In this document: positions 1 to 64,000 of the stretch, one piece after another
How the letters are laid out: each line of letters opens with the position of its first letter
How positions within the stretch are numbered: the stretch's first letter is position 1
DNA from: an uncultured SAR86 cluster bacterium
GTDB taxonomy: Bacteria > Pseudomonadota > Gammaproteobacteria > Magnimaribacterales > D2472
Direction of reading: 5' to 3'
Assembly: GCA_902560315.1 (NCBI GenBank)
Contig: CACELG010000001.1
Span: 186,001-250,000 of the forward strand
DNA: 64,000 bases
The notes under the pieces: generated by a model
The model's database searches: none
Seen by the model: only the letters and a program-made list of their open reading frames with translations
What the model was told of the DNA's origin: nothing
Program-made: the position numbers and the translations under genes

Positions 1-1590
1 AGATGAAAGGTCGTCTATTTTTAAACCAAGTTCTTTCGAATGTTTGGCTAATTTTTTCTTATCTATCTTTGCTCCATTTTGTTCTACTCTAGATAAAACA
101 TGAACAAGTGGATATTCAATGTCATGTAATAGCTTTTCTTGATTTGGCTTTTCTTTGAGCATTGGTGCTAAAACGTTATAAAGTCTCAAAGTTATATCGG
201 CATCTTCAGCAGCATAATCAGATGCAACATCTAGTTTAACTTCTGAAAAGCTTATTTGTTTTGATGCTGTTCCAGTCACATCAGTATATTTAGTAGTTGT
301 ATAATTTAAATAATAGTCTGCAAGCCTATCCATTCCATGACGAGTTGCTGTGCTATTTAATACATATGACATAAGCATAGTGTCAGCAAGAAATTTTGTG
401 ATTTTAATTCCATGTCTAGCTAAGATAGGTATATCAAATTTTAAATTTTGTCCTATTGCCTTATCCTGATTTTTTTCTATTATTGGTCCTAGGTTATCTA
501 CCACATAATCCATACTCAATTGTTTTGGACAATCTTCATAAGAGTGAGCTATTGGGATATAGCATGCCTCGTTCTCAGAAATAGAAAGAGATATACCTAT
601 TAAGTTGGCTGACACTGTATCTACAGAATCGGTCTCTGTATCAATTGCAAAAGCTTTAGACTTATTAATCTTTGTAATCCAGTCTCTTAGGCTTTTTTCA
701 TCCAGTACTGTTTCATAATTTGAATCCTTCTTTGAATCTTCTTTTTGTTTGCCTTTATTGACTGATTTAAATTCCAAGTTTGAAAAAATTTTATCTAATT
801 CTTCATCATTAGGATTAAAAACCAAAAGATCTTCAAATTTTTGATTCAAATCAACATCAGTTTTTAACGATACCAATTCAATATTCCTATCAATGTCATC
901 AAGTGCATTTCTAAGATTTTCTCCAACAACACCTGTTATTGAATCAGCGTTATCTTTAATACCTTGTATATCACCATATTCATTTAACCATTTGGCTGCT
1001 GTTTTTTGTCCAACTTTTGGAACTCCAGGAATATTATCTGAGGCATCACCTACTAGTGCGAGCATATCTCTTATTTGGTTAGGCTTTACGCCAAACTTTT
1101 CAAGTACGCTCTCTTCATTGAAGATTTTGTGCTTCATAGTGTCCATAATTGTTGTGTGGGGATCTTCAACAAGCTGCATCAAATCTTTATCCAATGAAGA
1201 TATAACACATTTATATTTGGCATCTTTTGCCATCCGTGAAATGGTTGCTATGACATCATCAGCTTCAACTCCTTCAATTTCAATTAAAGGGAATCCTATT
1301 GCACGGCATATTGATTTAACAGGAATAAGTTGATCTCTTAATTCATCTGGCATAGGCGGTCTGTTGGCTTTATATTCTGAATAAATATCGCTTCTAAAAG
1401 TTTTACCTTTTGCATCAAACACAACAATTATTGGAGAGCCTTCGCTATCCTTTTTAAGATTCATTAGCATATTTGTTACTCCCTTTACTGCGCCTGTAGG
1501 TTTGCCAGAGGAAGTGCTCAGGGGTGGCATTGCATGAAATGCCCTATATAAATATGAGGATCCGTCTATTACAAAAATTCTATCTTTCAT
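1..1590 (-). CDS. polA: DNA polymerase I, N-terminal part (5'-3' exonuclease and 3'-5' exonuclease regions); continues past the window edge
   Basis: Reverse-strand translation from ATG at 1590: MKDRIFVIDGSSYLYRAFHAMPPLSTSSGKPTGAVKGVTNML...; typical PolA N-terminus. Missing from the ORF track because it is open at the edge. Confidence 0.95.
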   Translation of the reverse strand, partial: MKDRIFVIDGSSYLYRAFHAMPPLSTSSGKPTGAVKGVTNMLMNLKKDSEGSPIIVVFDAKGKTFRSDIYSEYKANRPPMPDELRDQLIPVKSICRAIGFPLIEIEGVEADDVIATISRMAKDAKYKCVISSLDKDLMQLVEDPHTTIMDTMKHKIFNEESVLEKFGVKPNQIRDMLALVGDASDNIPGVPKVGQKTAAKWLNEYGDIQGIKDNADSITGVVGENLRNALDDIDRNIELVSLKTDVDLNQKFEDLLVFNPNDEELDKIFSNLEFKSVNKGKQKEDSKKDSNYETVLDEKSLRDWITKINKSKAFAIDTETDSVDTVSANLIGISLSISENEACYIPIAHSYEDCPKQLSMDYVVDNLGPIIEKNQDKAIGQNLKFDIPILARHGIKITKFLADTMLMSYVLNSTATRHGMDRLADYYLNYTTTKYTDVTGTASKQISFSEVKLDVASDYAAEDADITLRLYNVLAPMLKEKPNQEKLLHDIEYPLVHVLSRVEQNGAKIDKKKLAKHSKELGLKIDDLSS

Positions 1591-1653
1591 GTTTGTCTTT
1601 TATATAATGTATTATGACTCCTGTTTTTCTATAATGGAAAAAATTAAATAAAA

Positions 1654-2163
1654 ATGTACAAAACAATTTCAATCTTAATAAAAAAGATATTTCAAGATTA
1701 TTTTGAATGGGCTATAGCAATTTCAGCTATTTTAATAATCTTGATAGCTGTTGCAATGGATAAGTTTTTATATTTACAGGCTTGTCCGTTATGCATACTA
1801 ACTAGATACGTTTTTGGGCTAATTGGTATCTCAGCATTAATCGGACTTTTAATTAAGAAAAAACTTTTTGGTGGAATTTTGATTATGCTCTCATCAGTAA
1901 TTGGTTTATTCGTTACCTCAAGGCAGATATATATTCAGAATATGTCGATTGATGAAATTGCTCAACTTTCAGGATGCAGTATGCCTTTTAACACTCAAGT
2001 AGAATATTTTGGTCTCATTGAAGCAATAAATAGGACTCTTGCAGGTGGACCTAGTTGTGCAGAGGATGGATGGAGATTTGTGTTTAATTTTGCAGAATGG
2101 GGATTTCTATTTTTTGCTATGTATCTAATTAGTAGTATATATAAGTATAGAAAATGGTATTGA
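1654..2163 (+). CDS. dsbB: Disulfide bond formation protein B
   Basis: 169 aa, four TM segments, CxxC in 'LQACPLCILTRYVFG'. Confidence 0.9.
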   Translation: MYKTISILIKKIFQDYFEWAIAISAILIILIAVAMDKFLYLQACPLCILTRYVFGLIGISALIGLLIKKKLFGGILIMLSSVIGLFVTSRQIYIQNMSIDEIAQLSGCSMPFNTQVEYFGLIEAINRTLAGGPSCAEDGWRFVFNFAEWGFLFFAMYLISSIYKYRKWY

Positions 2164-2287
2164 TTCATTAAATATGTAGCAAAACTACATATAAAATCTC
2201 TTAAAAATACTATATCTAAAGTGTTTTAATAATTTATTGACTTTTGTATACATATATTTTTTAATTCACTACATAATAACTCACTTT

Positions 2288-2378
2288 ATTAATAGCAAAG
2301 AAAATATTATAGGTACATAATTATTTCCTCTATATATATAATTATTCCCCCCAAGTACCTATAATATTTGTTATTAAT
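2288..2378 (+). promoter_or_regulatory. Long interrupted inverted repeat in the pckA leader, ending 2 nt before the ATG
   Basis: AAATATTATAGGTAC (2302-2316) / GTACCTATAATATTT (2355-2369) is a perfect 15-bp inverted repeat; outer ATTAATAGCAA (2288-2298) pairs with TTGTTATTAAT (2368-2378) with one G-T; inner ATAATTAT at 2317-2324 and 2338-2345. Confidence 0.7.
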
Positions 2379-2379
2379 C

Positions 2380-3924
2380 ATGAGTAATCAACCACAAAAA
2401 TCTATTTGTATGAGCATCGATCAATTAATTGATGCTGCTGTTGCTAATAAAGAAGGCATTATTGCAAGTAATGGTGCATTTTCTACAACTACTGGAGAGA
2501 GGAGTTCAAGAAGCCCTGAAGATAGATTTATTGTAAAAGAAGCTCACACAGAGGATTTAATTGAATGGGGTGAAGTAAATAGGCCTTTTGACAGAGAAAA
2601 ATTCAATAGTTTGTGGGATAAAGTTGAATCTTATTTGGCCAAACAAAGTAGTTATATATCAAATGTTCATGTAGGAGCGCATCCAGAATATTATTTACCT
2701 GTTCAGGTTACTACCGAAACGGCATGGCATTCATTGTTTGCTAGATTAATTTTTATAAATCCAGATAATTTTAATCCACTTAATAAAATAAAGTGGGAAA
2801 TTTTAAGCGCTGCAAACTATGAATGTATTCCTGAAGAAGATGGGACTAATTCAGAAAGTTGTATAGTGATTAACTTTTCTGAAAGAAAGGTCTTAATTGC
2901 AGGCATGAAATATGCAGGCGAGTTAAAAAAATCGATGTTCTCTGTTCAAAATTTTTTATTAACTGACGACGACGTGTTGCCAATGCACTGCTCAGCAAAT
3001 ATAAATAAAGATAGTAATGTGACTCTGTTTTTTGGTCTATCAGGAACAGGTAAAACAACACTCTCAGCAGATCTTAAATGTTCACTCATAGGCGATGACG
3101 AACATGGTTGGAGTAAAGGAGCTGTTTTTAATTTTGAGGGTGGTTGTTATGCAAAAACTGTTAATTTGTCAAAAGAAAACGAGCCAGTAATTTACAACGC
3201 TATAAAGCATGGAAGTGTAATTGAGAATGTTTACATAGGTGACAATAATAAACCTGATTATTCTAATATTTCGATTTCAGAGAACGGAAGATGTTGTTAC
3301 CCAAGATCACACATCGAGAATGCTGTTAAAGAAAATGCAGCAGGAGAACCAAAGACCATTATATTCTTAACATGTGACCTTACTGGTGTAATACCTCCAG
3401 TCTCAATATTATCCAGAGAAAGTGCAGCCTATCATTTCTTAAGTGGCTATACTGCAAAGCTTGGCTCGACAGAAAGAGGAGCTGGGGCTCCTATTCAATC
3501 TACTTTTTCTACATGTTTCGGCGCTCCTTTTTTCCCAAGGCCAGCAAGCGTATATGCAGATCTTTTAATGAAGCGTGTTGAAGAATTTGATTCTAAGGTG
3601 TTTCTTGTAAATACTGGTTGGACAGGCGGTCCTTATGGAGTCGGATCTAGGTTTGATATTCCAATTACTAGAAGAATAGTAACTGCAATTCAGGATGGAG
3701 AGTTAAATAACGTAGAAACATTAAAAATTCCTGGTTTAAACTTGAGCATACCCAAATCTGTAAATGGAGTGGACTCAAAATTATTGAATCCAATTGAAAA
3801 TTGGGATGATAAAGATAAATATCAAAAAAAGTTAGAAGACTTAGTATCACAATTCCAAGAAAATTTTAAAAAATATGATGTAAATCAAGAAATAGTGTCA
3901 GCCGGTCCAGGATTTGATGGCTAA
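2380..3924 (+). CDS. pckA: Phosphoenolpyruvate carboxykinase (ATP type)
   Basis: [14 protein letters not shown] and GGPYGVGSR motifs; the ORF track start at 2368 (TTG) is probably upstream of the true ATG at 2380. Confidence 0.95.
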
Positions 3925-5422
3925 TGAATTGTTAAAAAACAAACTAAGTAAATTAAAGGACAATGGGTTTTTTAATAATTTAGTTATAAAAAGAGGTATT
4001 GAAAAAGAATTCTTTAGAGTTAGTAATAATGGATATTTATCAAAAAAACCTCATCCTGAGTCTCTTGGTTCTGCCTTAACAAATAAGTATATAACGACTG
4101 ACTTTGCTGAAGCTCAACTAGAGCTTGTTACCCCAGTCTTTGAAGATGTAAATAATCTTTATGATTTTCTATACTCTCTTCATTTATTTGTTGCTCAAAA
4201 TATAGACAAAAATGAAGTGTTGTGGCCATTTTCAATGCCTCCTAGAATTAAAAAAGAGTCTGATATACATCTTGGTTATTATCATCAAAGTAATATTGGG
4301 TTACTTAAACATGTTTATAGAAGAGGTTTAAAAGTAAGATATGGCCCAACAATGCAATGTGTTTCTGGCATGCATTATAACTTTTCAATAAAGCCAAGTT
4401 CATTGGCTATATTTACTGAATCAAGTGATCAAAAAGATATTGATAACGCATATCTTGGACTAATAAGAAACTTTAAAAGATTGTTTTGGTTCGTTTTAAC
4501 AGAATTTGGACAAACAAATGTTGTTGACAAAACATTTGTAAAAAACAGAGATCATATTCTTAAAGAGTTGAATGATGAAGATATGTATCTTAAGAATGCT
4601 ACATCTCTCAGAATGAGTGAGATAGGCTATCAAAGCAAGGCACAAAAAGATTTAGGTATTAAATATAACTCTCTACCGGATTTTCTTAAGAAAATTAAGG
4701 ATGCAATCACCATACCCTACCCAGAGTTTGAAAAAAAAGGACTTAGAGAGTCTAACGGAGATTTACATCAAATTTCTAATGGAATAATTCAAATTGAAAA
4801 CGAATATTATGATTCCATAAGACCAAAAAGGTCCTCATCTAATAATATGAGGCCCTATGAGCTTCTAAAGAATTTTGGTATCGAATATGTGGAAATACGT
4901 GGCATTGATATTTCACCATATGATTTAACAGGTATGTCGATTCATCAAATACATTTTTTAGATTTGATTCTTCTTTATTGTTTAATAAATCCAAGCCCAG
5001 AAATATCAAATGATGAAAAGAATGAAATTGATTCAAATGACTTCAAAGCCATCTATGAAGGTAGAGATAAAAGCACTGAAATATCTATAAATGGTATAAA
5101 AACAGATATTGGAAGTGCTAAAGAAAAAGTTATAAAAGACCTAATGCTTATTGCAGAGTATCTTAAAGAATATGATAAAGCTCAAGATTCAATAGAACAT
5201 GTTTTAAAAACAAGAAAGGGAATTATTTCAGATAATGCTTTTCATGATGAAGGTCTAGAAAAAGCAAAAAATAATACTAAAATTTTAAGATCAGATGATT
5301 CAAAAAATATTGATGGTATAAAAAAAGAAGCAGAGTTATCATTAGAAGAACTTAGCAAAATCCAGAAAAATTCTGATGAAGAAATGGATGAATATGTCAA
5401 AAGTTACAATTTAAACTTATAG
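3917..5422 (+). CDS. gshA: Glutamate--cysteine ligase
   Basis: About 500 aa; [28 protein letters not shown] typical of gammaproteobacterial GshA; ATG at 3917 overlaps the pckA end. Confidence 0.92.
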
Positions 5423-5432
5423 GGGGGACATT

Positions 5433-6431
5433 ATGAAAGCTTTACAATGTGTTGAACTTGGCATGCCAGATAAATTGCAGGTTAATGAAATACCTGATCC
5501 TGAGGTTCTTCCTGGGCATGTTTTGATTGATAACAAAGCAGCTAGTGTTAACTTTCCTGATGTCTTAATGATTCAAGGCTTATATCAATTTCAACCGGAA
5601 CTGCCTTTTTCACCAGGAGGTGAATCTGCTGGAATTGTTTCTTCTCTTGGAGAGGGAGTGAAAAACATCTCTGTTGGAGATAGAGTATTTGCAATGACAG
5701 GGCTGGGAGCTTTTGCTGAAAAAATAGTTGCCCCGGAACATGCTGTTGTAAAAATTCCTGAAAGCATGGATTTTGAGACTGCAGCAGCGCTTCCAATGAC
5801 CTATGGAACATCTTTGTATGCTCTTAAACAAAGAGCTGAATTGAAAGAAGGAGAAACGCTTCTTGTTTTAGGTGCTGCAGGTGGTGTTGGGCTGGCAACA
5901 GTTGAGCTTGGAAAAGCAATGGGTGCAAAAGTTATAGCAGCAGCATCAACTCAAGAAAAAGTAGATTTATGCATACAGCATGGTGCTGATGAAGGCTTTA
6001 TATACCCTACTGGCAAACTTGATAGAGATCAGCAAAAAGAACTCTCTTCAAAGATTAAAGAATTAACTGGGGGAATGGGAGCAAATGTTGTTTATGACCC
6101 TGTTGGAGATGACTATTCTGAACCATGCATTAGGGCAACAGCATGGGATGGAAGATATTTAGTAATTGGCTTTGCAGCAGGTGAAATCCCAAAAATACCC
6201 ATTAATCTTGCCCTGTTAAAAGGCATGAAGATTGTCGGCGTGTTTTGGGGTGCTTGGGTTGGCATGTTTCCTGAAGAAAATAAAAAAAATTTCCAGGAAC
6301 TTTTTCAGCTTCACTCTGATGGTAAAATTAATCCAGAGGTTTCTGATTCATTTTCTTTAGATAAAGGCGCTCAAGCAATTGCTCATTTAAAAGATAGAAA
6401 AGCTAAAGGTAAAGTAATCATCAAAATATAA
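5433..6431 (+). CDS. Quinone oxidoreductase / MDR-superfamily NADPH-dependent oxidoreductase
   Basis: GAAGGVGLATVELGKAMGAKVIAAAS Rossmann motif, PGGESAGIV; good SD upstream. Confidence 0.88.
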   Translation: MKALQCVELGMPDKLQVNEIPDPEVLPGHVLIDNKAASVNFPDVLMIQGLYQFQPELPFSPGGESAGIVSSLGEGVKNISVGDRVFAMTGLGAFAEKIVAPEHAVVKIPESMDFETAAALPMTYGTSLYALKQRAELKEGETLLVLGAAGGVGLATVELGKAMGAKVIAAASTQEKVDLCIQHGADEGFIYPTGKLDRDQQKELSSKIKELTGGMGANVVYDPVGDDYSEPCIRATAWDGRYLVIGFAAGEIPKIPINLALLKGMKIVGVFWGAWVGMFPEENKKNFQELFQLHSDGKINPEVSDSFSLDKGAQAIAHLKDRKAKGKVIIKI

Positions 6432-6433
6432 AT

Positions 6434-7072
6434 TTAGTCTTGAGTTACTGATTGATAAGTTAATGATAATCTTGAAATATCAAATGGCGGTCTAAAAAAA
6501 CCTGCAAACTCCGCATCAGGGTTTAATAAAATAATATTATTAACATGATTATCTAGGTGAGAATGATCTGTATTGTCATTGCTTGGCATAACATTATTAA
6601 CAGATAATTGTGTTGCAAGGCTTAAAAGCATTGGCCTTGTATTAGATATTCCAATAAAAGAAGTATCAAATCCTTTGGCATATTTATTTATGTCTTCAGG
6701 TGAATCTCTTTCAGGATCTATAGAAACTAAAACCCATTGTTTATTATCTAAAGGAAATTCCTTTTCTTTCAATACTTTTATAAGCTTAGAAAGTTGATAC
6801 ATGGTGGTTGGACATTCATCCGGACATCTTGTAAATCCAAAATACATTAGTGTCCATTTTCCCATAAGATTTGATTTATTAAATTCGCCACCATCAGCAG
6901 TAAAAAAACTAAAATCAGAAATCTTTTTGGGAGCTTCAAACAAGAAGAGTCCATTGATTAAGAGCTCATTCGTGCTAAGAGTTCTTGGGGTTGTTAACTT
7001 GTTTATAAAAAGGACTAGAACAGTCAGAATGAAAATTGCAATTATTAATAAATTCTTCTTTATTGTCATCAA
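6434..7072 (-). CDS. SCO1/SenC-family copper chaperone for cytochrome oxidase
   Basis: GKWTLMYFGFTRCPDECPTTMYQL (CxxxC), N-terminal TM; at end of cox cluster. Confidence 0.9.
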   Translation of the reverse strand: MMTIKKNLLIIAIFILTVLVLFINKLTTPRTLSTNELLINGLFLFEAPKKISDFSFFTADGGEFNKSNLMGKWTLMYFGFTRCPDECPTTMYQLSKLIKVLKEKEFPLDNKQWVLVSIDPERDSPEDINKYAKGFDTSFIGISNTRPMLLSLATQLSVNNVMPSNDNTDHSHLDNHVNNIILLNPDAEFAGFFRPPFDISRLSLTYQSVTQD

Positions 7073-7944
7073 CTAATAATTATAAAGTGGTCTAGCAACA
7101 AAGCTAAAAAAATTAAGAAAATATAATAAATAGAAAACTGGAAAGTTTTCATAGCATCTTCATCATCATTACTGTAATAAAGATTTATTGAGTAGTATAA
7201 AAATAGTGTGCTTAAGGCCAATGCAGAAAATAAATATATCTCTCCAGACATTAGAACAACATATGGCAAGAGGCTTACTATAAAAAGAATAATTGTATAT
7301 AAGACTATTTGTAATTTAGTAAAAATAACTCCATGGGTTACAGGTAACATAGGGATAGATTCTTTTGCATATTCATCTTTTCGATAAATTGCTAAGGCCC
7401 AAAAATGTGGTGGCGTCCATACAAAAATTATTAAAACTAACAACAAAGCATAAGGCTCGATGGTATTTGATACAGATGCCCAGCCCAATAAAGGCGGTGC
7501 CGCGCCTGCCAATCCACCTATTACTATATTTTGTGGCGTAGCTCTTTTTAAATAAACGGTGTATATAAATGCATACCCTATTAAAGATGCTAAAGTGAGA
7601 ATCATTGTGAGAGTATTAACGTATAGGTATAAAATTAATGCTCCTAGAATTCCTATCACTAGTGCAAAGATTGAGGCATGCGTGGCTGAAAGCTCTCCTT
7701 GTGGTAGAGGTCTTTGATCAGTCCTTGTCATCGAGGCGTCAGTATTCCTATCAATTACTTGATTAATTGCTGCCGCAGATGCAGCACAAAATGCTATACC
7801 AGATAAAGATACAAAGAGATACCAAAATGAACTTACTGATTCCTCCGCTAATAACATTCCTACAAAAGCACAAATTAGCATCATGTAAACAACATTTGGT
7901 TTACAAAGCTCATAATAGCTTTTGAGAAGTGTCATTTTTTCCAA
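7069..7944 (-). CDS. ctaB: Protoheme IX farnesyltransferase (heme O synthase)
   Basis: NQVIDRNTDASMTRTDQRPLP motif, polytopic membrane protein. Confidence 0.95.
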   Translation of the reverse strand: MEKMTLLKSYYELCKPNVVYMMLICAFVGMLLAEESVSSFWYLFVSLSGIAFCAASAAAINQVIDRNTDASMTRTDQRPLPQGELSATHASIFALVIGILGALILYLYVNTLTMILTLASLIGYAFIYTVYLKRATPQNIVIGGLAGAAPPLLGWASVSNTIEPYALLLVLIIFVWTPPHFWALAIYRKDEYAKESIPMLPVTHGVIFTKLQIVLYTIILFIVSLLPYVVLMSGEIYLFSALALSTLFLYYSINLYYSNDDEDAMKTFQFSIYYIFLIFLALLLDHFIIIS

Positions 7945-8906
7945 GCGAGATAATTAACAGTGAATGTTGCTAAAAGTAAGCAAGCTGCAACTAGATTATG
8001 TGCAATAGCAACATATAAAGGCAGAACATACACAACATTAATAATTCCTAGTGTGATCTGAGTTAATAATAATATTCCAAGAGTTGAAGCAAGAGGGGCT
8101 GCTTCTGAAAACCATAGCCTAGACATAAGTGTTAAGAATATAAAAGTTACAAGAAGAGCTGATATTCTATGAGAGTAATGAATTGCAACTCGAGCAGGAT
8201 TATCTAATAACCCATATAAGTAATTTGGGCCAACTTCTTGATTTAAATTAAACCCATTTTTAAAATCCATTTCTGGCAAATATGAGCCTTGGCATGTTGG
8301 AAAGTCAGCACATGCCAGAGAAGCATAATTAGTGCTAGTCCATACACCCAAAAAAATCTGGAATATTAAAACAGCCAAAGCAATACCTGAAATTACTTTT
8401 AAATTAGAGATATTTATTTGGTTAAATATTTCAAAATTACGGGATTTTAAATAGATAAAGTAAAGCAATAATAGAGTCGTGAAACCACCAAATAAATGAA
8501 TCGTAACAATTATTGGTAATAACTTTAAACTAACTGTTAAATATCCAAAAGTGCCTTGGAGACAAATAAAAATTAATAAAAAACAAGACCAGCCTTGAAT
8601 AGATTTATCATTTGTCTTTCTAAATGATAGGTAAACTAAAAAAATTGCTAGAAGCCCTAGAGCAGCAGCAAAGTATCTATGAACAACTTCAGGTATTGCT
8701 TTATTTATATCATAAGGAAAGGTTGGATATCTGCTTTCAGCAATAGCAATTTCAGCTTCATTTATTGGGAAAACAACAAAACCATAACATCCTGGCCAAT
8801 CTGGACAACCAAGACCGGCATCTACAAGCCGAGTCCATGCCCCTAATGCAATTACAACAAATGCCATACATATTCCAAATAGTGATAAGTTTTTAATTTG
8901 GTTCAT
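7932..8906 (-). CDS. ctaA: Heme A synthase (COX15/CtaA)
   Basis: GAWTRLVDAGLGCPDWPGCYG motif, eight TM segments. Confidence 0.94.
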   Translation of the reverse strand: MNQIKNLSLFGICMAFVVIALGAWTRLVDAGLGCPDWPGCYGFVVFPINEAEIAIAESRYPTFPYDINKAIPEVVHRYFAAALGLLAIFLVYLSFRKTNDKSIQGWSCFLLIFICLQGTFGYLTVSLKLLPIIVTIHLFGGFTTLLLLYFIYLKSRNFEIFNQINISNLKVISGIALAVLIFQIFLGVWTSTNYASLACADFPTCQGSYLPEMDFKNGFNLNQEVGPNYLYGLLDNPARVAIHYSHRISALLVTFIFLTLMSRLWFSEAAPLASTLGILLLTQITLGIINVVYVLPLYVAIAHNLVAACLLLATFTVNYLAWKK

Positions 8907-9490
8907 TAAATTAATACCTTTAAGTCTTTTAAAATTAATTTAGGGTCTGTATCAGGTAAAAAATACATAACCGCCCTTCCATATGGATCTATCACAAAAA
9001 TTGGGTTCTCCGCATTAAAATCCAGTAATGAGTTTCTTTGTAAGACATTTAACAACACTCCATTTTTGTCTTCAACAACCTCAATTCGTGGATACTGCAA
9101 TTTGATATCCTTTAAATTAGGTTCGAGCAATTTATTTGAATAAAATAAAACTCGTTTTAATTTATTTATGTCTCTGTTTAAAGCAACGTTTAATTGTCTT
9201 GCTAAGTAAATCGATTGTTCGCTAGTTTCGATGTTTGTAACATATACAGACAAAACCCATTTTCCATCTTCAAAACTTATTAAATCTTGTTTTCCTTCAC
9301 CATTTTTAAAGTCATTTAAATCGAAATAACTTTTGAAAAAAACTCCATTGTTTTTTGTTCCCTCTGGTGACATTCCTTTTAGAAAATAAAGAGTTGAAAA
9401 TGTAACAACCAGTATTGGCGTAAGTAGTAATACCGCTAAAAAAAATTTATTTCTCATTTCTTTTGAATCCATACCAAATATACATAACAC
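8906..9490 (-). CDS. Membrane-anchored protein of the cox cluster, unknown function
   Basis: Single N-terminal TM; between SURF1 and COX15 genes; start codon uncertain because of overlap with SURF1. Confidence 0.6.
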   Translation of the reverse strand: MLCIFGMDSKEMRNKFFLAVLLLTPILVVTFSTLYFLKGMSPEGTKNNGVFFKSYFDLNDFKNGEGKQDLISFEDGKWVLSVYVTNIETSEQSIYLARQLNVALNRDINKLKRVLFYSNKLLEPNLKDIKLQYPRIEVVEDKNGVLLNVLQRNSLLDFNAENPIFVIDPYGRAVMYFLPDTDPKLILKDLKVLI

Positions 9491-10148
9491 ATAAAACTAT
9501 AAACATTAAAAACCATTGTGCAGAATAACCATAATGTTTTATTGGTGTCATATTTGTTGGGTTAATTTTAATATATTCAAGACTATTTCTGCTTATTGGA
9601 TCTGCTAATAGAATAAATGGATATATTAGATCACTATATTCTTTTGAAATTACTTCTAAATTTTTGGTTTGTGAAACTTTTGGCCATACATCTGTAACAA
9701 GTTCATCTGAAAGGATGAGACCTAGCTCAGGAGACTCTAAGATTCCACTAACTCTTTCATTTGAATTTATCAGATCAATATTTGGAAGGACTTCTATGTT
9801 TCTATTTCTTGGTATCCAGCCCCTGTCGATAAGAATAATCTCATTAGTATTTATTAGTTTAAAGGGTGTTAAAACTTTGTATCCGGCAATGCCTTTTCTA
9901 ATAACATTATCGATTAATAATTGATTAGAGCCGTCCCATGATCCTTCAACATAAACTCTGTCCCATTTTTTTGAATCTTTACTTATATATTCTGGACTTT
10001 TAAGTGAATTTTTTTCAAACTCATCTAATAAGACTGTCTTTGCTTGCCCTCTATCAATCTGCCATAGTCCTAAAGAAAAAAATAATACGGCAAAAAAAAC
10101 AAAAAATATTGTGATTTTTATTCCAGGATTAAATTTATTTTTTTTCAT
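9447..10148 (-). CDS. SURF1-family cytochrome oxidase assembly protein
   Basis: SLGLWQIDRGQAK, LLIDNVIRKGIAGYKVLTPF, ILIDRGWIP motifs. Confidence 0.9.
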   Translation of the reverse strand: MKKNKFNPGIKITIFFVFFAVLFFSLGLWQIDRGQAKTVLLDEFEKNSLKSPEYISKDSKKWDRVYVEGSWDGSNQLLIDNVIRKGIAGYKVLTPFKLINTNEIILIDRGWIPRNRNIEVLPNIDLINSNERVSGILESPELGLILSDELVTDVWPKVSQTKNLEVISKEYSDLIYPFILLADPISRNSLEYIKINPTNMTPIKHYGYSAQWFLMFIVLCVMYIWYGFKRNEK

Positions 10149-10182
10149 ATCTATTGAAGTATATATGCTTTAAAATTTTAAT

Positions 10183-10401
10183 ATGATTACTACTTTAATT
10201 TATATAGTTTTACCATTATTGCTTCTTTCTCTTGCTGGCGGTCTTTTCTTTTTGCTTGTTGATAAAGGCGATACTGGAAGAAAAAGAACGGTTTACTTGC
10301 TTGGCCTTAGAGTTTTCTTTGCTGCAGTTTTAATCATATTAATTGCTATAGGGCTTTACACTGGTGAACTTGGAAATAGTGTTCCCTGGGAAGCTTCGTA
10401 A
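10183..10401 (+). CDS. Twin-TM small protein (DUF2909-like)
   Basis: 72 aa, two TM; position within cox cluster typical for this family. Confidence 0.75.
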   Translation: MITTLIYIVLPLLLLSLAGGLFFLLVDKGDTGRKRTVYLLGLRVFFAAVLIILIAIGLYTGELGNSVPWEAS

Positions 10402-11316
10402 TTAAAGAATATATACAAACAAAAAAAGCATAACCCATACAACATCAACAAAATGCCAATACCATGAGGCTGCCTCAAATCCAAAGTGGTCATGTTCTTC
10501 AAAGTGGCCTGCAAAAACAGACCTGCCTAGCATAATTGCCAACATGAAACCTCCCATCATTACATGGAAGCCGTGAAAACCTGTTAACATGAAAAAAGTT
10601 GACCCATATATTCCAGAGTTTAACGTTAGACCATAATGAGCGTAAGCTTCGTAATATTCTGCAGCTTGTAATCCAACAAAAATTAAAGCTAAGAATACTG
10701 TTATTCCTAAAAAAGTGTTAAATCTTTTCCTATTGCCTTTTTTTAGTCCGAGATGAGCTATGTGGACTGTTACAGATGAGCTTAAGAGCACAATCGTATT
10801 CCAAAGAGGTAACCACTTTAGAGCATGGTCCCATCCTGGCCATGCCATACTCTTATCAGCCAAATCATACTCAGTTCCTTGGTCTGGAGTTGTCATAACA
10901 GGCCATGAAGACTCAAAAGCAGGCCATAGCTCAATAGCAGAAATGTAAGCACCTTTTGAACCTTCACCTGCTAACCACGGAACGGCTAAGGTTCTTACAT
11001 AAAATAAAGCTCCGAAAAATGCTGCGAAAAACATGACTTCAGAAAAAATGAACCAAGCCATACCATAAACATAAGATTGTTTTAATTGATTTGAATCTAA
11101 GCCTGCAAGGTGCTCTTTAATAACCTGTCTAAACCAAAAAAACATTGTTAAAAAAAGACATCCAAAACCGAAATACAATATGTAAACTGAGTTACTAGAA
11201 GGATCGTCTAAGTTATTTATTGTGCTAGAGGCACCCATTACGAGCAGAAATAAGGAGACCGCCATAAATATGGGAAACCTGCTTTGATCAGGTACGTAGT
11301 AACTTCCTCCACTCAT
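10402..11316 (-). CDS. coxC: Cytochrome c oxidase subunit III
   Basis: GFHGFHVMMGGFML, SWYWHFVDVVWVMLF. Confidence 0.95.
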   Translation of the reverse strand: MSGGSYYVPDQSRFPIFMAVSLFLLVMGASSTINNLDDPSSNSVYILYFGFGCLFLTMFFWFRQVIKEHLAGLDSNQLKQSYVYGMAWFIFSEVMFFAAFFGALFYVRTLAVPWLAGEGSKGAYISAIELWPAFESSWPVMTTPDQGTEYDLADKSMAWPGWDHALKWLPLWNTIVLLSSSVTVHIAHLGLKKGNRKRFNTFLGITVFLALIFVGLQAAEYYEAYAHYGLTLNSGIYGSTFFMLTGFHGFHVMMGGFMLAIMLGRSVFAGHFEEHDHFGFEAASWYWHFVDVVWVMLFLFVYIL

Positions 11317-11323
11317 TTCCTGC

Positions 11324-11881
11324 TTACTCCGCTGCCATTTGGTGATGTGCTAAAACTTCATCATTATAGTCAGTAATATCAAAAATTGTGTATGACAAAA
11401 TTATATTTTTTATGTTCGATGGAAGTTCATTTGAAACTAATAATTTAACTGGAAGAAGAGCTTCTTCACCAGGCATTAGTTCTTGTTGCTCGAAACAAAA
11501 ACATTCTAGCTTTTTTAAATGTGCTGCAGCGTTTGATGGGGCAACACTTGGAACTGCCTGAGCAGTCATTTTTCTATTTGTTGTATTTTTTACATAGAAA
11601 GTAGCGCCATGATATTTACCAGTTTCAATTTTCATTACTTGCTCTGAAGGTTTAAAAGTCCAGGGCATGTTTTCGTTATTAGTAGATATAAACTGAATAG
11701 CAATAGTTCTTCCATCATCCGTGATAAGGTCTTCTGAATACTCTGATTGAAAAACTTTTCCGTTAATGCCAGTTACTTCACAAAAGACATCATACAAAGG
11801 CACAAGCGCAAAACCAAAAGCAAACATTAATGGAACAGCAACTACTAATTTAATTAATGTTTTCTTAGCACCTTTTTTCAT
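11324..11881 (-). CDS. ctaG: Cytochrome c oxidase assembly protein CtaG/Cox11
   Basis: PLYDVFCEVTGINGK, ECFCFEQQELMPGEE. Confidence 0.95.
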   Translation of the reverse strand: MKKGAKKTLIKLVVAVPLMFAFGFALVPLYDVFCEVTGINGKVFQSEYSEDLITDDGRTIAIQFISTNNENMPWTFKPSEQVMKIETGKYHGATFYVKNTTNRKMTAQAVPSVAPSNAAAHLKKLECFCFEQQELMPGEEALLPVKLLVSNELPSNIKNIILSYTIFDITDYNDEVLAHHQMAAE

Positions 11882-13464
11882 TAATCAACCTTCGGTGGTG
11901 TTGAGAAGGTGTGATAAGGAGCTGGAGAAGCTACTGTCCACTCAAGACCTTTTGCCCCTTCCCAAACTTGATCAGTTGCTTTTTTGCCACCCATCACAGT
12001 TTTAATAACAATAAATAAAAACAGCAGTTGTGAAAAACCAAATAAAAATGCTCCAACGCTCGAAACCATATTCCAATCAGCAAATATTAAAGAATAATCA
12101 GGATATCTTCTTGGCATTCCTGCTAAGCCAATAAAGTGTTGAGGAAAAAAGGTTACATTAACTCCGATAAATGACAACCAAAAGTGTAGTTTTCCCAATC
12201 TTTCGTCATACATATTGCCGCACCATTTTGGAATCCAATAATAAACAGCAGCCATAATAGAGAATATTGCTCCTGGCACAAGAACATAATGAAAGTGCGC
12301 AACAACAAAGTAAGTATCGTGATATTGAAAATCAGCCGGAACAATTGCAAGCATTAAACCAGACAATCCTCCGATTGTGAAAAGAACAACAAAAGAAATA
12401 GCGAATAACATAGGCGTTTCAAAAGTAAGCGAGCCTCTAAACATTGTTGCTACCCAATTAAAGACTTTTACGCCTGTTGGAACAGCTATCAACATGGTTG
12501 CCCACATAAAGAATATTTCTGCAGCTAAAGGCAGTCCAACTGTAAACATGTGATGTGCCCAAACTACAAAAGAGAGTATGGCAATTGAAAGCATTGCCCA
12601 GACCATTGATGAATATCCAAAGAGCTGTTTCCTAGAAAATGTTTCAATTATATGAGAAACAATACCAAAGGCGGGCAAAATCATTATATATACCTCTGGG
12701 TGACCAAAGAACCAAAATATATGCTGAAATAAAACTGGATCTCCGCCTCCAGCTGCATTAAAGAAACTTGTTCCAAAATGAATATCCATTAACATCATTG
12801 TTACAGCACCGGCAAGAACTGGCATCACTGCAATTAATAAATACGCGGTAATTAACCATGACCATACAAACAAAGGCATTTTCATTAAGTCTACGCCAGG
12901 AGCTCTCATATTCATAATAGTGACAACAACATTAATTGAGCCCATTATTGAAGATGCTCCCATTATATGAACAGAAAATATAAAAAAGGTAACACTTGGG
13001 GGAGCATAGGTTGTTGATAGTGGAGCGTAAAAAGTCCATCCAAAGTTTGGAGCTCCGCCCTCCATAAATAATGATGATAATAAAATAAAGAATGCAAAAG
13101 GCAGTATCCAGAAACTTAAATTATTCATTCTGGGTAAAGCCATATCAGGTGCTCCAATCATCATTGGAACTAACCAGTTTGCTAATCCAACAAAAGCAGG
13201 CATTACCCCTCCAAAAATCATTATCAGTCCATGCAGCGTAATCATTTGATTATAAAATTCAGGTTCAACTATTTGCATTCCAGGCTGGAAAAGCTCTGCT
13301 CTAATAACCATTGCCATTGCACCACCAATCAAGAACATGGCAAAACTAAACCATAAATAAAGAGTTCCTATATCCTTATGGTTTGTTGTATACAACCATC
13401 TTGTTATGCCCTTAGCAGGCCCATGATGATGGTCGTCATGATGATTTTCTATTACTGCGCTCAT
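11881..13464 (-). CDS. coxA: Cytochrome c oxidase subunit I
   Basis: WFFGHPEVYIMILP, HHMFTVG, HDTYFVVAHFHYVL. Confidence 0.98.
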   Translation of the reverse strand: MSAVIENHHDDHHHGPAKGITRWLYTTNHKDIGTLYLWFSFAMFLIGGAMAMVIRAELFQPGMQIVEPEFYNQMITLHGLIMIFGGVMPAFVGLANWLVPMMIGAPDMALPRMNNLSFWILPFAFFILLSSLFMEGGAPNFGWTFYAPLSTTYAPPSVTFFIFSVHIMGASSIMGSINVVVTIMNMRAPGVDLMKMPLFVWSWLITAYLLIAVMPVLAGAVTMMLMDIHFGTSFFNAAGGGDPVLFQHIFWFFGHPEVYIMILPAFGIVSHIIETFSRKQLFGYSSMVWAMLSIAILSFVVWAHHMFTVGLPLAAEIFFMWATMLIAVPTGVKVFNWVATMFRGSLTFETPMLFAISFVVLFTIGGLSGLMLAIVPADFQYHDTYFVVAHFHYVLVPGAIFSIMAAVYYWIPKWCGNMYDERLGKLHFWLSFIGVNVTFFPQHFIGLAGMPRRYPDYSLIFADWNMVSSVGAFLFGFSQLLFLFIVIKTVMGGKKATDQVWEGAKGLEWTVASPAPYHTFSTPPKVD

Positions 13465-13478
13465 AATATTTTCCTATC

Positions 13479-14627
13479 TTAAATCTTTGGTTCTTTATAA
13501 TCTACGATGTCTTTTGGAATTACTATTTCTCCATCCCCTTTTTCTGCATTACCCCATGATTGTCTTGTGTATGTAATCACTGCCGCCAATTCAACTTCTG
13601 ATAAGTAACTAAAAGAATTCATGGCTGCACCCTGAACTCCTTCCATTAGGATTTCAATATTCCTATCCTTATTGTTCATAACAATATCACTACCGGCTAA
13701 AGCAGGGAATATTCCTGTGATTCCTTCTCCTGAAGTTTGATGACACGCAACACAGTTAACTTGATAGATGCCTTCGCCTCGCTCCATTAATTCTCCGGTT
13801 GTCCATTCTTTGGTAGTTAGCTCAGCAAGTTTTATTGCTTCTTGTTTCTTGCCATAGACCCAATCGTCATACTCAGACTGCTCGACTACTTTTACAACAA
13901 TAGGCATAAAGCCATGGTTTTTGCCACATAGTTCGGTGCATTTTCCTCTATAGATTCCTGGCTTGTCCACCACCGTCCATGCTGTATTCACAAATCCAGG
14001 TATGGCATCTTGTTTAATAGCGAATGCCGGCAACCACCATGAATGAATAACATCATTTGCAGTTATTAAGAATCTAATTTTTTTACCAGCAGGTATAACA
14101 ACCATTTCGTCAACTTCTTGTAAATAATTTTCGCCTTTTGGAACTAGGTTATAAATTTCATCGAGATCTGTTGAAAGATTAGAGAAAAAACTAACATCAT
14201 CTTCCAGGTAATTATACTGCCATTTCCATTGGTATCCTGTAACTTGAATATTTATATCTCCCGCTTCATCATCGTAAATCTTTACTAGTGTTTTAGAAGC
14301 TGGAACTGCCATCGCTATAAGAATAAGAAATGGTATTATGGTCCAAGCTATTTCAAGCTTGTGATTTTCATGAAATTTTGCAGGGACTGGATTTTTTTTC
14401 TTTGTATGTGCCCACATTGAGTAAAACATTACCCCAAAAACAAGAACACCGATTGCAACACATATCCAAAAAATTAACATGTGCAGTTCAAAAACTTCAT
14501 TGCTAATGTCGGTGCTTCCTCTAGTCATGTTTAGAGCAAACCAATCAGCTTTAATTAGCGGTGAAGCAACAAAAAATAAAAATATAGATATATTCTTCTT
14601 AGATAGATTAAAAAGTTTATAAATCAT
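13479..14627 (-). CDS. coxB: Cytochrome c oxidase subunit II with C-terminal cytochrome c domain
   Basis: GKCTELCGKNHGFMP CuA site; CVACH heme motif in C-terminus. Confidence 0.95.
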   Translation of the reverse strand: MIYKLFNLSKKNISIFLFFVASPLIKADWFALNMTRGSTDISNEVFELHMLIFWICVAIGVLVFGVMFYSMWAHTKKKNPVPAKFHENHKLEIAWTIIPFLILIAMAVPASKTLVKIYDDEAGDINIQVTGYQWKWQYNYLEDDVSFFSNLSTDLDEIYNLVPKGENYLQEVDEMVVIPAGKKIRFLITANDVIHSWWLPAFAIKQDAIPGFVNTAWTVVDKPGIYRGKCTELCGKNHGFMPIVVKVVEQSEYDDWVYGKKQEAIKLAELTTKEWTTGELMERGEGIYQVNCVACHQTSGEGITGIFPALAGSDIVMNNKDRNIEILMEGVQGAAMNSFSYLSEVELAAVITYTRQSWGNAEKGDGEIVIPKDIVDYKEPKI

Positions 14628-14765
14628 TATTCGCCCAAAAGTAAGTGTGCCTTTTATAATAAAAAATAGTTATATTATATTATAAGCTATTTATATAAAT
14701 ACAACAAAGCAAAAATACACATTTTTTATGCTAGGTATGATATATGTTTGGAACTTTAATTTCTA

Positions 14766-14975
14766 TTAGTTTTTGCTTCTGTTATTCTTGAAATCATCTA
14801 AGTTAATAACCTTAATTTCTTCATTATCAAGAGTGTTTTTTTCTTTAGGTCTTTTTTCAACAAAATCGCACTTTACACAATATATTTCATCATCAGAAGG
14901 GTTCAATGCAATAGTGTCTTGAGATTTACAATTTGGACATATAGCTCCTGCAATAAATTGGACAAATTTCTTCAT
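14766..14975 (-). CDS. yheV: YheV-family putative zinc-ribbon protein
   Basis: 69 aa; FIAGAICPNCKSQDTIAL...YCVKCDF (two CxxC). Confidence 0.8.
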   Translation of the reverse strand: MKKFVQFIAGAICPNCKSQDTIALNPSDDEIYCVKCDFVEKRPKEKNTLDNEEIKVINLDDFKNNRSKN

Positions 14976-15787
14976 TCTCTTAGCTCTTCTAGATCCTTAA
15001 TAACTGTCAAAGCTTCAGGAAAAACATTAAACCATTTTTCAAATGAATGTGCAGCCTGGTAAACCAACATGCCAGTTCCATCAAAAACATTTTCTGATGT
15101 TTCTTTTGCCCACTTACAAAAAGGAGTAACAGTTAAAGAGTAATTTAAGTCATAAAAATAAGTTTTTGAGTTAACAGGCAAGTCGTTTATTGGCTTAAAA
15201 TTACCAGTCAATCCAGCCGAAGATCCATTTATCACCAAATCATATTTAGCATCACCACTATGGCCAGCTTTTATTGGGGCCATATTTGAAAATTTTCGTA
15301 TTAGCCTGTTTGCCTTTTCTTGAGTTCTATTAATTAGAGAGATTTCTTTGGGGCTACTCTTTGCAACTCTATATAAAATGCTTTCTATTGCTGCTCCAGC
15401 ACCAATTATTAAGATATTCTTATCTTCTAATTCAAAACCCCTATTATCTATATCATTTATAAACCCTATACCATCAGTAGAAGATAGAGAAAGTAAATTT
15501 CCATCCTTATAAATAGTATTTACAGCATTAATGTATTTTGCTTCTTCAGAAATATTGCCTTCGATCTTTGCAGCTCTTTTCTTATGAGGCAATGTTATAT
15601 TCAAACCTTTGGCGAGTTTGTCAGAAAAAAATTCTTTTATGAATTGATCAAAATCAACTTCATTAACTCTATAGGGTAGATATTCAATATTAATGTTTTC
15701 ATTTCTTGCAAACCTAGAATGTATAAAAGGAGATAGTGAGTGTTCTATTGGATCACCCAAAACTCCTAATCTGTATTTTTTAGACAT
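14972..15787 (-). CDS. aroE: Shikimate dehydrogenase
   Basis: GVLGDPIEHSLSP, NITLPHKK, FDGTGMLVYQAAHSFEKW. Confidence 0.94.
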   Translation of the reverse strand: MSKKYRLGVLGDPIEHSLSPFIHSRFARNENINIEYLPYRVNEVDFDQFIKEFFSDKLAKGLNITLPHKKRAAKIEGNISEEAKYINAVNTIYKDGNLLSLSSTDGIGFINDIDNRGFELEDKNILIIGAGAAIESILYRVAKSSPKEISLINRTQEKANRLIRKFSNMAPIKAGHSGDAKYDLVINGSSAGLTGNFKPINDLPVNSKTYFYDLNYSLTVTPFCKWAKETSENVFDGTGMLVYQAAHSFEKWFNVFPEALTVIKDLEELRE

Positions 15788-16685
15788 TCCAATCTCTATT
15801 AATGACTTTCAATAACTTTTTTTCTAGATCTTTATATTTTGGGCTTTTTTTGTAAGACCATTTTACATGTGATGGCAAAGAAGCCAATATTGATTCAATT
15901 CTTCCATTAGATTTTAGACCAAACGCAGTGCCTCTATCATAGATTAGATTAAATTCAGCATATCTCCCCCTTCTAACTAGCTGGAATTCTTTTTCTTCTT
16001 TGGTAAATTTAATTGATTTTCTTTTGTTTAATATACTCATATATGAATTGATATAAGAAGAAGCAACTGATTCAAGCATTTTTAAGCTGTTTTTGAGGCT
16101 CAAATCTGATAAATTGTCAAAAAATATGCCGCCAACACCCCTTCTTTCATTTCTGTGCGGTATAAAAAAGTATTCGTTGCAGTTTTCAGAGAACTGTTTA
16201 TAAAAACTACCGCTAAATGGCTCTAATGAAGCTTTCGCTTCTTTGTGCCAATTAACGATATCTTTTTCAAAGGGTATATATGGTGTTAAATCATATCCTC
16301 CACCAATCCACCAGTTATCAATTGCGCCTTTTTTATCCAAAATAGCAAATAAACGAACATTCATATGGCTTGAGGGTATATTAGGGTTTTTTGGATGAGA
16401 TATTACAGAAATGCCCATTGCATGATAGCCGTTTTTAATAGTTTTCTTTAAAGAGCTTGGAAGAGCAGAATCTGGTAATTGGTTTCCATATATTGAAGAA
16501 AAATTAACCGCGCAATTATCGAACAAGCTTCCGTTTGCAATAATGAAAGTTTTACCGCCCCCGCCTTCTTCTCTTTTCCATGAGTCATAACTTATTTCTG
16601 AGTTTTTTGATGTCTCTAAATTTTCAAATTCCTTACGTATTTGAGATTGGATATTCTTAAATGTATGTTCTAATTCTTTTATCAT
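15780..16685 (-). CDS. hemF: Oxygen-dependent coproporphyrinogen III oxidase
   Basis: WWIGGGYDLTPY, RRGRYAEFNLIYDRGTAFGL. Confidence 0.95.
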   Translation of the reverse strand: MIKELEHTFKNIQSQIRKEFENLETSKNSEISYDSWKREEGGGGKTFIIANGSLFDNCAVNFSSIYGNQLPDSALPSSLKKTIKNGYHAMGISVISHPKNPNIPSSHMNVRLFAILDKKGAIDNWWIGGGYDLTPYIPFEKDIVNWHKEAKASLEPFSGSFYKQFSENCNEYFFIPHRNERRGVGGIFFDNLSDLSLKNSLKMLESVASSYINSYMSILNKRKSIKFTKEEKEFQLVRRGRYAEFNLIYDRGTAFGLKSNGRIESILASLPSHVKWSYKKSPKYKDLEKKLLKVINRDWNV

Positions 16686-16686
16686 T

Positions 16687-17247
16687 CTATTCTCTAATAA
16701 TAGCCTTTGTTTCTAAATCAATTATCTTTGATGGGGAGGTGTTTTTACCAAGAGGCTCATCATAATATGCCAAATCTTCATATTCAAAAAAATTAATTAT
16801 ATCGATAGGATTATTCATATTTTTTTCTCCAGAGATATTTGCTGATGTAGATACCATGAAACCTGAAAATGCTTTTATTAATGTGTTTATAGGTAAGTGA
16901 TTACTTACTCTTATAGCTATTTTTCCACTTTCATTATGTAAATGTATTGGCAGTTTATTATTATATTTAATTAAAAAGGTGTATGCGCCTGGCCAGTATT
17001 TCATCAGATAATTTTGATCATCTATATTAATTTTCTGCAAATAGTTTTCAATAGCATCTAGTGACTCTACTAACAAAATAAAACTTTTATTTTTATTTCT
17101 TTTCTTTAATTTAAAAATTTTTTCAACAGCATCTTTATTAAAAGCATCGCAACCTATTCCCCAAATTGATTCTGTGGGATGAATTAAAGTTTTTCCGGAA
17201 TTAAGCCACTCTATAGCTGAGTCAAGATTTAATGAAACTTTATTCAA
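16687..17247 (-). CDS. tsaC: L-threonylcarbamoyladenylate synthase
   Basis: HPTESIWGIGCDAF, VSTSANISGE. Confidence 0.9.
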   Translation of the reverse strand: MNKVSLNLDSAIEWLNSGKTLIHPTESIWGIGCDAFNKDAVEKIFKLKKRNKNKSFILLVESLDAIENYLQKINIDDQNYLMKYWPGAYTFLIKYNNKLPIHLHNESGKIAIRVSNHLPINTLIKAFSGFMVSTSANISGEKNMNNPIDIINFFEYEDLAYYDEPLGKNTSPSKIIDLETKAIIRE

Positions 17248-17748
17248 TTATGAGTTAAGTTTTTTATCTTTTTCTAAAACTTCTTTCCTCATATTTTCTT
17301 TGTACTCTACTAATTTTTTGGCTAAGTCTTCATTTCCTGTTGCAAGAATTTGAACTGCTAGAATTGCGCTATTTTTGGCACCGCTTTTTCCTACAGCAAC
17401 AGTAGCAACTGGAACGCCAGGTGGCATCATAGCCGTTGAGAGCAAAGAATCTATTCCACCCATACCACCAGATTCAATTGGGATGCCAATAACAGGCTTT
17501 GTTGAGTGCGCTGCTACTGCTCCAGCAAGGTGGGCTGCCATACCTGCTGCAGCAATAAATACTTTACAACCATTTTTTTCTGAATCTGAGATCAATTTCA
17601 TAACATCATGCGGAGTTCTATGTGCAGACATAACATTTTTAGTAAATTTAACTCCAAATGACTCTAAAATAGGGAAAATTGCCTCTACTACAGGCAAATC
17701 TGAGTCAGAACCCATTATTATTGCTACTTGAACTGTTTCGTTTGTCAT
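17248..17748 (-). CDS. purE: N5-carboxyaminoimidazole ribonucleotide mutase
   Basis: IIMGSDSDLPVV, SAHRTP, AAAGMAAHLAG. Confidence 0.95.
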   Translation of the reverse strand: MTNETVQVAIIMGSDSDLPVVEAIFPILESFGVKFTKNVMSAHRTPHDVMKLISDSEKNGCKVFIAAAGMAAHLAGAVAAHSTKPVIGIPIESGGMGGIDSLLSTAMMPPGVPVATVAVGKSGAKNSAILAVQILATGNEDLAKKLVEYKENMRKEVLEKDKKLNS

Positions 17749-17812
17749 TTTTATATACTCTTAAATTGTTAACTGGATTATAATCTCGGAATTATAATAA
17801 AAAATACCAAAA

Positions 17813-18316
17813 ATGGCTAAAAAATTGAAAATTTTAATATTTCCTGACCCTAGATTACGAAAAGTTGCAAAAAAAGTAACAAAATTCGACAAAAGTCTAG
17901 AAAATTTAGCAAATGATATGCTAGAAACAATGTATATTGCCAATGGAATAGGTCTTGCTGCAACTCAAGTTGATCGTCATATTAGACTAATTGTGATGGA
18001 TTTATCAGAAGAACGAGATGATCCTAGAATTTTTATCAATCCAACATTCAAAGTACTTAAAAATCATAAATTATTTGAGTTTGAAGAGGGCTGCCTTTCA
18101 ATTCCCGGCTTTAATGAAACCATTGCTCGTCCTGATAAAATAGAGCTGACATGGCAAGATATTAAGGGCAATCAGCATATAGACAATCCTGAGGGGCTTT
18201 TAACTGTATGTATTCAACACGAAATCGATCATTTAGATGGAAGATTAATGGTTGACTATATTAGCTCACTCAAAAGAGATCGAATAAGAAGTAAGCTTTT
18301 AAAAGAAAATAAATGA
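17813..18316 (+). CDS. def: Peptide deformylase
   Basis: GIGLAATQV, EEGCLSIPG, QHEIDHLDG. Confidence 0.96.
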   Translation: MAKKLKILIFPDPRLRKVAKKVTKFDKSLENLANDMLETMYIANGIGLAATQVDRHIRLIVMDLSEERDDPRIFINPTFKVLKNHKLFEFEEGCLSIPGFNETIARPDKIELTWQDIKGNQHIDNPEGLLTVCIQHEIDHLDGRLMVDYISSLKRDRIRSKLLKENK

Positions 18317-18340
18317 AATTACAGGTAATTAAACGAAATT

Positions 18341-19261
18341 ATGAATATCTTATATGCTGGAACACCATCTAACTCAGCCAAAATACTCCGCTATCTTGCC
18401 AAACTTAAGCCTTTTAATATTAAAGGTGTCTTAACGCAACCTGATAAAAAAGGTAAAAGAGGTAATAACCTATTAGAGTCTCCAGTTGCTATTGCAGCTA
18501 AAGATTTAAAATTGGAAGTTTTCAAGCCTGAAAACCTTAATTCAAATGAAATCATAAGTAATTTAGGTTTATTAGATATTGATTTCCTTGTTGTGATTGC
18601 ATATGGAAAAATTATTCCACCTTGGCTTCTTGAATTACCAAGCAAGTCATCAATTAATGTACATTTCTCAATATTGCCTAAATATAGAGGAGCGTCTCCA
18701 ATTCAGTCAGCTTTATTAAATGGTGATGATAGTAGTGGGATATCAATTATTGAGATGTCAGAAGCTTTAGATGCTGGAGATATATTTTCATCATTCATTG
18801 TAAAGATTAATCCAGAGGATAATAAATCAACACTTGAAAATAAATTAACCAACAAATGCATTACTGAGTTGCCAACAACATTAGATTTAGTTAAAGCTAA
18901 TAAGATAGAAGCAAAAAAACAAGATAATTCCAGCGCTTCTTATTGTAAAAAAATTACAAAGTCAGACTCTATTATTGATTTTAATGAAACAACTAGAAGT
19001 ATTATTAATAAATTTAGAGCTTTTTATGGATGGCCTGGAACATCTTTTATCTACAAAGATATACAAATTAAAATACACAATATGTTAGAAACCAAAATAA
19101 TTAATGGGGGTAAACCAGGCACAATTTATAGGTTAGATAATGAAGGTTTGTATATAAATACAAATGATTCAATGATAGTGATCACTCACTTACAGTTCCC
19201 AAACAAGAACATAATCTCATCTAATGACGTGTTCAACTCATATAAAGAGTTTTTTTCATAA
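18341..19261 (+). CDS. fmt: Methionyl-tRNA formyltransferase
   Basis: NVHFSILPKYRGASPIQSALLNGD, FYGWPGT. Confidence 0.95.
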   Translation: MNILYAGTPSNSAKILRYLAKLKPFNIKGVLTQPDKKGKRGNNLLESPVAIAAKDLKLEVFKPENLNSNEIISNLGLLDIDFLVVIAYGKIIPPWLLELPSKSSINVHFSILPKYRGASPIQSALLNGDDSSGISIIEMSEALDAGDIFSSFIVKINPEDNKSTLENKLTNKCITELPTTLDLVKANKIEAKKQDNSSASYCKKITKSDSIIDFNETTRSIINKFRAFYGWPGTSFIYKDIQIKIHNMLETKIINGGKPGTIYRLDNEGLYINTNDSMIVITHLQFPNKNIISSNDVFNSYKEFFS

Positions 19262-19318
19262 AGATAAATTTTTACAATAAGTCTTGCTTTATTTAAAAAG
19301 AGGTTTAATTTACACAAT

Positions 19319-20674
19319 ATGAAAGTGCTAATTTTAGGTGCTGGTCGTGTTGGTGGAAGTCTTGCCAGGGCTTTGGTTAATAATAACTATGACGTGTCTA
19401 TTATAGATCTAAACAAAAATGTCCTTGAGTCCTTGGAAGATAAATTAGATATATTAACTGTTGAAGGTCATGCTTCACATCCTATTTCTATAAAAAAAGC
19501 TGGTGCTGATAATGAAACAACTTTAATAGCTGTAACATCTGATGATGAGGTCAATTTAATTGCCTGTCAGATTGCAAAGAAACAATTTGATGTAAAAAAA
19601 ACAATTTGCAGACTTTCAGAGAAATCATATACAAAAAATCTTGATATTTTTGGTGAAAATATTATTGATATTGTAATAAATCCTGAAAAAGAAGTTATGA
19701 AGCATCTTAAAGAGTTGATTATTCATCCAGGGGCTGAGCAAATTGAACAGTTTGCTGAAGGGAAAGTAAATCTAGTTAGTGTTAAAGCCAAGAAGAAAGC
19801 AAAACTTGTTGGAAGAGAGCTAAAAGGTATTAAAGATGATATGCCAGATACAGATGCCTTTGTCGCATCAATTTATAGAAAAGGAAAGCCCTTTATTCCT
19901 TCTGGAGATACAGTTATAAAAGAATCAGATGAAATATATTTTATTTCTTCGGCTTCAAACATTGATCAAATTGTAAATGAATTCAGAGATCAAGATGATA
20001 TTTACTCAAGAGTAATGATTGTTGGAGGTGGTAAAATTGGTAATTCCTTGGCAAAAGAACTTGAAGATGATTACAAAATCAAGTTAATTGATTCTAATAA
20101 AGATAAGTGTAAGAAATTATCTAAAAATCTAGATAAAACAATTGTTCTTCATGGTTCAGCTACAGATGAAGATCTTTTAAAAAGTGAAAATATTTCTAAT
20201 ATAGATATTTTTTGTGCATTAACTGACGACGATGAAACAAACTTGATGTCTTCCTTGCTTGCAAAAAAAATGGGAGCAAAGAAAACTATGATAATTTTAA
20301 ATAACCCTTCTTACTTGGGATTGGTTCCGGGCTTTATTGATACTTATATAGCTCCTTATAGATTAACGGTCTCTTCTGTTCTTCAAGATTTAAGAGAGGG
20401 TGATGTTACTCAAGATGTCTTACTAAAAATGGATACAGGGGCTGAAGCGATCGAAGGTATTGTTCATGCTAATGAATTTACATCTAATTTATTTGGAAAA
20501 TCGTTAAAGGAAATCCCATTGCCCGAAGGTGCTTCTATTGGAGCAGTGGTTAGACATGGAGATCTATTAATGCCTAACTCTGATGTAGAGCTTTGTTTAA
20601 ATGATCATCTAATTGTTTTTTTAGCAGATAAAAAAATGGTATCAGAAGTTGAGGTTTTATTTAAAACAAGCTGA
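19319..20674 (+). CDS. trkA: Trk potassium transporter TrkA
   Basis: Two Rossmann NAD-binding (RCK) repeats: LILGAGRVGGSLA and VMIVGGGKIGNSLA. Confidence 0.94.
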   Translation: MKVLILGAGRVGGSLARALVNNNYDVSIIDLNKNVLESLEDKLDILTVEGHASHPISIKKAGADNETTLIAVTSDDEVNLIACQIAKKQFDVKKTICRLSEKSYTKNLDIFGENIIDIVINPEKEVMKHLKELIIHPGAEQIEQFAEGKVNLVSVKAKKKAKLVGRELKGIKDDMPDTDAFVASIYRKGKPFIPSGDTVIKESDEIYFISSASNIDQIVNEFRDQDDIYSRVMIVGGGKIGNSLAKELEDDYKIKLIDSNKDKCKKLSKNLDKTIVLHGSATDEDLLKSENISNIDIFCALTDDDETNLMSSLLAKKMGAKKTMIILNNPSYLGLVPGFIDTYIAPYRLTVSSVLQDLREGDVTQDVLLKMDTGAEAIEGIVHANEFTSNLFGKSLKEIPLPEGASIGAVVRHGDLLMPNSDVELCLNDHLIVFLADKKMVSEVEVLFKTS

Positions 20675-22110
20675 TGAACCCAAAATCAATAGTAAACTTA
20701 TTTAGCATATTAGTTTTATTCTTTAGCTTTTCTTACGTATTCCCTATTATTGTTTCAATCATATTTGAGGATGGAGCGCTTGATATATTTATAAAAACAT
20801 TGATTGGTGTCAGTTCTCTAGGAATATTGGGCTTGCTTTTAACAAGGAATATTGAGAATGATCTTTCTCAAAAAGATGGGTTTGTAATAATTGTAATGTT
20901 TTGGATAGTATTATCCATTGCTGGATCAGTTCCGTTTTATCTTAGCGGAATGAGCATGATTGATTCTTTTTTTGAGTCTATGTCAGGTATCACTACAACA
21001 GGGGCTTCTGTAATTTCGAATATTGATGTCTTGCCTGAGTCTTTGTTATTTTATAGACAGTTATTACAGTGGATGGGAGGAATGGGATTAATAGTTCTAG
21101 CGATTGCTGTAATGCCTTTATTAGGAATTGGTGGGGGTCAAATATATAAAACTGAAATTCCTGGTGCAATGGGTGAACAAAAACTTACGCCCAGGATAAA
21201 AGAAACTGCTCAAGCTTTGTGGTCAATATACTTAGGTTTAACTGTTATTTGTGCTCTGTTGTATTACATCAGTGGTATGTCTATGTTTGACGCTGTATCA
21301 CATTCTATGTCTACAGTTGCTATTGGTGGCTTCTCAACCCACAATGAAAGCATTGGATTCTATAACAGCTTTTCTATAGAACTTATCTGTATGGTCTTTA
21401 TGCTTTTATCTGCTTTTAGTTTCACACTTCATTACTTTGCATTATATAAAAGAAAACCTCTTAAATATTTATATGATCCTGAATTAAGGTTTTTTGTTGG
21501 AATAATTTTTATTATTTTTGCTTTAGCAGTAATTATTAGTGTGGTATCGAATAATATAACTACAAATGAAATAAAAAATATTGCATTTCATACTGTTTCC
21601 ATGGTCACCACTACAGGCTTTACTGTTTCAAATTCTTCAGATTGGCCTTTTTCATTATCTTTCTTATTATTAATGGGTGCTTTCATTGGAGCTTGTTCTG
21701 GATCTGTTGGGGGAGGTATTAAATCTTGGAGGGTTATGATTATGATTAATCATGCCTATTTAAATATAATGAAGATAATACATCCTAACTCAATAGTATC
21801 ATTAAAAATTGGAACAAGAAGTGTTGATGACCAAGCAGCCACATCCGTGTGGGGATTTTTTTCTATTTATGTAATTTCTTTTATGGTGCTGCTGCTGGCT
21901 ATATTAGTCTCTGGATTAGATCTGGAATCAGCGTTCTCAGCGGTTGGGGCATGCTTAAATAATTTGGGTCCGGGTTTAGGAGTTGTTTCTGAAAATTACT
22001 CAAGTATAAGTTCATACTCAAAAGGGATTTTAGCATTTGCAATGTTGTTGGGAAGGTTAGAAATCTTCACTTTGCTTGTAATACTAACTCCAATGTTTTG
22101 GGCTAAATAA
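20674..22110 (+). CDS. trkH: Trk potassium uptake channel TrkH
   Basis: ESMSGITTTGASV, MVTTTGFTVS, CSGSVGGGIKSWR. Confidence 0.94.
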   Translation: MNPKSIVNLFSILVLFFSFSYVFPIIVSIIFEDGALDIFIKTLIGVSSLGILGLLLTRNIENDLSQKDGFVIIVMFWIVLSIAGSVPFYLSGMSMIDSFFESMSGITTTGASVISNIDVLPESLLFYRQLLQWMGGMGLIVLAIAVMPLLGIGGGQIYKTEIPGAMGEQKLTPRIKETAQALWSIYLGLTVICALLYYISGMSMFDAVSHSMSTVAIGGFSTHNESIGFYNSFSIELICMVFMLLSAFSFTLHYFALYKRKPLKYLYDPELRFFVGIIFIIFALAVIISVVSNNITTNEIKNIAFHTVSMVTTTGFTVSNSSDWPFSLSFLLLMGAFIGACSGSVGGGIKSWRVMIMINHAYLNIMKIIHPNSIVSLKIGTRSVDDQAATSVWGFFSIYVISFMVLLLAILVSGLDLESAFSAVGACLNNLGPGLGVVSENYSSISSYSKGILAFAMLLGRLEIFTLLVILTPMFWAK

Positions 22111-22980
22111 CTAAATTCCTGAATATGGATCTTGTTGATCCGATTTGCTTTTTTTAAACCTTTTGTATTCCCATGAATAATCTATCGGCCTTTTATTAAT
22201 AATTTCTTCAATCCCTTTATTGATAATTTGTGAGTGCTTACTATCATTATAGATGCTTTTATTAGTCATTTCTAACGTAACAGTTAAATAATTGTCTTTA
22301 TTGGAGTTAATGTAAAAATAAACTATAGGGCATCCTGTTTTTAAAGCCAGACTTTGAACTAAAGTTGTCGAATATGCATCCCTATTGAAAAACTTAATGT
22401 ATTCTCCCATTCCTCTTTGTGGAACTTGGTCTGCCGCAAAACATATAACCTTATTTTGTTTTAATGCTTTATATATTTTCCTTACGCCTGTAATAGAAGT
22501 TTCTACACAAATAGATCCATCTGATTCTCTTTTATTTTTAACAAACATATCAAGGGCTTTATTTTTTATTTTTTTATATAAACTTACAGTTACTGTTTGG
22601 GAGCAGATCCAGGCAAGTAACATATCAACACTTCTATTATGGAGCGCAACTAGAATCATGCCCTTTCCTTGAAGTATATAATTGTTCAGTAGAAAGTTGT
22701 TTTCGATTCTGAAGATCATCTCATTTGAATCGTGAGTATTACTTCCCCATGTGTAAATAGTTTCATATCCCGAAATTAAAGATTCGCGAATACTTAGTTT
22801 TGCTAATAATTCAATGTTTAAATTATTTAGGTCAGGATAAGCGATTTTAAGGTTAATTTTTGTGATTTTATATGAGACAAATAGTTTGTAAATTCGTGTA
22901 TACAAATAAATATCTATTAAGATTACAAAAAAAGCTCTTGGTAGCCTAGAAAGTATGTAAAATAATGTTTTTATCATCAA
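22111..22980 (-). CDS. LpxL/HtrB-like lysophospholipid (lauroyl) acyltransferase
   Basis: VALHNRSVDMLLAW (HxxxxD), FAADQVPQRGMGEYIKFF. Confidence 0.82.
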   Translation of the reverse strand: MMIKTLFYILSRLPRAFFVILIDIYLYTRIYKLFVSYKITKINLKIAYPDLNNLNIELLAKLSIRESLISGYETIYTWGSNTHDSNEMIFRIENNFLLNNYILQGKGMILVALHNRSVDMLLAWICSQTVTVSLYKKIKNKALDMFVKNKRESDGSICVETSITGVRKIYKALKQNKVICFAADQVPQRGMGEYIKFFNRDAYSTTLVQSLALKTGCPIVYFYINSNKDNYLTVTLEMTNKSIYNDSKHSQIINKGIEEIINKRPIDYSWEYKRFKKSKSDQQDPYSGI

Positions 22981-22981
22981 C

Positions 22982-23012
22982 TTTATGATTTAGCATGATA
23001 TATAATCATAAA
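22982..23012. repeat. 9-bp perfect inverted repeat between divergent acyltransferase and glycyl-tRNA synthetase genes
   Basis: TTTATGATT (22982-22990) / AATCATAAA (23004-23012). Confidence 0.5.
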
Positions 23013-23093
23013 TAGATAAAATATACAAAAATTATTTATTTAATTGAAAAAAAGTAAAAAATAGACATTTGTTGATAAAAGGAGTTAAATAAA

Positions 23094-24440
23094 GTGCCAG
23101 CTAAAAATATGGATGAAATTGTTGCTTTATGTAAAAGAAGAGGCTTTATATTTCAATCAAGCGAAATATATGGCGGTCTTCAAGGCACATATGATTTTGG
23201 TCCTCTTGGTGTTGAGTTAAAAAATAATCTTAAAAATGCATGGTGGGAGGCTATGGTCTATGAAAATGATAATATTGAGGGCCTAGATTCATCAATTTTA
23301 ACAAATCCCCTAGTCTTAAAGTATTCAGGCCACGAAGAAACCTTCTCTGATCCTATGGTCGACTGCAAATCATGCAATTTAAGGTTTAGAGAGGATCAAG
23401 TTCCAGATCATTGCAAAAAAGAGGATTTAACTGAACCTAGACAGTTTAATCTTATGTTTAAAACAAGTGTTGGACCATTAGAGGATGGATCTAATTATGC
23501 ATATCTTAGGCCAGAAACAGCGCAACAAATATTTACAAATTTTAAGAATGTATTAGATTCTACTTCTAAACCAATACCATTTGGTATAGCTCAAATTGGT
23601 AAAGCATTTAGAAATGAAATAACACCAAGAAATTTTATATTTAGGGTTAGAGAGTTTGAACAAATGGAATTAGAATACTTTGTAATGCCAGGTGAAGATG
23701 AAGATGCTCATGATCTATGGGTACAAAAAAGAATAGATTGGTGGAGTAATCAAGGTGTACCCATAGAAAGTATTGAGTTGTACGATGTACCCACTGATGA
23801 ATTAGCACATTATTCTAAAAAGACAGTTGATTTAATGTATAAGTTTCCTCATGGATTAGAAGAACTTGAGGGCATTGCTAACAGAACAGATTTTGATCTA
23901 GGCTCGCACTCTAAAAAACAGGATGAACTTAAAATATCTTCAAATGTAATGAAAAACAAACACTCTAATAGCAAGATGGCTGTTCAAAACGATTCAGGTG
24001 ATTGGATTGTTCCTTATGTAATTGAGCCATCTGCGGGTGTTGAAAGAGGGTTTCTAGCAATTTTAAATGAAGCGTATACAAATGAGGAATTAGAGGATGG
24101 AAAAAATAGGATAGTATTAAGACTTAAACCTCATTTATCACCGATAAAAGCTGCAGTTATACCACTAAAGAAGAATGATAAGAATATTGTTAATAATGCG
24201 AAGAAAATAAAAAATGATCTTCAAAAAATGGGTTTAGGTAGAATAATTCTTGAAAATACTGGCAATATAGGAAAAAGTTATAGAAAACATGATGAAATAG
24301 GAACACCTTTATGTATAACTGTTGACTTTGATACTCTTGAGGATAATTCAGTAACCTTAAGAGACAGGGACACAATGGTCCAAACAAGGCTTCAAATTAG
24401 TGAGTTAGCTATGTATATAATGGATTTGGTTAAGAAATAA
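23094..24440 (+). CDS. glyS: Glycyl-tRNA synthetase, single-chain (alpha2) type
   Basis: GTG start; [93 protein letters not shown]; matches the alpha2 GlyRS rather than GlyQ/GlyS. Confidence 0.95.
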
Positions 24441-24442
24441 TA

Positions 24443-28144
<3,702 letters not shown>

Positions 28145-28145
28145 T

Positions 28146-29249
28146 TTAAATAAGAAGTGGCATTACAACATATTTTAAATCACTAGAATTAGGATCAGTA
28201 ATTAGGCAGCTTTTTTCTGAACCAAAGAAATTAATCTCGATTTTCTCAGAATCTAGTGTAGATAAAATTTCTTGTAAATAATTAACGTTGAATGCTATAT
28301 CGATTTCTTCTCCCTTATATTCGCATTCAACATTTTCTTCGCCCTGTTCTTTTTCTGGATTATTTGCAGAAATGTTTAAAGAATTTTCTTTTGTTAAAAT
28401 TCTCACTCCTTTGTATTTTTCACTCGATAACACGCTAACCCTGCTTAGGCTTTCAGAGAAGTTTTTTCTATCCACAACCAATAAAGAGCTTTCACCCGAT
28501 GGAATGACTTGTTCGTAATCAGGAAATTTACCTTCTATTAATTTGCTAACAAATGTGGTGCCAGAAACATTTGCTGCGATAGATGTCTGTCCAAGTTTAA
28601 TAACAACATTTTCAGAACCTTCTCCAACTAATTTTCCTATTTCATTAATTGACTTCCTGGGAACAATTCCATTTGTTGATTCAGAAACAGCTTCATTTAA
28701 AGAAGAGTGTGCTAAAGCCAATCGATGAGCATCTGTTGCAACAGTTGTTATAGTTTTATCATCTATCAATAAAAAAAGTCCGTTTAAATAATGTCTCCAA
28801 TCTTGGTTTCCCATAGCAAATGCTGTTTTAGAGATTAACGTCTTAAGATTTTGTGATGAGATATTGATTTGAGATTGGGTTTCTTCTGTTTCAAATACAG
28901 GAAAATCTTCGCTTGGTAGTGTTGAAAGGTTATATTTTCCTGATTCGGTTTCGATTCTAAGATTGTCTCCATCCAAAAAAAAGTGTATTTCAGTCATATC
29001 TGGTAATAATCTACATAAATCACTCAGTTTTCTTGCAGGAGCTGTTGTTTTTCCACCACTTTTAAAGTTGGATATAGTTGATGTTGTTGAAATTTCGCTT
29101 TCTAAGTCAGTTGCGGTTAACTTTAGGGATGATTCATCTACCTCAAATAAAACGTTTGATAAAATTGGTAATGTTTGTCTTTTTTCAACGACTCCCAGGG
29201 TTTGATTTAAAGACTTAACAACCTCTTCTTTTGTGATATAAAAATCCAT
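28146..29249 (-). CDS. dnaN: DNA polymerase III beta subunit (sliding clamp)
   Basis: VEKRQTLPILSNVL, LRRL-type C-terminus VVMPLLI, TDAHRLAL. Confidence 0.95.
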   Translation of the reverse strand: MDFYITKEEVVKSLNQTLGVVEKRQTLPILSNVLFEVDESSLKLTATDLESEISTTSTISNFKSGGKTTAPARKLSDLCRLLPDMTEIHFFLDGDNLRIETESGKYNLSTLPSEDFPVFETEETQSQINISSQNLKTLISKTAFAMGNQDWRHYLNGLFLLIDDKTITTVATDAHRLALAHSSLNEAVSESTNGIVPRKSINEIGKLVGEGSENVVIKLGQTSIAANVSGTTFVSKLIEGKFPDYEQVIPSGESSLLVVDRKNFSESLSRVSVLSSEKYKGVRILTKENSLNISANNPEKEQGEENVECEYKGEEIDIAFNVNYLQEILSTLDSEKIEINFFGSEKSCLITDPNSSDLKYVVMPLLI

Positions 29250-30541
29250 TAGTTTGTTAGTGCTCTATTGAGATTTCTGTAATCTTCTTCGTGGGATGGG
29301 TTCTCTTTTCTAAGCTCTTTAATTTTTTTACATGCGTGCAAAACTGTGGTGTGATCCCTTCCATTATAAGCCTCACCAATTTCTGGTAGGCTATGATTTG
29401 TAAGCTCTTTTGTTAGAGCCATTGCCATTTGTCTTGGTCTTGTTATGGATCTACTTCTACGTTTAGATAATAAATCTGATAACTTAATGTTGTAATATTC
29501 TGCAACTGTTTTTTGGATGTTTTCTACACTTACCATTTTTGCAGAAATTACAAAAAGATCTTTAAGCGCATCCTTAACAAGAGCTAAATCAACCTCTTGG
29601 TTAGTAAACCTTGCGTTGGCGACAACTCTTTTAAGGGCTCCTTCTAATTCTCTAATGTTCGATCTGATTCTTTGTGCAATGTAAATCGCACAGTCATTCG
29701 GAAGAGAGACCCCCATTGAAGAAGCCTTTTTTAACAAAACTGCGGCTCTAGTCTCAAGCTCTGGGGGATCAATCACAACCGGTAGACCCCAACCAAGTCT
29801 TGATTTTAATCTTTCCTCTAGTCCATCAATTTCTTTTGGGTATTTGTCGCAAGTCAATATCATTTGATTGTTTCTATCTAATAATGCATTAAATGTGTGA
29901 AAAAACTCTTCTTGGGATTGTTCTTTTCCAGCAAAAAACTGTATGTCATCGATTAAAAGAGCGTCGGCATTTCTATAAAAAGATTTAAACTCACTCATCG
30001 CGCCAAGCTGGAGTGCTTTTACCATATCTGAAACAAACTTTTCTGAGTGAACATAAACGATTCTTTTTTTGGGCTCGTTCTTTAAAATTTCATTTCCAAC
30101 TGCGTGCATAAGGTGGGTTTTTCCCAGGCCTACGCCCCCATAAATAAACAACGGGTTATAGTCTCCCTTTGGGTTAGCGGCAACCTGTTTTGCTGCTGCT
30201 AAAGCCAAGTGGTTGGATTTGCCCTCAACAAAACTTGAAAATGTATAGCCCTCAACAAGCTTAACTCCAGAGCTTTGTTTGTTTTTGTATTTATCAACAA
30301 ATGTTTCTTTTGTGTGAGTTTTAAAAACTAAATTTATATTTTTCTTAGCTTCGGTTTTTAAAATAGACTTTATATCTTTTGCATAATTTTTTTCTATGTA
30401 ATCTAATATAAAATCGTTTGGAGCGACTAGCTCCAAAGTGTTTTTATCAATGTTAGCCTTAAGGGGCCTAATCCAAGTATTGAAATCTTCTTGCGATAGT
30501 GTGTTTTCAAGCTTTTCTGAGCACTTATTCCAAAGTTCCAA
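29249..30541 (-). CDS. dnaA: Chromosomal replication initiator DnaA
   Basis: [43 protein letters not shown]. Confidence 0.98.
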
Positions 30542-30554
30542 TTCTTTCTCCTAT

Positions 30555-30570
30555 TAGACTAGATAGTCTA
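30555..30570. repeat. Inverted repeat TAGACTA-GA-TAGTCTA in the dnaA-rpmH intergenic
   Basis: Perfect 7-bp arms, 2-nt spacer; ATAGTCTATT (30563-30572) recurs exactly at 30651-30660. Confidence 0.6.
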
Positions 30571-30615
30571 TTAAAAAACTCACAAGATATCTACAGAATA
30601 AATATAGGAATTTTC

Positions 30616-30624
30616 TGTGGATAA
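30616..30624 (-). promoter_or_regulatory. DnaA box (TTATCCACA on the minus strand)
   Basis: TGTGGATAA on + strand; exact match to consensus, between dnaA and rpmH. Confidence 0.75.
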
Positions 30625-30685
30625 GTTGTATATAAAAAAAGTTATCTTTTATAGTCTATTTTCTGGCTTTCAAAAATTAATGCGC

Positions 30686-30691
30686 TATAAT
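30686..30691 (+). promoter_or_regulatory. Candidate -10 element (TATAAT) of the rpmH promoter
   Basis: Exact TATAAT 30 bp upstream of the rpmH ATG; no strong -35 seen. Confidence 0.4.
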
Positions 30692-30720
30692 TCTCATCAC
30701 TTTTTGACCTTAAATTTATT

Positions 30721-30855
30721 ATGAAAAGAACTTTCCAACCAAGCAACCTTAAAAGAAAAAGAACTCATGGGTTTCGAGCAAGAATGGCCACCAAGGCAGG
30801 AAGGGCTGTTTTATCTAATAGAAGAAAAAAAGGCAGGAAAGTTCTTAGCGCATAA
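30721..30855 (+). CDS. rpmH: 50S ribosomal protein L34
   Basis: [44 protein letters not shown]; not in the ORF track (short). Confidence 0.98.
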
Positions 30856-30856
30856 T

Positions 30857-31174
30857 TTGTCTGGTTCAAATCAAAAATTTAATTCTTTTAATTGTATTTA
30901 TTCAAGTAAAAATTTCAGGCTTTTTTATAAATCATCATCAAAAAGCGGTTTAGAGATTTCAATATCAAAAAAATATTTTAGGTTGGCTGTAAAAAGAAAT
31001 AAAATAAAAAGACAGGTAAAAGAAATTTTTCGTTCGCTTAATATTGTTATTCCAAGAGATGTGGTTGTTATTTTTTCTGTATTTAGGCCTTTTGGAGAGT
31101 TATCATATGAAAAAGCTTTGTTAGAGATTGATGAAGCAGCAAAGTCATTGTCGGGTGATTTAAGTTTAAAATGA
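30857..31174 (+). CDS. rnpA: Ribonuclease P protein component
   Basis: RLAVKRNKIKRQVKEIFR (RNR motif) downstream of rpmH; TTG at 30857 proposed as start, the longer ATG at 30767 lies inside rpmH. Confidence 0.85.
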   Translation: MSGSNQKFNSFNCIYSSKNFRLFYKSSSKSGLEISISKKYFRLAVKRNKIKRQVKEIFRSLNIVIPRDVVVIFSVFRPFGELSYEKALLEIDEAAKSLSGDLSLK

Positions 31175-32715
31175 ATATTAGAAGCCTTTATTTAATTGTT
31201 ATTGTTCTATCATCGCTTGGTCTTTTGTATGAGTGGAACTCAGATCAAAAAAACCAGTCCATTGAAGATCATTTGTCATCTGTTAAATCGTCTGAATATA
31301 TAGAAAATTCTGATTATGTTTCAATAGAAAATGATTTGCTTTCTTTGGTTATTTCTATTTCTGGTGGGTCTATTGTTGAATCGAGATTGAAGAAATATCC
31401 TGTAGAAAATGTTGACGATTCTGTTGGTTTTAGGGTGTTTGGTTCTTCTGAAAGCACTTCTTTTAAGTATTATTTTAAAAGTGGTTTTACTGGGATTGTT
31501 CCAGAATATCGGCTATATGATCTTGGGGATGGGTATGTTGAGTTATTGGACGAGGGTCTGGGTGTTTCAAAAAGAATATCTTTTTCAGACTCACCTTATG
31601 AGGTTTCTATTTATGACTCCTCGTCTACAGGAATAAAGGGCAAGTCTTATGCTGGTCTTTACAGGTCAGATGGTAGGGCGCTTGACTTAAAAAGAGGTGC
31701 TCTTGAGGGTGGGATGATGAACAACAGCTCTTACGAAGGTGTTGCTATTAGCTCTGAGTCAGACCCCTATACAACATTAAGGTTGAGCAGAATAGATGAG
31801 CCTGTTGAGGTGTTATCAAGGTCGGGGTGGATTGGTTTTATTCAAAAATATTTCTTCGCTGCTCTTTTGGGTTCAGATGAGTATATATATAACTATTATG
31901 TTTTACCAAAGGAGTCTGGATTTTTTAGAATGGGTTACACTGTTGAAGGGTCGTCAGCCTCTAATGTGGTTTATGGTCATGAGCACAGACTTTTTGTTGG
32001 GCCTAAAATAAGGAAAGATTTGATGCAACGGGCGGATAATTTGGAGCTTGCTATTGATATGGGTTGGTTTTGGTTTTTAGCACAACCAATGGTTTTTGTG
32101 ATGGATTTTATAAATGGTTATGTTAATAGCTGGGGTCTAACAATTATTATTTTTACTCTTTTTATTAAGCTTTTGTTTTGGCCTGTGACTGCAAAGAGCT
32201 TTAAGTCTATGGCCGCACTGAGAAAAATAACGCCGGAATTAAACGAAATAAAAGAAAGGTTTAAAAACGATCGCCAAAGCCAGGGCACTGAAACCATGAA
32301 GTTGATGAAGAAACACGGAGCAAATCCTTTGGGTGGCTGTTTGCCATTGTTAATTCAAATGCCGTTTTTTATTGGTTTCTTTTTTGCGTTGAGGGAGATG
32401 GTTGAGCTTAGGTTTAGCACTTTGGGTTTTTGGACGGATCTTTCGGCACCAGACCCGTATTTTGTTTTACCTGCCACTTTCGGTTTGTTAATGGTTTTAA
32501 CTCAAAGGTTAAATCCGCAGCCGGCCGGTATGGATCCGACACAGGCCCAGGTTATGAAATATATGCCTGTTATGTTTTCTGTTTTCTTTTTGTTTTTTCC
32601 GGCCGCTCTTTGTTTGTATACGGTTGTAAACACCGGAGTACAGCTTGCACAGCAAGGCTACTTATATAAGAAACATGGTGCTTTGGGAATGGGTCATGGG
32701 CCTGGTGCAGGTTAG
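31171..32715 (+). CDS. yidC: Membrane protein insertase YidC
   Basis: GWFWFLAQPMVFVMDFINGYVNSWGLTIIIFTLFIKLLFWPVTAKSFKSMAALRKITPE. Confidence 0.97.
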   Translation: MNIRSLYLIVIVLSSLGLLYEWNSDQKNQSIEDHLSSVKSSEYIENSDYVSIENDLLSLVISISGGSIVESRLKKYPVENVDDSVGFRVFGSSESTSFKYYFKSGFTGIVPEYRLYDLGDGYVELLDEGLGVSKRISFSDSPYEVSIYDSSSTGIKGKSYAGLYRSDGRALDLKRGALEGGMMNNSSYEGVAISSESDPYTTLRLSRIDEPVEVLSRSGWIGFIQKYFFAALLGSDEYIYNYYVLPKESGFFRMGYTVEGSSASNVVYGHEHRLFVGPKIRKDLMQRADNLELAIDMGWFWFLAQPMVFVMDFINGYVNSWGLTIIIFTLFIKLLFWPVTAKSFKSMAALRKITPELNEIKERFKNDRQSQGTETMKLMKKHGANPLGGCLPLLIQMPFFIGFFFALREMVELRFSTLGFWTDLSAPDPYFVLPATFGLLMVLTQRLNPQPAGMDPTQAQVMKYMPVMFSVFFLFFPAALCLYTVVNTGVQLAQQGYLYKKHGALGMGHGPGAG

Positions 32716-32717
32716 TT

Positions 32718-34034
32718 GTGTCAACGGTATTTGCTTTAGCTACTCCGCCAGCTAAATCAGCAATATGTGTTTTTAGGGTTTCGGGTCCTGGATGCCACAA
32801 ATATCTTAAAAAGTTAATTAAAAATAAAGGTTTCGATGTTGGTCGGTTTCATGTCCGGGGTTTTTTTTATAATGATGTTTTGATTGATAAGGCTGGTTTG
32901 GTCGTTTTTAAGGGGCCTAACAGCTATACAGGCGAAGACTCTTTTGAGGTCTACGCTCATGGAAGCTTGGGGGTTATGTCTTCTTTTATTAAGTCTTTCA
33001 AAGGTGTGGGGTTTGAGGAGGCGGTTGGTGGGGAGTTTACTAAGCGTGCTTTTTTAAACAACAAAATTAGTTTAAATGAGGCTGAATCTGTTGCAGATTT
33101 GATTGATTCTGTGGATGAGATTGGTGTTACTTTGTCTGGTGGCTCTTTGTTTGGTGAGATGTCTAAGAATATTGTTGCTTTTGCTGATGAGTTGGATCAG
33201 ATAAGAGTAAGGGTTGAAGCGGAAATAGATTTTTCTGATGAAGGCCAAGAGTATATGGATGAGTCTGTGGTTGGTGATGTAAACAAATTAAAAAATAAAT
33301 TTGATCTTTTTGTGGGTGGTTGTGTAAATAAAAAAGTTTGTTCCCAAAAAAACAATGTCTTGTTGGTTGGTCCAGTTAATTCCGGTAAATCGTCTGTTTT
33401 CAATCGCTTGCTTGGTTTTGAGAGGGCGTTGGTTTCCAGTGTTCCTGGAACGACTAGGGATATTGTCAGTAGTGAATTATTTTATGAGTCATCTTCATTT
33501 TCAATTTTCGACTCTGCTGGTTTGAGGGACACCTCAGATGTTGTTGAAAAAGCTGGTATAGAGCTTTCTTTGTCTGAAATTAATCAGGCTGATTTGGTGG
33601 TTGGTGTTTTTGATGAAAATGATGTTGTTTTAATAAAAAAATTTAAGGATTTGTGTTGTGATGTGCCTTTTATTTCTGTTCAAAATAAAATAGATATTAG
33701 TCCTTTGTTTGATAATGGTGTTTTTGATTGCTTTGTTTCTGCAAAGACTGGTGAGGGTTTTGATGTTTTAAAGGGTTTGATTGTTTCTGGGTTCAAAAAG
33801 GGAATTAAAAAAGAAGATTATAAATTCATAGTGAGGGATAGGCATGAAAATTTGTTTGAATCTGTTGTTGATGTTTTAGACCAGGTTTTAAATAATTTAA
33901 ATAATGGTGAGTCTTTAGAGCTTGTTGCGGAAGATCTTAAAATTGCTAGGGGTTTTTTGGATGAGTTGGTGGGTAGGAAGTTTTCTGATTCTTTGCTGGG
34001 GGATATATTTAATAATTATTGTATTGGTAAGTAG
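32718..34034 (+). CDS. mnmE: tRNA modification GTPase MnmE
   Basis: GPVNSGKSSVFNRLLG, VSSVPGTTRD, C-terminal CIGK; GTG start. Confidence 0.96.
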   Translation: MSTVFALATPPAKSAICVFRVSGPGCHKYLKKLIKNKGFDVGRFHVRGFFYNDVLIDKAGLVVFKGPNSYTGEDSFEVYAHGSLGVMSSFIKSFKGVGFEEAVGGEFTKRAFLNNKISLNEAESVADLIDSVDEIGVTLSGGSLFGEMSKNIVAFADELDQIRVRVEAEIDFSDEGQEYMDESVVGDVNKLKNKFDLFVGGCVNKKVCSQKNNVLLVGPVNSGKSSVFNRLLGFERALVSSVPGTTRDIVSSELFYESSSFSIFDSAGLRDTSDVVEKAGIELSLSEINQADLVVGVFDENDVVLIKKFKDLCCDVPFISVQNKIDISPLFDNGVFDCFVSAKTGEGFDVLKGLIVSGFKKGIKKEDYKFIVRDRHENLFESVVDVLDQVLNNLNNGESLELVAEDLKIARGFLDELVGRKFSDSLLGDIFNNYCIGK

Positions 34035-34248
34035 ATAACCTGTTAGTTTTTTGTTGTTTTTTTTATGGTTTTTTTTTAGTTAACAGTTTGTTAACCGTGA
34101 TTTAAAGCGAGTAGAACATGGTTATACAACTTTTATAATCACCGAAATCCCTTAGTGGAGAAGCAAAATAAATACTTATAAACAAAAAAATCAAACCTAA
34201 TAGAAATAACAAAAAGTATATAATATAGATATTATTATTTAATTATTT
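34035..34248. other. mnmE-mnmG intergenic: T-rich to A-rich switch, GTTAAC-N5-GTTAAC repeat, weak DnaA-box-like sites; candidate replication-related region
   Basis: GTTAACAGTTTGTTAAC at 34079-34095; TTATAAACA (34176-34184, one mismatch to TTATNCACA); very AT-rich right end. Confidence 0.35.
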
Positions 34249-36096
34249 ATGTATAAATTCGATGTAATTGTTGTTGGCGCTGGTCATGCGGGTGTTGAGG
34301 CTGCTTATGCTGTTGACAGAATGGGACTCTCATGCGCCCTAGTTACCTTTGATCTAAAAACAATAGGTCAAATGTCATGCAACCCAGCAATAGGAGGACT
34401 AGGCAAATCACATATTGTAAGAGAGATCGAAGCAATGGGGGGGTTGATGCCTGTAGCAACAGATATGTCAGGCATTCAATATAGAACACTTAACACAAGA
34501 AAGGGAGATGCAGTTCAAGCTTTGAGGGTTCAATGCGACAGAGACCTTTATAAAAAAGCCGTTCAAAAAATTCTTAAAAAAACAAACATAGAAATCATCG
34601 AGGATGAGGTAATTGACCTTATAACAGACAAAAAAACAGTTAAAGGCGTTATTTCAAACAAGCATAAAATATTAGCAAAAAGAACAATCTTAACAACCGG
34701 AACTTTTTTAAACGGCAAGATGTATACAGGAGACGAGGTTACGCTTGGGGGTAGAGTTGGAGATGGTTCTGCGATACCACTTTCAGAAAAACTCTATAGT
34801 TTAAATATCCCAATGGGAAGATTGAAAACAGGAACACCAGCAAGAATAAAATTATCAAGCATCAACTTAAACAAAATGGAAGAACAACCTGGTGAAAAAC
34901 CAACCCCTTGGATGTCTCTTTACAACAGACCAAAAAAACACCAAAAACAACTATCTTGTTTTATAACAAGAACCAACAAAAAAACCCATCAAATAATTGA
35001 AAAAAATACACACCTTTCTGCAATGTACTCTGGAAATATAGTTGGAACCGGACCTAGATACTGCCCCTCAATTGAAGACAAAGTAAATAAATTTAAAAAC
35101 AAAGAAAGCCACCAGATTTTTATTGAACCAGAAGGAATCAACAAAGACCTCGTTTACCCAAACGGAATATCAACAAGCCTCCCAAAAAAAACACAAGAGA
35201 GTTTTATTTATTCAATAAAAGGACTAGAGAATGCCAATATCACCGAGTATGGCTATGCTGTTGAGTACGATTTCATAGACCCGAGAAGTATAAAACAAAG
35301 CCTAGAAACAAAATTTTTCAAAAATTTTTATTTAGCCGGACAGATTAATGGGACAACCGGCTATGAAGAAGCGGCGGCACAGGGGCTAATGGCAGGAGTT
35401 AATGCAGCAAGGTCAATCCAAAAAAAAACAGAGGTTGTTTTAGAGAGAAGCGAAGCCTATATAGGGGTGTTAATAGACGACCTTACAAACCATGGAATAA
35501 CCGAACCATATAGAATGTTTACAAGCAGAGCAGAACATAGACTCCTTTTATCACAAAACAACGCTGAGCAAAGATTGCTGCTTAAAGCTTTTGGCCTAGG
35601 CTTGATTGAAAAAAACAGAAAAACAGAATATATAAAAAAAGAACATGAATATAAAGAGTTTATAAAAAACACCCTGAAAAAAACAAAAACCAAGTCTTTT
35701 ATAAACAACAAAAATGAGAAAATTGATTTACCAGAGAAAAAAAACATCATCGAATTGCTTAAAAGAACAGACATAGACAACAAAAAAATTTACAAAACAA
35801 AAACAAACGAAAAAAAGCTTTTTGAAAGAGCGGCAAGGGAAGCAAAATACGAAGGATATATCGAAAAACAATTAAGAGAAATTAAAAAAACAAAAAAACA
35901 AAACAAGAAAAAAATTCCATCAAACCTTAACTATTTAAACATAGCCGGGCTTTCTAATGAAGTAAAAGAAAAACTCACAAACCAGAAACCAGAAACAATT
36001 GGTATGGCCTCAAGACTAGAGGGCGTAACCCCAGCGGCTGTTAATCTAATACTAATACATTTGAAAAAAAACGAGCTGCAAAAACAAAATGCATAA
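34249..36096 (+). CDS. mnmG: tRNA uridine-5-carboxymethylaminomethyl(34) synthesis enzyme MnmG
   Basis: DVIVVGAGHAGVEAAYA, CNPAIGGLGKSHIVREIEAMGG, FTSRAEHRLLLSQNNAEQRL. Confidence 0.97.
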   Translation: MYKFDVIVVGAGHAGVEAAYAVDRMGLSCALVTFDLKTIGQMSCNPAIGGLGKSHIVREIEAMGGLMPVATDMSGIQYRTLNTRKGDAVQALRVQCDRDLYKKAVQKILKKTNIEIIEDEVIDLITDKKTVKGVISNKHKILAKRTILTTGTFLNGKMYTGDEVTLGGRVGDGSAIPLSEKLYSLNIPMGRLKTGTPARIKLSSINLNKMEEQPGEKPTPWMSLYNRPKKHQKQLSCFITRTNKKTHQIIEKNTHLSAMYSGNIVGTGPRYCPSIEDKVNKFKNKESHQIFIEPEGINKDLVYPNGISTSLPKKTQESFIYSIKGLENANITEYGYAVEYDFIDPRSIKQSLETKFFKNFYLAGQINGTTGYEEAAAQGLMAGVNAARSIQKKTEVVLERSEAYIGVLIDDLTNHGITEPYRMFTSRAEHRLLLSQNNAEQRLLLKAFGLGLIEKNRKTEYIKKEHEYKEFIKNTLKKTKTKSFINNKNEKIDLPEKKNIIELLKRTDIDNKKIYKTKTNEKKLFERAAREAKYEGYIEKQLREIKKTKKQNKKKIPSNLNYLNIAGLSNEVKEKLTNQKPETIGMASRLEGVTPAAVNLILIHLKKNELQKQNA

Positions 36097-36676
36097 CCCG
36101 TTCACAAAAGAACAAAATGAAAAAATATCCACATTTATAGATCTCGCACTAGAATTCAACAAAACACATAATATTTTTTCAAGAGAAGACAGCCAAGAGG
36201 TTTTTCATAAAGACATTCTTGATTGCCATCCGATAACCCAATACCTAAAAAAAGAAAAAACAGCCCTAGACCTTGGTTCTGGAGGGGGTTTTCCAGGCAT
36301 TCTTTTATCAATAACAAAACCAAAAAATAAAATATATCTTATAGAAAGCAGTGCTAAAAAATGCTATTTCCTAAGGTCTGTTGCCGACAAGCTTTCTCTA
36401 AATAACACAATCATAATTAATGAAAAAATAACGACAAACAACACGCTTGGAACATTTGATATCATCACAGCAAGAGCTTTTGCAAGCATAAAAAACATAA
36501 TAGACCTTACTCAAAACAACACAAACAACAAATCCAAATATGTTTTACTAAAAGGCAAAGAACAAACCATAAAACAAGAATTAAAAGACATAAACAAAAA
36601 CACACATATATGTGAAATAATTAAACAAGAGCTAGGCCCAGAAGAAAGACATGTGGTTTTGATAAGAGAAAAATGA
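36089..36676 (+). CDS. rsmG: 16S rRNA (guanine(527)-N7)-methyltransferase
   Basis: ALDLGSGGGFPGILLSI, ITARAFASI; downstream of mnmG. Confidence 0.94.
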   Translation: MHNPFTKEQNEKISTFIDLALEFNKTHNIFSREDSQEVFHKDILDCHPITQYLKKEKTALDLGSGGGFPGILLSITKPKNKIYLIESSAKKCYFLRSVADKLSLNNTIIINEKITTNNTLGTFDIITARAFASIKNIIDLTQNNTNNKSKYVLLKGKEQTIKQELKDINKNTHICEIIKQELGPEERHVVLIREK

Positions 36677-37434
36677 ACAAAATAATAGCAATTGCAAACC
36701 AAAAAGGAGGGGTTGGCAAAACAACCACAGCAGTTAATCTTTCAGCAAGCCTCGCAGCAACAAAAAGAAAGGTTCTTTTAATTGACATGGATCCACAAGG
36801 AAACGCCAGCACCGCAGCAGGCATTCCAACAGAGGACTCGAACACTCTTTATGATCATTATTTTGATGCAACTATAATCGAGGATTGCATATATCCAAGC
36901 AACGAGGGATATGACATTATCCCCGGGGGTGAAGAATTGATAGCGCTTGAGGTTTCAATTAGAAACGACAACAAACAAGGGTTTCTTTTAAAAAGCCTAG
37001 AAGGTGTTGCTGATAAATATGACTACACGATTATTGATACCCCACCAACATTAAACCAACTAACAATAGAGGGTCTTTTTTGTGCATCTGGAACACTTAT
37101 ACCACTTCAGTGTGAGTATTATTCGTTGGAAGGGGTTGCTGGTCTTATGGCAACCATTCAAACACTTTCAGACAAAAACATGTCATCTAACAGGGTTATT
37201 GGTATTGTAAGAACAATGGTTGATATGAGAAACAACCTAGCAAAAGAGGTTTCTGATGAGCTGGAAAAGCACTTTAAGAATTTGGTTTTTAATACACTAA
37301 TACCAAGAAATGTAAAACTGGCCGAGGCCCCCAGCCATGGAATATCTGGTATAAAATATATGCCAAACTCTTATGGTGCTAAGGCTTATTTAGCCCTGGC
37401 TGGTGAGGTAATTAGGAAGGTGGAGTATGCCTGA
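36673..37434 (+). CDS. parA: Chromosome partitioning ATPase ParA
   Basis: IANQKGGVGKTTTAVNLSASLA, DMDPQGNAS. Confidence 0.97.
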   Translation: MNKIIAIANQKGGVGKTTTAVNLSASLAATKRKVLLIDMDPQGNASTAAGIPTEDSNTLYDHYFDATIIEDCIYPSNEGYDIIPGGEELIALEVSIRNDNKQGFLLKSLEGVADKYDYTIIDTPPTLNQLTIEGLFCASGTLIPLQCEYYSLEGVAGLMATIQTLSDKNMSSNRVIGIVRTMVDMRNNLAKEVSDELEKHFKNLVFNTLIPRNVKLAEAPSHGISGIKYMPNSYGAKAYLALAGEVIRKVEYA

Positions 37435-38266
37435 AGACAAAAAAACATTAAACAAAGGACTAGATGCTTTGTTAGGTCAATCAAACACAAACCAAAGAGC
37501 GGTAAAAGAAATTGACCTAAACAAAATAAAACCTGGAAGATTCCAACCAAGATCAAATTTTGATAACGAAAAACTGGAAGAACTAACAGCCTCGATAAAA
37601 AACCAAGGGGTGTTATCTCCAATCTTAGTGAGAGAGCTCGGCTTAAATGAATATGAGGTTATTGCAGGAGAAAGAAGATTAAGGGCCTCAAGAATGGCTA
37701 AACTAAAAACAATTCCATGTTTGGTCGACCAAAAACAAGACCAAGATGCGTTGGTATCGGCCCTTATAGAAAACTTACAAAGAGAAGATCTTAACCCTGT
37801 AGAGGAGGCAAGAGGCCTAGACAGATTAAAAAGAGAATTTGGTCTAACCCAAGAAGAGGTTGCTACTTCTACAGGAAAGGCTAGAAGCACTATAGCAAAC
37901 TCCCTGAGGTTATTATCTCTTCCACCTAGGGTTCTGGATATGCTTTCGGCTGGGCAAATTGAAAAAGGGCACGCTAAACTCCTTGCATCCCTTGATCCAG
38001 AAGAGGCAGAAAAAGCAGCCGAAAATATTATAAAAAACAAGCTTAGTGTCAAAGATCTAAACAAACTATCGAACCATAAAAAAACATCTAAAAGCGCTAA
38101 TAAAAACAACAAAGACACAGATATTTTAAATATAGAACAAGAGATGTCTGGAGATTTTGGACATAAGATAGAAATAGAGTCAAAAAATAAAAAAAGCGGC
38201 AAAGTAAGTATTTTTTATAAGACCCTGGACGAGCTTGATATTATTATTTCAAAACTAAAAAAGTAA
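37427..38266 (+). CDS. parB: Chromosome partitioning protein ParB
   Basis: PGRFQPRSNFDNEKLEELTASIKNQGVLSPILVR, GERRLRAS, ENLQREDLNPVEEA. Confidence 0.97.
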   Translation: MPEDKKTLNKGLDALLGQSNTNQRAVKEIDLNKIKPGRFQPRSNFDNEKLEELTASIKNQGVLSPILVRELGLNEYEVIAGERRLRASRMAKLKTIPCLVDQKQDQDALVSALIENLQREDLNPVEEARGLDRLKREFGLTQEEVATSTGKARSTIANSLRLLSLPPRVLDMLSAGQIEKGHAKLLASLDPEEAEKAAENIIKNKLSVKDLNKLSNHKKTSKSANKNNKDTDILNIEQEMSGDFGHKIEIESKNKKSGKVSIFYKTLDELDIIISKLKK

Positions 38267-38297
38267 TTAAGGTTTAAAAAATTAAGATAAAAACAAC

Positions 38298-39595
<1,298 letters not shown>

Positions 39596-39609
39596 TCCTC
39601 AACTTATAG

Positions 39610-39840
<231 letters not shown>

Positions 39841-39855
39841 GATAACAAATAAGAT

Positions 39856-40326
39856 ATGAATATAAACGCAACCTTACTTGCTCAAGCAGTCGTAATGATT
39901 GTTTTTGTGGCTATATGTTGGAGATATATTTATCCTCCAATACTTTCGGTTATGCAAGAAAGAGAAAAAAAGATTTCCGATGGATTAGAGGCAGCCAAAA
40001 AAGCAGACGATTCTCTAGAGGAGGCCAAATTAGCTTTTGATAAGGAGTTAAATCAAGCAAAAAGTGAGGCCGCCGAAATTCTTGAGAAGGCAAACACTAG
40101 AGCGTCTCAGATTGTTGGAGACGCATCAAAGAAAGCAGAGTCTGAAGCAGAGAAAATAATGGCGTCAGCATCAACGGCTATTGAGAATGAAACCAATAAA
40201 GCCAAAGAAGAACTGAGAGAACAAATGTCAGACATCATTATTGATACAACCCAAAAAATTCTAGGCGATGAGATCTCAAAAGAAAAACACGAAGCTATTC
40301 TCAAAAAAGCAGCAGAGGAACTATAG
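39856..40326 (+). CDS. atpF: F0F1 ATP synthase subunit b
   Basis: 156 aa, N-terminal TM then coiled coil; operon position. Confidence 0.95.
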   Translation: MNINATLLAQAVVMIVFVAICWRYIYPPILSVMQEREKKISDGLEAAKKADDSLEEAKLAFDKELNQAKSEAAEILEKANTRASQIVGDASKKAESEAEKIMASASTAIENETNKAKEELREQMSDIIIDTTQKILGDEISKEKHEAILKKAAEEL

Positions 40327-40329
40327 ATA

Positions 40330-40866
40330 ATGATTGAATTAACGCCTTTAGCTAGACCATATGCAAAAGCTCTTTTTGCCTCAGCTGTGGAGTCAAACAA
40401 TCTTGATGAAATGGCAGAAGAACTTAAGATAATGGCTGCTGCTTCACAAACAAAAGGTGTTAAAAATACTATAGAAAATCCTTCTTTATCAAGAAAAGAG
40501 GTTGTAAAAATTCTTGTTAAATTATTTGAAGAAAGCGCTTCCGATACTTTAATAAAACTTATTGAAATATTGGCTGAAAACAAGCGTTTAAATTTACTTG
40601 AGCCCATATATTCTATTTACCAAAGCCTTCTAGAGAAACATAAAGAGCAAAATACAATTCAGGTTTATGTTGCTGTTGAACCTGGAGAGGAAGCTAAAAA
40701 TAGCATAGAAAAAAAACTAAGATCAACATATGGCAAGGATGCCAACATTTATTTTTCAAAAGACCCAAAAATGATGGGCGGCTTATCAATCAAGATAGGC
40801 GACGAAACACTTGACCTCTCTATTAGAGGAAAGGTCAACAAACTTGTAAACCAATTAAATTTTTAA
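40330..40866 (+). CDS. atpH: F0F1 ATP synthase subunit delta
   Basis: ARPYAKALFASA, DLSIRGKVNKL; operon position. Confidence 0.95.
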   Translation: MIELTPLARPYAKALFASAVESNNLDEMAEELKIMAAASQTKGVKNTIENPSLSRKEVVKILVKLFEESASDTLIKLIEILAENKRLNLLEPIYSIYQSLLEKHKEQNTIQVYVAVEPGEEAKNSIEKKLRSTYGKDANIYFSKDPKMMGGLSIKIGDETLDLSIRGKVNKLVNQLNF

Positions 40867-40875
40867 GGTGAAAAA

Positions 40876-42420
40876 ATGAGTCAATTAAATCCATCAGAAA
40901 TATCTAGCGTTTTAAAAGAGAAAATTGCTGGTCTGGATCTTTCTGCAGAAAGAAAAAATGAAGGTATTGTTGTTAGTGTGTCTGACGGTATTGTAAGAAT
41001 ACATGGCATGGGAGATGTAATGTATGGTGAGGTTATAGAGTTTGAAAATGGCACTAAGGGCATGGCTCTAAACCTAGAGCAAGACTCCGTTGGAGCGGTT
41101 GTCTTAGGAGATTATTTAGAAATAATTGAAGGTCAAAAAGCAGTTTGTACAGGAAAAGTTTTAGAGGTTCCAGTTGGTGAGGCTATGCTAGGAAGAGTAG
41201 TAAATACTTTGGGTGTTCCAATTGATGGAAAGGGTGAAATAAAAGCAGAAAATACTGCGCCTGTTGAGGTTGTTGCTCCAGGCGTTATTGCTCGTCAATC
41301 TGTTGATCAACCAGTTCAGATTGGCTTGAAAGCAGTTGATGCCATGGTTCCAATCGGTAGAGGCCAAAGAGAATTAATAATTGGAGACAGACAAACAGGC
41401 AAAACAGCTGTTGCAATTGATGCAATTATTAACCAAAAAGGAACTGGCATTAAATGTATTTATGTTGCTATTGGTCAAAAACAGTCAACAGTTGCAAATG
41501 TTGTCAGAAAATTAGAAGAGTATGGGGCGATGGAGCATACGATAGTTGTATCAGCGACAGCTGCTGATCCTGCACCAATGCAATATCTTTCAGCATATGC
41601 AGGATGCACAATGGGAGAATATTTCAGAGACAAAGGAGAGGATGCATTAATTGTTTATGACGACCTTTCAAAACAAGCAGTTGCTTATAGACAGGTATCA
41701 TTATTATTAAAAAGGCCTCCAGGCAGAGAGGCATATCCTGGAGATGTTTTTTATCTTCACTCAAGATTGCTTGAGAGAGCAGCCAGAGTAAATGCTGATT
41801 ATGTTGAGCAAGTCACAGGTGGAAAAGTTAAGGGTAAAACAGGCTCATTAACAGCCCTGCCAATTATTGAAACCCTTGCAGGCGATGTTTCAGCTTTTGT
41901 TCCAACTAATGTAATCTCAATCACAGACGGACAAATATACTTAGAGACAGAATTATTTAATTCAGGGGTAAGACCAGCCATCAATCCAGGACTTTCAGTT
42001 TCAAGGGTAGGCGGATCAGCACAAACAAAGATAATGAAAAAACTGGCTGGTGGCGTAAGAACAGCATTAGCTCAATATCGTGAGTTGGCAGCTTTTTCAC
42101 AATTTGCTTCTGATTTAGATGATGCAACAAAACAACAACTTGCCAATGGTAAAGCCTTTACTGAGTTATTAAAGCAAAAGCAATATGCTCCAATGAGTGT
42201 TGCACAACAAGCATTAAGTTTGTTTGCTGCTGATAGAGGTTATATGGCTGATGTTGAAGTTGATAAGATTTTAGCTTTTGAAGAAGCCCTTCATGGTTAT
42301 TTATCTGCAGAAAAAGGCGAATTGGAAAAACAAATAAACTCAACAGGTGATTGGAGTGATGATATAGAGAGCCAATTCACATCTCTTGTTGAAGACTTCA
42401 AAAAGACACAGACTTTTTAA
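40876..42420 (+). CDS. atpA: F0F1 ATP synthase subunit alpha
   Basis: [36 protein letters not shown]. Confidence 0.98.
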
Positions 42421-42428
42421 TATAAATA

Positions 42429-44700
<2,272 letters not shown>

Positions 44701-44702
44701 AG

Positions 44703-45116
44703 ATGAGTACAATCAAAATAAATATAGTGTCATCAAGTGAAGAAATATATTCAGGTGAAGCTACTATGGTTTTTGCTACAGGCACCTTGGGTGAGCTTGG
44801 TATAGCCCCAGGACATACTCCTCTTTTAACTGGTTTAGCGCCAGGACCTGTTAGAGTTCAAAACGGCTCTGAAGAAGAAGCCTTTTTTTGCTCTGGAGGT
44901 TTTTTAGAGGTACAGCCAGACCTGGTAACAGTATTATCCGATACTGCAGAGAGGGCTGATAGCTTAGATGAGTCAGAGGCTATAAAAGCGAAAGAAATTG
45001 CAGAGCAAGAATTGGCAAATAAAGATGCAACGCTTGACTATGCAAAAGCTTCAGCGCAATTAGCTGAGGCAGTTGCCAGACTTAAAACTATTCAAAAACT
45101 TCGTAAAAAACAGTAA
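44703..45116 (+). CDS. atpC: F0F1 ATP synthase subunit epsilon
   Basis: GELGIAPGHTPLLTGLAPG. Confidence 0.95.
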   Translation: MSTIKINIVSSSEEIYSGEATMVFATGTLGELGIAPGHTPLLTGLAPGPVRVQNGSEEEAFFCSGGFLEVQPDLVTVLSDTAERADSLDESEAIKAKEIAEQELANKDATLDYAKASAQLAEAVARLKTIQKLRKKQ

Positions 45117-45138
45117 GGTATATATTTAACCTTATATT

Positions 45139-46494
45139 GTGAAGATTCATACTGTAATTCTAGCTGCCGGAGAGGGCTCTAGGATGATTTCAAATAAAGC
45201 AAAATCTCTTCAACCTATTGGCGGCCACTCAATGCTTAAAAGGATTTATGAAACTGTTGCTAACATCACAGATGAAACTTCTTTTGTTGTGGGATATGAA
45301 AAAGAATCAATAATCAAAGAAACAAAAAGCTTTGACGGAACCCTGCATATTAGCGAACAAAAAAAACCAATCGGAACTGCTGATGCTGTTAAATCATCAT
45401 TTGATTCTATTTCAGATGACTCTAAAGTTTTAGTTTTATACGGCGATGTCCCATTAATCAAGGAATCAACTCTCAAAAACTTATTATCTTTGACTAAAGA
45501 CAGTCTAACTATATTAACCACTGAGTTAGATGATCCTTTTGGTTATGGCCGAGTTAAAAAAGACATATCGGGCTCCGCCAAGGCAATAGTTGAAGAAAAA
45601 GATGCATCAGAAGAAGAGAAAAAAATAAAAGAGATTTTTACAGGCATTCTTTGTTGCAATAAGAAGCTACTAGCAGAAGCCGTTAATGATGTTAATAATG
45701 AAAATGCAGCCAACGAGTTTTACTTAACCGATATAGTCTCTATAATTTGCAAGAAAGGGTTTAAAATTAATACATGTATTGTGCCAAATGAAGAAGTTAA
45801 AGGCGCAAATACCAAGAAAGAGTTGTCAGAATTAGAAAGTATATATAGAAAAATGAAAGCAGAAGATTTAATGAATATGGGGGTAACAATTTCTGATCCC
45901 TCCAGAATCGATATAAGGGGAGAAGTTTCTGTTGGAAAGGACTGTGAAATTGATATAAATGTAATACTTGATGGAAATATAACTCTTGGAAACAATGTTT
46001 CTATTGGACCTAATACAATCTTAAAAGATGTTGATATTGGCGATAACACTTCTATAGAAGCTTTTTCACACCTCGTATCCTCTAAAGTAGGTAAAGACTG
46101 CTCAATTGGACCATACGCAAGACTTAGAGAAGGAAGCCATATAGAGGATGCAGCAAGGATTGGTAATTTTGTTGAAACCAAAAAAACAAAAATCGGCAAG
46201 GACTCAAAAGCTAATCATTTTGCTTATTTGGGAGATGCTGAGATTGGAGCAGAATCAAATATTGGTGCAGGAACAATTACTTGTAATTATGATGGCAAAA
46301 ATAAACATCAAACAAAAATAGGAGATAATAGTTTTATAGGAACGAACTCATCTTTAGTTGCTCCTGTGACAATAGGATCGAATGCATACGTTGCAGCTGG
46401 CTCTGTGATAACAAAAGATGTGCCAGATAATGCTCTTGGAGTCGGAAGATCAAAACAAGACAATAAAGAGAATTGGTCTAAAAAAAAGGACTAG
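45139..46494 (+). CDS. glmU: Bifunctional GlcNAc-1-P uridyltransferase / GlcN-1-P acetyltransferase
   Basis: VILAAGEGSRM, left-handed beta-helix hexapeptides, GAGTITCNYDGKNKHQTKIGDNSFIGTNS; GTG start. Confidence 0.96.
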   Translation: MKIHTVILAAGEGSRMISNKAKSLQPIGGHSMLKRIYETVANITDETSFVVGYEKESIIKETKSFDGTLHISEQKKPIGTADAVKSSFDSISDDSKVLVLYGDVPLIKESTLKNLLSLTKDSLTILTTELDDPFGYGRVKKDISGSAKAIVEEKDASEEEKKIKEIFTGILCCNKKLLAEAVNDVNNENAANEFYLTDIVSIICKKGFKINTCIVPNEEVKGANTKKELSELESIYRKMKAEDLMNMGVTISDPSRIDIRGEVSVGKDCEIDINVILDGNITLGNNVSIGPNTILKDVDIGDNTSIEAFSHLVSSKVGKDCSIGPYARLREGSHIEDAARIGNFVETKKTKIGKDSKANHFAYLGDAEIGAESNIGAGTITCNYDGKNKHQTKIGDNSFIGTNSSLVAPVTIGSNAYVAAGSVITKDVPDNALGVGRSKQDNKENWSKKKD

Positions 46495-46497
46495 TAT

Positions 46498-48324
46498 ATG
46501 TGTGGAATAATAGCGGCTGCTTCGAATCGAAATGTAGGTAAACTGTTAGTCCAAGGCTTACATAAAATGGAATATCGAGGCTATGACTCTGCAGGAATAG
46601 CTCTTCATCAAATAGACAAAATTGCTCATTTAAGAACTCTAGGCAAAGTTAATTTGCTAGAAGAAAAAATGATTGCTGAAAAACCAAAAAGCAAACTAGG
46701 TATTGCTCACACCAGATGGGCAACACATGGAGAGCCTTCTGAAGAAAATGCTCACCCACACAAGTCCAATGAAAGGGTTTACATAGTTCATAACGGAATT
46801 ATTGAGAATTATTTAGATTTAAAAGAATTTCTAAAAAAAGAAGGCTACACGTTCTCATCACAAACTGACTCTGAGCTCATTGCACATATGCTTGAATATT
46901 TTCTTAATAAAGGAAATTCAATGCTTGATTCAATGTACTTAACAAAAGAAAAACTGGAAGGGGCATATGCAATTGCAGCAATAGACAAAGAGGATGATAA
47001 AAATGTAATGATAGCAAGAAGCAAGTCTCCTCTTTTAATAGGGGTGGGAGTTGATGAGTTTTTGGCAGCTTCAGACCCATTAGCAATCGGACAATTAACT
47101 AATGAATTTGTTTTTCTTGAGGATGGTGATGTTGCTGAGCTTTCATCTGAAAGCTATACGATTTATGACGCAGAAAAGACAGAGGTTCAAAGAGAAGTTA
47201 CACAGATTGATATTTCTAGCCAATCAACTTCAAAGGGCGACTATAAACATTTCATGGAAAAAGAAATTTATGAGCAACCAGATGCTATCTTGAATACCAT
47301 TGATGGAAGAGTTGGCGGAGAAGATGTTTTAGATAATATATTTGGGCTTGGATCATCTGAAATATTTGAAAAAGTTAAGAGAATTCAGATTGTTGCTTGC
47401 GGAACTAGCTTGCATGCTGGAAGAGTAGCCGCTAATTGGTTTTCATCGATTTCAGAATTACCAACGCAAACTGATTATGCTTCAGAATACAGATATAGAA
47501 ACCCTCATGTTGATGAAGATTCTTTATTGGTAACAATTTCACAATCTGGAGAAACCGCTGATACCTTAGCTGCACTAAGATATGCAAAAGAAAAAAACTA
47601 TCTTTCAACTTTATGCATATGCAATGTCCCAACGAGCTCACTTGCTAGAGAATCTGACTATTCAATTTTTACAAATGCCGGTCCAGAAATTGGTGTTGCA
47701 TCAACTAAAGCTTTTACTACTCAACTTGCGGCTTTAATGTTATTAGCCTTATCTTTAGCAAAAAGTAGAAAAATAAATCCAAAATTAAGAACAAGAGTTA
47801 TTACAGCCTTAAGATCTTTGCCAGATACGATTCAAGAAACCCTAAAATTAAAAGACACCATTTTAGAAATTGCTCCAGAAATAGCTAACAAAGATAATGC
47901 ATTATTCTTGGGTAGAGGGATTTTTTATCCGATTGCAAAAGAAGGAGCCCTAAAATTAAAAGAAATTTCATATATTCATGCTGAAGCATATCCCGCAGGC
48001 GAGTTAAAACATGGACCACTAGCATTAATTGATGAGGAAATGCCAGTAATTGCTTTAGCGCCAGAGAGTGAAATCGCAGAAAAGCTTGTTTCTAACTTAG
48101 AGGAAGTTAAAGCAAGAGGTGGAACTATTTATGTGTTTGCTGATCCATCAATAACAATGGATTTGAAATCAGGAAAACTAATTAATATGCCAAAATGTGA
48201 TTTTCTTCTCACACCAATTATTTATACGATTCCTCTTCAGATACTTTCTTATGAAGTTGCTTTGTTAAGAGGCACTGATATTGATCAGCCGAGAAACTTA
48301 GCGAAATCAGTTACTGTCGAATAA
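46498..48324 (+). CDS. glmS: Glutamine--fructose-6-phosphate aminotransferase
   Basis: CGIIAAASNRNVGKLLVQGLHKMEYRGYDSAG; C-terminus DQPRNLAKSVTVE. Confidence 0.98.
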   Translation: MCGIIAAASNRNVGKLLVQGLHKMEYRGYDSAGIALHQIDKIAHLRTLGKVNLLEEKMIAEKPKSKLGIAHTRWATHGEPSEENAHPHKSNERVYIVHNGIIENYLDLKEFLKKEGYTFSSQTDSELIAHMLEYFLNKGNSMLDSMYLTKEKLEGAYAIAAIDKEDDKNVMIARSKSPLLIGVGVDEFLAASDPLAIGQLTNEFVFLEDGDVAELSSESYTIYDAEKTEVQREVTQIDISSQSTSKGDYKHFMEKEIYEQPDAILNTIDGRVGGEDVLDNIFGLGSSEIFEKVKRIQIVACGTSLHAGRVAANWFSSISELPTQTDYASEYRYRNPHVDEDSLLVTISQSGETADTLAALRYAKEKNYLSTLCICNVPTSSLARESDYSIFTNAGPEIGVASTKAFTTQLAALMLLALSLAKSRKINPKLRTRVITALRSLPDTIQETLKLKDTILEIAPEIANKDNALFLGRGIFYPIAKEGALKLKEISYIHAEAYPAGELKHGPLALIDEEMPVIALAPESEIAEKLVSNLEEVKARGGTIYVFADPSITMDLKSGKLINMPKCDFLLTPIIYTIPLQILSYEVALLRGTDIDQPRNLAKSVTVE

Positions 48325-48327
48325 AAA

Positions 48328-49305
48328 TTAGTATTTTTGTTTTTCAGGGATAACTCCTCTTACCCCACCTCTTGGATCTTTTACATCTCCATCACGTCTA
48401 GGTATTAAATGTATGTGACAGTGAAAGATTGTCTGACCTGCTGATACACCAGAATTAATTCCAATATTAAAACCTGTAATAGTTTTATCTTTCTTTTCTA
48501 AATTATGTTTAACAGAAAATAAAATTTTATTAATTGAATTGATCTCAGATTGTTCTAAATCAAAATAGTCTGACACATGTCTTTTTGGAATAACCAAATG
48601 ATGACCTTTTGTAACTGGAAAATTATCTTTAATTGCAAATGCAAACTCATTCTCTTCTATTTTCTTTCGTTTTAAATTACAAAAAACACAACCTTCTTCT
48701 CGGTATTCAAAAAATTTACCAATATCGCGCAAATCAGCATTGTCCAAGTTTCTTTTTTGCCTATTACATGTATAACAGAGTGACTGAAGGTTTGATATAT
48801 CATTTGAACCACCCTTAGACCTGGGTATTATGTGGTCAACATCGAGACTTTTTTCTTTATTGCTAATTCCACATAGTTCACATTTGCCTTTTGCACGTTT
48901 CAAAACCTCATATCTTATACTTCCTGGAATAGGGTCATTAGAAAGATGTCTGTGTGACCAAATCCTTTCACCTCTCTTTTGGATGTACTCAGATATTTTT
49001 AAGTCACAAATCTTAATAAGTGATTTTTGTTGATCTTTTGAAAGTTTGTCAAAACCATCTAGACAATATTTTGACCCCTCTTTGGAAGTTATCTTTCTGT
49101 TTTTGGTTAATACTTTTCCAACCATATTTTTGGTCACTAACTCATAGTATTCTTTTTGACTTGTATCATAAGAGAGAAGATCTTGTGCAATTCTGGATAT
49201 TTCTGCTGATCCACCATGTTTTAAAAGTGTTTTGATCATTACTGGTTGATAGATGTGAGACATTCTCATATCTTTTTGCAAGAAATCTTTTAATTTTTTA
49301 TACAT
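48328..49305 (-). CDS. HNH endonuclease domain fused to HIT nucleotide-hydrolase domain, with extra N-terminal region
   Basis: HNH: CELCGISNKEKSLDVDHIIPRSKGGSNDISNLQSLCYTCNRQK; HIT: GINSGVSAGQTIFHCHIHLIPRRDGD (HxHxHxx); about 150 aa N-terminal segment. Confidence 0.88.
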   Translation of the reverse strand: MYKKLKDFLQKDMRMSHIYQPVMIKTLLKHGGSAEISRIAQDLLSYDTSQKEYYELVTKNMVGKVLTKNRKITSKEGSKYCLDGFDKLSKDQQKSLIKICDLKISEYIQKRGERIWSHRHLSNDPIPGSIRYEVLKRAKGKCELCGISNKEKSLDVDHIIPRSKGGSNDISNLQSLCYTCNRQKRNLDNADLRDIGKFFEYREEGCVFCNLKRKKIEENEFAFAIKDNFPVTKGHHLVIPKRHVSDYFDLEQSEINSINKILFSVKHNLEKKDKTITGFNIGINSGVSAGQTIFHCHIHLIPRRDGDVKDPRGGVRGVIPEKQKY

Positions 49306-49384
49306 GCTAAAATTATCTCATAATAAATTTGGGTGGGGTAAGAATACTCTGCTACTGTGGAGTAGATAAAGGTGTCTACATAAT

Positions 49385-49537
49385 ATGAGTAAAAAATTAT
49401 TAATTTCTAATTCAATTATGTGGGCAGCAGCAATCCTTGTTGTTGCTATAGTTGAAGATAAACAGTTTGCAATTTTGATGCTTGTTGTATTAGCAACAAC
49501 TTCATTAATGTTTTTAAAGAAAGGAAATAAGGTATAA
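49385..49537 (+). CDS. Small membrane protein, 50 aa, hypothetical
   Basis: MSKKLLISNSIMWAAAILVVAIVEDKQFAILMLVVLATTSLMFLKKGNKV; two hydrophobic segments; below the ORF track cutoff. Confidence 0.55.
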   Translation: MSKKLLISNSIMWAAAILVVAIVEDKQFAILMLVVLATTSLMFLKKGNKV

Positions 49538-49544
49538 TTAGTTT

Positions 49545-49592
49545 ATGTGTGATTGTTGTGATTGCTGCGAGTGTTCTTGCTGCTCTAAATAG
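49545..49592 (+). CDS. Candidate cysteine-rich micropeptide (15 aa, 8 Cys)
   Basis: ATG TGT GAT TGT TGT GAT TGC TGC GAG TGT TCT TGC TGC TCT AAA TAG = MCDCCDCCECSCCSK; 7 bp after the preceding small ORF. Confidence 0.4.
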   Translation: MCDCCDCCECSCCSK

Positions 49593-49624
49593 TAAAATTT
49601 AATAGCCTTAAATTTAAATAAGCT

Positions 49625-50563
49625 CTACCAAAGAGCAACTGGGTTAATGATCATTTGCACAGCTCCTTTAAGTTTTGGTTGGCCTAAGACAAATAAAAAT
49701 TCTGTAACGTTATCTTCAGCTAGTTTGCCTGTATTCATTGTTTCTAGAATATAAATACCATTCTCTTTAATCAGGGTAACGTGATCGTAGTAGACTAAAT
49801 CACCTTCAATTGGTGGAACTGCACCCAAGCCCCATGTATCAGCCCCAACAGCCATTGGACTTAATGATGCCAAATAAATAGCAGCATCATTTGTAATTCC
49901 AGGTATTGTGCTTCCCCACAACTCAGGAGAGCTTTTTAAGTATGCATCTGTCCAACCTGTATGAAAAAGAATGATATCCCCTTCTTGAAACTTAATATTT
50001 TGTTGTTTAGCTGCATTCTTAATATCTTCTCTTGTAATTCCTTGACCACCCTCCATTGAATCAATTCCATAATATTTCGCCATATTGATAACAATACCTC
50101 GACCTACAAGTGGAGGTACTTTCTCAATACCAAATTTTGTCAATCCAGTTATAAAAGAAAAGTCAGCACCTTTTTGACAGTTATAAAAGATATCATCGTC
50201 ACCTATATGTCCTAAGCCATCAAGCTGAGGACCTGTTCCAATCCACATCTGTAGGATATCGTCGTTATAGGTAATGTCATATCCAAAGTCTGTTGTTGTA
50301 TCTCTTCCAAAGTGTTGATTGGGTTGAACAACTTGAAGTTCTGTATACCTTGGTGGAAAAGCTGGCATACCTGGTTCGATAACAATACCAAGACCATGCG
50401 ACATTCCCTTTTTTACAAGCTTTATTGCTTTTAATGTATTTTCATTTGATATTAGATTTGCAGCACCAACCTCATCATCTTCGCCCCATTTAGAAATTTC
50501 GCACCCATCATCTGAGATTGCAAAAAAAGAAATAAATAAAATACAAAAAATTGAATTACGCAT
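49625..50563 (-). CDS. Cyclase-family (kynurenine-formamidase-like) protein with signal peptide
   Basis: GTGPQLDGLGHIG, GDIILFHTGW; PF04199-type. Confidence 0.82.
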   Translation of the reverse strand: MRNSIFCILFISFFAISDDGCEISKWGEDDEVGAANLISNENTLKAIKLVKKGMSHGLGIVIEPGMPAFPPRYTELQVVQPNQHFGRDTTTDFGYDITYNDDILQMWIGTGPQLDGLGHIGDDDIFYNCQKGADFSFITGLTKFGIEKVPPLVGRGIVINMAKYYGIDSMEGGQGITREDIKNAAKQQNIKFQEGDIILFHTGWTDAYLKSSPELWGSTIPGITNDAAIYLASLSPMAVGADTWGLGAVPPIEGDLVYYDHVTLIKENGIYILETMNTGKLAEDNVTEFLFVLGQPKLKGAVQMIINPVALW

Positions 50564-50648
50564 TTCGACCTCCTATAGCCCTCAACATTATTATAATCAC
50601 AATAATGAATATATTTAAGGTAACAAAAAAATATGATTTAATTGATTC

Positions 50649-51095
50649 ATGAATAATAAAATACCGCCGCCTATAGTTACTTTAGTTTTTGGATTAGCAA
50701 TCTATTTTTCTAGATCTATATTCCCTGATTTTAGCAATGCAATATTTAATATTATCAGCATGCTGCTGATAATATCGGGACCGTTTATTCTTATATCTGC
50801 AGTAAGATCATTTAAAGCTCACCAAACCACAATTAATCCAATTAATATTGATAAGGCAACCTCATTGGTTCAATCAGGAACTTTTAAATATTCAAGAAAC
50901 CCAATGTATTTAGGGATGGCAATAATTCTTCTTTCAATATCATTTAAATTCAATCTTATAGGAGGAATTTTTTTTACTTTGCTTTTTGCTATTTACATAA
51001 CAAGATTTCAGATTATTCCAGAAGAGGCTGTAATGGAAAAATTATTTGGTGAAGATTTTCAAAAATACAAGGGCAAAACAAGAATGTGGATTTAA
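50649..51095 (+). CDS. Isoprenylcysteine carboxylmethyltransferase-family membrane protein
   Basis: GTFKYSRNPMYLGMAII, IPEEAVMEKLFGEDFQKYK. Confidence 0.85.
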   Translation: MNNKIPPPIVTLVFGLAIYFSRSIFPDFSNAIFNIISMLLIISGPFILISAVRSFKAHQTTINPINIDKATSLVQSGTFKYSRNPMYLGMAIILLSISFKFNLIGGIFFTLLFAIYITRFQIIPEEAVMEKLFGEDFQKYKGKTRMWI

Positions 51096-51099
51096 TATT

Positions 51100-51270
51100 A
51101 TGTCGTATCAAGCCCATTTATTTGTTGCATTAACAATTGGATTTATTGGAACAATTTTTTGTATATCCTTATATCAAATGAATAAGGTCAAACAAGCACA
51201 AATATTTTTATTTTTAACTATAGGAATGATGGCTTTTTGGATGTTTGTAGCTACAGGATATTTGTTATAA
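51100..51270 (+). CDS. Small two-TM membrane protein, 56 aa, hypothetical
   Basis: MSYQAHLFVALTIGFIGTIFCISLYQMNKVKQAQIFLFLTIGMMAFWMFVATGYLL. Confidence 0.55.
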   Translation: MSYQAHLFVALTIGFIGTIFCISLYQMNKVKQAQIFLFLTIGMMAFWMFVATGYLL

Positions 51271-51276
51271 GTTTTT

Positions 51277-51642
51277 ATGAAAGAATATACTGGAAGCTGT
51301 CACTGTGGGGGAGTTAAATTTAAATTTAAATCTGATGAATTAGTTCAAATATGGAATTGTAATTGTTCAATTTGTGGCATGCTTAATTATCAACACCTTT
51401 TTGTAAAACATGATTTGTTTGAGCTAATCTCAGGAAAAGAATTAATTTCAGAATATAATTTTGAAAGCGGGTCGGCAAAACATTATTTTTGTAAAAAATG
51501 TGGAATTAAGTCTTTTTATCAACCCAGATCTCACCCCGAAATGTTTAGTATAAACCTAAGATGTGTTGAAGATCCTCCTGAGGTAATAGAGGTAATTCAT
51601 TTTGATGGGATAAATTTTGAAGAGAGCATTAAAAAAATATGA
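51277..51642 (+). CDS. GFA-family (glutathione-dependent formaldehyde-activating-like) protein
   Basis: GSCHCGGVKFKF, CNCSICGM, FCKKCGIKSFYQPRSHP. Confidence 0.85.
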   Translation: MKEYTGSCHCGGVKFKFKSDELVQIWNCNCSICGMLNYQHLFVKHDLFELISGKELISEYNFESGSAKHYFCKKCGIKSFYQPRSHPEMFSINLRCVEDPPEVIEVIHFDGINFEESIKKI

Positions 51643-51959
51643 ATGTTTATGTAATGCTGTTTACTGCAATATTTTTTGAGATTCTTGGAACAATGCTTTT
51701 GCCAGCATCACAAAACTTTACAAAAATTTTTCCTACAATTGTTTTATTAATTTCATATGCAATATCTTTTTATTTTTTGGCAATTGTTTCCCAAAAGTTA
51801 CCTTTATCAATTGTCTATGCCTCTTGGTCGGGAGTAGGAATATTTTCAATAGCAATATTAAGTTATATTTTTTATAAGCAAACTTTAAATTGGCAAATAA
51901 TTTTAGGACTTTTCTTTATAGTCATAGGCGTAACAATTGTGAACATATTTAAAACATGA
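51639..51959 (+). CDS. SMR-family multidrug efflux protein
   Basis: 106 aa, four TM, FEILGTMLLPAS, YASWSGVGI. Confidence 0.85.
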   Translation: MNVYVMLFTAIFFEILGTMLLPASQNFTKIFPTIVLLISYAISFYFLAIVSQKLPLSIVYASWSGVGIFSIAILSYIFYKQTLNWQIILGLFFIVIGVTIVNIFKT

Positions 51960-52819
51960 AAAATTTTGAGAATAAAGTTGCCCTAATTACTGGTGCTGCC
52001 TCTGGAATAGGAAGAGCACTTGCTATGGAGTTGGCTGATTTGGGTTGCAGCCTAGCACTGGTTGACTGGAATGCGGAATCACTTGAAGAAACAAAACAAC
52101 TTGCAAGAAAGAAAAATATCTCAGTATCCACACACGCATTTGATTTAAGAGATAGAGATAAAATAGAATCTTTGCCTATTGAAGTTTTAGAGGCTCACAA
52201 GCAAATAGATATGGTATTTAATAATGCTGGAGTCTCAGTGGTTGGAACTATTGATGAAGTTGACCAGGAAGATTGGGATTGGGGGCTAGACATTCTTTTA
52301 CACTCTGTTATCAAGATGACCACAACTTTTCTTCCCCATTTAGAAAAAAGACCTGAAGCAGCAATTGTTAATGTGTCATCAATTTTTGGCTTGTTTAGTG
52401 TCCCAAGACAATCAATTTATAACGTCGGTAAGTTTGGAGTGAAAGCCTTCACTGAATCTCTATCACTTGAATTAAAAGTATCAGATTCTCCAGTTGAGGC
52501 TTATTGTGTTTTTCCAGGACATATAGGGACAAACATATATCAGTCTTCAAGGTTTAAAAGCTTTCAGCCTGAAACCTTTTTTGGTCCAGCGCCCACAAAA
52601 GAAGAGGCAATAGTAGCTTTCAAAGACAATGCACCAACTAGCCCTGAAAAAGCTGCAAAAGTTATTCTAAAAAATATAAAAAAGAAGAAAAATAGAATAC
52701 TTATTGGTTTTGATGCCCATTTTTATGATATTACCAGCAGACTATTTCCGAACCATTTCTTAAAGATAATATGGATATTACCCGTTATTAGAAATCTTTT
52801 TAAATTTAAAAAAAATTAA
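51956..52819 (+). CDS. Short-chain dehydrogenase/reductase
   Basis: ALITGAASGIGRALA, NNAGVS, YNVGKFGVKAFTESL. Confidence 0.92.
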   Translation: MKNFENKVALITGAASGIGRALAMELADLGCSLALVDWNAESLEETKQLARKKNISVSTHAFDLRDRDKIESLPIEVLEAHKQIDMVFNNAGVSVVGTIDEVDQEDWDWGLDILLHSVIKMTTTFLPHLEKRPEAAIVNVSSIFGLFSVPRQSIYNVGKFGVKAFTESLSLELKVSDSPVEAYCVFPGHIGTNIYQSSRFKSFQPETFFGPAPTKEEAIVAFKDNAPTSPEKAAKVILKNIKKKKNRILIGFDAHFYDITSRLFPNHFLKIIWILPVIRNLFKFKKN

Positions 52820-52821
52820 AT

Positions 52822-53664
52822 ATGTTTTCAAGATTAGACCACTTAATAGTTGCTGTTAATGATTTAGAGGAAGCAGAGGCAAACTATACTAAAGTATTTG
52901 GAATGGAGTCTGTATGGAAAGGTGAACACAAAGCACTGGGAACTTCTAATGTAATATTCAATTTTAAAAATACATATTTTGAACTTTTGGCTGCCAAAGG
53001 AGAAGGCCTTGGCGCTGAACTAGTTAAAAATATGATAAAAGAAAAAGGAGAAGGGTTAATTGGAATAGTTTTTGGAACTAAAAATATTAATCAGTGCTCT
53101 AGCCAGTTAAAAGAGATAGGGTATTCAATTTCTGAAATATCTGATGGAGAGGGTATTGATGGCAAGACAAATCAAATTAGAAATTGGAAAAACCTATTTC
53201 TTCCGCCTGAATTAACACGAGGACTTTTTTCTTTCATTATTGAGCATACTAACGGAGAGCTCCCAGCAGCAGACAAATATTCAAAAGCTGTTTTGAATAA
53301 ATTAGACCATGTTGTTATTAACACAAATGATGCAGACGGTTTTATTAGCATTTACAAAGATGTTTTTAATATTCGGTTGGCGTTGGATAAGGTAATTGAA
53401 CATTGGGAAAGAAGAATACTATTTTTTAGATTAAACGAAACAACCATAGAGGTTATCGAAGAAAAAAATGAGAAAGACTCATTAGATACCTTATGGGGCT
53501 TAGCATGGGAAGTTGATTCAATTGAAGAGGCTCATAAAAGACTTTCTGATCAAGGCATCGATTTAACACCGATTAAAAAAGGTTTAAAAGAAAACACTTT
53601 AGTTACAACAATTAAATCTCATACACACAATGTCCCAACATTATTAATTGAGCACAAAAAGTGA
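52822..53664 (+). CDS. VOC/glyoxalase-like protein (two VOC-type repeats)
   Basis: RLDHLIVAVNDLEEAEANYTKVFGM and KLDHVVINTNDADGFISIYKDVFNI. Confidence 0.8.
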   Translation: MFSRLDHLIVAVNDLEEAEANYTKVFGMESVWKGEHKALGTSNVIFNFKNTYFELLAAKGEGLGAELVKNMIKEKGEGLIGIVFGTKNINQCSSQLKEIGYSISEISDGEGIDGKTNQIRNWKNLFLPPELTRGLFSFIIEHTNGELPAADKYSKAVLNKLDHVVINTNDADGFISIYKDVFNIRLALDKVIEHWERRILFFRLNETTIEVIEEKNEKDSLDTLWGLAWEVDSIEEAHKRLSDQGIDLTPIKKGLKENTLVTTIKSHTHNVPTLLIEHKK

Positions 53665-54575
53665 CATTATTTATAGGAGTCTTGTTAGCGTTTACAGCAA
53701 TATTGATAGGATCTCCTTTGTTGGCGTTACTGTTTGGGTCGGTCTTAGTTATAATTTTTAAATTTCCAAGCAACCATATAAATCAATCACTTGGGACTAA
53801 TTTCTTACAAATTGGAATTATTATTATTGGCCTTACAATGTCAGCATCCAATGCTTTAGAGGTTACTGCAAAATATTTCCCTTATATCTCAATTTTTGTA
53901 ATTACAATTTTTATAGTCGGAATATTTTTAGCCAATCTCCTTAAAGTTGATAAAAGAATGGGATTATTGATTGCTTCAGGAACAGCTATATGCGGCGCAA
54001 CCGCAATGGCAGCAATCGCATCACTAATAAAAGCGAAACCAAAAGACTTATTGGTTGCTTTTGGGATGGTGTTTATTTTTAATGCTATATCTATTGGAAT
54101 ATTTCCTGTTATTGGAAATAGTATAGGGATGACTAATGAGGCTTTTGGAGCATGGGTTGCAATGGCAATTCATGACACGAGCTCTGTTCTTGGTGCTGCA
54201 ATGGCCTATGGCGGAAGCACCATTGAAATTGCGACGACACTAAAGCTAGGAAGAACCATATGGTTGATACCACTGATATTATTAATTGGATTGCTTTATA
54301 AAGATAATAACAACTCAAAAATAAAATTCCCAATTTTTATTTTCATTTTTGTTATAGCTCTTTTGCTTGGATCTTATCTAAATCTAGCTCAAAACACATT
54401 GTCGCTATTAGAGTCAATAAGTAAGATATTTTTGATAGCTGCACTTTTCTGCATTGGAACACAAATCAACTATGAATCAATGAAAGGAATAGAAATCAAG
54501 ACCCTTTCAATAGCGCTTATTTTATGGATCTTTGCATCAGTAGTTGCATACCTCTTAATTGATTTATTAATATAA
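53661..54575 (+). CDS. YeiH/UPF0324-family putative sulfate exporter
   Basis: SGTAICGATAMAAIASLIKAK, AIHDTSSVLGAAMAYG. Confidence 0.85.
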   Translation: MTLFIGVLLAFTAILIGSPLLALLFGSVLVIIFKFPSNHINQSLGTNFLQIGIIIIGLTMSASNALEVTAKYFPYISIFVITIFIVGIFLANLLKVDKRMGLLIASGTAICGATAMAAIASLIKAKPKDLLVAFGMVFIFNAISIGIFPVIGNSIGMTNEAFGAWVAMAIHDTSSVLGAAMAYGGSTIEIATTLKLGRTIWLIPLILLIGLLYKDNNNSKIKFPIFIFIFVIALLLGSYLNLAQNTLSLLESISKIFLIAALFCIGTQINYESMKGIEIKTLSIALILWIFASVVAYLLIDLLI

Positions 54576-54598
54576 GATTATGAATGTGAGAATAAATA

Positions 54599-54991
54599 AT
54601 GTTTAGTCATGTAATGCTAGGAACAAACGATATAGAAGAATCTAGAAAGTTTTATGATGAGTTATTTGATGCGCTTGGAGCTCGCCCTGGGCGAATGTAT
54701 CCAAGTCGGACCGGAGAGAAAAGGTATTTCTATAACTTTAAAGATACTAGTTTTGCTATTTCAGAACCAATAGATGGCAATCCAGCAACAGTAGCAAACG
54801 GAGGAACAATTGGATTCAATGTAGAGAGCATTGAACAAGGAGATGCCTGGCATAAAGCTGGTATTGAAAATGGCGGAACTTCTATTGAAGAAGCGCCTGG
54901 TATCAGAGACTATGGTAAGTTTAAAATGTATTTAGCGTATTTAAGAGATCCAACTGGGCATAAACTATGCGCTCTCCTTGCTATAAAGTAA
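54599..54991 (+). CDS. VOC-family protein
   Basis: MFSHVMLGTNDIEESRKFYDELFDALG; LRDPTGHKLCAL. Confidence 0.88.
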   Translation: MFSHVMLGTNDIEESRKFYDELFDALGARPGRMYPSRTGEKRYFYNFKDTSFAISEPIDGNPATVANGGTIGFNVESIEQGDAWHKAGIENGGTSIEEAPGIRDYGKFKMYLAYLRDPTGHKLCALLAIK

Positions 54992-55924
54992 GTAAAGAAT
55001 CATAGGGCCAAACCTTTCCCCAAAAAAGTTTGTTCCATGATCATGGCCTTCAAAGACTTTGCTCTGAAACTCAATACCATTAATTTTAAATAATTCATTT
55101 ATTTCTGTTTGAGGATTTCCATAAAGAGAATCAAGTCCAACTGTTCCATGATCAAAGTAAATTCTCTTCTCATTAAGATTATTAATTTTGCTAGCTATAT
55201 ATTTTTTTATCGCTTTTGCAGTATCCTCATCTCCTGTTATAAATGGATCTTTGCTAAAAGGAAGAGATATATATTCACTTGGCTTTATTCCAACCCAGTG
55301 AGTTGATATACATCCAGCAAATCCAAAATATTCTGGATATTCTAAGACAGTATTTATTGCAGACAATCCCCCCATACTTGCACCAATAACACCTAAATTT
55401 GAGCTACTTAGCTTCACATCAAACCTTCCTTCTATGAAGGGAATAACTTCGTTTACTAGAAATTCTGGATAATTTAATGACTCTTTATCTATTAAAAAAG
55501 AATATGTACTTTTCTTAAAACCTTTATTAAAGAATCCTATTGCTTGTTTTGGAAAATATTCTGAGTACCGTCTTGTTTCATCAATAATTTTTCCTTTAAA
55601 TCTTTTAGCACTATGAATAGCAATTACTACAAGGTTCAATTCAATGCCTTGTTTTTTTAGTTCAAGAAAACTATTGTCTATATTCCAAGCTCCTCCATGC
55701 CATGAGTCTTCTTCTGAGAACAGCTCTTCACCATCATTTATAATAATAAATTTAGTTTCAGCATTAATTTTTTTGCTTGCAGGATAATATATTTGAATAA
55801 CTCTTTCATTATTGCCATTAGAAATATATGTCTTTTCAATAAAGCCTGTTGAAAGTTCTGCTTTTGCAAAACTAAAGAATAAGAACAAACAAAGTATTTT
55901 TCTTGAATAAAACATCTTAGACAT
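54965..55924 (-). CDS. Secreted esterase (Fes / esterase-D-like alpha/beta hydrolase)
   Basis: GVIGASMGGLSAINTVL nucleophile elbow, signal peptide; start proposed at MSKMFYS (55924) rather than 55969. Confidence 0.82.
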   Translation of the reverse strand: MSKMFYSRKILCLFLFFSFAKAELSTGFIEKTYISNGNNERVIQIYYPASKKINAETKFIIINDGEELFSEEDSWHGGAWNIDNSFLELKKQGIELNLVVIAIHSAKRFKGKIIDETRRYSEYFPKQAIGFFNKGFKKSTYSFLIDKESLNYPEFLVNEVIPFIEGRFDVKLSSSNLGVIGASMGGLSAINTVLEYPEYFGFAGCISTHWVGIKPSEYISLPFSKDPFITGDEDTAKAIKKYIASKINNLNEKRIYFDHGTVGLDSLYGNPQTEINELFKINGIEFQSKVFEGHDHGTNFFGERFGPMILYLLYSKESA

Positions 55925-55946
55925 GAGTTTACTGTAGAATAAATAT

Positions 55947-56396
55947 ATGAACAATAAAGCGACTGGCAAATGCCAGTGCGGGAAAATTTCTTACTCTTTG
56001 AAACAAGATAAAGTTATCTCAGGACACCATTGTCACTGCAAAGACTGCCAAAGAGCAACCGGCTCTGGCAAAGCAACAATATTATTCATCGCAAGGAAAC
56101 ATATTGATATAAAAGGCGATCTTAAATATTTTGAAAGTAAAGGTTCTTCTGGCTCAACTGTAAGGAGGGGCTTCTGTGATAATTGTGGTTCAGGGGTGTT
56201 AAGCTATGCAAAAGAAATACCACATATAGTTTATGTAAAGGCTGGGACTTTGGATGATTCAAGCTGGGTAACAATAGACTCAAATTTTTTTACAAAATCC
56301 GCGCATGATTGGAATAGACCAGATACTTCTATTAAATGCTTTGAAGGCAACCCAAGTATTATGGCTGGTATAAAGACTTTATTAAAATCTTTTTAG
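55947..56396 (+). CDS. GFA-family protein (second copy in window)
   Basis: GKCQCGKISYSL, HCHCKDCQRATGSGKATILF, FCDNCGSGVLSY. Confidence 0.9.
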   Translation: MNNKATGKCQCGKISYSLKQDKVISGHHCHCKDCQRATGSGKATILFIARKHIDIKGDLKYFESKGSSGSTVRRGFCDNCGSGVLSYAKEIPHIVYVKAGTLDDSSWVTIDSNFFTKSAHDWNRPDTSIKCFEGNPSIMAGIKTLLKSF

Positions 56397-56818
56397 TTAA
56401 TTAATAAGAATATTCCCAAATCAATCATTAAATAAAAACTAGCCAAAAAACCAATTGCCCAAAAAATACTTCTTGGACTTGGGTTCTTATTGGTAGCAAT
56501 TTTGTAATACAAAATCATATGAATAATCCTACTAATAGCATATGTCCATATGATGATTGAAAGCTTAAAAGCACCATAGCCTGATAGCATTGCAATAATT
56601 GCCATACCAAGGACAGGAATTATGTTTTCTAAAGAATTTTGGAAAGTTCTATGAGCCCTAAAAACTATCGATGATTGTCCAAGTTCTGATTTAATCACCC
56701 CAGGACTATATCCACCACTTTGCCTTCGATGAACCCTAACAGCAACCATAGCCTGAACAATAATGGTGGCTAATATTAACCATATACCCAACAGTGATGA
56801 ATTATAAACATCAAACAT
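56393..56818 (-). CDS. MAPEG-family membrane protein
   Basis: RAHRTFQNSLENIIPVLGMAIIAMLSGYG, ISRIIHMILYY. Confidence 0.85.
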   Translation of the reverse strand: MFDVYNSSLLGIWLILATIIVQAMVAVRVHRRQSGGYSPGVIKSELGQSSIVFRAHRTFQNSLENIIPVLGMAIIAMLSGYGAFKLSIIIWTYAISRIIHMILYYKIATNKNPSPRSIFWAIGFLASFYLMIDLGIFLLIN

Positions 56819-56886
56819 ATTTGATCCCCCAAAATTTGATTAGTATGCCTAATTATAGACATAATACATTCTTTCAAAGACATGTG

Positions 56887-57252
56887 ATGAATGATATTTA
56901 TAAAATTTTGACGGAAGATGAATGGAACCAAGCCTCTAAGATTGGTTATGTCGAAACAGCTCTAGATAAAGAAGATGGATTTATTCATTTTTCAACATCT
57001 AAGCAACTTCCTTTAACGCTTAAACTATATTTTAAGGATTCTAAAAAATTAATTCTATTACAAGTCGACGAAGAAAAAATACAAGATAAAATAATATATG
57101 AGGAATCTAATTCAAATGACAGGGTAGGTAAATTTCCTCATCTATATGACAAATTTAATATAAATGCTGTTTTAAATAAATGGAACATAACAAGAGAGGC
57201 ATTTAGTTTACCAAAAGAGGTTTTAATAGAAGCTGAGAAGAATTTTAATTAG
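56887..57252 (+). CDS. DUF952-family protein
   Basis: MNDIYKILTEDEWNQASKIGYVETALDKEDGFIHFSTSKQL; FPHLYDKFN; internal ATG favoured. Confidence 0.85.
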   Translation: MNDIYKILTEDEWNQASKIGYVETALDKEDGFIHFSTSKQLPLTLKLYFKDSKKLILLQVDEEKIQDKIIYEESNSNDRVGKFPHLYDKFNINAVLNKWNITREAFSLPKEVLIEAEKNFN

Positions 57253-57267
57253 AATATAACTTAAACT

Positions 57268-58101
57268 ATGACAGACTTATCAATCACAGAAATATACGCA
57301 ATAGGCGCCCCAATAGTATTGGCGATGATTCTCTTTGAGGCTTTATTTTCTAGTGCTTATAACAAAAATCTTTACAAAAAAGATGATACTCTTTGCACAG
57401 TAGGGCTGCTAACAGGAAATGTTCTAATGGTCTTTGCTTTAAAGGGAGCAACCCTGGCGCTGCATTTTTATCTTTTCCAATTTAAGTTGATTAATCTATC
57501 TGAACTAATGCCAATTTGGGCATTATGGATAGCAACATTTGTAATGATAGATCTTGTTTTTTATATCTATCATCGCATTTCTCATAGAGTTAATTTTTTA
57601 TGGGCTATTCATATGAGCCATCACTCAAGCGAGGAAATGAATTTTGCTGTGTCATTTAGACAAGCCTGGTTCGGGCCTGTTTCTAAAATTCCATTTTTTA
57701 TGATGATGCCTCTTATAGGCTTTGATCCAACAATAATTGCAGTCGCAGGAGTAATAAGTACTCTATGGGGAATAGTTGGGCATACTCAAATTGTTGGAAA
57801 ACTTGGCCCTTTAGAGTGGATTTTCAACACTCCATCTCATCACAGAGTTCATCATGGATCAAATAGCCAGTATATAGATAAGAATTATGGAAACTTACTA
57901 ATTATATGGGACAGAATGTTTGGAACTTTTGAGCCAGAAATAGAGCCAGTAAAATATGGCTTGGTCAACAATGTAAACACCTATAATCCTACAAAAATAA
58001 CTTTTATGGGATGGCAGAATATATATAGAAATATTAGAAATGCATCCAACATAAATGAGGTATTATATTTCTTGTTTGGACCACCAAAAACAAAGAATTA
58101 A
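57268..58101 (+). CDS. Sterol desaturase / fatty acid hydroxylase superfamily protein
   Basis: HRISHRVNFLWAIHMSHHSSEEMNF, NTPSHHRVHHGSN histidine boxes. Confidence 0.92.
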   Translation: MTDLSITEIYAIGAPIVLAMILFEALFSSAYNKNLYKKDDTLCTVGLLTGNVLMVFALKGATLALHFYLFQFKLINLSELMPIWALWIATFVMIDLVFYIYHRISHRVNFLWAIHMSHHSSEEMNFAVSFRQAWFGPVSKIPFFMMMPLIGFDPTIIAVAGVISTLWGIVGHTQIVGKLGPLEWIFNTPSHHRVHHGSNSQYIDKNYGNLLIIWDRMFGTFEPEIEPVKYGLVNNVNTYNPTKITFMGWQNIYRNIRNASNINEVLYFLFGPPKTKN

Positions 58102-58103
58102 TT

Positions 58104-58559
58104 ATGAAAAAAGCTTTATTTATATTATTTTTATCTCCCTTAGTTATGTCTTTTGAGAGTGTCGACAAAAGCTGTGATGATATTGAGTTATTTTTTCTAA
58201 GTCCAATAGATGGTTATCAATCAAGCAATAAAGAGTTTAAAGTCGAGTTTGGAAGTAAAAATATTATTATCAGTCCAGCAGGAATAGAGGTAGAAAATAT
58301 CAAAGATTGTCATATCAGCGGCCATCACCATTTAATAATTAATGATTCATATGATGTCGATGATAATAAAAATATACCAATTCCATTTGAAAGAAACGTT
58401 TTGCATTTTGGTGGAGGGCAGACAGAGGCAGTTCTTTCTCTACCTTCTGGCAAATATAGCCTTCAGCTTGTCATTGGAGACTATGAACACATGCCAATAA
58501 TGCCTTTAGGAGATAATCCAATTGTTTCAGATAAAATAAATATAGAGATTTTGCCTTAA
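58104..58559 (+). CDS. DUF4399-family secreted protein
   Basis: Signal peptide; HISGHHHLIIN, HFGGGQTEAVLSLPSGKYSLQLVIGD. Confidence 0.8.
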   Translation: MKKALFILFLSPLVMSFESVDKSCDDIELFFLSPIDGYQSSNKEFKVEFGSKNIIISPAGIEVENIKDCHISGHHHLIINDSYDVDDNKNIPIPFERNVLHFGGGQTEAVLSLPSGKYSLQLVIGDYEHMPIMPLGDNPIVSDKINIEILP

Positions 58560-58604
58560 AGCAAGCATAGCTTTTTCTTATTGCACATTTCTAATACAAT
58601 AATT

Positions 58605-59879
58605 ATGTTATTTAACCCAGGAGAAAAAATTTTTTTCAAGATTAATACAAATTTATCTCTGCTAGGATCAAGCTTGTTCTTGGCATGTCTTGCTATTTCA
58701 ACATTTTCTTATTCCAAAGAAATTATAATTAGCCCAGGAGATGACTCACAAGAAAGACTTCAAGAGGCAATGATACTAATGTCTGAAGGAGATACCCTTG
58801 TTATTAAATCAGGTTATTATTCATTTGAAGATGGCCTTTCATTGGATGTTGATAATGTAATCATTACTGGCGAAGGAATGGATAAAACTATTTTAGACTT
58901 TAAAGATCAAAAGTCAGGCGCACAAGGACTATTAGTAACTTCAGATAAAGTAACTTTAAAAGATTTTGCAATTTTAGATGCTAAAGGAGATGCTTTAAAA
59001 GTCATCGGTACGAAAGGCATCAACATGATTAATTTAAGAACAGAATGGACAGGCGGGCCTAAGAGCAGCAATGGGGCTTATGGTTTTTATCCAGTCGAAT
59101 CTGAGGATGTTTTGATTGATGGTTGTGTGGCTATTGGAGCATCTGATGCCGGAATATACGTAGGACAGTCTAAGAATATTATTGTAAGAAATAGCATTGC
59201 TCAATATAACGTAGCTGGCATTGAAATTGAGAACTCTTACTATGCAGATGTCTATAATAATTTGGCTTCACATAATACTGGAGGCATACTTATTTTTGAC
59301 TTACCAGACCTTCCGCAACAAGGAGGACATCACATAAGGGTTTTTGATAATAAATCTATCAACAATGACACAGATAATTTTGCTCCAGAAGGAAACATTG
59401 TTGGGGAGGTTCCAAGAGGAACAGGCATTATTATTATGGCCAACTCTGATGTAGAAGTTTTCAATAACTTAATGAGTGGCAATGGAACTGTAAATCTTTC
59501 AATAGTTTCTTACTCAGACGAAACTGATGATCCTAACTATTACCCACATCCAAAAAGAATTCAGGTTCATAATAATACTTATGGCCCAAGTGGTTTTGAT
59601 CCAGACATTGAAACTGGAGAGTTGGCCAAAGCTCTTTTTGAAATAAGCAGCGGAAATATGCCTGATATATTTTGGGATGGGGTTGTTCCGTTATCTCAAA
59701 TGTTATTTGGCCAACCAGATAACGAAAAGTTAATTATTTCAGAAGATAGCCAAGTAAACTTTCTTACAATTAGCCCCATTAAATATATGCTTGGATTTTC
59801 TAATCCAATTAATATAGAAAAAGAAGATTTTCAAGGCATTATCAATCCTCTAGAGTCAATAACTATTGATGGCATTTAG
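58605..59879 (+). CDS. Secreted parallel beta-helix repeat protein (TIGR03805-like)
   Basis: Repeated IIVRNSIAQYNVAGIEIENSYYADVYNNLASHNTGGILIFDLP; ATG at 58605 favoured over 58581. Confidence 0.85.
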   Translation: MLFNPGEKIFFKINTNLSLLGSSLFLACLAISTFSYSKEIIISPGDDSQERLQEAMILMSEGDTLVIKSGYYSFEDGLSLDVDNVIITGEGMDKTILDFKDQKSGAQGLLVTSDKVTLKDFAILDAKGDALKVIGTKGINMINLRTEWTGGPKSSNGAYGFYPVESEDVLIDGCVAIGASDAGIYVGQSKNIIVRNSIAQYNVAGIEIENSYYADVYNNLASHNTGGILIFDLPDLPQQGGHHIRVFDNKSINNDTDNFAPEGNIVGEVPRGTGIIIMANSDVEVFNNLMSGNGTVNLSIVSYSDETDDPNYYPHPKRIQVHNNTYGPSGFDPDIETGELAKALFEISSGNMPDIFWDGVVPLSQMLFGQPDNEKLIISEDSQVNFLTISPIKYMLGFSNPINIEKEDFQGIINPLESITIDGI

Positions 59880-59884
59880 TAGTA

Positions 59885-60922
59885 ATGAAAAAAATACTTA
59901 AATACTTTTTTGTGCTTTTCATATGCACTTATATTTATAGCGTGGATGAAGAATTAATTTTATCTCAAGAATTTCCAGACAAGCTTTCAGATTTTAGATT
60001 TTTTAAGGATGCCTCTGCACAAGTCCCTCACGACAAAGTTATACCTTATGAATTAATTTCCACTTTATTTTCAGATTATTCTTATAAACAAAGATGGGTA
60101 TATGTTCCAAATGAAAAAAAAGCAGAGTATCAAGAAGACTGGGTTTTTGATTTTCCAACAGGCTCTGCTTTAATAAAAACTTTTTACTATCCAATTGATG
60201 AAAGAAATCCAGAATTAGGAAAAAATCTTTTAGAAACAAGACTTCTCTTAAAAAAGGACCAAGGTTGGGAAGCGGTTTCTTATGCGTGGAACAAAGAACA
60301 GAATGAGGCATTTAAAAAAATTGCTGGAAAAACTATTAATGTTTCCTGGACGGACTTTATGGGCGAAGAAAGAGATGTTAGATATAGGGTCCCTAATGTC
60401 AATCAATGTAAGGAATGCCATGATGCAGACGATAAAATTAGCCCCATAGGACCAAAAGCAAGAAATATAAACAAAGACTTTGCTTTCAAAGAAGGCACCT
60501 TTAATCAACTTACATATTGGATGAACAGACAAATTATTGATGAATACCCGTTAGACCTAGTTTCACCAGTAGATTGGACAGATGAAAGTAAAGATATTAA
60601 TGACAGAGTAAGATCATACCTAGATGTAAACTGTGGACATTGTCACTCCCCAACCGGCAATGCAAATTCGACAGGACTATATCTTCATCTAAATGAAACG
60701 AGAAACATAAATTTAGGAGTATTTAAAAAACCGGTTGCAACCGGAAGAGGAAGTGGAGGCTTAAAATATTCTATTGTTCCTGGAGAACCAGAAGAATCGA
60801 TTTTATTGCATCGCATGATTTCAATGGATCCTGGTGTGATGATGCCAGAATCTGGACGAGCTCTTACTCATACAGAAGCAGTTGAAATGGTAAGAGATTG
60901 GATTCTCTTAATGGAAGACTAA
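59885..60922 (+). CDS. SO2930/HNE_0200-family diheme c-type cytochrome (TIGR03806-like)
   Basis: CKECH and CGHCH heme-binding motifs; signal peptide; adjacent to beta-helix partner. Confidence 0.87.
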   Translation: MKKILKYFFVLFICTYIYSVDEELILSQEFPDKLSDFRFFKDASAQVPHDKVIPYELISTLFSDYSYKQRWVYVPNEKKAEYQEDWVFDFPTGSALIKTFYYPIDERNPELGKNLLETRLLLKKDQGWEAVSYAWNKEQNEAFKKIAGKTINVSWTDFMGEERDVRYRVPNVNQCKECHDADDKISPIGPKARNINKDFAFKEGTFNQLTYWMNRQIIDEYPLDLVSPVDWTDESKDINDRVRSYLDVNCGHCHSPTGNANSTGLYLHLNETRNINLGVFKKPVATGRGSGGLKYSIVPGEPEESILLHRMISMDPGVMMPESGRALTHTEAVEMVRDWILLMED

Positions 60923-60935
60923 TATAAAACCATTC

Positions 60936-61493
60936 ATGCCCAAGATATTTGCAATAGTAGCAATTATTTTCATAATTTCTTCATGTGAAGTTCAAGAATC
61001 AAACAATATTTATAAAGGACCTAACGTTCCTGGAGATTTTAACAATCAATTTAATTCCAATAGTTTTTCAAAGCAAGAGCTAGACAGGATCACAAAAAAA
61101 CTTTCAAATCTTTTGAATATTGAAGTTGATCTAAATAAAAAAATAGTTATTAACCTTGAAGATAAGACTATCTCAAACCTCATAGATTGCGGCTATATGA
61201 ATAATGAGGTCTATGTTGAATATATTGAAAGAATATTTGGATCCAAATTAAATATCACCATCCAGTTTAAAAATATATTTGATGAAGGTAATTATTTAAT
61301 TACAAATAAGCCCATTGAATACATCTTTACATCAAAGGAAACAGGTACACGTTGGAGATTTAGAACAAATAGCCCTAAAGAATTGCTTGTTGGAAACCCA
61401 GTATATGACAACAATCCTTATAGAGTATGTTTATCAAAAAATAAACTAGAGAGTAAAATTGTTAATATATTTAATAATATAAAAAATGAATAA
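60936..61493 (+). CDS. Putative lipoprotein, unknown function
   Basis: N-terminus MPKIFAIVAIIFIISSCEVQ, lipobox-like ISSC. Confidence 0.65.
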   Translation: MPKIFAIVAIIFIISSCEVQESNNIYKGPNVPGDFNNQFNSNSFSKQELDRITKKLSNLLNIEVDLNKKIVINLEDKTISNLIDCGYMNNEVYVEYIERIFGSKLNITIQFKNIFDEGNYLITNKPIEYIFTSKETGTRWRFRTNSPKELLVGNPVYDNNPYRVCLSKNKLESKIVNIFNNIKNE

Positions 61494-61995
61494 GACCATT
61501 ATCAAGATATTTTACTCATTAGCAGTTGCTGTTTTATGTTTCTCTATTAACGCTAGCAATAAAGACTCTTCAATGACTGGATATTGGCTGACCTCTCAAT
61601 CCATAGTTCATGTTAAGGAATGTGAAAATTCATTATGCGCGGTAATCGAACATATATTTGTTGAAAACGGAATAGATCAAGAATCAATACTTGATAAAAA
61701 TAATAAAGACAAATCAATGAGAGAAAGAAGTTTAATTGGAATTAATTTGATAGATAATTTTTCCTATATCAGCGGAGCAAAAGAATTATCTGGTGGAAAA
61801 ATATATGATCCAGGTCGAGGAAGGTCTTTTAAATCTAGTTTATATCTGTTGGAAAATGGAAACTTAAAGGTAGAAGGGTGTTTGATGAGACTTTGCGGAC
61901 ATGAAGAATGGAAGCCTCTATTAGTCAGCTTAAATGATGATGGCACAAAGTCAGCTACACTTAGGGAGGCGCTTCAACTGTATGAAAAAAATTAA
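61486..61995 (+). CDS. DUF2147-family secreted protein
   Basis: GYWLTSQSIVHVKECENSLCAVIE; GGKIYDPGRGRSFKSSLYLLENGNLKVEGCL. Confidence 0.8.
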   Translation: MNKTIIKIFYSLAVAVLCFSINASNKDSSMTGYWLTSQSIVHVKECENSLCAVIEHIFVENGIDQESILDKNNKDKSMRERSLIGINLIDNFSYISGAKELSGGKIYDPGRGRSFKSSLYLLENGNLKVEGCLMRLCGHEEWKPLLVSLNDDGTKSATLREALQLYEKN

Positions 61996-62341
61996 TTTCA
62001 AAAATAAATTTAAAAAATTTTCAGATCAATGGTCCCCAAAAGTTATTGCAGAGCTAAATGACTATCAATTTAAACTTGTAAAGATTCAAAATGATTTTAT
62101 ATGGCATCAGCACAATGATACAGATGAAGTATTTATTGTAATAAAGGGTAAGATGTTTATTGAATTTGAAACTGAGTTAATCGAGTTAAATGAAGGTGAA
62201 ATGATAGTAGTTCCTAAAGGCGTTAGGCATAGACCATATTCTGAAGAAGAAGCAAGTATAATGTTGGTTGAACCTAGGGGAGTTCTAAATACTGGTGATA
62301 AAGTTGATGAATTAACAGCGCTAAATGATCAATGGATTTAG
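61982..62341 (+). CDS. Cupin-domain protein
   Basis: WHQHNDTDEVFIVIKGKMFIEF, GEMIVVPKGVRHRP; ATG at 61982 overlapping the previous stop. Confidence 0.85.
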   Translation: MKKINFKNKFKKFSDQWSPKVIAELNDYQFKLVKIQNDFIWHQHNDTDEVFIVIKGKMFIEFETELIELNEGEMIVVPKGVRHRPYSEEEASIMLVEPRGVLNTGDKVDELTALNDQWI

Positions 62342-62358
62342 CGGGGGAGACATTTTTA

Positions 62359-63564
62359 ATGAGTAAATATTTAATTGTTATTTTAGCAATACTTGTTTTG
62401 GCAATTGTTCTTTATAGTCCCAATATTTATAAACTTTATAAGCTAGCAACTCTATATAACGAAAAATCAATTGCAAAAAATTTTATAAGTATTAATAAAA
62501 TTTTTGATACTTCTAATCCAATATCAGCATCTGAAAAACCTTTTGTATTTGAAAAAGAAGATTTTGAATTACCAGATTCTTATGAGTTTGAAGGAGAACA
62601 ATTAAATTTGATAGAGGGGCTTGACCATTTTCATACTGATGGGCTCATAATTTTGCATGATGGAAAAATGTTATTCGAGAAATATTGGAACGGCAATACA
62701 AAAGATAGCAAACACATAGCCTTTTCTGTTTCAAAATCATACTTGTCAGCACTATTTGGAATAGCTATCGAGGAAGGATTAATAAAAAGCATTGATGATA
62801 ATGTCTCTATATATCTGGATGACTTTGAAGGAACTGGATATGAGGATGTTAAGATTAAAAATCTTCTTCAAATGTCATCTGGTATAGAATTCAATGAGGA
62901 TTATGCAGATCCAAATTCAGATATAAATAGATTTGCTAGAGCTACAGCAAAAGGATCTTCATTTAGAGATTTTGCAAAAACCCTTAAAAATGGAAAAAAA
63001 CAAGGAACTTATAATCATTATGTAAGTCTTGATACTCAAGTATTGGGAATGATTCTTGAATCAGTTACTGATATGCCCTTAAGAGAATATTTATATAAAA
63101 GAATTTGGAGCAAGATCGGAACAGAAAGTGATGCTTATTATATAGCTGATAAAACTGGTACAGACATGGCGCTTGGAGGCCTAAACGCTACATTAAGAGA
63201 CTTTTCTAAATTCGGGCAATTATATTTAAATGAAGGTAGCTGGGATGGCGAACAAATTGTTCCCAAATCATGGGTTGTTAAATCTCATACACCAGATGCA
63301 CCTCATTTGATGCCAAATGCTGGAGATCTCTCTTCAAGTGAATGGGGGTATGGCTATCAGTGGTGGATTCCAGGAGATCCACTAACTGACTACACAGCTC
63401 ATGGAATATTTAATCAGTTTATTTATGTTGATCCAGTATCAAATGTTGTAATTGCAAAAACATCTTCTAATCATAGATTTAGGTCTGAAAAAGAATATTC
63501 AAAAGCTGCTCATATAGCTATGTTTAGGAGCATAACTAAACATATTCAAAATACATTCAATTAA
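62359..63564 (+). CDS. Class C beta-lactamase-like serine hydrolase, membrane-anchored
   Basis: SVSKSYLSALFGIA (SxxK), GTYNHYVSLDTQVLGMILE; ATG at 62359 favoured. Confidence 0.87.
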   Translation: MSKYLIVILAILVLAIVLYSPNIYKLYKLATLYNEKSIAKNFISINKIFDTSNPISASEKPFVFEKEDFELPDSYEFEGEQLNLIEGLDHFHTDGLIILHDGKMLFEKYWNGNTKDSKHIAFSVSKSYLSALFGIAIEEGLIKSIDDNVSIYLDDFEGTGYEDVKIKNLLQMSSGIEFNEDYADPNSDINRFARATAKGSSFRDFAKTLKNGKKQGTYNHYVSLDTQVLGMILESVTDMPLREYLYKRIWSKIGTESDAYYIADKTGTDMALGGLNATLRDFSKFGQLYLNEGSWDGEQIVPKSWVVKSHTPDAPHLMPNAGDLSSSEWGYGYQWWIPGDPLTDYTAHGIFNQFIYVDPVSNVVIAKTSSNHRFRSEKEYSKAAHIAMFRSITKHIQNTFN

Positions 63565-63626
63565 TATATTTGTATTCATTCAAATTCTTTTTTAGAATTA
63601 GTTAAACAATTTTTAGAGGAAAAAAA

Positions 63627-64000
63627 ATGAATTCTAAACTATTAGGCTTTATAGCTTTTTTATTTGTAATTAATATTTCTGCTGGTCATCATGAGGGTGG
63701 AAAGATGCACGGTAACTCTGCTGAATGGGAGATAGAAACATATACTTCTTCTGCACCTGATTTTATTGGGGACTTTGCAACTGTTGTAAGTGCTAGCGGA
63801 GATATTCTAAGAGAAGGTACAAATGGATGGACTTGTCTTCCATTTATAGCAATGCCCAAAATGGGATTTAAAACTGCAAATGAAGCAGCTCCAGCATGTG
63901 CAGATGCAAATGCAGTTGCATGGGCAAATGCATATATGAGTCAATCAAAGCCAGAAATAGCTAATGATGGCTGGATTTGGATGATCCATGGAGATACGGG
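63627..64000 (+). CDS. Secreted protein of unknown function, partial at window edge
   Basis: MNSKLLGFIAFLFVINISAGHHEGGKMHGNSAEWEIETYTSSAPDFIGDFATVV...; agagga SD. Confidence 0.65.
   Translation, partial: MNSKLLGFIAFLFVINISAGHHEGGKMHGNSAEWEIETYTSSAPDFIGDFATVVSASGDILREGTNGWTCLPFIAMPKMGFKTANEAAPACADANAVAWANAYMSQSKPEIANDGWIWMIHGDT

Follow-up and report, generated by a model that had tools for sequence, protein, structure and literature searches.

The 5′ leader of pckA in an uncultured SAR86 bacterium probably carries a cis-acting structured RNA, specific to one SAR86 genus, that would mask the start of the gene. SAR86 are abundant, mostly uncultured ocean bacteria with a small genome. The window analyzed here, a stretch of 64,000 nucleotides, belongs to a 285-kb contig of a 1.08-Mb genome. 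In it, pckA lies between a dsbB-like gene on its 5′ side and gshA on its 3′ side. The gene and the elements of the hairpin that precedes it are as follows.

2380-3924, plus strand: pckA, ATP-dependent phosphoenolpyruvate carboxykinase (NCBIfam NF006823 and TIGR00224, both over their cut-offs)
2288-2298, plus strand: outer helix, 5′ strand (fold; wobble and compensatory changes)
2299-2303, plus strand: one-sided 5-nt bulge, constant in length and variable in sequence (28 inferred changes in 5 columns, gap-free)
2304-2316, plus strand: left arm of the main stem, 13 bp, nearly invariant (1 inferred change in 13 columns, 27 species)
2317-2324, plus strand: inner stem ATAATTAT, 5′ strand, 8 bp (no inferred change)
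2325-2337, plus strand: apical loop, 13 nt, with an invariant CCUC at 2327-2330 (no change in CCUC; adjacent loop columns vary)
2338-2345, plus strand: inner stem ATAATTAT, 3′ strand (no inferred change)
2346-2354, plus strand: 3′ internal loop UCCCCCCAA, 9 nt, with an invariant CCCAA (3 C/T changes in 9 columns)
2355-2367, plus strand: right arm of the main stem, with TATAAT at 2360-2365 (no inferred change)
2368-2378, plus strand: outer helix, 3′ strand (fold; changes coordinated with the 5′ strand)

Three nested pairings had been claimed upstream of pckA in the original prediction, and all were found where it placed them. The outer pair joins 2288-2298 to 2368-2378 over 11 bp, including one G-U. 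The 15-nt perfect pair (2302-2316 with 2355-2369) is present in the sequence, but only 13 of its pairs form when the RNA is folded; the main stem is thus 13 bp long (2304-2316 with 2355-2367) because T2368-T2369 pair in the outer helix. The 3′ arm was also correctly described as ending 2 nt before the pckA ATG, with only C2379 between the end of the arm (2378) and the ATG (2380). The folding check that had been proposed, run on positions 2270-2400, yielded -28.1 kcal/mol compared with a mean of -9.3 kcal/mol for shuffled sequences (z = -7.55), and none of 200 shuffles folded as stably. The hairpin is not a simple terminator, as anticipated, since no terminator in the form of a G+C-rich stem followed by a U-tract was found after the leader stem. 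Inspection of upstream ORFs by eye revealed no ATG or GTG inside the leader. A TTG at 2368 is in frame with pckA, and this frame is not kept in the relatives checked.

A covariance model of the element matched 29 of the 203 genomes of the order, each with a single copy located upstream of pckA. All matches fell in a single genus (29 of 34 sampled genomes) and none in the 21 other genera of the order. In four of the five unmatched genomes of the genus, no pckA was detectable; the remaining one, G016, carries a degenerate element that has lost one arm. In a public genome collection, CCCCAARTACCTATAATAT was found at 27 loci, all SAR86 or unclassified gammaproteobacterial. Searching the window's own genome for a second copy with the covariance model returned a single other match, which was noise, and a MITE or other repeat-family element was rejected as the element is single copy in the genome. 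One viral-collection contig, L079 (IMGVR_UViG_3300006334_001617), in which a region with a phage-like DNA polymerase is linked to SAR86 gshA-pckA and the hairpin, is probably a chimeric assembly and was kept out of the evidence.

Conservation of the element is extreme. Across 27 species, its 66-column core (alignment columns 42-107) reaches 96.8% identity, against 51% in the bulge region, 64% in the 5′ segment and 43% at pckA fourfold-degenerate sites, and pckA synonymous sites are near saturation in the genus. The main stem, the inner stem and CCUC together show one change in 46 columns. As the main stem is nearly devoid of compensatory changes, its pairing is consistent with the data rather than independently proven. 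The outer helix, in contrast to this frozen stem, varies in an informative manner, and the covariation that the original prediction had called for was found there as wobble and compensatory double changes in relatives. We inferred the changes on a pckA protein tree and scored pairs 29-36 and 42-54, leaving out the divergent pair L023/L024. Pairing was preserved by 15 of 16 changes, nearly all of which were A<->G opposite U. On the left outer-helix strand, A/G changes made up 12 of 14, versus 19 of 92 in unpaired columns used as a control (Fisher p = 4e-6). In addition, the C30-G114 pair underwent double changes, to A-U in the clade of the window and to U-A in L023/L024. These last two species have a weaker fold, with TAGGT/ACCTA, CCCAA and ATATATAA kept.

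As A<->G changes would give A-C mismatches on the opposite strand, the selected molecule appears to be RNA transcribed in the pckA direction. For the same reason we set aside a mini-ORF found on the antisense strand of the hairpin in some relatives, e.g., L029 (GAGGAG-ATAATT-ATG TAC CTA TAA), where a well-placed Shine-Dalgarno sequence precedes a three-codon frame. Leader columns 1-41 of alignment A2 are variable in sequence yet free of internal indels throughout the genus.

Upstream of the hairpin lie three further putative elements.

2175-2189, strand not applicable: palindrome TGTAGCAAAACTACA, putative RccR/HexR-type operator O1 (half-sites as in the Pseudomonas RccR site)
2237-2265, plus strand: putative promoter P1, TTGACT, 17 bp, TTTAAT (transcription start predicted near 2272)
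2267-2273, strand not applicable: CACTACA, which may be an operator half-site (O2), at the predicted start of P1 (family-wide conservation; one half of the O1 palindrome)

P1 is missed by a simple promoter scan because its -10 box matches poorly. The distance from its TTGAC to the right arm is 119 nt in every genus relative with P1 but L014 (121, owing to a loop insertion), a spacing that is fixed although the intervening sequence varies. P1 is also found in genera g2, g3, g13 and g14, all without the hairpin. Its conservation upstream would place the hairpin inside the transcript.

O1 is the only exact TGTARYNNNRYTACA match in the genome. Among the 28 genus relatives with O1, 24 have it at -181 from the right arm, and it also occurs in further genera of the same family. 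It lies 62 nt upstream of the P1 TTGAC, and the spacing is near-constant across genera; in L023/L024, O1 is closer to P1 by 10 bp, about one helical turn. This one-turn shift suggests a protein-DNA geometry at the operator, unlike the RNA signature of the hairpin. The 15-bp Pseudomonas RccR binding site, TGTAGTAAAACTACA, has the same half-sites as O1, and pckA is an RccR target in Pseudomonas (PMC5489143). The window's genome encodes a HexR-like protein of the RpiR family, which scores best against the NCBIfam model HexR (234.6 bits, short of the cut-off of 296). With TGTAGT/ACTACA-type half-sites and an RpiR-family regulator in the genome, 2175-2189 is a predicted RccR/HexR site. Together, O1 and the O2 half-site overlapping the predicted P1 start suggest DNA looping.

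We then considered how accessible the pckA start would be. No Shine-Dalgarno sequence is visible before pckA, as had been noted, which is normal here since such a sequence precedes only about 18-21% of the genes whose upstream region is free. In long transcripts with canonical elements, opening the 15 nt upstream of the AUG would cost about 6-18 kcal/mol at 37°C, and 6.3-25.7 kcal/mol over 5-37°C, the cost being higher in the cold. The corresponding value is 3-4 kcal/mol at 37°C in L023/L024, and 0.2-4.3 kcal/mol in a short transcript from a putative second promoter, P2 (see below). Because of these opening energies, the thermosensor-like leader that had been put forward is taken as excluded. 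The broader proposal of an RNA leader folding over the pckA start is otherwise supported by a conserved single-copy element, by sense-strand wobble and compensatory changes and by the position of P1 upstream; what it missed is the RccR/HexR-type operator and the signs of an older role for the right half of the hairpin, perhaps as a second promoter.

The following mechanism would account for these observations. Transcription from P1, with its predicted start near 2272, would produce a leader of ~108 nt that folds into a long interrupted hairpin, the 3′ strand of which ends a few nt from the AUG. The fold would cover the upstream half of the landing site of the ribosome, so that pckA translation would be off or low. 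A molecule that opens or stabilizes the structure would probably make contact with the invariant unpaired CCUC (apical) and CCCAA (3′ internal loop). This candidate trigger might be a metabolite or a protein, an antisense RNA being less likely. An RccR/HexR-type regulator probably controls P1, which would give two layers of carbon control on pckA. The P1 start site, the translational block, and both the existence and the nature of the trigger are what we infer from the sequence.

Two post-transcriptional regulators were examined as well. The leader contains no GGA and CsrA was not detected in eight genomes of the genus, and it was rejected as a CsrA target; CsrA is present in three of four SAR86 genomes from other families. 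The leader was likewise disfavoured as a target of Hfq-dependent sRNAs, as none of 12 SAR86 genomes, several of them incomplete, had a detectable Hfq. CsrA and Hfq-dependent sRNAs being unlikely, a metabolite or an RNA-binding protein remains as the candidate.

The main rival to a masking leader arises from the right half of the hairpin. In genus g13, CTATATAAAT...TTAATACCTATAAT is kept 9 nt before the ATG with no left arm at all. G016, which is nested within the genus on the tree, has lost the operator, P1, the left arm, CCUC and the outer GTTAG, and it still has pckA and the right-half ATATATAATTAT...CCCAAATACCTATAATATT. No HTH_6 regulator match was found in G016, whose genome is only 76% complete. 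Since the right half is kept where the left arm is absent, in g13 and in G016, part of its conservation must have another cause; it seems to be older than the left arm and to have a hairpin-independent function. The TATAAT at 2360-2365 may be the -10 box of P2, with a start near 2372. We scanned G015 contig 1 (L154-L213) and G000 contig 1 (L132-L146) for a leaderless signature. TATAAT-like boxes in G015 peak 12-15 nt before the ATG (27, 17, 13 and 8, against a mean of 5.2), and a Shine-Dalgarno sequence is found in 18% of G015 genes with a free upstream region and in about 18-21% in the genus genomes examined. The genus shows a genome-wide leaderless or short-leader signature. When intergenic regions of the contig were compared with those of G015, uncalled small genes and RNA genes dominated the result. 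The box peak and the scarcity of Shine-Dalgarno sequences make a -10 box plausible, and with it a two-promoter arrangement in which a short-leader mRNA starting at P2, ~8 nt before the AUG, is translated while the hairpin silences P1 and dsbB read-through transcripts. We regard this bypass as unlikely. It fits the near-open start of the short transcript, and a right arm frozen as a promoter would account for the non-covarying main stem, in addition to its retention in g13 and G016. However, a TTGACA-like -35 box is absent at the usual distance, and the TATAAT lies 20 nt before the ATG, beyond the sharp 12-15-nt peak. Moreover, the bypass leaves unexplained the invariant CCUC, lost together with the left arm in G016, and it would have P1 and its operator drive an untranslatable RNA.

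Other readings fare less well. The original prediction had also offered a large operator; in such a reading, the inverted repeats around P2 might be recognized by a dimeric or tetrameric regulator, as near-invariant arms and fixed spacing among operator, P1 and hairpin could suggest. This is improbable, as the wobble changes of the outer helix are specific to the sense strand, the one-sided 5-nt bulge spoils DNA symmetry, and L014 has a 2-nt insertion in the loop, between the arms; the pattern favours an RNA structure more than a DNA operator. It is very unlikely that the hairpin serves as an RNase III-type substrate, cut to release a short-leader pckA mRNA in a lineage often translating leaderless messages: a long interrupted stem directly upstream of the AUG and the leaderless signature of the genus would suit such processing, but it would make the invariant loop and stem sequence unnecessary. 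Conserved C-rich, G-free loops raise the idea of a 5′UTR-derived RNA acting in trans, with base pairing between its CCUC and CCCCCC loops and Shine-Dalgarno sequences elsewhere. We consider it highly unlikely, given that no terminator is found 3′ of the hairpin, that Hfq was not detected in the 12 SAR86 genomes and that few genes of the genus have a Shine-Dalgarno sequence. Finally, the 15-bp repeat of the hairpin is the longest perfect short-loop inverted repeat of the 285-kb contig, and stems of that length were reached in 3 of 20 shuffled AT-rich contigs of like composition. A chance inverted repeat or a repeat-family element is nevertheless barely conceivable for a single-copy sequence conserved across a genus with near-saturated pckA synonymous sites, and the 96.8% identity of the core against 43% at fourfold sites rules out a chance repeat.

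We thus return to the masking leader. With a covarying structure, the outer helix, in the 5′ leader of a single gene, the element is filed as a putative cis-regulatory structured mRNA leader and not as a riboswitch. It is conceivable, albeit doubtful, that it represents a new riboswitch class that senses a central-carbon metabolite via CCUC and CCCAA and gates pckA translation. If so, it would act jointly with a KDPG-type transcription regulator at pckA, in a lineage without detected Hfq or CsrA that often initiates without a Shine-Dalgarno sequence. A near-frozen leader despite nearly saturated pckA synonymous sites points to strong and specific control of the gluconeogenic branch point. The element also offers a concrete RNA for in vitro ligand tests, and a probable case of start-codon masking where Shine-Dalgarno sequences are seldom used.

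No Rfam family matched the element at its gathering score, and lenient matches were to unrelated eukaryotic or viral families (E 0.7-7). Among open-licence papers, we found no report of SAR86 leaderless transcripts or riboswitches, or of a pckA leader hairpin, that matches the element. It resembles the Cis-reg leaders of Rfam in being structured and conserved, with a single target gene, a fold by the start codon and invariant unpaired bases; it differs from them in consisting of one interrupted hairpin, in its restriction to a single genus and in a stem as frozen as its loops. The two-promoter bypass would follow the logic of the early-transcript hairpin of the phage T4 lysozyme gene e and of the protection of the IS10 and IS50 transposase genes against read-through, where the start is covered by a hairpin in the long transcript and escapes it in a shorter one. 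Those are phage and transposon genes, whereas pckA is a housekeeping gene whose second promoter is only inferred. In the ROSE and FourU RNA thermometers, a stem covers the initiation region; the pckA hairpin is, by contrast, much too stable at marine temperatures, and it has no Shine-Dalgarno sequence to mask. A parallel at the DNA level is RccR/HexR control in Pseudomonas, where, as in SAR86 with its HexR-like protein, a TGTAGT/ACTACA-type palindrome lies upstream of pckA; the excerpt of PMC5489143 used here makes no mention of an RNA hairpin. Control of Pseudomonas pckA is at the DNA level and involves a 29-bp site, whereas SAR86 has a putative 15-bp site and a half-site (PMC5489143).
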